From: Asterochloris sp. CNOR1
Taxonomy: Eukaryota > Chlorophyta > Trebouxiophyceae > Trebouxiales > Trebouxiaceae
Length of the DNA: 64,000 nucleotides
Direction: 5' to 3'
Assembly (NCBI GenBank): GCA_963969365.1
Contig: OZ017747.1
Span: 1,240,001 to 1,304,000, forward strand
Shown here piece after piece: positions 1 through 64,000 of the stretch. The position numbers were made by a program, and so were the translations under genes. How positions within the stretch are numbered: the stretch's first letter is position 1; every line of letters begins with the position of its first letter. The notes under the pieces were generated by a model. The model was given only the letters and a program-made list of their open reading frames with translations, had not been told where the DNA came from and did no database searches.

Positions 1-3000
1 TGGCCAGGCGCTGATTATGTCATGTGTCTGCATGATGCAGGTCCGCCTGAGGGACCCGGCAGGTTTCATTGAGCAGCTGCCAGAGCGGGACTTCCAGCTG
101 CGCATCCTGAGCGCCTACTACACCAGCCCGGCCCTGCTGCACTTCTTCAGCGAGCAGCTGGTCTGGCCTCAAGCGCTGCAGGAATCCGCTCTGGTGCCTG
201 ATCCCTCAGCAGCTGCAGGGGCAGCCTTGGGTGGCCAGCCCGTTGAGAGGCAGCTTGTCATGCCAGAACGCTCCCCTGAGCGGGATGGAGCAGCAGCAGG
301 GAAGCCTTCCAGTGCGGGCATGGAGGGCAGTCAGCCGCAGCCTGCCTCAGCGCCAGCCAGCCACCAGACGTCTGGTGAATGTGTGCAGTTGATGGGCAAG
401 GAAGGCAACCCTGAGGTGGTTCAGCAACAGCCGGGGGCTGTGGTAGCTTCTGCCACAGCAGCTGAACTGGGCCACTCTGACATGGAGCTTGACTCCAACG
501 CTGGGACCCCGCAGCAGGGCCTGTGCTGGGCTCGGGTGTCCCTGGCAGGCCAATCCGACATGGAGCTTGACTCAAACGCTGGGACCCCGCAGCAGGGCCT
601 GCGCGTCGCTCAGGTGTCCCTCGCGGCTGCCGCCGCCGCAGCACCAGGGGCAGAGGGGCCTGCACCTGCTGCTGCTGGCAGGCCCACCCCCGTGGGCAGC
701 AGGCCTGGCAGCAACCCCTCCCTGCCAGGCACGGGCGTGCACCTGGTCATGCAAGGCCCCGCAATGGTGGCTTCCACTCCCTCCGATGCGGAGTACTGCC
801 AGGCGCTGTCCCTGCTGATCTCGGCTGCAGCACGGGGGGACCAAGCCGCGGGGAGGGAGGTCATGCAGAGGGTTCTGGCGGTGTTCAACATGTGGGGGGC
901 CAGGCTGGCCAGCCACCCCACGACCAGCGCCCCCGACGCTGGGCCCCTGCGCAGTCTCATGAAGATGGTTCAGGTGGGCACCAACACCACACAGACTGCC
1001 CTGTGACTTCTGCATGTGCCAGACCTCCCACCAACAGCGGCCCTGGTGCCAGCCTGCTATCCAGTCTCATGAACTAGCTTCTGTCAAGATTGCCCTGTGC
1101 ATGCCAGCCACCCCACCATCACAACGCTGATGCAGGTGGGCAAAGGCATCAGCATCTGAACTGCATCACTGGACTGGTAAGGAAGCCTGTTTGTTGTGCA
1201 CATGGTGGGTGGACCCAGGCACCTCCTCAGCACAAAGCCTCCTACATAACTTGTGAACGTCTGCGTGAGCGCTGCAGATGCTCATGCACAAACCTCACAT
1301 CACAGCTTTTGCCTGGGTTGGCAAGGACTGCCAGTTGTGCCCAGGGGCTGTCACACACACTGACTGCAAAGCTGCGATAGTAGAACCCTGGTTACTGCCA
1401 GACTTCTCTGCTCAGCACTCCCTGTGACAGACAGAATCCACAGAACAGGCAGGATAGGGCCCAGAAAGACATGCATGGCCTTGCAGTGTGCCCCTGCAAT
1501 GGCGCACAGAAGATGCTGACCATCATTGTGCCTGACCCTGCAGGTGTTCCCGACATCTCAGGGCCAGTGGGTGGCGCTGGCTGACGGGCTCCTGTTGAAC
1601 GATGAGCCTGAACTTGCGGAGCTGTTCAAGCGCCAACTGGGAGTGCACATGCTGAAGATACCAGGCATGGGGTGAGCCAGCTGACGCACCTGCACTCTTG
1701 TGATGCAGTGTACATGCATCCATGGCCTTGCAGCAGATTGCATGCTTTACCCAATGATCAAGCCAGCTGCTGACAACTCCAGTGCACTCCTGTGTTGCCC
1801 TGCTTTGTCTTGTTGTGTATAATCCTTGTGATGTGCTGTCTGCAAAATTGCAATGCAGGCTGGCCCTTGCTGTTTGCTGTTGGCCTTCTCGCAGAACCTG
1901 CTTGCCTTTGTGCGGGCTGGATTGGCCAGCTGCACATTTTCCGCTGCAAAATTGACAACATGCTAGACACTGAGCTGAGGTTTCCCTGCAGTATGGATGT
2001 TTCTATGCATGTCTGCCATCTGCAATGCATAGCACGCTTTTTCACTGATCCACCGCACCCAACTGACTCACCAGAGTGCAGGGTAGCATTCCCATGTGGA
2101 TGACCTCACTGAAGCCAATCCCAACACTTCCTGTCAGTCAAGCACACCTGCCATCGTGTACTCTACCTGCTAATTTGCAGGACGAGACGCTCCCACATTT
2201 GCAATATCCTGAAGGCCATGCCCCGACCAGTTCCTTGCCGTGAGCTCTGCCTGCTGCCCTGCAGGGTGGAGCACCCCCACGTGGGCGACTTCCTGAAGGC
2301 CATGCGCATCCCCAAGCTGTCCCAAAACCTGAAGCAGCGTGTGCTGCCCGTGGATGGCTACAGCGGCAGTGAGTCCCTGGACCCCCACCTGACGGACTGC
2401 CTGCTGGCGCTGCAGCGTTTCCTGGCTGCCAAGCAGCCCGTGGAGTACGGCCTGCTGGAGGCAGGGGTCCGGGAGCAGGTGCAAGCCCTCAAGTGAGCGC
2501 GGCTGTTGTGGCTCACCTGCAAATCCAGCTCCTAGCACGCGTCTTGGTCCATGACACCTCACATGTGGGGTTGAGGGAAGGCCTGCTGGAGACGGGGGTG
2601 CGGGAGCGGGGGCAGCCCTCGGGTGGCATGCCAGCCTGCATGCTGCCTGCTGCCTGCTGCCTGCCTGACTGATGCCCGGTTGCCTTGGTGGTGGAGCTGT
2701 GCTTGTGTTTCTGAGTGTGGCTCGCGGGGTCCTGTGGGCGGGATCAGGTGCCAGTGCAGAACCCCAAGTTGCCAGCACATCCCCCTGCAGCATTGGCATT
2801 GAGTTGGGGGCGGGTGGCCTTGGGGTTGTGGGAAGACCCCTTTCCAAGTTTTGTACAGCACTGTAGCATTGTCAGTTGCACATTATGGCTGCAAAGCTGG
2901 CAACCAGGGTTTCCATGAGGCACTTGTCTTGCTCTGACCTGACATGTATATGGGCTGGTGCAAATTGGTCACTGTGCAGGCCCCCCCACAGCTGTCTTTG

Positions 3001-6000
3001 GCAGCTATATCGCAGTGTGTGATTGTGGGCAGATGCGACCTCAAGCTGGCCTTGCATGCAGTGAGATGTGTAGAGTCACCCAGCACCGCCACCTGTCATC
3101 TCTGCTGCCTGCAGGTGTGTGATTGTGGGGAAGTGCGAGGTGGTGTATGACTTGTACCTCCCTGGGAACCGCCATGTACGCTCCACCCCTGTACGGCGGG
3201 GCGTCGCGCTGCAGGGCACAGATCTGTACGTGGAGGTTGACAAGATGGACAGGTGGGCCTGTTTGAGCGCTGCAGCCCTGGTGTGTCTGGCCCAGTTTGG
3301 CTGAGCACTGCAATGCCTTGCTAGCTGGCAGGCATGTTCAGCGCACGCCTTGCGGCTGCTACTGGGTGCCTGTTGGCCTTACCTTGCATGGTTGCTGCTG
3401 TTGTGCTGACAGGCACAGGTGAAGGGCCAGGACTGCTTGCTGACTGGCTTATGTGCTGACCTGCAGCTATGCCGAGATCCATCCAGAGCTCACGAGGCTG
3501 TTGACTGGCAGCACAGTGGACGAGTCGATGACAGAGTTCCTGAACGCCCTGGCGCTGACAATGGTGAGGCAGCCCTGGAGAGCAATGCTGCAGATATGTA
3601 GCACAACTCCATGCTGTGCACTATGCTCTGTGTGCAGGCTGCCCATGCAGTGCCCACTGGGCAAAGCTTGCTGAGATAGCAGCTCCATTGCGCTTGGCAT
3701 CACTTGGGGTCCTCTTGGCAACCGGCTGGGCGTTGTTGGGGCTGCAGCCCCTGTCACTGCATGCTTGCCAGCATCAGAAGCTGCTTGCCTGCCTACTCAG
3801 ACTGACAGCATCAGGTGTCCCTGTCTTCACGCCCGGCAGCAGTTGAGGCTGCTGCCTGGCGGCTGGCAGCCAATGCCGCTGCAGGTCCACTGATTCACCG
3901 TGCTCCCTCCATCGTCATGCTGCAGGTGCAGCGCCAGGACGTCGATGCGTTCCTGGACAGCCGTGGCGTAGGGGAGTTGCCCCAGGGTGTGGAGGCCTGG
4001 GCCACCCCCCATCTGGCCAAGCGCCAGGCGCAGCAGGATACGGAGTCTGGCGAGGTGCAGGACCTGGAGGCTTTTCAGACTGGTAAGCAGTATCTGCCAG
4101 CAGCCCTGCTGGAAACATGCCGCAAAAGAACAGTAACAAGGATTGCGTGCTGTAGCGATGGCGTGCAGGGCATCGCTGGTTGTAAGCAGTAGCATGCCTG
4201 AGGGTGCTGGTGCAGGCCTGACTGCATTGCTCCCTCTGTTGCCAGGAGCTGACAGCGACGAGGACACTGCCGAGCTGGAGTTGGTGCAGAAACGGGCCCT
4301 GTCCCCGGGCGGGCAGGAGGGGCGAGATGCCAAGCGCCAGAAGGTGGGCGCATCCTGCTGAACGTTTGCAAACCATTCAGACATTTCAAAGTCCGCAATG
4401 CCAGGCGCCAAAAGGTGGGCGCCTCTTTTGGTACTTTTTGAGGCTATTCCTATGCCAGAAAGGTGGGGTGGCCGTGCAGTCATACCGGCTGCCCGCCACA
4501 AGTGGCTTCTGCTTTCCCTGCCCTACAGGGTACAGCGCTTGAGCCCTTTTTGCATAGGTGGCTTGGCATGCATCGCAAGTGTTGTCCCTCCTTGGTGCAT
4601 GCTAGCATGTCTTGCCCTGTGGCCTGACTTGAACTTGGCTCTCCTTGACCCAACCTAATGATGCTTGCAGACTGCAGAAGACTTCCTGGCCACCCCTGTC
4701 GGCCGCTTGTTTGGTACCTATGCCACGCCCCCGCCAGCTTATGTTGACTATCTGGACCTGGCCACCCCTCAGAGCAGGTGGGGACGATGCTTTACAGCCC
4801 CTCAGGGGGTGAATGCTCCACATTGCATGGCATACCAGTGGCTGGTGAGGTACTGGTGGCTGCAGAACGCGTAGCACCCCTGACGCTGTACCTGGCGCTG
4901 CTTGGGTGTCCAGCATCAAGAGCTGCCTTCGCTGCAAGTGCTAGTGTGCACTTGTCAACGCCATTCCAGTGCAGTTGTGACTTCCATTGTCCCCGCTGCA
5001 TCTGGAGAAGGCATGTGCTGTCAGGTGCCACTGTTGAGGCTGCTCCCAACGGGTTTTCACAAGGCAATAAGGCCTAGTGGTCACACCTCCTAATGTCAAG
5101 CAGCTGCATGCAGCTAAGCACTCCTGAGGCTGCCGGCTCCAGCCTGACCCACATGAGTACCACTGCTGAGGTCACTGGACTCTCCGCCTCCCTGCAGGCA
5201 GCGTCCCACCCCGGGCACAGGTCGTGCCAGCCTGCGGGGCCGGGCTCGGCAGCCCAACCTGGACACAGTTGAAGAGGAAGCCCAGACTGCAGAGGAGCAG
5301 CAGCAGAAAGACTACGCACAGACCACGGCCCGGCTGGGCCTGGCGGGGCCAGATCGGCTGCCTGCGCGTGTCATCGTAGCTCCCCAGGACCGCAGGGGCA
5401 ATCGCAGGGCCCAGCAGGGCGCCCAGCAGGGCCCCAGCCGCTTAGGGCAGGGGCGCTTCTCAGGGCCTGGGCGCCTGATGGGGCCCAGCAAGACAATGAT
5501 GTCCAATGTGAGACGGCCTGGCAAACTGCTGTGCCCACATCGTGTTGCTATCTGCCTTGCTCATCTGCTGCCTCACTCTGGCTGTCAACAGCAGAGATGC
5601 GCTGCTGCTATCGCTGTTGGCCAGCCGGGCAGCTCCTGCACCTTCACTGCTTTCTTCCATGCATGCCTGGCTGCTGGTGTCATTGACTGCAATGATTGCC
5701 TTGCCTGAGCAGTGCCCTCCCTGCTTGACCCAGAACAGGCGCATGTGCCGGCGGCAAAACCTTGCCTTCAAGTGGCCCTCTGTGGGTGCACCCCGCAAGT
5801 CCCTGGATCTCAGGAGCAGCACCTTGCACCTCAGCACTATTGCGTCCGACCCTCGGTTGTCAGCTTGCTCTCAGACCCTTCACTCCTGTACGCAGGCCAA
5901 CAAGGAGCGCTATGACCGCATGTATCCCTACATCGGCCGTCCTGATGTGCTGTTTGAGATCATGTGCAAATCGCCGCCGGACTACCGCACTCCGCGGGAG

Positions 6001-7657
6001 CTTCTGGCGGTGCCCTCCTACATGCCTGGCTTGCAGACGCTCCCACCAGAGCTCTGTAGGGTGAGGCATGCCTCATGTTGCAGGGCCCAAGCATTGCTCT
6101 AAATTATGCAGTTTGGGCTTGCTGAGGGGTCTGCACTGCCCCGGCCGCCGATCCTGCTCTGCCTGGTGAGGTCATGGACACTGGCTGGCGTCCAGGCAGG
6201 GTGCAGCCACCTTCTGCCTGATGCCTGATGCCTCCTGGGCCAGCTTGGGTGGAGAAGTTGGAATGCCTGGCATCTGGGCTCTCCGGATGAGCACTGCACA
6301 GCGAGGCACCCAGCATTGCTGGGGTCCACGCACAACAGCAGCACAGACAGCGTCACAGTGGCCAGCTGCACTGTATTGGAAGCACTGTGATCAACCCTTG
6401 CGGCTCTGCATGCAAGCCCTCCTGGGGCCAATGGCTGCCTGCTGCCTTATGGCCACTAACAAACGGCAGCCTTGCTGATTTGAATAAGAACATGGGCCTG
6501 AGTAAAAATAGCAAAAAAATAGCCCTGCCCCAAGGGTAAGTCAGTCTGCCATCGCTGAGCAGAAGCAGGGCTTTGCATCGAGCAGCAGCCCAGCATGGGT
6601 GCAACCTGGTGCAACCCTCACCTTGCCAGGTTGTGGGTCTTGTTGTGAGCAGCTTCCCTGCGGGCTGCAGCCTCGCGACCGGCTGCCCCCTGGCTTGCCC
6701 GCCATGACCCCGCAGCAGCGGAACGAGCGCACTGGGAGGTGGGGCGAGGAGCTGGTGTTCCAGTACTGCCAGTGGCAGCTGGGTGCCTTCCACGCAACCG
6801 CTCGCCCTGACACCTTCAGATCCGCCCATGGCTGGCAGGTGGGTTGAGGCTTGGCTGAGGTGCAGTCTGTCACGTGTCCTGCAAAGTCGTGAGCTGTCTA
6901 TGAAAACACGTTCCAGTTATCTTGTTGGCGTCACGCAGGTTTGGGCATGCACTGATGATGTGCAATGTCTCTACAACGTCGTGGCAAGCCTCGTCACACG
7001 ACTTGTGTCGCCTGCTCTGTTGCGCCTGGAGCGCCTGGCTTGGCAGGTGTTGCCCGGGTGTCACAGTCAGCCTGCTGTCGCTTCTGGAGGCCAGCCTGTG
7101 CTGCCGCTCTGTGGGCAGCCTGTGTTGTTGATTCAAGCTGTGCTGCTCCGCAGATTGAGTGGCACAACAAGTTGACTGAGTCCTTCAAGCCCTATGACGT
7201 GATGCTACTGTGAGTGCTGTTTGTGTTGCCCATCTGGAACGTTTGCCTGCAGTGCTGAGTCATTGCCTGCAGTGCTGAGCCTGTTGCACTGTGCCTCCAG
7301 CAGAAGCACTCTGCGCCTGTGTTGCAACTGCTGAGCAGCCTCTGTTGTGGTCGAGCTACCTGTGACTAGAGGTTTTGCAGGCCTGAGCTGTGCCACTGAC
7401 CAGTCAGCCTCGCCTGCAGATCCCCTGACAATGAGTACACATACATTGAGGTCAAAGCCAGTTATGCCGCCTTCAAAGAAAACTTTGAGATGTCTCCCAG
7501 CGAGTTCACTTTCGCTAAAGAGAAGCAGAATGCCTATGTCATCTACAGGGTCAATGGCATCACTGACGTTCCCAATGACAGGCCCAGCTTGAGCAGGATT
7601 GTTAACCCTGTGAAGTTGTGGGCAACAGGACAGATCAAAGTGCGTTTATTTGTCTGA
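1..7657 (+). CDS. NO VEIN-like protein, 5'-truncated by the window
   Basis: This is the 3' part of a gene related to plant NO VEIN (NOV), a nuclear protein with an HSP90-like ATPase region (expected upstream, off the window) and a C-terminal DUF3883 domain. Exons read by phase are about 1-973, 1544-1671, 2265-2492, 3115-3252, 3477-3563, 3926-4082, 4246-4343, 4671-4777, 5198-5507, 5896-6060, 6671-6838, 7154-7209 and 7420-7657 (TGA). The exon at 1544 starts VFPTSQGQWVAL, resembling NOV's VFPT-WVSL segment. The last three exons carry the DUF3883 pattern: TGRWGEELVFQY, then a WHNKLTESFKPYDV segment, then YIEVKAS and NPVKLWATGQIKV. The middle exons are low-complexity and Gln/Ala-rich. The joins 973/1544 to 5198 keep phase; the join 5507/5896 was not resolved. 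Family assignment rests on the C-terminal domain and is good; exact borders are inferred. Confidence 0.78.
481..636 (+). repeat. 78-bp in-frame tandem duplication in the NOV-like exon
   Basis: Two adjacent 78-bp (26-codon) copies begin at 481 and 559. Both encode MELDSNAGTPQQGL followed by a variable tail (CWARVSLAGQ versus RVAQVSLAAA). The length is a multiple of three, so the reading frame is kept. It lies in a low-complexity linker of the protein. Confidence 0.9.
2178..2304 (+). repeat. Exon-edge echo, acceptor side (offset 84 bp)
   Basis: The true exon starts at 2265 after gcag. A decayed copy of its acceptor and first ~40 bases lies exactly 84 bp upstream. It begins at the cag ending at 2180 and shares the 14-mer tcctgaaggccatg (2207-2220 versus 2291-2304), with no length change between cag and that 14-mer. 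Confidence 0.8.
2449..2625 (+). repeat. Exon-edge echo, donor side (offset 131 bp)
   Basis: The end of the exon at 2449-2492 (ggcctgctggag followed by a gggagcaggtgcaagccctc-like stretch) recurs in the following intron at 2580-2625, at roughly 80% identity and with one short indel. Confidence 0.8.
3011..3139 (+). repeat. Exon-edge echo, acceptor side (offset 100 bp)
   Basis: The exon starting at 3115 has a copy of its acceptor and first bases exactly 100 bp upstream. The shared core tgtgtgattgtggg is at 3016-3029 and 3116-3129, preceded by gcag in both places and followed by similar atgcga/agtgcga bases. Confidence 0.8.
4327..4430 (+). repeat. Exon-edge echo, donor side (offset 71 bp)
   Basis: The exon end and donor around 4327-4357 (atgccaagcgccagaaggtg and onward) recur at 4398-4428 with only a few mismatches, including the ggtgggcgc donor context. 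A shorter third trace (tatgccagaaaggtgggg) follows at about 4451. Confidence 0.85.
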
Positions 7658-8352
7658 CACCTGCCCTGCGGATATCTGCAGGCAGCATCTCTGCTTTCAT
7701 TTAAACCCACCTTTCATTAATTCAAAGGGTCCAACCCTCTGACACATGAGAGCAAACAGCAGAAGGTGGTGCCTGCATGCAACAGGAATCAAAGGCTTTG
7801 ACATGGAGCTGGAAGGTGTGTGCAGGGAGAGATCCTCGGCACGTTGAGCGTCAGAACCTTGCCATGGGCGTGTCTGGCCTTAGCACAACCCATGGAGAAA
7901 GGCAGCTTGGAAGCAGCAATCAGCTCACAAATGCCCTTGCTGCAGTCTTCATTGCCATGATGTCCAGGGACACAGAGGGCTCTGGGTGCTTTTCTCCATT
8001 GCAGGACCGCTGGCCGCCTCCAGTGTTGTTGTGATGCTCCAGCTGCTGCCCTCCGTGCATGTCCCATCAAGCACTGCCTGAACGCCACCATACTCCCTGC
8101 ATTTAAGCCAGGTTTCCTCTGGCTGCAGGACTAGCGCAGAGCATGCAGTGATGACTGCCTCAGGCCTGTGTCGCTCAAGCAGGACGGAAGGGAGGGTGGT
8201 GGCTCAAGGCCAGCTGCTCTCATATACATCTTGAGGTCCTGCTACGAGGCCTTGCATGACTGGCTGCCAGACCTGCTGGCTCTGCCAGCTTCAAAGACAT
8301 CTAATTCGGAGCACTGGTAGATGTAAAAAGGAACGGAAAATGTAGGTCATAA
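7658..8352. other. Interval between the NOV-like and HPPK-DHPS genes
   Basis: About 700 bp with no coding stretch I can support. It should hold the 3' UTR of the NOV-like gene and the promoter or 5' UTR of the folate gene. The only possible poly(A) signal noticed is a UGUAA motif at 8322-8326, which lies very close to the next gene, so its use is uncertain. Confidence 0.5.
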
Positions 8353-12404
<4,052 letters not shown>

Positions 12405-12445
12405 GGCAGGCCATAAGCGTGGACACATGCATTTCTGAAGTTAGT

Positions 12446-15400
12446 TCATGTTGTGGTCAACGGCTGCTTGAATGTCTGCTGAAAGCGATGCAAGCGGCTG
12501 TAAGCATCCCCAAATGATCTGCTGAATGTCAGAGAGGGCTGCATCCAGCCAGGCAGCTTCGTGACAGGCCCGCTGGGCCCGCCCCGTTCCCACCTGCAGT
12601 CCGCCAGGATCACTGCAGCCCAGTCCTGGGAGTGCCGGATGACCCTGCCAATGCACTGGTTCACTGCCCTCATGCACAGGTCCTCATAAAACTGCTTCCC
12701 TGTGGACAGCGCAGCTCCGTGCACCGCGCTTGGGCGGACCGCAGCGCCCAGGCCCCCAGCAGGCTTCTGGTGGCTCTGCGTCGCTGTGAGGTGTGTGCTT
12801 GCCTGCACCTGGCCTGGGGCAGCAGCCGGAGTGGGGTCCCCAGCCGACATCTGTCGCCTCTGCGCTGCAGCGTGCTGGGCGTCCATGAACATCATGCGCT
12901 CCCGCAGCTCAGGGTCCTGGGGGTTGGGGTAGGGCATGCCAACCATGACCACACACCTGCACTGCAGCAAAAGGCTGGTCAGGCCAAAGCCTCACAGACA
13001 CCTCCAACCTGCATCACCCTGGCTGAGGCAGGCTCAGCACCCTGCACCTGCAGCCATCCAGAGCAACCCCACACATTTTGTGCTGCTGCAAAGCCAAGCT
13101 ACAGCTCGACAGGAGGCTGGCTAGTGGAGCCATGCACCTGTTCCTTGTCTGGAGCGGGGACACCTGCGCGTATGGTGTGCCATCCTGCGCACCTGCCCAG
13201 ACCATTGCCAAAGTTGATTCCCTCAGCCATCTTCCCGCCGACCACGCAAAGCATGAGGGCGCCGCCTGGCCCCGCACTGCCGCCACCTGCAATGCACTTG
13301 CTGTAGGCCTGCAGCGTGGCCTCCACCTCTGTGGCTGAGCGTGGCTCCCGAAACACTTGCTTCTTGGCCGCCAGCGCCTGCCAGATGCCTGTGCCCTGCC
13401 AGTGCTTGCACAGCGCCTCGCAGTACTGGAAGGAGGGCAGGAAGGCAACGACGCCCTGCACCAGACAAAGACAGCTCTTGCTCAGACATTTAGCACAGCA
13501 TGCTGCATGCTCGCGCCTGGGGTGGTACAGCACCTGCCATGGATGGCAGGGAAGGACATGGAGCTCCAGCACAGCTTGCAGAGGCCTACTCCTGATGGGG
13601 GCCGTCTCCGCTGCGGATTGAGGGCCCTTCCCATACTTTGCAGGGCGTAGCGAGGCCACCTTGCCTTATGCCTTGCTCAAGGCAGGTGCAGGAAGGCTTG
13701 GGACCTGGGATTGGGGGACAGGCTGCTGCGCAGCTGACAACTGACAATGATCAATCACATGCACGTCTGCATGCTCACAATGATGCCTGCAGGAATGCAG
13801 CGCAGGGGCCTGCTTCTTGTCGCATGTATCAAGCTCTCTAGATGTGCGAACCACAACATGTGCAGACCGGCCAGGTCCAGGCAGTCTCCGAACAGCAGAG
13901 GATCTCCAGGGGCTGCTCCCCTGAGTGGTGCAACATGCTAGCGCATCTGGTTTGACCTTGGGCCTTTGTGTGCAGCAGGGAAGCAGGTCGGGCCCAGACC
14001 CTGTTACAAGCGTCAGGATCAGCAAGCCCCCCGCAGGCGCGCACCTGAGGCGTGCAGGTGCACACATTGACCAGCAGGCGCCCGACCTCCACCATCGCCT
14101 GCGGGCGGCGCTGCTGCTGGAAGCGCAGATCCAGGGCGGCGCCTGAGGGGCCCTGCGACCACGGGGAGTCTGTCTGAGGTCCGCTGTCAGACTTGATGGG
14201 TGTGCAAGCGCGCGATTCGGGGCAGCGCCTGACGCACTGTGCAGCCTAGGCAGGGAGGCGTGTGTACGCAGCCCCACAGGCATTGGCCGCACTGGGAGGC
14301 ACCAAATGTCAGGCAGCAGCTCTAGGGCTCCCCTCTCCTTACAGACCGAGTGATATGCCCTCTGCACTTTGTGTCTGCTGGGCTCATAGCTGGTGCAAGA
14401 AGGCAACTCCATGTGCAGCAATGTTGACATGAGGCACGCAAGCGGGCCTGTGCTCCTGCGTGCTGCCCCACCTGCCCAACCACCAGTGCAAGCAGGCGCT
14501 CCTTCCCCACCACATGCCCGCAGCTGAAGTGGCTCAGCCTGTCAGGGGCGAGGCCGGGGAACAGCTGCTGGCTCAAGCTGGCAATGGGCGAGAGGGTGCC
14601 AGATGCCAGCACGACAGCATGGGCCTCTGCAAGCACCTGCAGCATGTGGGCTGCCACTCTGCCGTGCCTGATTCTGTGATACAGATTGAAAGCACAACAG
14701 GCCACAAGCCCATGCATAAACGTGCTGTGTATAATGAGACATTCCATGGCCACTTCAGTGTAGAGCAGGGCAGACTAGCACAAAGCAGAATATTTGAGGT
14801 CTTGTCCAGAAGCGGCTTGTAGGGCACGGCAGGCAGCAGCAGCACTTGGGTGACCGCTGTCTTGACGCCTGTGTTGTGCGGTCAAACATGCCCAAGGGAT
14901 TGCTTGCCTTGGCAAAGTGCGTGGCCGCATTGAGCAGCACAAACTTGGCGCTGCCCTCAGCAGGGCTGCAGATGATGCGTCCATCTGCGTCAGTGTTGGT
15001 CAGGCACCCCATGAAGGATGCCACTGCATGCAGAGCCGCCGTCCTGCTCCCTGCACAGCCACCACAGAGCTAGTCTTGCGCTACTCAACTGGAAGTGCTG
15101 GTCAGCAGCCATCATGGCAGCCACCATGTGCAGGACTGCCATCCTGCTGCCTGCAATTACCATAGATGCGGTCGTGTTCAGCATGCTATGTGCTGCGCAA
15201 GCTGCAGCTGCAGCATGATTCTTGGTCGTGCATTCACTGCCTCCGCACACTGCTGCCAGCCTGCTATTCAAAAGCCAATCGCTTTACAGCGTGGCTGTTG
15301 CATGTTCTGCCTGCTTGCCTTGACTGTCTGGACTGGACGGGCCGACGGCGCTGGCATCTGCCGGCTGCTGGGAGTGGGCATTGCCATAGGACGAGATTTT

Positions 15401-18400
15401 CATGAGCGCCTTGCTCCCCCTGGTGTACCTGCAACGATCATGAAGGGGGTTTGCCCTGGTGGGCAAAGAACAGCCTGGTGGTCTGGCAAGCGCAGGCCAC
15501 CTTGGAATCAGCACTAAGCACTGCCTGGCAGCAGCACCAGAAATGTAGGCTGCAGCAGTGACAGGTGGCGGCTGTGCACTTGGCGAATTTCTGCCAGCAG
15601 ACAGCTTGCCGGTTGCCAGCTTGTCAGGGGGCAAGCTCACCTGATCAGGCTGAACAAGTTGAAGCTGTCCAAGCCGGTGGCAAAGAGAAAGTCGTTCACA
15701 GTCCTCACTGCTGTTGCCGCGCTGCCTCCCTGTTGCAGGGCTGGCTCGAGCAGTGCTGTGACCGCCAGGAGATTCTGCAGGTGCTTTGCATTCCCTGCAG
15801 GCACAGGGGCTGCTCAACCGACTGAGACAAACCCTTCATATGTGTGCAATGCCAGCGGCGTCTGCTGGGAGGAATCTCTGGATGTGGCAGGCTGGCAAGC
15901 ACCCATTGCAGAGTCCAGAACTGTGAGTGCATGCCCAGGAACACTGCAGCAGCCAAAGGTGGTGCTTGTTCAGAACTCAGCTTCAGTCTCAGCCAAAGTT
16001 GGGCCTGTCAGCTGATTGTGTCATCAACATGACGTCTCCCTTGACAGCAGCCCACCTGGTGCCAGCCGAGTCCTGAAGCGCTCCAGGTAGCCGCTCAACT
16101 GTGCATGAGCCTGCTGCACCTGCGTCAGCTGCAGGGTGGCGCTGTGGGCGCTGCTGACGGCCTCCACCAGGTTGTGGGCCTCATCCACCACCACAACAGC
16201 GCCTGCCAGGGACAGGCCCAGGGACTCTCGCGTCTCCTGCAGGGTCAGGCAGCTCAGTGAAGCTGCCTCTGACTCGTTGTCAGCGGGGCAACCGCGCGCG
16301 TCCTGGACAGCTGAGCACCCACAGGGGCACAGCACAGATGCAGCGCAGTCAATGTATGCAGCGCAGTCCATGTGTGCGGGGGCCAGGAGCAGCACTGAGG
16401 AATGGCCCGCTCCCCTGTCCGCGGTCTGAGCATGCCCACCATGGTGTGGGTGATGTGTTGACAATGTGCTCTCATTCCACTGAGCCCAGCTCATGCAAAA
16501 GAGAAAGGGGTGTGCCTGGCCCTGGCCTGGAGAGTGGGCCCATGCAGGTCCTGGACAATGGGCACTGGCAATGTGTGGGCTGGGCTGGCCTCCGCCCGGC
16601 CAGGCACATGCTGGCTCCCTATGCTATCTCTCCTACCCCACACAGGTTTTGGACCATGCTCCCAGGAAGCCTGGCAGTCTGGCCTCCTCCTGCAGAGGCC
16701 ACTGCCTGTGCTGCCTGCACCGCCCAACATGACGCATGCCTAACCCCCACCTTCACCAGAAGGGAGCTGTAGGGCACCAGCACAAGGTCTGCCTCAGGCA
16801 CGGCAGCCCGACCCCCATAGTAGGGGCACTGCAGCTTGAGGCGTCCCAGCCTCGCCAGCTCCTCCACATCCATGGAATCGGCCAGAATGGCATCCACAAA
16901 CTGCTTCTGCCTTCCAGGCTTGGAGGCTGCGTAGGGGCAGCTGCAGGCCTTGGCAGCCTTGGCCTGCAGGGGCCATTGCCATGAATGAGGTACTGCTGCG
17001 GCGCTTCCTTGGCAGCCAGACCAATGTCACAAAACCCTTACAGATGCACAGCCTGTCTGAGTCCCGTAGCAAGCACACACCCCCACAAAACCCCCAGCAG
17101 ATAACACAAGGCAAGAGGCAAGAGTGGCAGTAATCCTGCAAAGTTGGCAGGATACCTTTTGAGGCCTGTGCTGGGGCTTGGCTCAGGATGTGCAGCTATG
17201 CGCATCAGTCTCATGGTCACCTTGCCCTTCTCCTGCACGGCTTGCTTCTTGGCCATGGGAGCCCGCAGCTCCTGGCAGCGCTCATTGATGCGGGGCAGGC
17301 TGCCCAGGCGCAGCACATCATCGTTGATGCACAGTGCCTGCACTGCAGCCAAAGCAGAGTCAGTGAGGGGCGTGGTGGGCGCACACATAAGGCTGGCTGA
17401 GCTTGTGGCAGCCACATTGCCAGGTGGGTCCATGTGCACCAGGCATGTGCACAAGTGCGCCCAAGCATGCTTAGTTTGCCTGCAGGTCAGGCGCGCTCAC
17501 TTTGCGGGAGGCGAGGGCCACTGTTGCCAGCGAATGCGCAAAGGGTGTGCGCTTCAGCTCGCCCACAACCTGGGTCAGCTGGCTGTGCGTGCGGCTGCAG
17601 AAGAAGACCTGCAGGCAGGCAGCGCAAGTTGCACACCCTGCATCTCGATCGCAAAATGAATCAGCTGGGTCAGCTGGCTGTCCATGCATGCGGCTGCAGA
17701 ACAAGACCTGCAGGCGGGCAGTGCAGATTGCTCCCCACTGCACACACATAGCACCTCCAAGCCTCAGCTGACAGAGCCTGTGCAGCAGCAACACAACTGC
17801 TTCAGCCAGACACCAGGCGTCCTGCCAAAGCTCCTGGGGTTACAGTCGAACAGGATCAAGGGACAGTCATACCTGCCGCCGCTTGGGCTTCTTCGCCTCT
17901 GCCCAGACCTCTGCATTGTCCGCCTCCTCCTCACTGCTGGACTCATAGCTCAGCTGCGTGGTCTGCCTGCAAGGCAGCAAGCCCCGGACTCCTTGTAGTA
18001 TGCGCCGGGGGAGTCCAGCAGCTACCCCACACATCTCACCGTCAGCAGCTACCTGTTTTACTGGCAGAAGCACAGCACATTTTTCTGCCCGAATGACAGC
18101 CCTGTGCTGGTGCCTCAGCAGCTGAGTCTCCCTCATCCAGCTCAAACAGGCAGCCAGGTGACACGATGCAGTCAACAGGCAGGGAGGTCCTTTGACGTAT
18201 CTGGCGGCCGGGGCTCCAGGCCAGATGCAGCAGGTGTTTGCAAAAACCTCTCCTACGGCTGCAGCAGGGGGGCCCAGTCGTAACCTTACAGCAGGGCTCT
18301 GACCCCACCTTGCAGCCTTGTGCTCAAAAGTTTCCCACCAGTGGCTGCCCTAGGCGGGCCTGGCTTGACATCACAAAAGCCCCCTGAACCCACCTGGCAG

Positions 18401-19171
18401 CTCTGCGCTTCAGGCCAGGTTCCCCGGTGTCAGAGTCCCATTCCTCCAGCCCAAACTCCTCCAAGCCGTCAGGGGTTGCATTGCAGTCCCTATTCTCGTC
18501 AGCTGGCTCCACCTGCTGCGACTTCCTGGCGGGATGATCCTGTTTGCAGCGGACCAGTCTGGTCTGAGCCTTGGCGATGCGGGCTGCCCTGTCTTGTTCA
18601 TGCTGCAGCCTGACCTGCTGTTCTTGCTCGGCCGACTGGTCCAGCAGCCAGGATGGCATGTCATCCCCTACATCTGCATATGGTCATGGCATGCCTCTAA
18701 GAGATGGGACATGATCGCCCCACATGCCTGGCAATGCAAACGTCAGTTGTGCTGGGCATGCTCAAAGAAGCTGCAAGTCCCCTTCTTGCCCCCTCATCAC
18801 AGCTGCGCAAGTGAGCTTTCAAGCAGGTGCCCTCAGTAACTCACGCAAGGCGTCAAAGTAGTACCCACCTTCTCGGGCGCTGGGCACTGTGCAAAGTGCA
18901 TCCTCTTTGTGCTTATCATCCAGCCACTGCAGTGTGGCGCAGATCAGGCTGAGCGTCTTGCCAGTGCCTGCAGGTCAGGCGGCTGGGTTCTGTTCAGCAG
19001 GTTGGGCTGAGCGACCTGGCGAGAGGATGTTGGCAGAGGCTGACCTGTTGGGCTCTCAAACAGTCCCACACCACCGCTGGTGAGAGTCTGGTGCAGAGCC
19101 TGCATGAAGTCCTGCTGGATGCCATAGGGCTGGTAGGGGAAGGCGGGAAAGTCTGTATGATCTGGGACCAT
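12446..19171 (-). CDS. DDX11/CHL1-type Fe-S DNA helicase
   Basis: Superfamily 2 XPD-like 5'-3' DNA helicase of the DDX11/ChlR1/Chl1 branch, known for sister-chromatid cohesion and replication-linked repair in the nucleus. The ATG at 19171 opens MVPDHTDFPAFPYQPYGIQQ, a typical N-terminal Q-motif region. FESPTG joins TGKTLSLI across an intron to give Walker A. VFFCSRTHSQLTQVV is motif Ia. LPRINERCQELR, then ACSCPY and QCPYYGG, supply the cysteines of the Fe-S domain. VVVVDEAHNLVEAV is the DEAH box, SCGHV lies near motif III/IV, VVGGKMAEGINF is motif V, and NQCIGRVIRHSQDWA is motif VI. The stop is at 12446-12448. All key motifs look intact. Exon borders near the acidic, Lys-rich insert (17.9-18.6 kb) were not resolved. 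Family assignment is firm. Confidence 0.9.
12499..12503 (+). terminator. Possible UGUAA poly(A) signal for HPPK-DHPS
   Basis: The motif tgtaa lies 95 nt past the HPPK-DHPS stop, inside the last exon of the convergent DDX11 gene. UGUAA is the common chlorophyte poly(A) signal. If used, the two transcripts overlap in antisense. Confidence 0.4.
17560..17730 (-). repeat. Exon-edge echo before the DDX11 motif Ia exon (offset ~95 bp)
   Basis: On the minus strand the motif Ia exon begins near 17610 with gtcttcttctgcagccgc. About 95 bp upstream in the transcript (17666-17720) lies a roughly 60-bp copy of the acceptor and the exon start, at close to 90% identity. It would read VLFCSRMHGQ but carries a 3-4-bp indel and then diverges, so the copy is dead. 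It is the best preserved echo in the window. Confidence 0.9.
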
Positions 19172-20000
19172 GCTGCCCACCTACAGGCCTGGGAGTGTAG
19201 ATCACACCACTATGATGGCCTTCTGGGGCTTTAGCACATCCAGAGGGGCCTGGACCGGCTGCAATTTCCAGGTCTGTGACCTGATGTGGGTCTCTTGCTT
19301 GTACTTAGTGTAAGGCGTCCCCAGCTGATCGAGCCAGCATGCAGGCTTTCGGAGGGCCCCAAGCTGCTGCAATCTGCAGGTCAACAGGTTGACTACCGAG
19401 CCGGTCTTGTTTGGGGCCGTTTGCCCTTGTTCTAGCAGCAAAGCACCCAGGACCTGGGCCAAAGGCACCACCATGTCAAGGGCTGTAAGGCCTAGGCCAA
19501 TTGATTTCAATAGGAAACTTGAGATTGTCAGAGACGTGCAGCAGCTTGATGTAGAGCCCACAGGAGACCTACCCTTAAGCAGCAATGTGGTGGCGGGGGC
19601 AGAGGCGCCTCTTCAAGCTCAGGAGGTGCGCTCATGTGATGTGAATGTACAATCTCAGATGCTGGTGCCTTGCTGCCTCGGGGGTCCACTGAAGCCCTTG
19701 GAAGCTGCGCGCAATTGTTTCGGGCGGCGCATGTGTGTATTGGCAGAGAATCGGGCTTGAATGCTAGGCGGTGGCATGCAATTAGCCTCATCTTTTTCCT
19801 CTATCAGACACCCTGATGCATGCAAAGCTGCTGCACCCCACGAAAATGCGCGTGTGTTCATGTCGTCCATTGTTTGCAGCACACAGCAGCACACAGCAGC
19901 TTGCATGAACCCATGTCGGCCTTCCATCTCTTTGTGCGCTGCCGCTGTGTTCCCGGCCTGCTCTGCTCAAAATGCCCCCACTGTGCTGCAGGCCAAGATT
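19172..20000. promoter_or_regulatory. Shared upstream region of divergent DDX11 and EPC genes
   Basis: About 830 bp separates the start codons of two divergent genes, so it must contain both promoters and 5' UTRs. No convincing TATA box or conserved element was seen. A tgctgcag just before ATG 20001 may be the acceptor of a 5' UTR intron of the EPC gene. Confidence 0.55.
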
Positions 20001-23000
20001 ATGGCAAAAACCAAGGCCAAGGTGACCAAGGACATTCCCACCCCCTTTGTGCGGGAGATCCAGACCTACCGGTGGGACTACTTACCCATTCACAGGGAGC
20101 CTCGCACATACATTCGTGGCAAAGGTCAGACCTGCTCCCCATTCAGCACACCATGTCCTCTACCATCAGCCCCTCTGCAACTTGCATGAGGTTCACAAGA
20201 CACAAAGCCATGCAGCTACACGCGGGGCAGATCCGAGGCTGCTCAAACAGGTGACCTGTGGGGCAGCACGCAAGCCATGCTTTTCTGTCTTGCATGGTCA
20301 GAGGCCTTGTGCGCGCATCATGCGCAAAGGTCTGCGCTGCATTGGCCGGCTTACCGTGCCGCCGCCTTGTAGGCATAGGAGCCCCGCACCGCTTGCTGTA
20401 CATGGGATGCGGATTGCTGCATCCCTTCAGCGTCCTGTTCTGTTCTCAGCCACAAGCATTGGCTTGGTCTGAAAGCTCCTTTTTTGCGAAATGAGCCTAA
20501 GTGCGTCCTGTGTGCAGTGCTGCATAAGCAACCCCGTCAGTTTGGCTGGCCGTAACCCTCACCGTGCGCTGCTTCCCCCTGCAGCGGATGGGTGTGCTGC
20601 TCATTGCTGCCTGCAGGCAACTGCCAAGTTGCTGACCGCTGCATGAACCCGTGCTGCCATACCTTGCAGCTGCACGGGGCCTATCCCTCACAGCAGTTTC
20701 TGCTGCCTCCTTCAGCTGGAGTTGGGTGGACAGAGGATGACACAGTGGAGTATGACCTGGACCGTGACGACGAGGCTTGGCTGGCGCGATTCAATGGGGA
20801 CCAGGAGCGCATGACCCACCGGCGTCTGGAGGAGCTGCTGTGGAAGCTGGACTGCGCCAACGCCGAGGCCACCAACTCTGTGCTCAGCGCTGCCAGTGAG
20901 TGCTGTCGCTTGCAGGGCTGCAAGGTGGCCCGACCTTGGCCCAGCAGCGCCCGCTGCACCCACAGCTATTGGCACAGCTGCATGCCGGTCCTAGACCCTG
21001 TGTTCAGCGTTGCCTGTGCCTGCCACGGCTGCACATCTGTACCAGGCCTGGCAGCTGCAGAACGGCCCTATGTTCAGCAGCACCTGTGACTGCCTGATGC
21101 ACCACGCTGATCTAGTGCTTTTTTGGCACAACTTGCCAGCTGCTTCCCAGATATATCTGCTCCACTTGTCCAGTGTCTGACATGCCGTGACCCAGCAAGG
21201 TTGCCTCGCACCAGCCAGGCTGCAGCGCCCCAGCTCACCAATTGCTGTTACGTTTTTTGCACCATATGCTGGGCTTGCCTGGAGCAAAAGTGGCAGCCTC
21301 ACAGCTGACACACTCTTTACAAACTGCTGCTCCAGATTGGCCGCGCAGTTTTTCAGCTGCTGAGGCTCTTCCACCCCTGGCCACTTTGATGCCCCAACCC
21401 CTCTGCAGACGCCCATGTGCCTGAGCTCTTCAATTTCACGTGCCTCATGCTCATACATCCTTTGATCATGTGCCTGACACCTGTGCAGACCTATGCCTGT
21501 GCGCCATAGCGTGCCACCCCTGCAGCCATGCACGTTTTGGGTATTTGTCTGGCCCCTGTGCAGATGCCGGTGACTTCAGCTCCTAACCCCCACTGCTTGA
21601 CCAGCTCATTGAGCCGCTTGATCATCACAACATGATGTCCCCTGTGCAGATGCCTCTGCATCTGAGCGCGCCACGCCTGCGGCCTGCGCCACCACAGACC
21701 ATATGAGCAAGGAAGAGGCTTTCCACGCGCTGGGCTCGGTGGCTCCCCTGCGGCCGGCTATCCGTGCAGAGGTGTACCGCTACTGGAAAGACAAACGACG
21801 GCGCCTGGGGAGGCCCCTAGTGCGGCGCCTGCAGGCCCCCACCAGCGCCAACGACCCTAACCACTACCACGTCTTCAGGTGGGCCGCCCTGTGGGATCTG
21901 CAAGCGCAAGGCAGCGTCCATTGACGCTGTGTTCCCCTTCAGGCTCTGCAGAGCCGCTTTGCTATCACGGCTTGAGATGAGCCGTCTGGTGCACGTCAAA
22001 CTGCACAGGGCAGAGATGCTAGATCTGATGCTCCCTGGCAGCCTGGCTAACACACGATTGCATCTAGACCACATGTTGTGTGACATGGGCTCTGCAAAGT
22101 GTCCTCAGGTGCTTGCACTGAGGAGGCACCACAGGCCGGTGAAGACACTTCCCTCCCTGCCCCTGGATACAAGCATCTTAGGCGTTGGGCCTGCCAATGC
22201 CTTGCCCCTTGCCTTGTCTCTGCAGATTGAAGGGCAACAGGTTCCAGACTAGCAGGGCTTCAGTCAAGTAATATGTGACAAACTAGCTGAATCTGTGTGG
22301 GCCAATTGATGCAGGCCGCGGGAGAAGGCAAACCGCCCACAGACTCGGCGACGCAAGGACACAAATGAGGAGAACTTGGAGAAGCTGCGCACCATCCGCC
22401 TGAACCAGCAGAAGGCCGTAGAGCTGGCGCAGCTGGTGCTCAAGCGCGAGAAGAAAAAGCAGGCGTTGGTGGTGAGCCTGGGATGTTGGGTTTGCAGGGT
22501 GGGTGCTTGGGATGAGGACTTCAGGGCAGGCTTGGCGCTTGTAGACAGGTGCAAGGGGCAGCAGGCTGTGGTGGTGAGCCCAGATGTGCATTAAAACATG
22601 CAGCATAGGGGAGGCTTGCCAGGGCAGCTGGCGCATCTGGGGCTCAAATGCTTGAACAAGAAGCAGGTGCTATGGACAACCTGCCATGCAGAAAGGAGTG
22701 TGACTGGGGTCAATCTGGGGCCTTGTAGAGCCTCGGGCCAGGTGAAGGGGCAAAGGGCTGGCAGAGAAATGACAGGAAGAAGCAGGGGCTGGTGATAATT
22801 TAAAGGGCGTATCGCAAGTTTGACATATTGTGTTTGTGGGGAGGAAGGGCACATGCTGCCCTGTGTGGCTGACTGCTGCAGAGAAGTCCTTTTGCCTGCT
22901 TGCTGATGCTTGCAGCCCTCTTCTGCATGAGGTAGTACAGGCAGCAGCCCGCAGACCTGGCAGCTGTGCTGGCCAGTCTGTTGCCCTCAGGATGCGCCGA

Positions 23001-26000
23001 TTACAACCTGGATATTCTGTAGGCCCATCATAGCACATGCTGCTCTGCCAGCAGCAGACTGAGTCTCGTTCTGCTGCCAGTCAGCTGCCAAACATCCTCC
23101 GTTTGCTGCTCTGAAGCGCATCCATGGAGCATGCAGAATCCACTCATAAAGGCCCAGCAATTATCTGTCCTCCCCTAGCATGCTGCTGCCCCTGCTTCTG
23201 TAGGCTGCTGCAACAAGCAGACATTGACCAGCAGCACTGCCCCAAGAAAGTCCTGCTGCCTTCAAGTCAGGTCCACAGCGAGGCCCTGACATAAATGGTT
23301 TGAGTGCAGAGTATGTGGCCAGCAACATTACCCAACAGCGCACCAGCTGGATGGCCCTGCTGTTGTGTATGAGCCTTGGTGCAGCACCCAGCATCCTTTC
23401 TGCTGACAAGCCAACTTCTGCTCTCGCTACCTGTTTTGTGTGCCTCCTGCAGTATGCAGAGGTTGATCTGCAGCAGTGTAGACACCATGCCAACAGCTGT
23501 GACTGGCCCCAGACCATGGCTTGTCCTGCACCCTGCAGAAGTTGTTGGAAGCAGCGATGCCCCACCTCCTGTCCGCTGGCAAGTGACTGTGCCCTAGACG
23601 GACCTTGACTACAAGTACGGTCCCTGCCTGCAGTATGCGGAGATCGACCAGCAGCAGTATCAGCTACGCATGCACCACGATCCCCGTGAGGTATGTGCAC
23701 ATACCGAGGCGGACTATCAGGCAGTGGTGGCCTCGGGGAAGCGGGGGCGACCCCACGGTTTTGACATCAAGTCGGAGCGGGAGCGGCAGCAGCTGGAGGC
23801 GGCCGACCCCACCATGAACCCTGCAATGGTCCGCAAAGTCAGGAAGCGGTGAGTTGCCTTGATGAACTGGTCTGTGCTGCTTGGAGAGACCGTTTGCCAG
23901 GCGGCAGCAGGCAGAAGGTTATAAGCAGTTGGGACCTGTTAGTCTGGCGGTCTCTGCACAATGCTGCTGACGGCAGATGTCTGTCAGCCTGGCAAGATTT
24001 GCCGAGGTGTCTTGGGAGGCCAGCTCGCCTGACTTTATCAAAGCAAGCCTGCAGTCCACGCCTCCCTGCTTTACCCTCCCTGCAGACCGTTATGTGCCTT
24101 CCCATGACCATGTGCAGCCTGACTCGTGTCTGCTGTGGGTGGCGCCTGCCTGACATGCTGCATGACCGTGCTGCAGAAAGCGAGAGGCTGGCAAGCCGGT
24201 GCCCCTGGCGGCTTTGCCGCCGCCTCCGCTGCCCACCCCCGCCCACATGCATTTTACCATGCGCCCCCAGCTGGAGAGCCTGCAGGACAAGGGGGAGCTC
24301 TGGGCGGTGAGCTGCTCCTGCTGCACTGAGATGCCAGTCTAAACATAAAGTAAAGATAAGCTGTGGACTGTGCACCTGCTCCCAGACAAGGTGCGGCATG
24401 CCCGGCTGACTGTCTGCCTGTTGACTGGGCACACTGTGCCCTGATGGCTGTCAATTGGGTGGCAGATGCACGCAACGCTTGCAGGCGCCTTTGAAGGGCC
24501 TGCTGCTGGCATGTGAACAGGACCAATTGGCGGCTGCGATGTGCTTCTTTCTTCTTTTTTTCTCACGCCACTCAGGGCATGGCCCGAGCTGACTGTTGTG
24601 TCCCTGCAGCTGCCTGAGGAGCTGGTGCCCGAGCTGCTTTCAGAAAGGCGGCGGTGCAGGGCACGCGTCGGCCGTGGCGGGCGCCTCATGTTTGACAGGT
24701 GGGCGCCCGCTGGCCAGGAATGGCCAGGCCTGCCTTTTGCTGCACTGTGCGTGTGTTCCTCACCTCTGTGCTGTTTTATGTCTGGCCTGCTGTCCTGCCT
24801 GGAGCTTGAAGGCCACACAGAGTCTTTGCAGAGCACTGCCAGGCCAGCCATGCATGCTTGCCGGAGACTTAGGAGTTGGCAGTCACAAGCCCCTGCTGTG
24901 CAGGTGTGACCCCTTCACCTATGAGCCCTATGAGCCCTATGAACCGAAGCCAGAGCAGCAGGCAGCAAGTGCCTCGGTGGGTGCCAGGCACTGTCCAGTG
25001 ACCAGTCCACATGGCTTGTGCACCTCTTGCCCTGGTGCAGCCCCATGCTTTGCAGCACTCCTGCATGCTGGCTCCCCTGCATGGCTGATCTTGCCAGAGT
25101 TTGCCATCAGCAGGTGCCGTCTGCATCAGAGCCCTCTGCACAGTAGCCTCCCGCATCATGAATTAGGCCGCCTCCTGCATGCAGGCTCAGGAGGGGGAGC
25201 AATGGCGGCCCTTCTATGAGCGCCCCAACCCCTTCGTATCGGCCCCTGCCCAGCAGGCCACTTCTGGCCCTCAGGCAGGCGACACCCACCGGCAGCCGCA
25301 GACAGCTGAGGCAGGCAACACTGGGAGCGGGCAGACTGGGACAGACGCTGGCGGCGGCAGCGCGCAGGCGATGGGGCCTGCTGCTGAAGCTGGGGAGCAG
25401 GCGCAGGCAGGCGGCCAGGCAGGGGGTGGTGTGGCTGCTCCGCTCCAGCCAGCAGCTGGCCAAGACCACGATTGTGGGCAGGTCAAACGCGAGGTCACCC
25501 CGCAGGCACACTCTCAGGTCAGCTGCTGTCCTGACGAGCTTGAGGGTGGCTGGGCAGTGGGCTCTCATGGGACGAGGGCCCGCTTTGAGGGGTGCGAGCG
25601 GTTACAAATGATGGGCATTGGTCATGCCAGTGCCAGGTTGTTGCCAAGCATGGGTGCTGTGGTAAAGTGTGCCCGATTCCCAAGTAGTTGTTGACAAAAC
25701 CCAGCGCTGACATCTTTCATGCAGCCGACGGGCAATGGCCTGGTTGCCAACGGCGTGTCTGGGCAGGACCATGGTGCTCAAGAGTCAACGCCTGGGGCAA
25801 GCAGCCTCAAGCGCAGTGCAACACCCGTGGGGCCTGGGACAGAAGGGCGTAGCGATGTGAAGCGGGAGCCTGGCACCAGGAAGGCATGTACCGGAGTGCA
25901 CGTCTCTGCTCAAAGATCATCTTGATGTACTCCTGCATGAGCCTCACAGGGTGTCTTGTTCTGGCACAGGCAGCAGGAGTGCTGACAGGTTTGAAAGAGA

Positions 26001-26315
26001 GAGTGCTGCAGTCCTGCAAGAGCTTGGCAGGGTGACCAATGTGAGTGCAGGCAGCAGAGGGGCATCATTCCTTGTAGGGACTCTTAAGGTTCTCATCCCC
26101 TGTGTTCAAACACTTTTCTCAATTGCAGCGCTCTGTGTGACGTACCCACCAGCCTGCTGTCCTTAAACGTGCAGGGCAGGATGGGCAGCAGCAAGGCGGG
26201 CAAGCGCAAGGCTTCTGCCTTAAACGGCGAGACAGATAATCTGGCAGTCAGCAGTCGCAGGGGCCCTGGTCGTCCAAAGGTTGCCAGGGTGAGAACTGAC
26301 TGCCTCCTCATCTAG
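20001..26315 (+). CDS. Enhancer of polycomb-like protein (NuA4/TIP60 subunit) with C-terminal AT-hook
   Basis: EPC/Epl1 proteins scaffold the NuA4 histone H4/H2A acetyltransferase in the nucleus. Exons by phase: 20001-20124, 20716-20895, 21650-21878, 22315-22471, 23634-23848, 24177-24306, 24610-24698, 24904-24976, 25185-25517, 25725-25887, 25970-26040, 26175-26315. Exon 1 reads IPTPFVREIQTY, DYLP and TYIRGK, the classic EPcA start. Exon 2 has EYDLDRDDEAWL; exon 3 YWKDKRRRLGRPLVRRLQAP; exon 4 TRRRKDTNEENLEKL and a Lys-rich helix; exon 7 RVGRGGRLMFDR. Nearly all junctions keep phase without stops. The Gln/Ala-rich C-terminus ends in RRGPGRPKVAR, an AT-hook (GRP core), so this protein may contact AT-rich DNA itself. 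The start was chosen because the EPcA motif follows the ATG within 12 codons. Confidence 0.88.
23446..23690 (+). repeat. Exon-edge echo in the EPC gene (offset 181 bp)
   Basis: The exon starting at 23634 (tatgcggagatcgaccagc...) has a decayed copy 181 bp upstream beginning with the same cctgcag acceptor (23446-23452). About 25 of the first 30 bases match (tatgcagaggttgatctgcagcagt-like), then similarity fades. Confidence 0.85.
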
Positions 26316-26512
26316 TATAACCGAGAATTTTGCAGTGACAGCGTCTTGCTGTTATGTTTCCATTGCCAGGCTTGCCGTAACTGGCACCTTGCACAACCAG
26401 ATTCCTGTCTCTGCTGCAGACGTCCCCAGGCCCTGACTGACCAACCTGACGCTCTTCCACAAATGCCACCTCCTTATCACCAGAATTTCCCCTCCTCAGG
26501 ACCCTAACTTGC

Positions 26513-26517
26513 TGTAA
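26513..26517 (+). terminator. Probable UGUAA poly(A) signal of the EPC gene
   Basis: tgtaa lies about 200 nt after the EPC stop codon, in an AT-richer stretch (tgctgtaaaatatata) between two convergent genes. The position fits chlorophyte 3' ends. Confidence 0.5.
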
Positions 26518-26642
26518 AATATATAGGACATGCAAAGTAACAATGAACGAATGAACCACGTCCTGAGAGAAGCAATGTTCCAGCAAGCATTTTTGTCAGA
26601 AATCTCACTCGCTTCAGTGCGTGGTTAGATTGTGTAAATGTC

Positions 26643-29367
26643 TCATCCCTGCTTGTTCCTTTTCAATTGATTCTTGTCCACAAGCTTGGTGGTGAAGTCC
26701 CCTGTCAGGTCCTTTTGGTCGGCTGTCAGGTACTGAGTCGGCTCCTGCTCCTCAGACTGTTTCACAATCTGAGTGATCTCAAACTCCTGGCATGCCTGCA
26801 TAGGGTCTGTGAGCTTGTAAGGTGCTACTTCCCAGGATGTGATGCAAGCTGTAGTGACTTCTTGTACCAAGTGCTTCCCAGACACCTTCCCTGCTCAGCA
26901 TGAGTTGGTGCCACCGCTGCCTAAGCACTGTGAGCATTTGGTATCAGCAAGCCTCCGCCAGCTGACATCATCACCCAGCAGACAATGAAGCTGCCATTTA
27001 TGATGCTATTTGGTGCTGCCACAGGATCCTGACTGGTCAGCACACAGCCTGCTGCATGTGCAAGAGCAACGCCTCAAGTCAGCAGCAGCAGCCTCTGCCT
27101 GCTGTCAGGCCCATGAAAAGGCACAGCTGTTGCCACATGCAAGCAGGTCCTCTGAAGCAGCCGCCCACCTCAGCAGCGGCCTTTTCAGCCTCCTCGCCCT
27201 CCTCATCGTTGCCAGTCAGGATGATGGCAGCTGTGGAGCTGGGCTCGTAGGTGAGGGTGTCATCATTGTCAAACATCTCCTCGAAAGTGTCACGTGTGGA
27301 CGTGATGACCTTGCACCCATGCTTCTGCTCCCACTCGCCGTACAGGTGCTTGAAGCACAGAGCTTCTTCGTTGCGTGCCTGCAGGCAGCCGAGTTACCTG
27401 GCTGGGTGCATGCTTAGGCTCTGGTGAGGCAGCAGCAGCTTGAATGCTGGCTCGGCTTTCACATGTGGGCTTTGAACAGGCTGTGTGTCTAACACATTAA
27501 CCTCGGAGACTAGCAGCCAGCCAAGACAAGGGCGGCTTTCAAGGCCCCAGGGACATCTGGTATGGGCTTGCCATCATGACCTAAGTTATGGCTGCTGAGC
27601 CGGCAAGGCCCTGCTTGACAGGGCAGCCTCTGGGACTGGCTGCATGTGGTCTCACCCTGTAGTACATGCGAACTTCAGAGCGCATGTTGAATAGGAGGCC
27701 GCCGGAATTAGGAGTTGCCTCGATGAGAGCCTTGGCAGTGGCAATGCCTTGCCCCTCGCAGAAGATGATGAGGGTGGGGTAGGCAAAGAAACTCTGGATG
27801 GGGCCTCGAAGATCCAGCCCTGAGCCCTACAGACACATGTGTGTTGACCACAGGCCAATAGCTCAACAGGCCACCAGCCATGTTGAAGAGCCAGAACAGC
27901 GTGACCCAAGGAACCTGAGAGAAAGCATGTTGCGCCCTTTGCAGCTGAGCTGACCTCCAGTCCCCCAGGACAGCCTTCAATGGTCAACTCTACGGCATGC
28001 TGCAACCTGGCAACCACCTTGGACGGTTGCTGGCAGACCAGCAGCTCAGTGCAGGCATGCAGGCGCGCCATGCACCCAGCAGGCCTCCAGAAGTTTTGGC
28101 AGGGCCCGTGCAAGCGTACAGGCCGCTGTGAGAGGCGAGACAGAGACAGGGGTCCAGCACTGGTGCAGTGCAGGCTGCCCACCTTGAAGGGCCCCACCTC
28201 CACGCTGTCCCCCTCTGTCAGGTTCCAGAGCTCATCGCCGTCGTCCTCAGTCACCAGCACTTGCAGGGGCCAGGTCACGCTGATATTTTCCACCACCTTT
28301 TTGATCTCGCCCGAGTGGATGTCGCCGCGCACCTTGAACAGAGCCTGCTTATTCAGCTCCATTGGGGGTGGCGGCACAGCCACTGCAGTGCAGCAGCAAT
28401 TTAGTCAGCAATCTGGGCCGCCTTCACCATACATGCTCGACCCTCCAGGAGAGGCAACAGGAGCACTGCAGTAAGCCACCCCATCCGAGGAGTGCCCCAC
28501 CAGCTGCAGTGCAGGTGGCGGGGCGGACCCGCACCAGCCCACCAGCCTCACACTGTAAGGATGCAGGCAGCCTGAGCAGGAGCAGCCTCTGTGCAGGTCT
28601 GCCCTAGAGACGCTAGAAGCAGATGACTTCAACATCTGGCACTTCTAGCCTCTCCCGGGCGGCCAGGCAATGAACAGCAATTGAGACAGCCAGGCGCAGC
28701 TGTGAAGCTCGACTCAAGGCGCAGCTGTGAAGCCACCAGGCCAAGCACTGTCTCCTATGCACAGAGCTTTCTGCAGCTCCAGAAGCAGAGCTGCTCAGAC
28801 TGGGCAGCCAGGGACAGCACCCATGGCACTCGGGGAGTTGCATGCCCACCAAAGAGATCCCGCTCTGGCCCGCTGTTGACCCGCAGCGTGGCGCGCTGGC
28901 CCACATGCTTGTAGGCATTGCGGATGGGCACCTTGTCTCGACTGATCTCTGCGTCCACAGTGATGAGCTTGCGGCCTGGCGCCGCATGTTCAGATGAGAC
29001 AAAGTTCCCGGGGTTCCAGTCTGGTGCATCATCTGAGCAGAACTTGGCTGCGTACCACTTCTCCCTGTCCTTGAACTGGATGAGGTCCTGCAGCATCGCC
29101 GGATTTGTGTCACGGGAGACCCAGTCCAACACACTATTTCATGGGGCAACCTCTGTGGACAAAGCATGCTACCAGGTGCGAAAGCCACCTGCACTGCCTG
29201 TTATGGCGCCCAAAACCAGCTGAGTCACGTCTAGCGCCATGCTCATGTTTTTCTGGCCAGGTGAGTCCACAAGCAGCTGGCTTGGTAGCAGCGCTTGATA
29301 GCAATCCACAAGCAGCTATCACCTCATTCTCATCAACAGAATACTCCTCAAAGGTTTGTGCTGCCAT
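26643..29367 (-). CDS. FAD/NAD(P)-binding oxidoreductase, pKIWI502-like
   Basis: Resembles the plant 'fruit protein pKIWI502' family, ferredoxin-NADP reductase-fold proteins of chloroplasts whose substrate is not settled. In transcript order: the first exon (ATG 29365-29367) encodes MAAQTFEEYSVDENE. An exon near 29.1-28.85 kb reads LITVDAEISRDKVPIRNAY and GQRATLRVNSGPERDLF (FAD-domain strands). An exon near 28.4-28.2 kb reads VAVPPPPMELNKQ and LTEGDSVEVGPFK. An exon near 27.83-27.66 kb reads PTLIIFCEGQGIATAKALIEA, the nucleotide-binding glycine loop (FATGSG in relatives). Exon 27.38-27.17 kb reads ARNEEALCFKHLYGEWE. A last exon to the stop at 26643 is rich in Glu/Lys. The joins around the FAD exon to the end keep phase; the first-to-second junction does not resolve cleanly, so a small exon may be missing. 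In-frame ATG 29436 could add a short transit-like sequence. Confidence 0.68.
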
Positions 29368-30041
29368 CACTGTGCCACTTAGGCCTGCAGAGGCAGAGTC
29401 AAGCTTGCTGCGTCTTGTGCATGTGCAGCAAAGCAATGTGAGGGCTGCTCGTGCATCAGGCTACCTGCACAGGTCCGTTGCTGCTCTCGCCGTCTCTTCA
29501 GACATCTTCTGGGAGCCAGGCTGGGAGGCAGCAAAGTCAGGCTGCCTAGGTCAGGAATCCTTCCGGGATGCTGCCCATGCATCTGCTGAGACATGCGCAT
29601 GACGATCCAGGCCGCAACAGCTGCGGATGATAACGGTTTAAGCCGTATCTCCCGAGAATGGAAGTGACGTCACTTGCTTTCTCTTCTTCTAGAGACCTCA
29701 TTATGAGCTGTTGAGGACTGTGACAGCAGCAGAACAATCGAATGATGTGGGCAAGCAGGACCGGCATCCAGAGACGGCAGGCAGAGGGCTGCAGTCGAAG
29801 CGAGTTTTGCTGAGGGCTTTGAAAGAGCTGTCCTGATCGGTATACACACATGGCATGTGTACTGCAATGGGCGTTGGCTGAGAGCTCAATCACTGCATGA
29901 ACTAAACCTGTCAAGAAATGGCACACCAGCTCAAGACTGCTGCAAAGGTGGCGCACGCGCTCCAGGAGGTCCTTGGGACACAGCTGGAGGAGACCGCAGG
30001 GGCTGAGAGTGTGGCTGCTAGGTGGTCATCTAGCTCAGGAA

Positions 30042-30127
30042 AAGTCGACTGGCTCGTCATAGTAGAAGGTGCCCCCATTGCCACTGTCAACGAGGGGCAC
30101 CTTCTGCTATGACGAGCCAGTCGACTT
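30042..30127. repeat. 34-bp near-perfect inverted repeat (hairpin), 18-nt loop
   Basis: Arm 1 is 30042-30075 (aagtcgactggctcgtcata then gtagaaggtgcccc) and arm 2 is 30094-30127. They are reverse complements at 33 of 34 positions. The single exception, t at 30063 against g at 30106, becomes a G-U pair in RNA read from the plus strand. The loop is 30076-30093. The result is an uninterrupted stem long enough to be a miRNA-like or siRNA-producing foldback. No flanking direct repeat was found. Confidence 0.92.
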
Positions 30128-30364
30128 GAATACCTGCAGTGGGTCAGGAAGCAATCAGACTTCGCATGGACAAGCAACATCAAGATGCACACAATCCTGC
30201 CACACACACCACATGATGACGTATCAGTGCACTGGCTGTTATATGACAATGGTGCAGAACTATATCAGCAGCTCTCCCACCAAGCTAATGCCTTGTCTTG
30301 GAAGAAGGGTTGTTCCATACTTGGCCCCATGAGTTGCTCTGTTCCATGCATTGCTCAGTTATGA
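30113..30364 (+). other. Orphan 83-codon open frame beside the hairpin
   Basis: A stop-to-stop open frame (TGA at 30110-30112, TGA at 30362-30364) without a start codon near its beginning. The composition is protein-like, for example YLQWVRKQSDFAWTSNIK, then DDVSVHWLLYDNGAELYQQ. It begins inside arm 2 of the hairpin. It could be an exon of an unannotated gene or a relic of a mobile element. I do not recognise it. Confidence 0.3.
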
Positions 30365-30589
30365 AATGGCACACAGCGTGGACTGATCCCAGCATGGAGT
30401 TTGGCATATCAGTGGCTCAATTGGGTGCACGCTGAATCAAAGGAAGCATGATGTTGCTCGTGTTGCCTGGCGCGCTCCAAGGACTAACAGGTGTTGGCAA
30501 TGTTGATTGGTAAGATGATGTGTCTGACCAGATACATAATGCAGCAAACAAACACACTTGCTTCATTCTGAAACCAGTTAAGCAGTAAT

Positions 30590-33500
30590 TCATTCATGTT
30601 CAGTCCTCTGTGAATGCTGCTGCACAGCTGCAAGCATGGTTTCAATTGCACATGTCATGTACATTTGCATGGTACTCAACTGCTGGGTACTCAGCTGCAG
30701 CTGGGCAATGATTGCATTTGCTGAATGATTGGCCTGTCTTAAAAACTCCTGGTGTGCCAGCCGCCCTTTGGCAAGCCTGGCCTGGATCTCCGTGCCTGAG
30801 GTGGCTGGTGGGGTTGGGTCTACTCTTCCTATGTCGATATGCTCATGCATTGGTGTCTGGCTGTCCTGGGGTTCTTGACTAAGCTCAACTTGCGCGTCAG
30901 GTGTGGAACTGCATCAGTGAAAAGTGCGGATTGTGTTCATACATTCCCTAACAGCATCAATTCTCGTCGCCACCACCACATCAAGTCAACTGCTCGACTC
31001 ACCTCACAGACAGTGCATCTGCGCAAGCAGAGCTTCCCGCCCAGCTCAAGTGCTGCAGCTCTAAAAAGCTGGTACTGGGTTCAGGGCTCAGGACGGAGTA
31101 CCTCTGGCGCAGAGGTATCTCCTCTGAGCTCCTGAGCAGCTCTGGCAGCAGCCCACTTGGGCTGCTCGGTATTGTGAAGCTGTTGAGGCTATCTGCGCTA
31201 GCAGCATCAGCCGGTGGCAGCTGCTGGACCTGATCATTTGTGGGCTCTGGCTGGGGGTCCTGTGGTTCTGGTGGGCTGATAGGCTTGGGCACGGCAGCCA
31301 TGTGGTCCCGGGCACGCAGCTGCCGCACCCTGGCAAAGATGCTGCGAGAGGCCAGAGGCAGCATGCCTGGCTCCTGCTGGGCCATCACATCAGCAGCAGG
31401 CAACGCAGCGCTGCTCAGCTGCGCCTCAGAGTTCTGCTCAGCAGCCATGGTACCTTGTCTGCCGCTGCTGGCTGCATTGCTGCTGTCTGCTGGCAGGTGA
31501 GGCAGCAAAGCAGCAGCTGAGCCAAGTGATGGGGCGGGCGACACACGGCCATTCGTTGCAGGGGCCACAGCGCCGCATCGCAGCAGCTTCACGCGAGCAA
31601 CGATGCTCTGTCCCAGCCCAGCAGGGCCGGGGGAGCCCGCTGCTGTGCCTGCTTCACTGGGCCGGCGCTGCATGGCATGCAGGTCGCCCTGCTCCAGGCT
31701 GTGCCTCCCTGTCAGCGTGCGCAGCAGCTGGCCTAGCCCACCATAAGCCGCTTGCACAGCAGCCCCCAGCAGCAGGTGGCTGCTTGGAGCAGTGTCAGAA
31801 GAGCCCTCCTGGCAGGGGGCCTCTGACTGACCCTCCATGCTGTCTGGCAAAGGCTGCTCGACTGTGGCGTGACTGCTGTGCAGCATCTCATCCCAGCTGC
31901 CAGGATGCCCCACCTCTGCCTCAGCAGGCAGGGTGCCTGGCAGCAGAGCCTCCACATGTCGGCTGCTGACACCCTGCGCAGTGTCGCCAGTGCGTGTCAA
32001 TTCAGCAGCTTGCGGCCCGTCTGCAGTGTGACTGGTGCCAGCTGGCATGGTGGTCAGCTGGCTGGTCTGCCGCTGGGGAGGGGGCCGATCCTGCAGCATG
32101 CTGGCCACGCCTGCCGACAGGCTGGCGATGTTGGTGCGGGCTGCGCGGGTGCGGGACTGTCTGGCCCTCTCTGCAAGCGTCCCTGGCCTGCCTGACTTAG
32201 TAGGCCGCTGCCGCTTTGCCTGCCCTGCAGGCCCCTCAGGAGCTGCTGCAGCAGCATGCTGGGGCTCAGCCCATGCTGGGTCACGACCATGGGGCTGACT
32301 GCGCAGTCTGGCCACAGCCGCTGCAGATGCCACTGGCCCCATTGACGCCACAGGGTCAGGCCAGGTGTGGCTGACACCCTCAGGGGCCTGGCTGCTGGCC
32401 CTGCAGAACACATGGAAATGCGGTGGTCCCATCAGAGGCAGGGACGAGAGAATGGATAGTTGCCAGGCATGACGAGGATGCCGTGCAGGCTTGTGAGCTT
32501 AGCAGCAGGCTTGGACGATGGTCTGACCAGGCATGAGGTGCACAGCGCGCACTGTTAGGAGACAAGCTGGCCTGCAGGGGAAACTCATGCTGAGGCACCC
32601 TTGGACAGCACCTTCGGGTTCACCTGCAGGGTTGCTCCCGCTGGGCAGAGATGGCAGAGCCCAGCGCAGCCTGCAGGGTCTGCTGATGCGGGCAAGGCCC
32701 TCCTCGCGGTGAGGTGGGGTGCATCCCCAGCCGCGGCGTGGTCTGCGGCACCAGCTCTGCCGAGGCCAGGCGCAGGCGAGGCCGCTGGCTGGAGCGCGGC
32801 AGGGAGCCGATGCCGATCATTGAGGCTGAGCGAGGGGAGGGCTCCAGGCCAGGGGCCTGCAGGCCCTCAGCTGCTGCCGGCATGATGGCCTGTCGTCGCC
32901 GGCGCATCACGTAGTTGGGGCCAACAGCCTCGTCGACGTACCTGTGCTCTGCAGCCGCGCAAATGTCAGCCTCTTCCTGGCCCGGGTTCGGCTCAGGCCA
33001 GGCAGCGCGGTGGAGCGAGGCGTGGAGGGGAGACCTGGGCGTCTGGTGCAGTGAGCGGATGCCAACGCTGGCGTGGGCACGTGGGCTGGAGGGCGACCTG
33101 GAATGAGCTGCCTCCCTGCTTGACTTGCGTGGGGTGGACAGGTTGATGGACCTGCACACACATCGCGTCCATGACAGAGTAAGCAAGTGAGCAGGCTCTG
33201 AATGCTGAGTGTCAGTGTAGGGCTGCAGCTCATTCCAGGTGCTGCAGGGTGTGGGAGGGTGCCATGTGCTTGTTGCAGAACTGTGAGCGCAGGGGTAACG
33301 GCACCCTTGCTCACCTAATGCCCACTGCCCTCATCTCGCGAGCACTGCTGCCAGGCAGCTGCTCAGGAGGCTCCTCACTGCTGCTGGTGCCCGCACTGCT
33401 GCTGCTCCGCCTAGGGCTTGAAGTGCTGCTGGTAGTATCACCAGGCCTCAGCACCACAACTTCATCTGAACCAGGCTGAGGCAGGCTTGCGTTGAGTGCG

Positions 33501-36500
33501 AGCAGAGGCACCAGCCGCTCCGGCTTGATTTGCTCCAGCCTGCAGAGGGAGTCTCGTCAATGTAAAACGCTGGCAGAAGTGTCAACTTTATGTGTGACTG
33601 CGCTGAAAGCAGTGAGCTGCATGTTGCCCATGGACTCCACCTCGGGGGCTCAGGAGCAGGCGTCTGCGGCTTCAGAAGGGCCTCAGTTCTGGCCACTGTG
33701 CTGAGAACATCGGCAGCATGCCGTGCTGTCTCAGCCTGCAGCGAGTTTGCGATGCCAGCCTGGGCTCGCAGAGCCAGTTTAGACAGAGCATGCCTCCTGT
33801 GCCTGTTGCCAATGTTCTCGATGAGCCCAACCTGCAGCCCCAGACTCGCTCAGGATCACTGCGCCTGGCTGCAAAGCCTCAGGGCGGTATGCAGAGCCAG
33901 CAGTGACGCCATCAGCCAGTGACGTGTACCTGCTTCTGCTGCAGCTGCATCAGTAGCCAAGCCTGGTGCAAGCCATGGGCTGCAGCCCTCTTGAGCTCCT
34001 CCAAGTGCTTGTCATCGCAGTCCAGCATGCAGAGTTGATGGAGCTGCTTGCGCAGGCACAGCTGTTGAGCCAGATCCCACTGAGCGCAGCATGGGATCCT
34101 GTACGAGCAGCACTGCTCCTGTCAGCTTGCATTGTGAGGCAAAGCAACAGGTTGCTGCACCTGACACTGGCCCATCTCACCTGCGACTGTCATTGTCAGC
34201 CTGAAAGGAACTGCAATGTGCTTCAGAGATGAGCAGCTGCACTGCATGCTCCACATCAGGCTCTGCTGCTTTGATTGGAAGCCTGGCGACTGCTGCAGCT
34301 GAGCTCTCCCCCATGCGACCCTGCTGCAGGCATTTGGTCATGAACCGCACGGCCGTTCTGCCTGTCCCTGCCCTGCCAGGAAAGGCTGCCACCATTGCCT
34401 GGAGGCAGCTGTCTGCTGGGGATCCAATGCCTTGAGTTGATGTGCTGTCGCCTGTTGGATGACTCCTGCAGATGACATGGGAGTTTGTGGAGGGTGCATG
34501 CTGGCTGCAGGTGGTGTGCAGCTTGATCTGCGGCTGCTGTGGACATGCTGCCACCAGTCTCCATCATGGCAGACACAATGGCAGCCACATGAGCAGCACT
34601 GGTGCCTGATGATGTAACTCAGACTACAGCAATGGGTCCAGTACCAGCACAGGCTACTGCAGTTCACCTGACCACTTGCAGCAGGCCATGCCAGGCTTCT
34701 GCTTCTGACTGCCACACACTCTGCCAGAAGCCCAGCAGCCTCAGCCGCAGCCTCAGCAACAGCAGCCACTGGGAGTGGTAGTCATAAAGGGTGAGGCCCA
34801 GTATTATGCCAAACACACAGGTTTTCAGAAGCAGTGGCACCACTGACAGTAAAAACGTCTGCAGGCAGACATGAGGAGCTCAGCAGAAGCTCTGCACATA
34901 AGGCAACAGGATCAATGCCACACAGAGCCTGCAGAGCTGCCGAGTGCTGCCCACCAGGAGATTTGATGCTTACCTGCTGACTATGCTGCAACCTTCTTTC
35001 ATCAACATGAAACACTGGATCTGGTTGAGTTGCATGCTGATTGAAAAGCATTGAGCGTGTGGTAAGCTGAAGCAAGGTCTGAAAAGCACCTGCATGGTAC
35101 AAGGCGGGCTTTGTCATCTGGCAAGTGATGGTTTGGGCATGCTAACGATGAGGAAGGAGGCCATGGGGGAGCACAGCCCATCTGGATTCCAATGGCTCCA
35201 GCAATCATGCACACTGATGGTCCGGGCAATTTGATAGGTTGCCATGCCAGCTCATCTGACCTCCTAGGGTGCTGATGTTGCCTCTGTCTGGACCAAGTGC
35301 CAAGAACAGCAGGCAGGACAGCATCAGCAGAGCAACAGCTGTCACGATGGCCAGGTGGAGCAGGTCTGCCCAGCCCCTGGCCAGGGTCTGAGACACAGTC
35401 TGCAGGCAGGTACTGCAGCACAGGCAGCACAAGGTCATGTGCAAGGTCATGTGCAATGCAAGTAACTGAGTTCAACTGCGGAGCGAAGCGCGAGGAGGCA
35501 CTCACCACAGCCTCAGCAGACAGGAGAACAGCAGAATGAGTACCATGCACTGCAGGGCAGCTGCTGCCACCATCAGATTGCTGAGGACTTCGACGCAGGA
35601 AACAAAGGCCAGGTACATGTGGAGTCCTGCAGTCCGGCAAGGGACTGTGTCATGCAGTCTGTGATGGACAAGTTGGGCCTCAAACATCTGCAAATACGTT
35701 GAGATGCATCAGGCAGGCATGAGTCCTGACATGCAGTCTGCAGGTCAAGGCCGACTGCTCTGGGGACTCAGACAAGGCTGCCTGTGGTACAGGCTGAGCC
35801 AGGGCACGTACCTGAAGGGTTAGCTGGCAATGGCCACCTCCAGGGGCCACCCGGCTCAGCAGACAACGCTTTTGCATAATCAAGAGAGCCTGGCGCAGCA
35901 GCCGGACCCGCTTGACTGGATGCTGCTGCTCCTGCCGCCATGGCTGCTGTCAGGTTTGAGCGCAGCAACAGGAAATAGCGCGCTGGCGTGGACGCCTGTG
36001 CATCATAAGCGCTGTAGTCCGCTTGCGGGTGCAGCTGCGAGCTGATGAGTCCAACATACACAGCAGACAGGATCCAGCCTGCAGAGGCACTCAAGTGTTG
36101 CACAGCAGAGCAGGACAAACGGATACCCTGCACAAGCTGTGCCATATGACAGCAGAGCCACCTCCCACCTGCACCCATCGCCAACCCAGCTGCCCACTCC
36201 AGCACTAGCCTGGGATTCTTGTGGCATCGACTCCTCTGCCAGCTGGCTTCTGCCAGGGCATGGCGCATTGTGCAGCCCAGATACATCAAGAAGCCCAGAG
36301 TCAGTAGGGCCTTGACAACATCAACCAGGATGTACGGCCACCTGCGCATGACACAGGTCACTCATGGCAGGAAGCACATTATGATGCACATAGCAAAGCG
36401 TGCAGCAGACCAGGGTAGCGAAAGGACCAGCAATGCACTGCACACAGATGATGAGGGGTGCCAAGCATGATGCATATCACCGGGTCAACTTTTCAGCACC

Positions 36501-39500
36501 TGCATCTGTGAGCTAGATGCTGCCACACATAACACAAGGCAAGTCAGCCCACACCTAGCCCTCGACCCTGCGGGCAGAGTGGAGTACGCTCTGGGGCTGT
36601 GCACTGATCCACTGGGGTTCCACTGGAACCTGGCAGCTGCCACGCCTAGCAGCTGTGTGGAGGGGCTGTAGCTGATGAGCTTGACGTCCAGGGTGTGAGT
36701 CTCTCCATCCAGGTAGTCACCATCCTGTGGGGCACACAAGTCATGTTTCACTTCAGAAGGAGCACCGTTGCGTATAAAACAGTGACCCACTGCAGCAAGG
36801 CACAGACAGAGCCCCTTTACGCAAGCAGGAGGCATGGCAGCCGGTGGCGCACCCGAATGAACTGCAAGACTTGGCGAGAGCGCTTCTGGGAGACCTGACT
36901 ACTGACAAGCAGCGGAAAAGGCTGCTCAGCTTTGTGGTAGTTGAAGGGAAAGAAGCCATAGGGCGTCTGCATGTAGTCCACCTGAGTGGAGCCCTGCAGC
37001 GGGAGCCGGTTGTTACAGGCATGCTGTGTGCTGCGAATGTGCCTCTCATTGCCAGGTGGCAGCCTGGGCTACAGTTTATGTGCTCGCACCTGCAGCTGTG
37101 CTGCAGGTGGGACTACACCTGCGTTGTGTTGTAGTAGGCGGCCTCTTGGTCCACTTCGTCCAGCTGCCACAACGCTGACGACGTGTCAAAGACCGGGTCA
37201 TAGCCAAAGAAGTCATGGGAAGAGCTGAGGGTGGTGCGCCCTGCAATGCAGCGTGGTGGCGTGCGACAGCTTTGCTTGGACAGAGCCTTGGGGACACAGC
37301 TGAAAGGGGATCAATCGAGGCAAGTGCTTGCAGGGCTTTCTCAGCGGCCTCGTGCAGCCTCTGGATTGCCAGCCCGTCCTTGCTGAGGTCAATGCCCCAC
37401 AGACAGGCAGAGGGGTCTTGCCGGAATGAGCCAAAGGCTGGTGGGGCCGCTCACCCAGGTGCCGGGGCTGAGTGCAGAGGTTGTTGGCCTGTGCAAAGAG
37501 GGTCCTGCAGCGCTGGAGGTGCCGCTCCTGCAAGCCAACCCTTACATTGTCAAGCCTGGGAATATTGCATTTTGCAGGGCACTGGCATGCCCGAGCCTTT
37601 GCACAATTGACACATGTTGTGCTGCCCCAGACAAGGCTTGCGGCATGCATGCAGCAGCAAGCCTGGAAGGTCACACACACCTGGGTGAGCAGCAGGCCAC
37701 CAGCTGCCCTGTTGCTCCACTTAGTCCCAACAAATCTCAGGCGGTGGGAGTCTCGGAATGGCACTATGTAAGTGGCCTGCTTCTGGACCTCATACCCATC
37801 CAGCAGGCTGTCCTGCACCGAGCTGGCACGCAGCTGGCGGCGCTGGACTGTGCCTGAGGCTGCAGGGCTGTTGACCTGCACCAGCAGCAGCATGTGTCAC
37901 AGTGATGCAAAGCAAAGTACTGATGCCGCAGCATAGCGTCCAGTGAAGAGGCCACCTCACCGTGAAGCTGTACTTGGGATTGATATCAGCCCGGCTACAA
38001 CTGAAGCCAACGGCTGCGGCCTCTGCTTGCAGCTTGGCTTGCTCCTGTGCAATGGCACTATGATCTGAGGCCAGCACACTGCGTATTGCTTGCTGTGCCG
38101 ACTGCAGGAGCAAGAACACCTCAAGTCTGTGCTTCGATGGAGCATCAAGTGCTTGATACCACACAGAGTGCTCATACCAGCCAGCTGCCAGTCAGTGCAG
38201 CTCAAGACCAAAGGCTCACCGGTACAGTGATGAAGGCATAGGGTGGCTGCTGAGAGCCACGCAGCGCTTGTGCTGCATCACTCACATAGCTGTCGCGCCC
38301 CTCTGCCTGAGTGACATAAGCCAGCAACAGGAGCAGCAGCTGCTGGCGGTAGGTGTGCACTGACAACGATGCTGAGACTGACATGTCAGGAATTGAGAAG
38401 GCATGGGGTGCCTGCAGCTGGTCCAGGAGGCCCTGCACTGCTGCAGCCTGTGCTAGGGGAATGTCCACTGGTGGAGATGTGATCAGCTCGGCAGGTGGGA
38501 AGCCCAGCTGCAGCACTTGCAGGAGGGGCAGCGGGTTGATGGGCTGGCCAGCTGCCTGCGGGTGCAGACAGGACCACCTCAAAGCCCGTGCAGACGGTTG
38601 AGGTGCCCGCGGCAGTGGTGGAGGCCAGCAAAAGCTCAAGGGGTGGGACACAGGCAGCACAAGTCTGCCTATGCTGTTTGCTGGAGGTTAAACACTTGGA
38701 GGCTGAGGCTCTGCTGCAGATGTGAGCAGGCTGTGGCCTCACCTGGAGCAGGTGGCTGTTGAGCGCCACTTGCAGCCCCAGAGCAGCAGTGACTGTGGAG
38801 TTGAGGAGGGCAGGATTGGCAGTGCTGCACTGAGCCTGCATGAAGCTTGGTGGGTTGCCGTTGTAAAAATCGTTGGCAATGTTTGTGGCATTGCAGGTGG
38901 ACACGCCCTGGAAGGCTGTCACCAGAAGCGACAGCTTGAGCATGAGGGCGTAGACCAGGCTGTCATAGTTGTTGGAGCTGCTTTGCAGCAGGTGCCTGGA
39001 CTGCAGGCCCAGCTGGGACTGGCTGCCCAGCAATTCAAGCTGGCTGGCTGGCTGTGCCATGGCGTGGCTGACTGGCTTGGCAGGGCCTGTCTGTGTGGAG
39101 GCAGGCCTGCCAGCAGCAGCGCCAGTGGTCTGCTGCCCAAGCAGCCGCCTCTGTGTGCTGCCTGAAAGGCGGGTTGCATATGCTGTGGATGTCACAGTCA
39201 CGTTCACGCCCACCGACAGCCCAAAAGGCTCTGCTGCTGCAGGGTAGCTGCCGTTCACATATCGCGTGAAATTCTGTAGCAAGCTGATATTGGCAACTGC
39301 AACCTCCTCAGCACTGACTCCCAGGTAGGCAAAAGCATCCACCGCCCCGAACCTCTGGGCTGCCGCTGAGCTGTTGGCGCTGATCTGTGCAAGGTATGTG
39401 CCCAGAGCAGCTGCCATGGCAGTGCGGAAGGCCACATTGGCATCACTGCCAGGCTGCAGAAGTGCAGCGGCCTGCTGCAGAGCAGGGTCCATGCTTGGGG

Positions 39501-42500
39501 CAGCCCCAATCAGCAGCAGCAGCCCCTGCACAACTCCAGACTGGTAGACGTCCACCTCCAGAACCAGGGCGTCTGCTGCATTGCCGCTGACATCCAGCAC
39601 ATTGTAATTGACCTGATACCTGCAAGGGTGAAAGCACCTCATGTGACCAGCAGCCATTGTGCAGAATACACACTGCTGTGAGGGAACATGCCCTGTCTGC
39701 AGCAGCAGGCGCAAAGGCCAAATACTGCGGCAGGGGACAAGCACCCCCTTGTATCAGCAGGCATATACCCTGCCCCTTCCCTTATCTTGACTTGGCTGCA
39801 GGGCACTGGTGGCACACACAAGCTGGTGCAGGAGTACTAAGCAGCGCTTGGGGGTCCACTGCCACACACCCAACACCCACACAGCATTGCCATGGTTTGG
39901 GATATCCAGCTTGCACTGCCGAGAATCAGATGGGCTACCTAGCAGGGTAGCAGAGGCCCTGCTGCAAATAGGTGAGGGGGCAGGGGCTGCAGGTGCCGCT
40001 GCTGGCATCCAGACACTTCACCATAGGAGATGCCACAACGCTGTTTGAAATGTCGCGGCCCTTGGAGTCAACAGCCACTGCTGCGCAGTTGGCGGCACCT
40101 GCAGACACCCGACGTTGTCCAATGGAATGCTGGCCACAGGCCAAGTTTTCAGTAGTGAGTGCTGTTTAGCGCAGGCACACCAGGGCTCACCTTGACTGCT
40201 GCAAGGCAGCAGAGCCACGCCAGCACTGGAGCCATACTCGATGAGCAGCCTCCCGCTGCCACCAGCCAAGCCAGCCATGGCAGTGCTCAGGGACAGCACA
40301 GGCTTGGTGGCATTTGTCACCAGCTCAACCAGCTGGCAAGTTAATTTAAAACATCCACTTGGACAGTCAAAGAAGCCTGCAGCAGGGGTGCAAGGCAACT
40401 CATTATTATGTAGCATGAAGTACTGAAGCAGCATGCCACAACCATGCGCTGCTGTTGCCTGTGTCGCATGGTGAAGTCAGCACAATGACGCGGTCAACGG
40501 TTGCATTGCTGAAGGGCGGCTCTGTGTCAAACACGACGAAAGGTATTCTGAATACTGTGTTGGTTGGGGCTGAATTGTCCGGCCTGCAGTTCTGCAGTCC
40601 GACCCGCCAGAACTCTTGACCTGCAGTGTCAGCAACTGCCAACTTGTCAGCCCTGATGCACAGCAGCAGCACTGCAGTCAATCTGGCCAGGATCAGCCGG
40701 GCGGTGCACAGCAGCGGTGTTGCAGCGATTTGGGCAGTCCTGCTGTGGCTGACCTGCACAGCGTGCTGCAAGGCAGCTTGCAGGAGGACAGGCCACAATG
40801 CTGGCCGTCAGGTTGCTGCCCGCAGCACTGCTGGCGTTGGCCCCTGGTTCGCATGGGCTTGCGATGGTTGGAGTCACCCCTGCTGGGCAGGCTGCATATG
40901 TACTGAAACGCTTCAGCGGCAGCACTTGGGGCAGGACATAGGTGTTCAGCTGTATGCGGGGTGGCGGGCGCAAGGCTGGCAGGACGCTGGGGACGCAGAT
41001 GCCATACCGAGGACAAGCATCTGCAGTCAAACAAGCTGTTTGATAAGTAGACGCCTGGTGACACCATCAGTGATTCAGTGACACAAAAGACGTGCCCATG
41101 GGACAAGTCTTTTGCATTGTCATTCTTGCTGCAGGCAGGCAGCACTCAGGCAGCCATGGGACAGAAGTGTGCGGCCACGAAGGTCATAACTAGTGGTGTG
41201 ACTGAATGCTTTGCCCATCTGCAATTCACCATTGAAGGTGCAGATGGTCTCGTTCCCAGAGCATGGTTTTGTGGTGTTGCTGGCCACATCTGCTGGGGTT
41301 GCGGCAGGTGTGGCAGATGGCGATGTGACTGGCGTGCTCCATGGGGTGCCTGTCAGTGCAGGCGCTGCACTGCTGACAGCAGTAAGTGTTGGCACGGGAG
41401 TGGCTGAAGCTACTGCACTGCTTGTGGACGTAGAGCTTGCTGAGGTTGATGTTGGGGCTGCACACAGGGAAACCTGTTCAGCACTTACAGAGAGCGGCAT
41501 TCCCGTTTACTCTGCAACTAACTCAAGCAAAAGATTTCAGGGCCGCTGACAGCCGGAGGACCACGGATAGCCCTGCCGCAGGAGGCTTGCCTAGAGTGGC
41601 GGATGTCGAAGTTGCAGCCATGGTGGGTGCAGCTGTGGGAGCTTCAGCGGCCACTGTGATTGTCAGAGGCGGCGCTTTGGTGCTGGGCACAGCTGTTGAG
41701 GTCACTTGCATTGTGGCAGTGGGAGGAGCTGTAGACCCATTTTCGGCTGTGGTGGGCTGCTGACTGGTGCTTGGCGGAGCGGTGCTGGGCTCCTCAGTTG
41801 TAGTGCTGGGAGGCTCAGTTGAGGGCTCTTCAGATGTGGTGCCAGGCAGAGGCAGTGCCAGCGGTCCAGCAGTTGCTAGCATAGGCGCCGCAGCTGTCTT
41901 GGGCGCCTCAATGGAGCTGCTCGGCACCGGCATGGTATTGCTTGGCGCAGCACGGCTGGCTGACTCTGCACTAGTGCTCGGCTGAGCGCTTGTGAGCTCG
42001 CTGCTGGGAGGAGCAGTGGAGGGCACTTCTGTGGAAGGGCTGGGCTCAGCGCTTGTGGGCTGTCCAGTCGTGGTGCCTGGGGGTGCTGTTGAGGGCCCCT
42101 CTGCACTTGTGCTTGGAGGGGATGTGCTGCTGCTCGGTGGGGCCATGGTGGGCACCTGGGCTGTGGTGCTCAATGGCGCTGCTGTGCTTGTGGTGGCTGG
42201 CAGGGCTGTTGAGGGCTGCTCTGTGGTGCTGCTGGGTGCCTGCGTGGTGGTGAATGAAGGAACCAACATGGGCTCCTCTGTGGAAGTGTTGGGAGGAGCT
42301 GTGGACGGGGCCATCTGCGTGGTGCTGGGAGGCGCACTCAAAGGCTCTTCCGTGGTGGTGCTTGGAGTGGCAGGTGTGGATGTGCTGGGAGAAGCCGTGG
42401 AGGGCCCTTCACTGTTGGTGGTTAGCACCACTGTGGTCAAGGTGGGCACTGCAGTGCTTGTTGTGGCAGCTGCTGTGGTTGCTGCCCTTGTGGTGGTGGG

Positions 42501-45500
42501 CTCTGCAGTCGTGGTCGAGGGCACCCCTGTGCTGGTGGTTGGTGCCGCCGTAGATGTTATCTGCTGCGCCATGGTGGTGGGCGCAGTAGTGGACATTGCG
42601 GGTGCCTCGGTGCTGGTACTGGGCAGCGCTGTGGTGGTGGGCTCTGCGGTCGTGGTCGAGGGCGCCTCTGTGCTGGTGGTTGGTGCTGCCGTAGATGTTG
42701 TCTGCTGCACCGTGGTGGTAGGCGCAGCAGTGGACATTGCGGGTGCCTTGGTGCTGGTGCTGGGCAGCGCTGTGGTGGTGGGCTCTGCAGTCGTGGTCGA
42801 GGGCACCACTGTGCTGGTGGTTGGTGCTGCCATAGACGTCGTCTGCTGCGCGGTGGTGGTGGGCGCAGCAGTGGAATTCGCGGGTGCCTCGGTGCTGGTG
42901 CTGGGCAGCGCTGTGGTGGTGGGCTCTGCAGTCGTGGTTGAGGGTACCACTGCGCTGGTGGTTGGCGCTGCCGTAGGCGTCGTCTGCTGCGCGGTGGTGG
43001 TGGGCGCAGCTGTGGTGGTGGGCTCTGCTGTCGTGGTGAAGGGCACCACTGTGCTGGTGGTTGGTGTTGCCGTAGACATTGTCTGCTCTGCCGTGGTGGT
43101 GGGTGCAGCTGTACTTGTCGCGGGTGCCACTGGGGTCGAAGGCGCTGTCGAAGTTGTTGGCGGTGGTGGACTGCATCATGACGCCAATGCAGTCTGGGGC
43201 ATGTTGCATCAACCCATCTGGTGAGCAGTCTGCAACGTCAGCAGGCACTGCACTTGCCTTGGGGGTGGTGGCGGGCTGTCAGGTGGGGATGGACTTGGCG
43301 GTGGCGGCGGACTGCAGGCAGGAGGCAGCTCTTTGAGACAGCCAGCTCATAAATTCGAGACAGTAGGACGCAGTGTCAGTCCTTGCGCGACAGGCAACAT
43401 GCAAGGCCAGAGAAGCTGCAAATGGGTCAATGCAACAGTGGGAAGTGTCAGCAAGTCCTGTTGGGGCCATAGCGTCAGAAAACTTGATGCAGGCAGGTTT
43501 TGCATCTGATAACAGCTTGCAGACTGGGTGAGTTGCTGTGCTGCAAGCTGCACAGCTGACGGGATTCAGACTCAGCTTGAGCAAGCCCTGCAGCTGCCGA
43601 CTGATGCTTTTGTTTGCTGCAGCATGGCTACACTCAGCTGAGCTATTGCGGTTGCAGAGGTGATTGGCTGTCATGGGGGCATGCAATGCGGCACATTTAG
43701 GTGCTCTGGACAGTTGCAGGACCGCCAACGAAGGGAGCTGATGGCAGTGACTCTAAGGAGATACAGCAACAAGCACTCTGGAAGGGGTGCACTTGGGGCA
43801 GAGGCCTGCAGGCTGAGGCAACTGACATTGGCTGAGGAAATAGACCACATGTGCAAAGACATGGCTGGGCGTCTGTAGGAAGACAATGTGCAGAATGGTG
43901 GCAGAGCACGAAGCGCTGGAGGCAATGGTGGCAGGCCATGGCATCAATAGCTTGGCACATGCACAAATGCAAGTCACGAACACACTGAGCAAGTACGCAA
44001 CACCTGCCTAGGTGGTGATGGGCTTGGTGGCGGTGGGCTCGGTGGCGGTGGGCTTGCTGGCGATGGTGGACTGCAGCAGACGGGATGCACGTCACATAGC
44101 CAGTTAGTTTAAAAATGAAGTTGAGCAATGCAGGCACCCTGATGCTGCCGTGCTGCAGCCATGGATACAGTCAGCACTGTGCTTGCCTTGAAGGCGGAGG
44201 AGGGCTGCAGTCAGCAAGTAATGGCACATTGCTGAGCAGAAGCTGCAGGCGGCTGAGTGCCAAAATGAGCAAGTACAACTGGCAGGGACCTACCTAGGTG
44301 GTGGTGGGCTCGGTGGTGGCAGGGTTGGTGGCGGTGGCGGACTGCAGACATGAGGACGTAGTCTGGTCACATAGCCAATTAGTTTTGAAATTGAGCAATG
44401 CAGGCACCCTCATGCTGCTGTGCTGCAGCCATGAACACAGTCGGGGCTTGCCTTGAAGGCGGAGGAGGGCTTGGAGGAGGTGGAGGGCTGCAGTCAGCAA
44501 GGAATGGCAGATTGCCTGGCAGAAGATGCAGGTAGCAATGAGCAAGCACAACTGGCAGGGACCTACTCAGGTGGTGGTGGGCTCAGTGGTGGCGGGCTTG
44601 GTGGCGGCGGCGGACTGCAGACATGAGAACGCACTTTGGACGGCGCTGTTGGACCAATCAACAGGGGAAATATTGTAGGGGTCAAGCTGGCACCGCACGA
44701 GGCAGCAGTGAGAATCGTCATTGCTGTGCTTGCCTTGGAGGCGGAGGAGGGCTTAGAGGTGGAGGGCTGCAGTCGGCAAAGAATGGCAGCTCACTTAGCA
44801 GCAGATGCAGGCAGCTGAGTGCCAAAGTGAGCAAGTGCAACTGGAAGGGACCTACCTAGTTGGTGGTGGGCTCGGTGGTGGCGGGCTTGGTGGCAGCGGC
44901 GGACTGCAGACATGAGGACGCAGTTTGGACAGCGCTGTTGGACCAATCAACAAGGGGGACATCGCAAGTGTCAAGCTGGCACCCCATGAGGCAGCTGTGA
45001 AAATGGTCAGCGCTGTGCTTGCCTTGGAGGCGGAGGGCTTGGAGGTGGAGGGCTGCAGTCGGCAAAGAATGGCAGATTGCCTGGCAGAAGATTCAGGCAG
45101 CAATGAGCAAGCACAACTGCAAGGGACCTACATAGGCGGTGGTGGGCTCGGTGACGGCGGGCTTGGTGGCGGCGGCGGACTGCAGACATCAGGACGCACT
45201 TTGGACGGCGCTGTTGGACCAATCAACACAGGAGATACTGTGAGTGCCAAGCTGGCACCCATGAGCTGAGCTGTGAAACTGGTCAGCGCTGTGCTTGCCT
45301 TGGAGGCGGAGGGGGGCTTGGAGGAGGTGGAGGGCTGCATTCGGCAAAGTGGCAGGTCACTCCAGCAGAAGCTGCAGGCAGCTGACCGCCAAAATGAGCA
45401 GGTATGACTGGAAGGGACCTACCTAGGTGGTGGTGGGCTCGGTGGCGGCGGGCTTGGTGGTGGCGGCGGACTGCAGACATGAGGATGCAATTTGGACAGC

Positions 45501-48431
45501 GCTGGTGGATCCACAAGAAACTTTGAAGAACATGAGGAGTGCCAAGCTGTACAGATCACCCCTTCTCCGCCTCTAAAGCAAGCACAGTGCTGCTGCTGTG
45601 AGGCAGCCAGGACAATCCTCAGCACTGTACTGGCCTTGGAGGCGGAAAAAGACTTGATGGAGGTGGTGGGCTGCAGTCAGGACGGAAAAGGGAGATTCCA
45701 AGCAGAATTTGCAGGCAGCTGACCGCCATGAAGAGCTTGTAGAGCTTACAAGACCAACCTGGGTGGAGGCGGCGGACTTGGTGGCGGCGGGGGACTGTGA
45801 ACAACAGGATGAATGTCAGCCAGCAACCAAGAACCCTGAAGAACTGTTAACTACCAAGGTGTGCAAGGCATGCTCCTGCTGCTGTGCGGCAGCCATCACA
45901 TCAATCAGCATTGTGCTTGCCTTGGAGGCGGAGGAGGACTTGGAGGTGGCGGAGGGCTGCAGACGAGTCACGAAGTCAGTGGTGAGGGCATTGACAAACA
46001 GCTGGACGCAGAGATGAGCATGTACAGCAACACCTGCCTGGACGGTGGCGGGCTTGGCGGCGGTGGACTTGGCGGCGGTGGCGGACTGCAAGCAGGCCGG
46101 TTACACATGAAATTGCGCACAAGCAAATGACCAAAACACATAAACCCTTGTAATGAGCATAACGGTTCTGCTGCGTTCTTAGGATGGTGAGCTCTGGCAG
46201 CCTCATGCTTGCCTTGGAGGGGGCGGCGGACTGGGCGGAGGTGGAGGACTGCAAGAACAGTTTCTGTCAGAAGGCCATGCCGAGGACTCATCATACAAAA
46301 GCATAGCAGGCAGCATAGTGGCTCAGCAGCAACACACAGCATGCCTTGGGGGTGGCAGCGGACTTGGTGGCGGCGGCCTGCAGGCAGAGAAGTCTTGGAC
46401 AGGGTTCCTTTGATTGTTAAGGCGCTTTGGATAGCCAGCATGACATATGAAGCACCAGCGACTGCAATGCACTTGCCTTGGAGGTGGACTGGGTGGAGGA
46501 TTGGGTGGTGGCAAGGGGCTGCACCGTGCAGACACACAGACACTTCAGGTTCTTGGAAAAGACCACACGTGAGGCACTTTATTCACCTGACCCTTGAGTA
46601 TCAATTGATGCATGCCATCAGAGAGTGTCCACTCCCAATGTCTCAGCTGCCGGCCAAATGCATTCTGGCAAGCAGCACGAGGCAGCACGGGGCTGTGAGC
46701 ACGCGGCAGCTGTCAAACCGCAAGGGGTGTACCTGGGAGGTGGTGGAGGTGGGCTGCGCAGCAGAGAGCAGAAATGGGGTCAGAACAGGGCGAATTGAGA
46801 GGTCACGCCGCTGGACAGTGACCTACAAGCACAGAGCCATGCAGCCCACCTTGGAGGTGGTGGTGGAGATGGGCATGCCTGCAGCGACGCACTGATGTGG
46901 TAAGAGCTCTGTTGGGAACACACGAGCAGCATCCACTCAAACAAGGCTTGCCTTGTTCACCAGCGTGCTGGTGAAATTTGTGGTCAGAGTGAAGTTCCAG
47001 GCTGGTGCTGGCCCGCAGAGGATGGGATTGCGAGCCACATCGCTGCACAGGCACACACCTTCAGCTTTCAGACAGAGTGGCCACCAAGACTCAGTTCACT
47101 CCAGCAAGACAAGCTGTTCAAAGGACAGGTGCAGTGCTGCACAAGCAGCAGGCAGGACAGGCCAAGCCTCATCTGAGCTGAGCTGAACTGCAGCTCCTGT
47201 GGGTCTGTGTGGACAGCTTTGTGATCAACTCCTTTTGGCTGGCATGCTATCTAAATGCAGTGACTCACAACATGGTGAGGGCGGTCATGTTTGTGTAGTT
47301 CTGTGGAATTTGCATCATGAAGTTGTTGTTGCTGGCATTGCTGCATGCGCACAATGGCAGGGAGTTAGCAGAGATGCAGCTGCGTGGCGGATGAGTGGGA
47401 AATCAGAGCGCATGCGACCAATCCACATGCAAGACAACTGATTGACAAGCGCATAATCATCAAATACGGCATGTAACAGAAGCATGTCAGCAGAGGTTGA
47501 TATCTGGCCGCAGGCAGAATATCTCGCCGCAGGCTGCCGGTCAGGGCCTGCAAGCATCACAGACGAGCAAGGTGCAGAGCTCACAATGAAGCCAGACTTG
47601 TGCAGCTGTTGAGCTTTGGCGACATCGTTCCCACCAACGAAGAAGAGCTGATGTTGCTGCAGCCAGATGCAGATGATATCTCAGTCACACTGAGGTATCA
47701 GCCATGCAGGTAGTCTGGCTGAAGTGCAGGCAGGGTATGATGCTTCACTTCAGGATCAGGGGCAGGGCCTGTCTGCCTTCCCAGCAGTCCCTGCCCCAGC
47801 ACGGTGCTCACATGCTGCTGACAGCGCCTGAAGTGCTGCAGCCCACGCCATAGTATGTGCTGGACCATGAGCCTGTGCAGACCAAGCCCAGCAGCTGGCT
47901 GCAGACGCAGACAGTTCCACTCCATGAGCTGAAGATGCCTTTGGGGTCGCTGCTGATGCCGGTCTTGAAGCCAGCAGTGCAGGAGGCTGCAGACACGTGG
48001 GCAGTACACAAGACCAGCCTTGGCATCGTGGATGAGGCCGGACTTGAAACCTGTGCAACAGGATGCACTGGCAGCAACCAAGCCAGCCAGCAAGCCAGCC
48101 CTGCCGCTGTGGTTCTGCTTGCAATTGTGATGTGGATACCAGTAGAGGCAGGTGATGGCCGCCTCCAGAAATGGACCAGCAGCAGGATCTGCTGTGGCAG
48201 GCGCAGCAGGGGCGTGTGTTTAAGACATAGGTACCCACCGTCGTCTGCAGCACATTGCCAGGCACGCAGCTGTGTGAGGAGCACCACCCATGCTACTGCG
48301 GCCCTTCCCTGCAGCAACAGGCATTACAGTTGTGTGCCAACATTGGCAGCTGTGCATTTGAGGTCATTCAAGCAACCCCAGCTGAGGGCATGTCAATCAA
48401 GTGCACATGACATTAAACAACTTACTTTCAT
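30590..48431 (-). CDS. Giant LRR / Ser-Pro rod / mucin / polycystin-like membrane protein
   Basis: Exon 1 (ATGAAA, 48431-48426) joins GRAAVAWVVLLTQLRAWQCA (exon from 48308), a clean signal peptide. Next (from 47986) is an LRR N-cap, FKTGISSDPKGIFSSWSG. Then come phase-2 LRR exons (SLVGTMSPKLNSCTSLASL; NNNFMMQIPQNYTNMTALTM) and a C-cap, DVARNPILCGPAPAWNF. About twenty micro-exons (46.88-43.25 kb) encode Ser-Pro4/5. A Thr/Ser/Pro mucin-like exon follows (43.18-41.6 kb), then Cys-rich and HYR/cadherin-like exons (41.0-38.7 kb). Polycystin-type segments come next: YDPVFDTSSALWQLDEVDQE, GSTQVDYMQTPYGFFPFNY, and DGDYLDGETHTLDVKLISYS. Membrane segments include ILVDVVKALLTLGFLMYLGC, YLAFVSCVEVLSNLMVAAA, LLHLAIVTAVALLMLSCLLF and FLLSVVPLLLKTCVFGIILG. 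A long disordered Ser/Pro/Gln tail ends at 30590. The pore region diverges from PKD2, so channel activity is inferred. Phase carries across most joins checked; some extracellular and tail exons remain unresolved, so a split into two genes cannot be fully excluded. Confidence 0.68.
41477..43178 (-). repeat. Mucin-like Thr/Ser/Pro stalk with 141-bp tandem repeats
   Basis: One long exon (about 43178 to 41595) encodes a Thr-, Ser-, Pro- and Ala-rich stalk. The part at about 42490-43110 consists of four copies of a 141-bp (47-codon) unit plus a shorter one; each contains TTTAEPTTTALPSTSTEAPA-like text. A GC-AG intron (ag|gcaagc donor) then joins in phase 1 to a further Thr/Ser-rich exon (APTSTSASSTSTSS...). 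Dense O-glycosylation is likely. The region is open on both strands because the repeat lacks stops; the minus-strand reading is the one that splices in phase with its neighbours. Confidence 0.8.
43254..46880 (-). repeat. Tandem array of ~20 phase-2 micro-exons encoding Ser-Pro4/5 motifs
   Basis: Two alternating exon types recur. Type 1 is 48 nt, tccgccgccaccaccaag... ending cct ag before gtaggt, and encodes SPPPPPSPPPPSPPPP. Type 2 is about 36-42 nt, ccctccacctcc... ending cca ag before gcaagc, and encodes S-P5-S-P4/5. Each starts with one base and ends with two, so ag|t or ag|c rebuilds a Ser at every junction. Approximate minus exons: 46.87, 46.75, 46.5, 46.37, 46.23, 46.06, 45.94, 45.78, 45.65, 45.45, 45.32, 45.16, 45.04, 44.88, 44.75, 44.6, 44.47, 44.32, 44.19, 44.04 and 43.29 kb. 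The two-exon unit repeats every 274-290 bp between 44.3 and 45.4 kb, with intron sequence also conserved. One junction near 45.14 kb gives Ile instead of Ser. Confidence 0.85.
43330..43670 (-). other. Possible Cys-rich exon inside the Ser-Pro rod
   Basis: Between the last two Ser-Pro exons the minus strand is open for a Cys-rich stretch (CNRNSSAECSHAAANKS, then VSCAACSTATHPVCKLLSD, ASLALHVACRARTD). The spacing of Cys and amphipathic segments looks like a small extracellular domain, perhaps pherophorin-like. No donor joining it in phase to the next Ser-Pro exon was found, so it may be skipped or intronic. Confidence 0.35.
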
Positions 48432-48673
48432 GCAGTTGGCCTTTGCAAGCCTGCTGGCATCGTGAAGCTCCAGTGCCATTGGATTATCTAGCCCTGCGGC
48501 TCTGGCTCAAGCAGGACCGAGGATAGCTTCATGTTGAGCGCGTACTTATCAGTCAACCGTGGCTGATCTGTGTTGACTCGTTTATTAGTCATTACTCTTG
48601 GAGTCATCATGCTCAATCTACTCTTAAGTGTGGCCCGCTGCTCTGCTTAAATTAACCAAGCAGACGGTGCATC

Positions 48674-51600
48674 TCAGCAGACATGATACTGAGTATGCAC
48701 AACGTGACGAACTCTGAAGAAGTCTTCTGCAAGCGGGCCCTCAAGGTGGACCTCTCCATCTTCAGGGCTGGCCTTTACAATGACTTTGCCGCAGACCAGG
48801 GCGCCAGCCTGCCACTGAGCAGCGATGCCAGCATCAGCCAGTGCCTGTTTCAACCTGGACAGTCGCACATTACCTGCACACAAGAGTGGCATCGTCGTCA
48901 ACATGACACCTTGCTCGCAGCCTGGCCAGAGGAGCACCACCAAGAGCGTACCAATGAAGATGCCTCCAGTGGCGTCAGCCATGTGCTGGTCGCCAGCCTC
49001 AATCTCAGCAATGATGCCCTGCATGGCGATCACCTGTCTGAGTGCGCTGGCAGCCAGGGCAACTGCGGAGGTCTCTTTGCTCAGACACCACCAGCAGAGG
49101 AGTCAACAGCTTCCAGCAGCACTGTCAATGACCAGCGCTCTCAGCACCTTGCCCAGCAGCTGCAAGCCTGTCAGGCAAGATGTTGACATAACCCCACACT
49201 GCCTGGGTCTGTCAGCTCGCAAATAAAATGAGCAGACTGCCCTGCCTGGGTGACAGCCAATAGGCCAGCTGCCGATAGGCACCTGTCAGCCCTCACAGCA
49301 CCCCAGCAATAGCCTAGCAGTACCTCAATGCCGGCTGCTTGATCCGGAGCAGCTCTACACCCATCAGCCTTTAAGATATCCTCAGAGCACTGCACAGCAT
49401 TACCTCCTGGTTGGCTGTTTCAAGCCCAGCTGCAACGCCATCCACCCACGCAATCTGGTAACTGCCCAGCTCCCGCGTGTTCATGGTGGACATCAGGTCG
49501 TTGGAGATGTAGGTCAGGAAGGAGGGCAGGGGTAGGGATACGTCCAGCGCCTCGCCTTCTGCGGGTGTGTACACCCGGGCCTGGAGGCTGCCCAGCTCGC
49601 GAAGGCAATCGGCCTTCAGGGAGTCAATGCTCTACAGCAAAGCCAAGCAGAGCTCTTGATGAGGACAGAGTTGGCTTGGTCAAGATAGAGGCACATACTC
49701 CACAACATTGTCCCCTATGCCCAGCTAGCACAGGAAGCTGGCCTTGAAGGGGACCATGCTTTGCAGCGCAGCCAGGCAGAGCTCAGTGAAGGCAGACTTG
49801 GGCTGGCTGAGACAGGGGCACATGCTTTGCGCATGGTGTTGGAGGCTGCCCAGCTATCTGTAGGCAATTGGATTTCTGGCATTCTGTGCTCTGCAGCTTA
49901 ATCACCATTGCCCTTGGGGTGACCAACACAACTTGCATGCAACGTCGTGCTCTTTACCAGGCAGACATGGATGCCTTAATTTAGACAGACCCCTCCAGGC
50001 TGCGCGGGAGCGCAAATTAAGCAGGCGCCCCATGACACAGGTAGCAAGACTGGCAGGCATGGGAAAGAATTCACAAGCGCAGGTGCGCCAGTGCAAAGAG
50101 ACTACCAGCCACAGCCCACCTCAGGGCGGCCGTGCAGGATGATGATCTGGCAGGGTGCCACCTGCCCCAGTATCCTGCTGATGCTGGCCCTGTCTGTCCT
50201 GCCCTCGAAATCAACCAGGCTGGTCTGAGCGCGCATCGGCACCATGAGGGTCCTGGAAATGACTTTGGTGGGAATCTCCCTCGGGTCCTCTTCAGGCTCC
50301 AAGGTCTCATAGCCAGCACTGCCTGCAGCATTTAAAGTTTTGGAGCCAGGCCTGCTGCCTCTGGAGGAGGGCTTGATGCCACATTCGGTGCCTGGAGCGC
50401 TGCCCCAAACACAGTAGGACTGTTGCATGGCAGTCTGCACATCTGCATGAAGGGAGGCTGACTGCAGCGACCATTGCTATGAACCAAGCCTTGCTGCACA
50501 TCTGCAGACGGGAGCGCTGTCTGCAGCAGCATTGGCACATGGCCTGTATGACAGTCCATGGCTTGAGCCCAGTGCAGCTGCAATGGCAGGATGTTTCTTG
50601 GGGCCAGGGAAGGCAAGGAGTCTGCATAGCTAACAGGTGGCATGGAAGGCCAGCCCACCTGGTAGCAAGGCTTGCTGTGAAGCACATTCGCCCGGCCTGA
50701 GGGCTGCCCCAAACTCGTCCCATTCTTCCTGATCTGACTCATCTTCAAATGGGAACATTGGAGCAGCAGCACCCTGCAGCTAGACCTGCTTGTCAGAGGC
50801 TGCTCAGCTAGATGATGTGATGAGTTTCCACGCACTTGTGGGTGGCCAGATTCACAACTTTCGAAGGCTGATAAGTGGCAAGAGATGGGCGGGCACCAGA
50901 GGCTGACCTTGGGCACTTCAAACTTGTCGATCAGGACGTCAATGGCTGGTGTCTCCTCGCCCACGCTCTGCAGCGACACCTGGGTGTCTGAGCTTTTCAG
51001 GCTCTGCAGCTCAGCAGAGTTGCCTGAGACTGTGCTGTCTCTGCGCTTCATGGTCCCTGATGAAGACCTGCGAGACAAGCACAGAATGGTTGCCTGCTGT
51101 GCACTCAGATGGCAAGCCTCGCCCCGAGCATCTTGGGAAGCTTTGATAGCAAGCTGGGCAGCAAGTTGCAGCCAAAGAAGACCTTAAGCAAATTCAAGGG
51201 CAAAACAAGTGGCTGTAACTGCGCATCTGCGCCGTTGCTCGCAGCTATACTCATGAGCACTACATGGGCACCACCACCAGCTGATAATGGGCTGACAGCG
51301 CGCCTTGCAGCGGCAGCTACAGCAGCTGCTGCCAGTGCCTCTATTCTCATCCTCAGCTGGATCACTGATTGAACATGAGACAATGTCAGCTGAGCAGCAC
51401 CTGCATGTCTGACCGCAATATGGGCAAGCTAAGAGATCTCAACTAAGGCAGCACCTGACAGTGCGCTCCGCAGCGGCAGCAGCTGCGGCTAGAGCGAGTG
51501 CCTCCTCCTGCTCCTGCAGCCGCCTGGCACGTTCAGCATCCTGCAGCTGCTGGGCTTCGTGGGCAGCCAGCTCAGCGCCCTCCAAGGGGACGCGCTGACC

Positions 51601-54600
51601 CATCTGCATTTGCAGCGTGAGGGGCCCATGTCGTGGCTGGTGGGCCTGCACCTGAGCTGCCAGGCTGCCGGCCTGCATGACAGAAGTTCAGGAACCAGTC
51701 AGGTGAAGCACTGCAGACCCACATGTCAGGCACTGGTGGGAAAGGCCCTGCCAGGCTGCCTGTGAGCATGGCTCAGAGGGGAAGGAACGCAACCAGTACT
51801 GCAGCATAGAGGACTGCGGCTGGTGGGCTGCCACGCTGCCAGCCTGCAGAATGAGGGGTTGCACCCACAGCAGGTGTAAAGCACATCTACTTGCTGTGAG
51901 CTGGCGGCTAGGGCAGAGCTGGCCAATAGACAGACATCACTCACAATCAGAGTCTGTCTGTGACAGACATCACTCACAATCAGAGCTGTACAAGGCCAGT
52001 TGCTGGCCCAGGAAAAGGGATGACGCTCCTGCTGAGACTACTTTGCTGTGCAGGAGGGGCTTGTGTGTCCACACAAATGCAGCGCAGGCAGGGATGAAGC
52101 CTCAGCGCCCACCTCTGCCCGCTGTGTGAACAGGACGAGATTGCGTGGGTGCTGAGACCAGTCTGCAAAAAGCTCCCTGCTGAGCCCCACATCCAGGCTA
52201 GGCATGGTAGCTAGCACCAGCTTAGGGCTGTTGGGCAGGTGAGCGAGCTCATCTGTGTTGCGGCACAGCTTGAAGAACCTGTGGAGCAAGCACAAAGGTC
52301 AGCTCCCATGGCTGCCAGCAGCCGCCCAGAGCCCTCAGCGAGAGCTGCACCTGAGACTAGTTGCGTAGGCTCATCAGCTGTGCCGTCCTTGGCTGGAGCT
52401 GCCTGTGGCTGAGGCCAGAAAGGCAGGCAGTGCTCTCAGTGACTGTCAGAGTTCGCCACTGTCAGAGTTCGCCCCATACTTGGGCACAACTCCATCAGCC
52501 TTGCTGTATCTGGTCTGCTGCTGTGACCCTCCCCAGAGGCTCGCTAAAAAGTGGCCTGACATCCCACAAACAGGTTTGAACAGTCGAATGAACATGCTGT
52601 CCCTGCAGTACTGGGCGCTCCCGTCCAGCAGGGTCAGGCAGCCTTTTCATGCAGTGCTTAAAGCACGTTTCATACCTGACGCTAAAGGGATTGTCGCGGT
52701 CACGGGACAGCTCAAGCTCCTTGATCAGGGTGTCATTCATCCACTCCAGCTGGCTCTTGGCAAACTCCAATGTGTTGTGGGCCATGGGGGACAGCAGCAC
52801 CAGGGGGTATGTCAGCCTGCATGATGGGCCTTGGCAATGTAGCAGAGAGGGTGTCGCAGGCCACGGCATCATGAGGGGTCATGAGAATGCATGACAACCC
52901 TGACGGACGTGAGCCTCAGCAAGAGCTGCACCCCTTGAATGGCTGCATCAGCCAATGAAGTCTGGGCACAGCTGCAGACAGGCACGTATGGTTTGAGGGG
53001 TGGCAGCTTGCAAGCCTGCTGTGCCCACCTTTCAGTGGCCCAGTGGTGCTCCAAAAGCAGTATGAGCTCCAGCACTCGGCCCGCAGTGTCAACAGGCATG
53101 AGCACATTGCCATCAGAGCGCAGCGTGTGCATGATCGAGGCCAGCATGGCCTTCTCTGGGTCTGCGCCTAGCCCTTGTTTCTGCGCACATGCAAAAGGGG
53201 TTGTGGGCAGAAAGGCAGATGGCGGGCAGCAGGGCAAGCAGGGAATTGTCCAGGCGCCAATCGTAAGGACTGTGACCAGGAGGTAGCAGGTCAAGCGGGT
53301 GAATGACCATGCCTGCAAGCATCAGCAACCTCAGCAGCTTACAGCACATGGAATTGCCTCCCAAGCCAGACAGGCATGTGCTGCTGTTTGAGCAGGCAGC
53401 AGTATGCCAGCAAACATTGAGGATTACGGTGTGGGCTATCAGGTCGCTCCAAACACACGTGGCGGTGATTGTCAGGCCGCAGCTGCCTGGAGACCCAACT
53501 CACCTGACTGGCAGCATCAACAATGAGGAGGGCAGGGCGAGTAAACAGGTTTTGCAGGCCCATGCTATACAGGTGGCGCTCCTTGCGGTGGTGGAGGTCC
53601 ACAGCATAGACCAGCTCATCACCTCCTGCAGTGGTTATACGCCAGATGGCGCCCCCCAGCAGGTGGCCTGCTGCAAAGGGCGTGATGCTGAGGCCGCTGC
53701 CCTTGCCTGCATGCAGCAGACAGCAGGGTCACGTCCGAAGATGTAGCCAGGCAAGAGTATGAAGTGCCGGTGCTGGCACTGGGGCCCGTCAATGCTTGAA
53801 TGCAGCGACAGGGCAGCATCGACTGCAGGGGTGGGGCCAAGCTTGTTGTGAGGCGCCAGGACCAGGATAAGGGGTCCAGCGCAACACTCATGCAGGCAGT
53901 GGCAGGACCATGCCGGCTACAGAGCATCTCAATGATGCATTCTGGCACTTGCCCTCCAGGCGCACAGACTGCTGGAACTTGAGGGAGTGCACCCGGTGCA
54001 CATCGAAGGCTGCATCCACGTCGTCCAGGGTGAAGGCCTGGAAGTCCTGGCTGGCCTGCTGGGCCAGGTAGAGGTCGTACATGAACATCTGGCCCATCTT
54101 GACCACTGGCAGCGTGGCATAGATGGGGGCCTGAAGGGCAGGAAGCGCCAATGGAATGCTGACCATCCTTGACCACTGGGCAGGCTGGCACACAGGGTGG
54201 CCTGCAGGGTAGCCAGCTGTCATCCTATGCACAGTAGGCTCCTTGCCTGGGGCGGCACAACATGCAACAGCAGACTTCCAGCCTGCCAAAGACTGCCAAT
54301 ACAGCAGGCAAGCAGATTGCATCAGGCTTGCCAGTGGCTCAAGCAAGGGAGACAGCAGCCTGCACAGATCCGGTCATGAGGCTATGCTTCCCCGTCCTAC
54401 CTGCAGCTGGAGCTGCCCAACGGCATAGGGCAGGGCCCCCAGGTGCTCTGTGTCCGGGTGTGACAGCAGCACAGCATCAATCCTGGGAATGGCAGCCTTC
54501 AGGGGATCTAGGAGGCTGGTGTCGCATGTGTCCCTCCAGCCACAATCAACCAGGAAGGTGAAGCCATCCACAGTCAGCAGGCTGGCCATGGGACCACCAT

Positions 54601-54694
54601 GCACGCCATACAGAGGCTGGAAGGAGACCTTGGCCCCTGTCGGGGTCTGTTGCAGTGGTGGTGCCTCCTCTGAATGAGCGCTTTGCAGCTGCAT
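48674..54694 (-). CDS. CPSF2: Cleavage and polyadenylation specificity factor subunit 2 (CPSF100)
   Basis: Pseudo-nuclease partner of CPSF73 in the nuclear mRNA 3'-end processing complex. ATG 54694 opens a short tail, then [13 protein letters not shown] and [12 protein letters not shown] (metallo-beta-lactamase start). [16 protein letters not shown] replaces the catalytic HxHxDH, as expected for CPSF100. Later exons give [34 protein letters not shown] with [36 protein letters not shown] (beta-CASP); [32 protein letters not shown] with a Glu/Ala helix; [15 protein letters not shown] (acidic motif); [15 protein letters not shown] and [12 protein letters not shown]; and the C-terminal [16 protein letters not shown] before the stop at 48674. 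Domain order and length fit the family. Several internal exon borders were not fixed. Confidence 0.92.
51633..51860 (-). repeat. Exon-edge echo in CPSF2 (offset 171 bp)
   Basis: The minus-strand exon starting at 51672 (gccggcagcctggcagctcag..., [13 protein letters not shown]) has a copy starting at 51843, 171 bp upstream in the transcript. The copy reads gctggcagcgtggcag then ccaccagcc and lacks 15 internal bases, but keeps the preceding ctgcag acceptor. A separate 22-bp direct repeat (cagacatcactcacaatcag + ag at 51931 and 51964) lies in the same intron. Confidence 0.75.
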
Positions 54695-55133
54695 GTCCTA
54701 GGGGTGCAAGGGGCCTGCCCTGCACTGTCCTCCGCGTCCTGGCAGACCCCCACTGACACAGCTGATCAAGACACCTTGCAGGGTGGGAGCCTTTGCTGAT
54801 CCAGTCCTTGCAAGGTCCTTTCAGCTCCATCTGGCTGCCATGGACATGCAAAAGTCAAAGCAAAAGTTACCCCTCTCCTTTGAGCATGCATTATCAATAA
54901 AAGGTCAACCCAGATGGCAACACAGTTCAAGCCTTGATCATTGTGCCGGAGACTAGAAGAATGCAGGCCGTGTTTGAAAGATTCAGCGGTGAGATGCCCG
55001 CGTTGTTGGCACACCAGTGGCGTTGTTGCACTAGCTTTCATCAGGAAGAGCACTGCATGCAGGGTTCTGGCCGCTTAATACCATAACAACGAAGTGCACA
55101 GGACATGTGCAAGGGCCATCTTCTGCTGCCCCC
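54695..55133. promoter_or_regulatory. Divergent promoter region, CPSF2 and a hypothetical gene
   Basis: About 440 bp separates the CPSF2 start (minus) from the first plausible ATG of the plus-strand gene at 55134. It includes an AT-richer stretch (tgcattatcaataaaagg, about 54888-54905). No specific element was recognised. Confidence 0.4.
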
Positions 55134-57036
55134 ATGGCTGACATGCCCCGCCCAGTGGCTGCTACGGTGGGACTCAAGCAGCTCTGCCCAGCCACCCAGT
55201 CGTTTACATCACTGCATCACCCTGGCCGGCCTGGTGCAGCCCTTTGCATGGTGGATGGCCACCTGTCGATCCCTGCATGTCTGCAGGAGGTGGACCTGCA
55301 CACAGGCCCTGAAGGGATAGGCACGCTCTGCTGCACACTCCAGACAAGCCCTGGAGCAACACACTTGCCCTCTGCACTGCGACCGCAGCAGTGCATACCT
55401 GTTGCTGTCTGCAGGTAGTGGACCTGCAGCCAGGCGCCATCAAGACAGCCGTCCCGCAATCGGAAGAGGTCATTGGACACCGCTTCATTGACGTCAACAG
55501 CCCAGAGGCGAGCAGTTGCTGCTTTGGGGCATCATGTCTGGAGTGTTGACAGGTGTCAGCCCGGCTGCCAGATCTAGGGAAAGCATGTGGGCACCCTGTA
55601 CTGCTGGTGACAGTCATGTGCAGGCTTTGCAGCAGCTGTCTCAGGCAACAATCTCAGGTCACCACGGGAGCTTTTGTTCACTGCCTCAGGCTGACAGGAT
55701 AGTGGTTCCCTGCAGCACTGTCTGATTGGGAAGTAACCACTGCGCAAATAGCTGCCTTCAAAAGCTACTCTTCTGCCTGATGAGCCATCTGCAACCTTTG
55801 CCAGGCACGCTCCCTTTGCTTTCAGGTCATGACAATTGCTCCTTGCCTCTGCAGGTTGCTGGTCTGCTGCAGTGGCCCGCTGACCACTCTGTGGCGTGGC
55901 CTTCCAACTGCTCTGACGATTGTGACCTGCCCGCTGCTGGAATCATGGGGCTGCGCAGCCCAAGGTGCCTGCCCTGGAGGCAGCGATGGCATCCAGTGGT
56001 GCCGCAGTTGGTGTGCTTGTCCCCAGGCAGCCTGCAGCAGGCGTGCTGTCTCTACGCAGCCTGCAGCGGGCCTGTCGCCAGGGTCAGCCTCTGCCGCTGG
56101 TCGTGCCAAGGTGCGCACAGCTTCATGGTCTTGCTATTCACCTCAGCTGGGCCCACAGCATGCAGATTGGCTACCCGAGATCACGTTGTTGCCTTGGCTC
56201 CCAATCTGCAGAGTTGTCCAGGCACAGTATGCTCAGGAACGGCCTTCAAGCTGGCCGCAGCCTGCTGCAGCTGTCAGGGCATTGCAGCAGACTGCGCAGG
56301 ATTTGCCGACTGACACCTGATGCGAGATGCATGCCTGCAGGTGAACGTGCCGCTGAGATCGGCTTCCATGATGCAGTCACTCTGCGATGCTGCCAGGCTG
56401 CCCCAGCACGGTCCGGCAGCCAAGTTCACCATGGTGAGTGTCATGGTGAGGCCATGCTGTCGGCCATCTTGCAGGCACTTTACGCTGTGTAGCATGTGTG
56501 CATGCAGTGCCAGCTGACAATCATTGTGACCGTCCGCAATGTGCTAGTTGAGGCAGCACGTCTGACTGTGCCTTGGCCACACAACCCTGGCCTCTGCAGC
56601 AGGTGCATGCGCAATTTGCTGGCTAGCCCCTGGGCCACAGCACACCATTGCTTGACTGATCTCAGCCTCACAACCTTCTTGTGTGTGCAGGAGCGGCAGA
56701 GTGCGGCAAAAGCCAGGCCCAAGAGGCAGGACGCGACAGCTGAGGCTGCAACCATCAACTGTGATAATGACACGCAAGCAACCTCCCTGGTACGAAGAAT
56801 TGGGCATAGATGGCAGGCCCCAGGTCCCCTGCATCACAGCATGCTCCCTGGGGCCAGAAAGATGACCTGCACGAGGTCTAGTGAAACGGCATTAATGCTT
56901 GCAGCGTGGGTCAGCAAGGCCTACATGGTGTCGCCGCAGTTTGCAAATCAGTCCGTCCACAGCAACTAAGCAGACGGCACCTCCCTGCCTGCAGGTGGTG
57001 CAGCCTCCAGGGGAGCAGCCCTCTGAGGATCAGTAG
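55134..57036 (+). CDS. Hypothetical protein, multi-exon, function unknown
   Basis: I do not recognise this gene. The ATG at 55134 opens MADMPRPVAATVGLKQL. A phase-0 exon starting at 55415 reads VVDLQPGAIKTAVPQSEEVI and FIDVNSPEA. Coding-like exons follow near 55.85-56.11 kb (VPALEAAMASSGAAVGVL...), 56.34-56.44 kb (VNVPLRSASMMQSLCDAARL) and 56.69-56.8 kb (a Lys/Arg-rich ERQSAAKARPKRQDATAE). The last stretch reads VVQPPGEQPSEDQ before TAG at 57034-57036. Introns have tgcag acceptors and gtgag-like donors. Borders are tentative, and it could continue into the next open frame if the TAG is spliced out. Confidence 0.4.
55283..55440 (+). repeat. Exon-edge echo (offset 128 bp)
   Basis: The exon start gcaggtagtggacctgcagc (from 55411) has a copy gcaggaggtggacctgcaca 128 bp upstream (from 55283), including the acceptor. 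It is shorter than the others but has the same layout. Confidence 0.65.
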
Positions 57037-57756
57037 GCAGCTCATGTGGCTGTGTTGGCACAAAAGGCAGCAGGCCCGAGCACCGCCCCTGGCTCAGCGT
57101 CATCCCGTGCTGAAGTCGCAGAGGCCCTCAGGGCTGAGTGCCAGGCTGCCAGGCTTCAGGCCGAGCAGGGGCTGGCAACGCTGCAGGACACGCCCCAGCA
57201 GCTGAAGAGCACCCGCCGGCAGGAGGTGGCAGCCTTGCAGGATGGCTTGCTGATGGGGGCTACAGCCCTGCAGGCTTCCCGCTGCCAGCTGCAGGCTTCC
57301 CGCCGCCAGCTGCAGCAGCAGGTTGCGCTGCAGAGTCGGCGCCACCAGGAGGCCCGCTATGCAGAGCTCTGTGCCCAGCACAGGCTGGCCGTGGCAGAGG
57401 GGGCCATGGACGGGCGCCAGGCCCGTGCAGGCGAGCAGCCCCCGCGCTTTGGCGCTGCCGCCCGGAAGGTCTGGCAGGTGCTGCCAGAGGGCATCCCTGG
57501 CCACCCTTACATAGCCCACCGCGCCAAGGTGCTAACGCAGGGGCCCAGCAACCGCTCCAGGCCAGCATGGCAGATCGATAGTCTGCCCAAGTCCAGATTC
57601 CCGCCCGGCCCAGCTGCAGCTGAGCGGCCCCACCCAGCAGGCAGCGTGGCCCCTGGCTGCCCCGCCAGTGCAGGGTTCACAGGCACCACTCCCTGCCACT
57701 CACAGGCTGCCAGCCCTGCTGGGCACCACCTCAGAGCAGCTCTCTCGCGTCAGTAG
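57037..57756 (+). CDS. Hypothetical coiled-coil protein segment
   Basis: A 240-codon open frame directly follows, and is in frame with, the TAG at 57034. Its first two-thirds are Gln/Ala/Leu/Arg-rich with heptad-like spacing (EALRAECQAARLQAEQGL, QLQASRRQLQQQVALQ), predicting a coiled coil. The C-terminal third is Pro/Ser-rich and ends at TAG 57754-57756. There is no ATG at its beginning. It is either the 3' exon of the preceding gene, reached through an acceptor at or after the TAG (cagtag|gcag), or part of another transcript. Function unknown. Confidence 0.4.
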   Translation, partial: AAHVAVLAQKAAGPSTAPGSASSRAEVAEALRAECQAARLQAEQGLATLQDTPQQLKSTRRQEVAALQDGLLMGATALQASRCQLQASRRQLQQQVALQSRRHQEARYAELCAQHRLAVAEGAMDGRQARAGEQPPRFGAAARKVWQVLPEGIPGHPYIAHRAKVLTQGPSNRSRPAWQIDSLPKSRFPPGPAAAERPHPAGSVAPGCPASAGFTGTTPCHSQAASPAGHHLRAALSRQ

Positions 57757-58041
57757 GGCGGATGCGCACCAGCCGCCAGTACCTGCGGCTGAAAGCATTC
57801 TGCAGCAGAAGGACGGATTGCGTGCAGAGGTGATCCCACAGGTGTACATTGCTGCTGCTTCTGCCACTGATTGCACAGAATGTTGCGTGCTGCCTGCCAG
57901 AAGTCGTCCTTTGAATGTGTTGGCCATGCAGCTGCGCTGATGAGGCATCTCAGGAGCATTGTGCCTGCCCTGGCATGTGACAATCAGTATGGACCTGAGG
58001 GCCTGCTCTCATGCTGCCTGCTGCCCAGCCACCTGCATGCC

Positions 58042-59730
58042 ATGATGGCAGCCTGGCAATCTGCCTGGGAATGGCAACACTGAGAGCAGAGCTGGAACCT
58101 GCTTGCTCATTGCTGCAGTATTCTTCACCGGGCACCACCAAGAGAGCCACCAGGGCTTCTCAAACCGCGTCAACCTTCAAGAGAGCTGCGACACCTGCAC
58201 CCTCAGGGCGGACTACCCAGCGCACGCATGAGGTAGCTAGTCATAGCATGCTCAAGGCTGTCTGTATGGCAGGGCGTCCAATGGCGCTCACAGTGCATCT
58301 TGTTGCTCAAGCTGTCTCATGCCATGATGGCAGCCTGGCAATCTGCCTGGGAATGGCAACACTGAGAGCAGAGCTGGAACCTGCTTGCTCATTGCTGCAG
58401 TATCCTTCGCAGGCACCACCAAGAGAGCCACCAGGGCTTCTCAAACCGCGTCAACCTTCAAGACAGCTGCGACACCTGCACCCTCACGGCGCACTACCCA
58501 GCGCTTGCATGAGGTAGCTAGTCATAGCATGCTCAAGGCTGTCTGTATGGCAGGGCGTCCAATGGCGCTCACAGTGCATCTTGTTGCTCAAGCTCTCTCA
58601 TGCCATGATGGCAGCCTGGCAATCTGCCTGGGAATGGCAACACTGAGAGCAGAGCTGGAACCTGCTTGCTCATTGCTGCAGTATCCTTCGCCAGGCACCA
58701 CCAAGAGAGCCACCAGGGCTTCTCAAACCGCGTCAACCTTCAAGACAGCTGCGACATCTGCGCCCTCAGGGCGGACAACCCAGCGCTCGCATGAGGTGGC
58801 TAGTCATAGCATGCTCAAGGCTGTCTGTATGGCAGGGCGTCCATTGGCGCTCACAGTGCATCTTGTTGCTCAGGCTGTCTCATGCCATGTCGGCAGCCTG
58901 GCAATCTGCCTGGGAATGGCAACACTGAGAGCAGAGCTGAAACTGCTTGCTCTTTGCTGCAGTATCCTTCGCCAGGCACCACCAAGAGAGCCACCAGGGC
59001 TTCTCAAACCGCGTCAACCTTCAAGAGAGCTGCGACACCTGCACCCTCAGGGCGGACTACCCAGCGCACGCATGAGGTAGCTAGTCATAGCATGCTCAAG
59101 GCTGTCTGTATGGCAGGGCGTCCAATGGCGCTCACAGTGCATCTTGTTGCTCAAGCTGTCTCATGCCATGATGGCAGCCTGGCAATCTGCCTGGGAATGG
59201 CAACACTGAGAGCAGAGCTGGAACCTGCTTGCTCATTGCTGCAGTATCCTTCGCAGGCACCACCAAGAGAGCCACCAGGGCTTCTCAAACCGCGTCAACC
59301 TTCAAGACAGCTGCGACACCTGCACCCTCACGGCGCACTACCCAGCGCTTGCATGAGGTAGCTAGTCATAGCATGCTCAAGGCTGTCTGTATGGCAGGGC
59401 GTCCAATGGCGCTCACAGTGCATCTTGTTGCTCAAGCTCTCTCATGCCATGATGGCAGCCTGGCAATCTGCCTGGGAATGGCAACACTGAGAGCAGAGCT
59501 GGAACCTGCTTGCTCATTGCTGCAGTATCCTTCGCCAGGCACCACCAAGAGAGCCACCAGGGCTTCTCAAACCGCGTCAACCTTCAAGACAGCTGCGACA
59601 TCTGCGCCCTCAGGGCGGACAACCCAGCGCTCGCATGAGGTGGCTAGTCATAGCATGCTCAAGGCTGTCTGTATGGCAGGGCGTCCATTGGCGCTCACAG
59701 TGCATCTTGTTGCTCAAGGCTGTCTCATGG
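58042..59730 (+). repeat. Higher-order tandem repeat: six ~281-bp units in two ~844-bp trimers
   Basis: An anchor (atgatggcagcc, or atgtcggcagcc in unit 4) occurs at 58042, 58324, 58605, 58887, 59168 and 59449, giving spacings of 282, 281, 282, 281 and 281. Private variants show order A-B-C-A-B-C. Units 1 and 4 share gagagctgcgacacctgc; units 2 and 5 share cttcgcaggcacc and a cttgcatgag end; units 3 and 6 share acatctgcgccctcag and gtccattggcg. Each unit is largely open, encoding a Thr/Ala/Lys/Arg-rich segment (GTTKRATRASQTASTF...) followed by catgag|gtagct, which looks like an exon plus donor. Units 2 and 5 are one base short, shifting the frame. It could be an array of duplicated exons or a satellite grown from one. 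Confidence 0.92.
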
Positions 59731-60300
59731 TGAAGATGGGCATCAACCTGAAGGCTGCTCCCATATCCTGCCTGCCAACACATGTGCGCTGCGCCTCAGT
59801 GAGGCCAGAGCATGCTGCCACAGCACATGGCGCCCGAACGCTTCAATCCTGAGTGACAGTCAAAGCAGCAGGCAATGGTGTCCATTGTTTTTGTACCAAT
59901 CTGGAGTGCTCTGCTATTGCACTGCAGGGCCAGGGTGGTATGGCGGCGGCTGCTGCCTCCACCAGCAACACCATTCAGCCCCTGAACCTGAACTTTGCCA
60001 GGCTTGAGCACTCTACCTCAGCAACAGAGGCCTGCTGCCCCAGCAAGAAGTCTTTTTTCAGGCGTCTGTGCCCAGGTGCCTGGAGAGCTGCCTGCCTACA
60101 GCACCAGCACCTGCTGCCAAGGCGCCGAGTCCCCAGGCGAGCAGCCCAAACAACTGCTGCCTTGCTGCCCGGCAGCACTGTGTGGTTTTCTGTGATTGTG
60201 CGTCTCTGTGGGATAGCACTGTGGCAACAAAGGCAGCAAGTGTGCCCTTGTGGACCTGGGGGTGAGTGATCCACCTTGGCTGCACCTAGGAGGCAGCACA
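59731..60300 (+). other. Coding-like stretch of unknown gene
   Basis: After the tandem array an exon-like segment begins behind ctgcag near 59930 (GQGGMAAAAASTSNTIQPL, then LNFARLEHSTSATEACCPSK). A second, Pro/Ala-rich stretch follows near 60.06-60.15 kb (PTAPAPAAKAPSPQASSP in one frame). Neither is recognised, and no complete model was built. Confidence 0.3.
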
Positions 60301-60760
60301 GGTCTGCATGGCTGCCTGGCACAGGGGGTGGGGGTGTAGGGTGTATCCACATGGCTGCAGGGCTGGCCTGCATGCCCTGCGTGACAGACAGCTGAGGTTG
60401 TGAGCACCTGCATGGCTGAAAGTCGGCCTGCGTGCCCGATCTGACAGCAGGGGTGGTGGGCTTGATGCACGGCTTTGCCAGGGGGCAGCACTGGCCTGCA
60501 TGCCCTGCCTGACAGGTACATGGGGACGTGAGAACCAGCACGGCTGCATGTGTGGAGGCGTCATTGGCCAGCATGCCCCATCTGACAAGAGGGTTGCAGG
60601 TGCATCTGCATGCCTCTGCAAAGGGCCAGCGCTGGCCTGCATGCCCTGCCTGACCGAATACCTGAGGGCCCATGCACCTGTATGGCTGCACATGGAGGCA
60701 TCCCTGGCCTGCACGCCCATCCGTGACTGCAGCCCTGAGGAGGCCAGCCTCTCAGCACAG
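60301..60760. repeat. Degenerate ~68-bp minisatellite
   Basis: The core ggcctgcatgccctgcctgac recurs in variable form near 60366, 60426, 60493, 60567, 60632 and 60708 (spacing 59-76 bp), alternating between gccctgcctgac and gcccatctgac versions. Long frames on the minus strand here are products of the repeat, not evidence for a gene. Confidence 0.7.
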
Positions 60761-61253
60761 GCCCACCTCCGGCATAGTTGCATCACCTCGTTCCAGGCAC
60801 ACGGTGCTGCGCCCACTGTTTCATGTCCCAGGGGCACAAACATGTACTGTTAGCACGATGTGCTGCTGGGAGGTGGCTGGTGACAGGCACCTGTCGCCAG
60901 CAGTGCGTGCAGGCAAATACACATCCAGCAGCCTGACCCTGCATGGATCGCTGAGCCTGCTGGCAGCCGCCCTGCAGCTGTGTGTGTGGTGTGGTAAGTA
61001 AGGGTCAGGGCACTGGAGTCGGCAGCGGCACACCACCTTGGCCATGCGAGACATTGGCTGCTTGTGCAAACATGTTTCTTTGAGTGCCTTTCCATCCTAC
61101 TTTGCTGCCTGTGTAGTGCTTGCTTCTTTTGAAGGACCACTGGGCTGCCTGCTGTGGGTTGTTCCCAAGATTTGTGCTCCACATGGTGCAGTGAAGCCAG
61201 ATTCCCTACCTTGCATGCAGGCTGCTTGCAATTGTTTCTTGCTGTGCCTGCAG

Positions 61254-61688
61254 GGACACCACCATGCAAGTAACAGTGGCATGACTGGTAGCGGTCAGGG
61301 CATGGGCAGTGGCTACAACCAGGACACAGGCTACCAGCAGGTCAGTCATTGGCCAGACTTGTTGTACAGCACCTAGACCCTGTAGTTGTACAACCGCCCA
61401 GAACTTCTCAACTGCATGAATTTCCACCAGGGTGCCTCAGACATCAACTATGGCTGCTGCAGGGGCAGCAACAAGGGTGATGTGACAGGCACTGGTGGCA
61501 GTGGCCTGGGTGGGGGCCAGCAGGTGTGTTTGGCTGGCCATGCTCTTTCCTGAAGCTACCTGCCTGCTTCTGGCAAGGCTGGATGGAGTAAGCACATCAG
61601 TCTTCACCAACTGGTGCTGCAGGCTTCGATTGCGGGAGGCACCTTTAGGCGCTTGAACCGCATCCAGCTCTCAGATGGGACCTGGTGA
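61254..61688 (+). CDS. Glycine-rich protein, last three exons
   Basis: Three exons join in phase 0. 61254-61340 encodes GHHHASNSGMTGSGQG, then a Gly/Tyr/Gln stretch. 61431-61523 encodes GASDINYGCCRGSNKG, then a Gly-rich end. 61623-61688 encodes ASIAGGTFRRLNRIQLSDGT and stops at TGA 61686-61688. The first two are similar in style (both begin with Gly and end Gln-Gln), suggesting exon duplication. The 5' exons were not identified; a stretch at 60.85-60.99 kb before a gtaagt donor may belong. Function unknown; hydrophilic Gly-rich composition recalls stress or wall proteins, which is only a guess. Confidence 0.45.
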
Positions 61689-62970
61689 GAAGAGCTGCTT
61701 AACAGCAACTGCTTATGCTTGGGACACGGACCGTTAGCCTATTTTTGCTGCAAACCCAGTCATCAGGATCCACCCTGTTCAGGTGTTCTCTTGCACTGCC
61801 GCTTGACTTGAGCGGTGCTGACGTGACCCTTCTGGCTGCTGCAGGCACCTACTGCCCTTCTCTACACCACCTTGAGCATTTATGGCTAAGAGCCAGCTGA
61901 GGTTACAGTTGATGTTGCCCCATTGACGTGTTCTGCGCCTAATTCAGTCAGACTGCCGTGAGCTTGTAGACATGATCTCAGCTGTACAGAACAAAGACAT
62001 GAAACATTGCGACTCATCATAATCTGAGAGACTGCAGTACATGGGGTTGGCATGTTACATGGGACCTTCCATCAAGAATCTGGCAGCGTGCCAGCAGGTA
62101 ATTGCTGGCTTGAAGATCTGCATCAGGGCGGCTGAATGACCTGGCAGGGGGCAGAGCGCACCTGTGACGTGTCTTCCACTTGGCGCCTGTCCCTGCAGAT
62201 TGCTATTCAGCGATTTGGATATGTGTGTCCTGCTGTCCTATGAACTTTGAAGGGGAGAGTGCCAAGGAATCTTGCAGCTGCCTGCTGCCCCACATCAAAC
62301 ACAGCCTGGAGAGGCTGCACTGCATAAGATCTCTCCAGCAGAGGTATCATTCAAAATTGACGACACTTTCTGCCATTTGCTGGCTGCCCTGTTGAGCTCA
62401 TGGGCGCCCGCACAGATCCACCTGCAGCTGGCGCCCAGAGACAGCTGTCAGGTGAGTTGCTGCCTGCATGACAGAGCAACTAATTTGTGCTCCAACAGTG
62501 ATCAAGAGGCTGCTCGTCCGTACATGTCAAAGGTGGGGCAACTTCTACATGAGCACCCCGTTGCCCCACCAAGCAGCCAAGAGGCAGGGCAGCTTGGCCA
62601 GCCCTGCAGCAGGATTGCCTCTGGTCAGCCCCATCTTTGCCAGCTGGCTGCAGGGCCGCACTTCATGTAAGAGGATACCTGGATGCCATCTAAAGAGGGA
62701 CCCTCTGCATTTTCGAGGTTGACCTACATTTGCCACCAACAATCTCGCTTTTTGGTGGCCATCTGCGACAGATCACAGTGCTGCGTACTGACAGGAGATC
62801 ACACAGTCTGAAATCACCCTCACGCTTGCATTGACTGGCAGGTAAGGCTTGCTTTGTGCATGAGACTTTCAGCCCCTGGTCTCAGAGGATCCCAGTGACA
62901 TCACCAATGCATCTGGTTCAGGTGAAGGGTCCTGCTGCGGCTGGGCCTCCAACATCTGTTTTGCGCAAGC
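61689..62970. other. Region upstream of the uncoupling protein, no firm gene
   Basis: About 1.3 kb. One open stretch near 62.27-62.45 kb (SPAEVSFKIDDTFCHLL..., followed by a gtgagt donor) looks mildly coding but has no partner exons that I can place. Otherwise I see nothing beyond the expected promoter and 5' UTR of the next gene. Confidence 0.35.
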
Positions 62971-64000
62971 ATGTCGCCCCCCAGTACATCCAAGTGATTA
63001 TCTGGCCTCTCTTTACAGTGTCCTGTACCTTGCATCAGACTAAGCCCTGCTGCATGCTGCAGCCTGCCAATCTGGGCATCATTTGCATGCAGTGCAGCAG
63101 CTGCCTGCACAGGAGAGGTGAGCTCCAATACCACATGCAGCAATGGCTTGCCATGCTCTGCAAGCTCAACGCACTCATGATCTGACCTTGTCCCGCAGGC
63201 CACAACCTTGCCGCTGGACACTGCAAAGGTTCGGCTTCAACTCCAGGCCAAGGGACAGGGTGTGCCCAAGTACAAGTAAGCTCCACCAGGACGGCAGAAC
63301 TCACTATGAAAGCAAGCAGATGGGAGGTGCTGCAGTTGCCGCGAGGCTGCTCACCTCCTGATGAGGACAGCTTGCAGCATGGTACTGCTCCACCTGCAGG
63401 GGCCTCATTGGGACCGTCCGCACTGTGGCAAAGGAGGAGGGAGCATCAGCACTCTGGAAGGGCCTAGAGCCAGGTGCCCTGTCGCAAGATCTGATGCTGC
63501 CGCACTGCATTGGTCTGCACATCTTGAGCTGAGGCAGAGCTTAAGCCTTGGCAGCCAGCCTGATGCCATGTGTCGCAATTGCGGTGTGAAGGGTGGAGCC
63601 AGAAAGCTATCCTCTGCACAGGCCGGCAGATGAGCGAGAAGATCAGCTGCTGGCATGCTGCAGACCAGCACACGCAGAGCCTGGTTCAGGCTTCGCATCT
63701 CATAACGTCCTGCTGGCCTCTGGTGAAGCAGATTCTGTGTGGCTGCCTGGTGGGCAGCCAGGGTTGAGTGAGTCCAAATCGTGCGGTTGGCATGCTGCAG
63801 GTCTGCACAGGCAGTGCCTCTTTGGCGGCCTGCGGATCGGCCTGTATGAGCCTGTCAAGAAGGTGTACATGGGAGACAGACCCCCCACAGATGCCCCCTT
63901 GTACCTGAAGGTGGCCGCAGGACTGACCACTGGCGCTGTCGCGATTGCCATCGCCAGCCCCACAGACCTTGTCAAGGTCAGCACGCCTGAGCGGGCTTGG
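62971..64000 (+). CDS. Mitochondrial uncoupling protein / carrier, 3'-truncated by the window
   Basis: Inner-membrane carrier of the plant UCP (PUMP) type. Exons by phase: 62971-62993 (MSPPSTSN), 63063-63117 (LPIWASFACSAAAACTGE), 63199-63275, 63400-63473, 63801-63976, continuing off the window. The first carrier repeat has the signature PLDTAKVRLQLQ, then GLIGTVRTVAKEEG, LWKGLEPG, and LHRQCLFGGLRIGLYEPVK, the UCP-type end of repeat one. The second repeat starts AAGLTTGAVAIAIASPTDLVK. All four junctions keep phase. The start was chosen because a 23-base exon with a gtgatt donor joins exactly in phase to transmembrane helix 1; the N-terminus is as short as in plant UCPs. Uncoupling versus dicarboxylate or amino-acid exchange cannot be decided from this half. 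Confidence 0.9.

Follow-up and report, generated by a model that had tools for sequence, protein, structure and literature searches.

An LRR head, a Ser-Pro rod and a polycystin-type membrane part in one predicted polypeptide of the green alga Asterochloris

An LRR head, an extensin-like rod, a mucin stalk and a polycystin-type membrane part appear to be joined in one polypeptide encoded on the minus strand of the window, i.e., the whole stretch of 64,000 nucleotides of Asterochloris sp. CNOR1 DNA that was analyzed (C2:1240001-1304000 in a searched genome of 56.4 Mb and 21 contigs). This single-gene reading is well supported, because the head and the polycystin end recur in the same order at five other loci (C2b, C4a, C4b, C4c and C12); the original prediction, which had proposed just such a polypeptide from the sequence of the window, is in this respect upheld.

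The explanation that we favor, and that we regard as probable, is that the protein is an MST3-type membrane receptor subunit, which carries an LRR head on a rod, has its S1 helix supplied by SIP and joins a PKD2 pore, with the window copy in a sensing or regulatory role.

The gene model and its extracellular modules

Between a start ATG at 48431 and a stop codon at 30592-30590, the gene comprises 54 exons and 53 introns (37 of the GT-AG and 16 of the GC-AG type) and encodes 3,361 amino acids. Hand splicing left no internal stops, as against 77 and 93 stops in the two alternative frames of the spliced sequence, although the absence of stops is partly built in because the exons were picked by hand. 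Splice sites (GT or GC donors, AG acceptors) were likewise curated by hand: automatic gene finding gave degenerate or codon-biased models that served only as a guide and were replaced by hand splicing, and a forced one-gene Viterbi model took wrong frames in the rod and the pore and was corrected by hand. The G+C content of the window is near 59% overall and ranges from 54 to 64% per 2-kb step. All of the modules previously claimed (LRR head, rod, stalk, Cys-rich region and polycystin part) occur at the place and in the order predicted (Table 1), and the three exon joins that had been quoted (K|ACPSPPPP, S|PPPPTTST and TL|APTST) are correct.

Table 1. Exons of the predicted gene and the modules that they encode (positions within the window)
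Feature	Position	Strand	Basis or remark
Exon 1: start codon, MK	48426..48431	-	in-frame ATG ~48479 upstream is a possible alternative
Exon 2: signal peptide GRAAVAWVVLLTQLRAWQCA, ~aa 1-22	48239..48308	-	by eye
Exon 3: LRR N-terminal cap	47812..47986	-	aligned to FLS2 N-cap, i-E 2.0e-6 and 3.3e-6 (two FLS2 chains)
Exon 4: LRR 1, 72 nt, phase 2-2	47585..47656	-	72-nt counterparts in four paralogs
Exon 5: LRR 2, 72 nt, phase 2-2	47269..47340	-	72-nt counterparts in four paralogs
Exon 6: LRR C-cap, NPILCGP	46952..47042	-	LRR head ends at aa 162
Exons 7-27: 21 Ser-Pro micro-exons, 18-63 nt each	43258..46878	-	spliced model
Exon 28: final SPPPP, then Thr/Ser/Pro stalk; GC donor	41591..43170	-	rod and stalk joined within one exon here and in both paralogs examined (C2b, C4a)
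Exon 29: stalk end into Cys-rich region	41230..41457	-	spliced model
Exons 30-33: Cys-rich/Ig-like region	39939..41020	-	relatives at 11 genome loci, window counted
Exons 34-36: more ectodomain and helix-rich stretch preceding TOP	37961..39619	-	spliced model
Exons 37-41: polycystin TOP domain, aa ~1751-1983	36555..37875	-	homology
Exons 42-47: helices S2-S6; pore without GDF	34668..36341	-	homology, PKD_channel match, hydrophobicity scan
Exons 48-54: tail of ~1,030 residues and stop codon	30590..34465	-	cytoplasmic by inference

Of the LRR head that had been claimed, the N-cap, the LRR exons and the C-cap are present, but full repeats number only two; both are encoded by phase 2 exons, as foreseen, each of exactly 72 nt. 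A further exon candidate between them (ALTGSLRRD, at 47547) was dropped since it breaks phase 2. A signal peptide can be recognized by eye, as the original prediction held, but was not flagged in the hydrophobicity scan at 1.4. LRR_1 stayed below its Pfam cut-off in the head (12.7-13 bits vs. 20.6). A phmmer search of the head against the PDB returned 108 sequences at E<=5, of which the best 60 have plant LRR receptors on top. FLS2 reached an E of 1.5e-26 over the whole sequence, a value so strong because the score adds up many repeats; its best single stretches are those given for exon 3 in Table 1. The same search matched LRX2 (6qxp) at E 2.9e-9 and PEX1 at E 2.4e-7, and a genome-wide LRR search found, among the matches listed, the window, C12 and otherwise weak matches.

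About 20 Ser-Pro micro-exons had been predicted, and 21 were counted (E7-E27), the lengths of E8-E27 being multiples of three in every case (20 of 20). Together with the start of exon 28 they encode a rod of 280 residues (aa 163-442), among which are 209 Pro and 53 Ser, with 37 SP3-5 motifs; the 696-nt intron I26 may hide additional rod exons. Part of the rod (44446-45509) is a tandem array of 3.7 copies of a 289-bp unit, within which GC and GT introns alternate, an arrangement suggesting that the rod grew through duplication of a two-exon unit. GC donors occur in 14 of the 22 introns within and flanking the rod (introns 6-27, 43171-46951) vs. 2 of 31 in the rest of the gene. At 22 nm per 79 residues, the value given for the helix of MST1 (PMC11015965), the 280 residues would extend over ~78 nm.

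Past the rod, the stalk (Thr/Ser/Pro/Ala) continues to ~aa 1030, the Cys/Ig-like region to ~aa 1300 and further ectodomain to aa 1750. The HYR family, against which a search had been proposed, was not confirmed, as no Pfam family matched the Cys-rich pieces at E<=5. The stretch at 37450-37240 (GIDLSKDGLAIQRLHEAAEK) is open but was kept as intron because the paralogs align without it; it could be an alternative exon.

Two other features of the window were noted. The upstream neighbor (54694-48677, minus strand; ends from a rough model) is a CPSF2/CPSF100-like gene (Lactamase_B_6, 1.1e-56; CPSF100_C, 8.5e-17), and a repeat array at 58011-59852 (plus strand) consists of recurring open frames that contain CHDGSLAICLGMATLRAELEPACSLLQYP units.

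The membrane part, its likely partners and its role

The similarity to polycystins that had been read from the exons is confirmed by a phmmer search of the PDB, in which the TOP-TM part matched 9b4h_X, a chain of 8,572 residues, at E 2.4e-25. The alignment covers TOP and S3-S5 (query 45-234 and 293-474), with the TOP of 9b4h_X matching that of the window at an i-E of 3.9e-15, and it crosses several exon junctions unbroken (e.g., ANPSG|LHMYL vs. DDVSGLHALG). With a profile of five family sequences, 9b4h_X was found at 1.4e-56, and all 25 matches at E<=1 are 9b4h_X, PKD2L1, PKD2, PKD1L3, PKD1 or mucolipin-1, the best animal polycystin being PKD2L1 at 1.2e-4. Because 9B4H is reported as the model of a mastigoneme (PMC11015965), and judging from the length, name and PKD-like part of the chain, chain X is presumably MST3. 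A tie to the axial protein of Chlamydomonas mastigonemes had originally been drawn, and it is indeed the mastigoneme core that proves to be the nearest solved relative (9b4h_X). PKD_channel, one of the families to which the prediction had pointed, scores above its curated cut-off in the spliced protein (28.6 vs. 22.4 bits, E 1.2e-6), and Polycystin_dom (TOP) scores below its own (12.1 vs. 23.6 bits). PKD_channel is split between exons in the window, for which reason it was missed there when the genome was searched at E<=0.001.

In place of six helices (S1-S6) in one chain, we find five hydrophobic peaks past TOP, corresponding to S2-S6 (aa 1988, 2035, 2150, 2191 and 2262), and no helix placed like S1 ahead of it. 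Hydrophobic peaks above 1.4 do precede TOP, at aa 43 (1.43), ~1318-1346 (1.45) and 1520-1538 (1.74), the last of which lies in the ectodomain ~230 residues ahead of TOP and matches the S3 peak (1.75) in strength. Because such peaks exist, it is chiefly homology, and less the hydrophobicity scan, that supports the absence of S1 and the topology. When paralogs were scanned at 1.6, C2b had no pre-TOP peak and C4a had one elsewhere (residue 400), neither being at the place of aa 1520; at this setting, the S3 peak was missing from C4a and the S4 peak from C2b.

The acidic GD filter is also missing from the window copy: GDF is absent from its pore, where the alignment has a gap inside one exon. By alignment, C2b and C4a have IIGDFMG at the pore, and IIGDF is also in the model of C4c, such that the motif is kept in three of the five paralog models, those of C4b and C12 being broken at the pore. 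The claim of a channel is therefore good for a polycystin-type membrane part and not for a complete channel in a single chain, which would have both S1 and GDF. As to the tail, of which 1,057 residues were scanned, no Pfam family matched at E<=1, including any kinase domain as in LRR receptor kinases, and its first 269 residues found no convincing match in the PDB (best E 0.56).

Since both S1 and GDF are missing, the chain most likely depends on SIP and PKD2. In AlphaFold models of Chlamydomonas proteins, SIP is reported to complete partial polycystins, and in the case of MST3 to supply the S1, two TOP helices and Ig-like domain that MST3 lacks (PMC11015965); SIP itself is described as a protein of 361 residues with a single helix, resembling PKD2 at the N-terminal region of the latter (PMC10846610). 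In the Asterochloris genome there are two PKD2-like genes (C3, ~2715-2724 kb; C5, ~588-600 kb) with S1, a CGDG motif and a canonical pore; their S1-like exons (RYMKQTQRWRDYAKLFTFLGFVALFLSVLYLQRGAQTAYEV and its counterpart) precede a CGDGICEEPFEYPSYGSFGCRADCG-type exon and the exons of the canonical PKD pore. A search with this S1 region found, besides C3 and C5, the locus C17:926829-926250, at E-values of 2.8e-11 (containing one stop, where the exon ends) and 0.018. The C17 locus (C17:926829-925000; 4.5 kb read) has an S1 helix, a CGDG motif, CGDGNCEYPWEFPAYGPFGC and an Ig-like part but no TOP; the genome searches gave no TOP-TM or PKD_channel match there among the matches listed, and the spliced piece of the gene had no match in Pfam. 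Because its layout agrees with that described for SIP, the C17 gene is a SIP-like candidate. A weak PKD_channel match at C7:1553828 was rejected as a PKD2, resembling by eye a four-domain voltage-gated channel; in the PKD_channel search at E<=5, one of 14 control genomes (Synechococcus) also matched, and the weak matches at C7, C13 and C15 may for this reason be due to chance.

If the chain is a receptor subunit of the MST3 kind, its order from outside to inside would be LRR head, rod, mucin-like stalk, Cys/Ig-like domains, TOP and helices S2-S6, with the N-terminus outside the cell because S1 is absent. A separate SIP would contribute S1 together with a portion of TOP, and the two proteins would join PKD2 subunits to make the pore, an assembly that we infer from the comparisons above. 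The window copy, since it lacks GDF, is probably a sensing or regulatory subunit and would stand to the channel as PKD1 does to PKD2. The rod, presumably glycosylated, would keep the LRR head tens of nanometers off the membrane, such that binding to the head or pull on it acts on TOP. The head may bind a ligand or the matrix, the channel may be gated by force or ligand, and the wall tethering and mechanosensing proposed originally are conceivable. The likely site of such a complex would be the cilium or the cell surface; the genome encodes a radial spoke protein 3 (E 2.3e-27), which makes motile cilia plausible, and flagellate zoospores and gametes are reported from Asterochloris glomerata (PMC6652019).

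It is conceivable, but in our judgment doubtful, that the membrane part is a mere anchor for an extracellular fiber, as MST3 anchors mastigonemes, and not a channel subunit. The window copy would suit such a task, having no GDF filter, and in Chlamydomonas mastigonemes are reported to be lost without the complex (PMC11015965, PMC10846610), the sip, pkd2 and mst3 mutants having none (PMC11015965). However, three siblings of the window copy keep IIGDF at the same place, and the base of the family is therefore channel-like.

The receptor-subunit reading can be extended, tentatively, to the family: a shared base (PKD2 with one SIP) might show interchangeable LRR heads on glycosylated rods, in which case the members with GDF would conduct and the window member would sense. 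If this were true, one type of channel would acquire different ligands or substrates depending on the family member, such as the fungal or wall surfaces that the zoospores of a lichen alga meet; the alga studied here is probably a lichen alga. If the heads bind ligands, this would be a receptor-channel family with built-in rods, the mechanics of which are testable.

Paralogs and the number of genes

Of 19 exon matches found at E<=0.01 when the genome was searched with the TOP-TM part, 11 belong to the window gene, and relatives of the Cys/Ig-like region were found at 11 loci, including the window, with 41 matches at E<=0.1. Stretches were taken for eight genes, and five of them (C2b, C4a, C4b, C4c and C12) were subjected to spliced alignment with the window protein, toward which, as the query, the alignments lean. 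At all five (C2b being at C2:1764-1778 kb), an LRR head is followed by the Cys/Ig-like region and then by TOP-TM on one strand. The five heads scored 154-193, each above the scores from 20 runs with shuffled queries (four per locus; 95-120) and from opposite strands (104-123), these two controls covering only the LRR heads; control stretches without an expected head (n = 5, 4.5-20 kb) scored 76-110. Two 72-nt LRR exons are present at each of C2b, C4a, C4b and C4c, the heads of which came to light only through spliced alignment and motif search.

Between head and Cys/Ig region, Ser-Pro rods occur at C2b, C4a, C4b and C4c vs. only a short Pro stretch at C12. The mucin stalk is not unique to the window member, since it is also found in C2b and C4a. 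The models are of uneven quality: that of C4c contains one stop and 54 pieces, many of them spurious, C12 is poorly modeled over its membrane part, and for C4a and C4b the N-caps had to be pieced together from many small fragments. C13 has rods, a Cys/Ig region and weak PKD matches, but a head sought there in 20 kb did not rise above the controls (score 109). At C16, a Cys/Ig region is accompanied by weak matches to PKD and to LRR (the latter at E 0.04). Three LRR-rod-polycystin genes form a local cluster within ~65 kb (C4:3816-3881 kb), one on the plus and two on the minus strand. A prokaryote genome collection scanned for stray algal contigs produced 22 pattern matches, of which none was confirmed as a relative.

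The recurring order bears on whether the window holds a single product. The stalk junction, I28, also has a GC donor, which adjoins an in-frame stop and TGTAA (41489-41591), a motif that we take to be the green-algal poly(A) signal and that occurs six times within the gene, always in introns and near the background density of 0.38 per kb. Alternative use of this donor could yield both a soluble or wall-bound LRR-rod-mucin form and the membrane-anchored protein; the unspliced stalk exon also runs to a stop in both paralogs examined, but an unspliced intron reaches a stop by chance anyway, and we consider the production of both forms improbable. Still less credible are two adjacent genes, i.e., a secreted LRR-extensin-mucin ending at the stop 41525-41523 and a Cys/Ig-polycystin gene from ~41500: although exon 28 would read to the stop at 41523, ahead of the TGTAA at 41489, if the I28 donor were unused, and an in-frame ATG lies directly ahead of exon 29, this putative start is by eye without a signal-peptide-like segment, exon 29 opens in phase with further Thr/Ser/Pro stalk, the Ig-like-domain exon opens with a Thr/Pro-rich stretch in both paralogs examined, and the order recurs at five other loci, three of which are yet clustered, such that gene pairs could have been co-copied.

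Comparison with known systems

The original prediction that no protein of this kind had been described was too strong, since MST3 and seven partial polycystins of Chlamydomonas are in print (PMC11015965); for an LRR-rod-polycystin family in Trebouxiophyceae, no describing paper was found among the matches listed, in a search whose coverage mostly excluded subscription papers. The partial polycystin base is itself not new, nor, given MST3, is the fusion unprecedented. MST3 (Cre06.g309951) and the window protein both have a large extracellular N-terminus with poly-Pro, TOP, S2-S6 without S1 and a long C-terminus. They differ in length (8,572 aa for 9b4h_X vs. 3,361 aa) and in what stands at the front: MST3 is described with one or more C-type lectin domains and 42 copies of a P13/P11/XXP repeat (PMC11015965), whereas in the window protein the front is formed by an LRR head and SPn rod, and none of its scanned pieces matched a lectin family of Pfam. 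The seven additional C. reinhardtii proteins are presented in 2024 as having a large ectodomain and an incomplete PKD domain (Fig. S7, PMC11015965); six of the seven are poly-Pro-rich, and LRR is among the domain labels of that figure. They are likened to the window protein by their published description.

Animal polycystin-1 is comparable as a PKD2-partnering polycystin subunit with a large ectodomain, and it gave a weak profile match (E 0.087); PKD1, however, is reported to reorient its N-terminus by means of five extra helices and not by loss of S1 (PMC11015965). With regard to SIP, its presence is reported in Trebouxia and Micromonas, both of which are without MST1, and the portion of that account available to us names no partner for SIP in such algae (PMC10846610). 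The LRR-rod-polycystin family is a direct candidate for a SIP partner outside the Chlamydomonas lineage.

With the plant LRR-extensins (LRX/PEX), the window protein has in common a signal peptide (by eye here), an LRR of LRX2-like sequence and, thereafter, an SPn rod. It differs from them in having two full LRRs only and in a rod without Tyr, and therefore without the Tyr-X-Tyr motif; and whereas the extensin domain of LRX is reported to form the C-terminus (PMC4769139), the window protein continues into a stalk and membrane part. LRX was found in none of the four algal species covered by the survey as available to us (PMC4769139), against which an LRX-like LRR-rod unit is here seen in a green alga. 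What appears to be new, the seven Chlamydomonas proteins having been compared by description only, is an LRX-like head and rod placed on an MST3-type base, and its occurrence as a multigene family.
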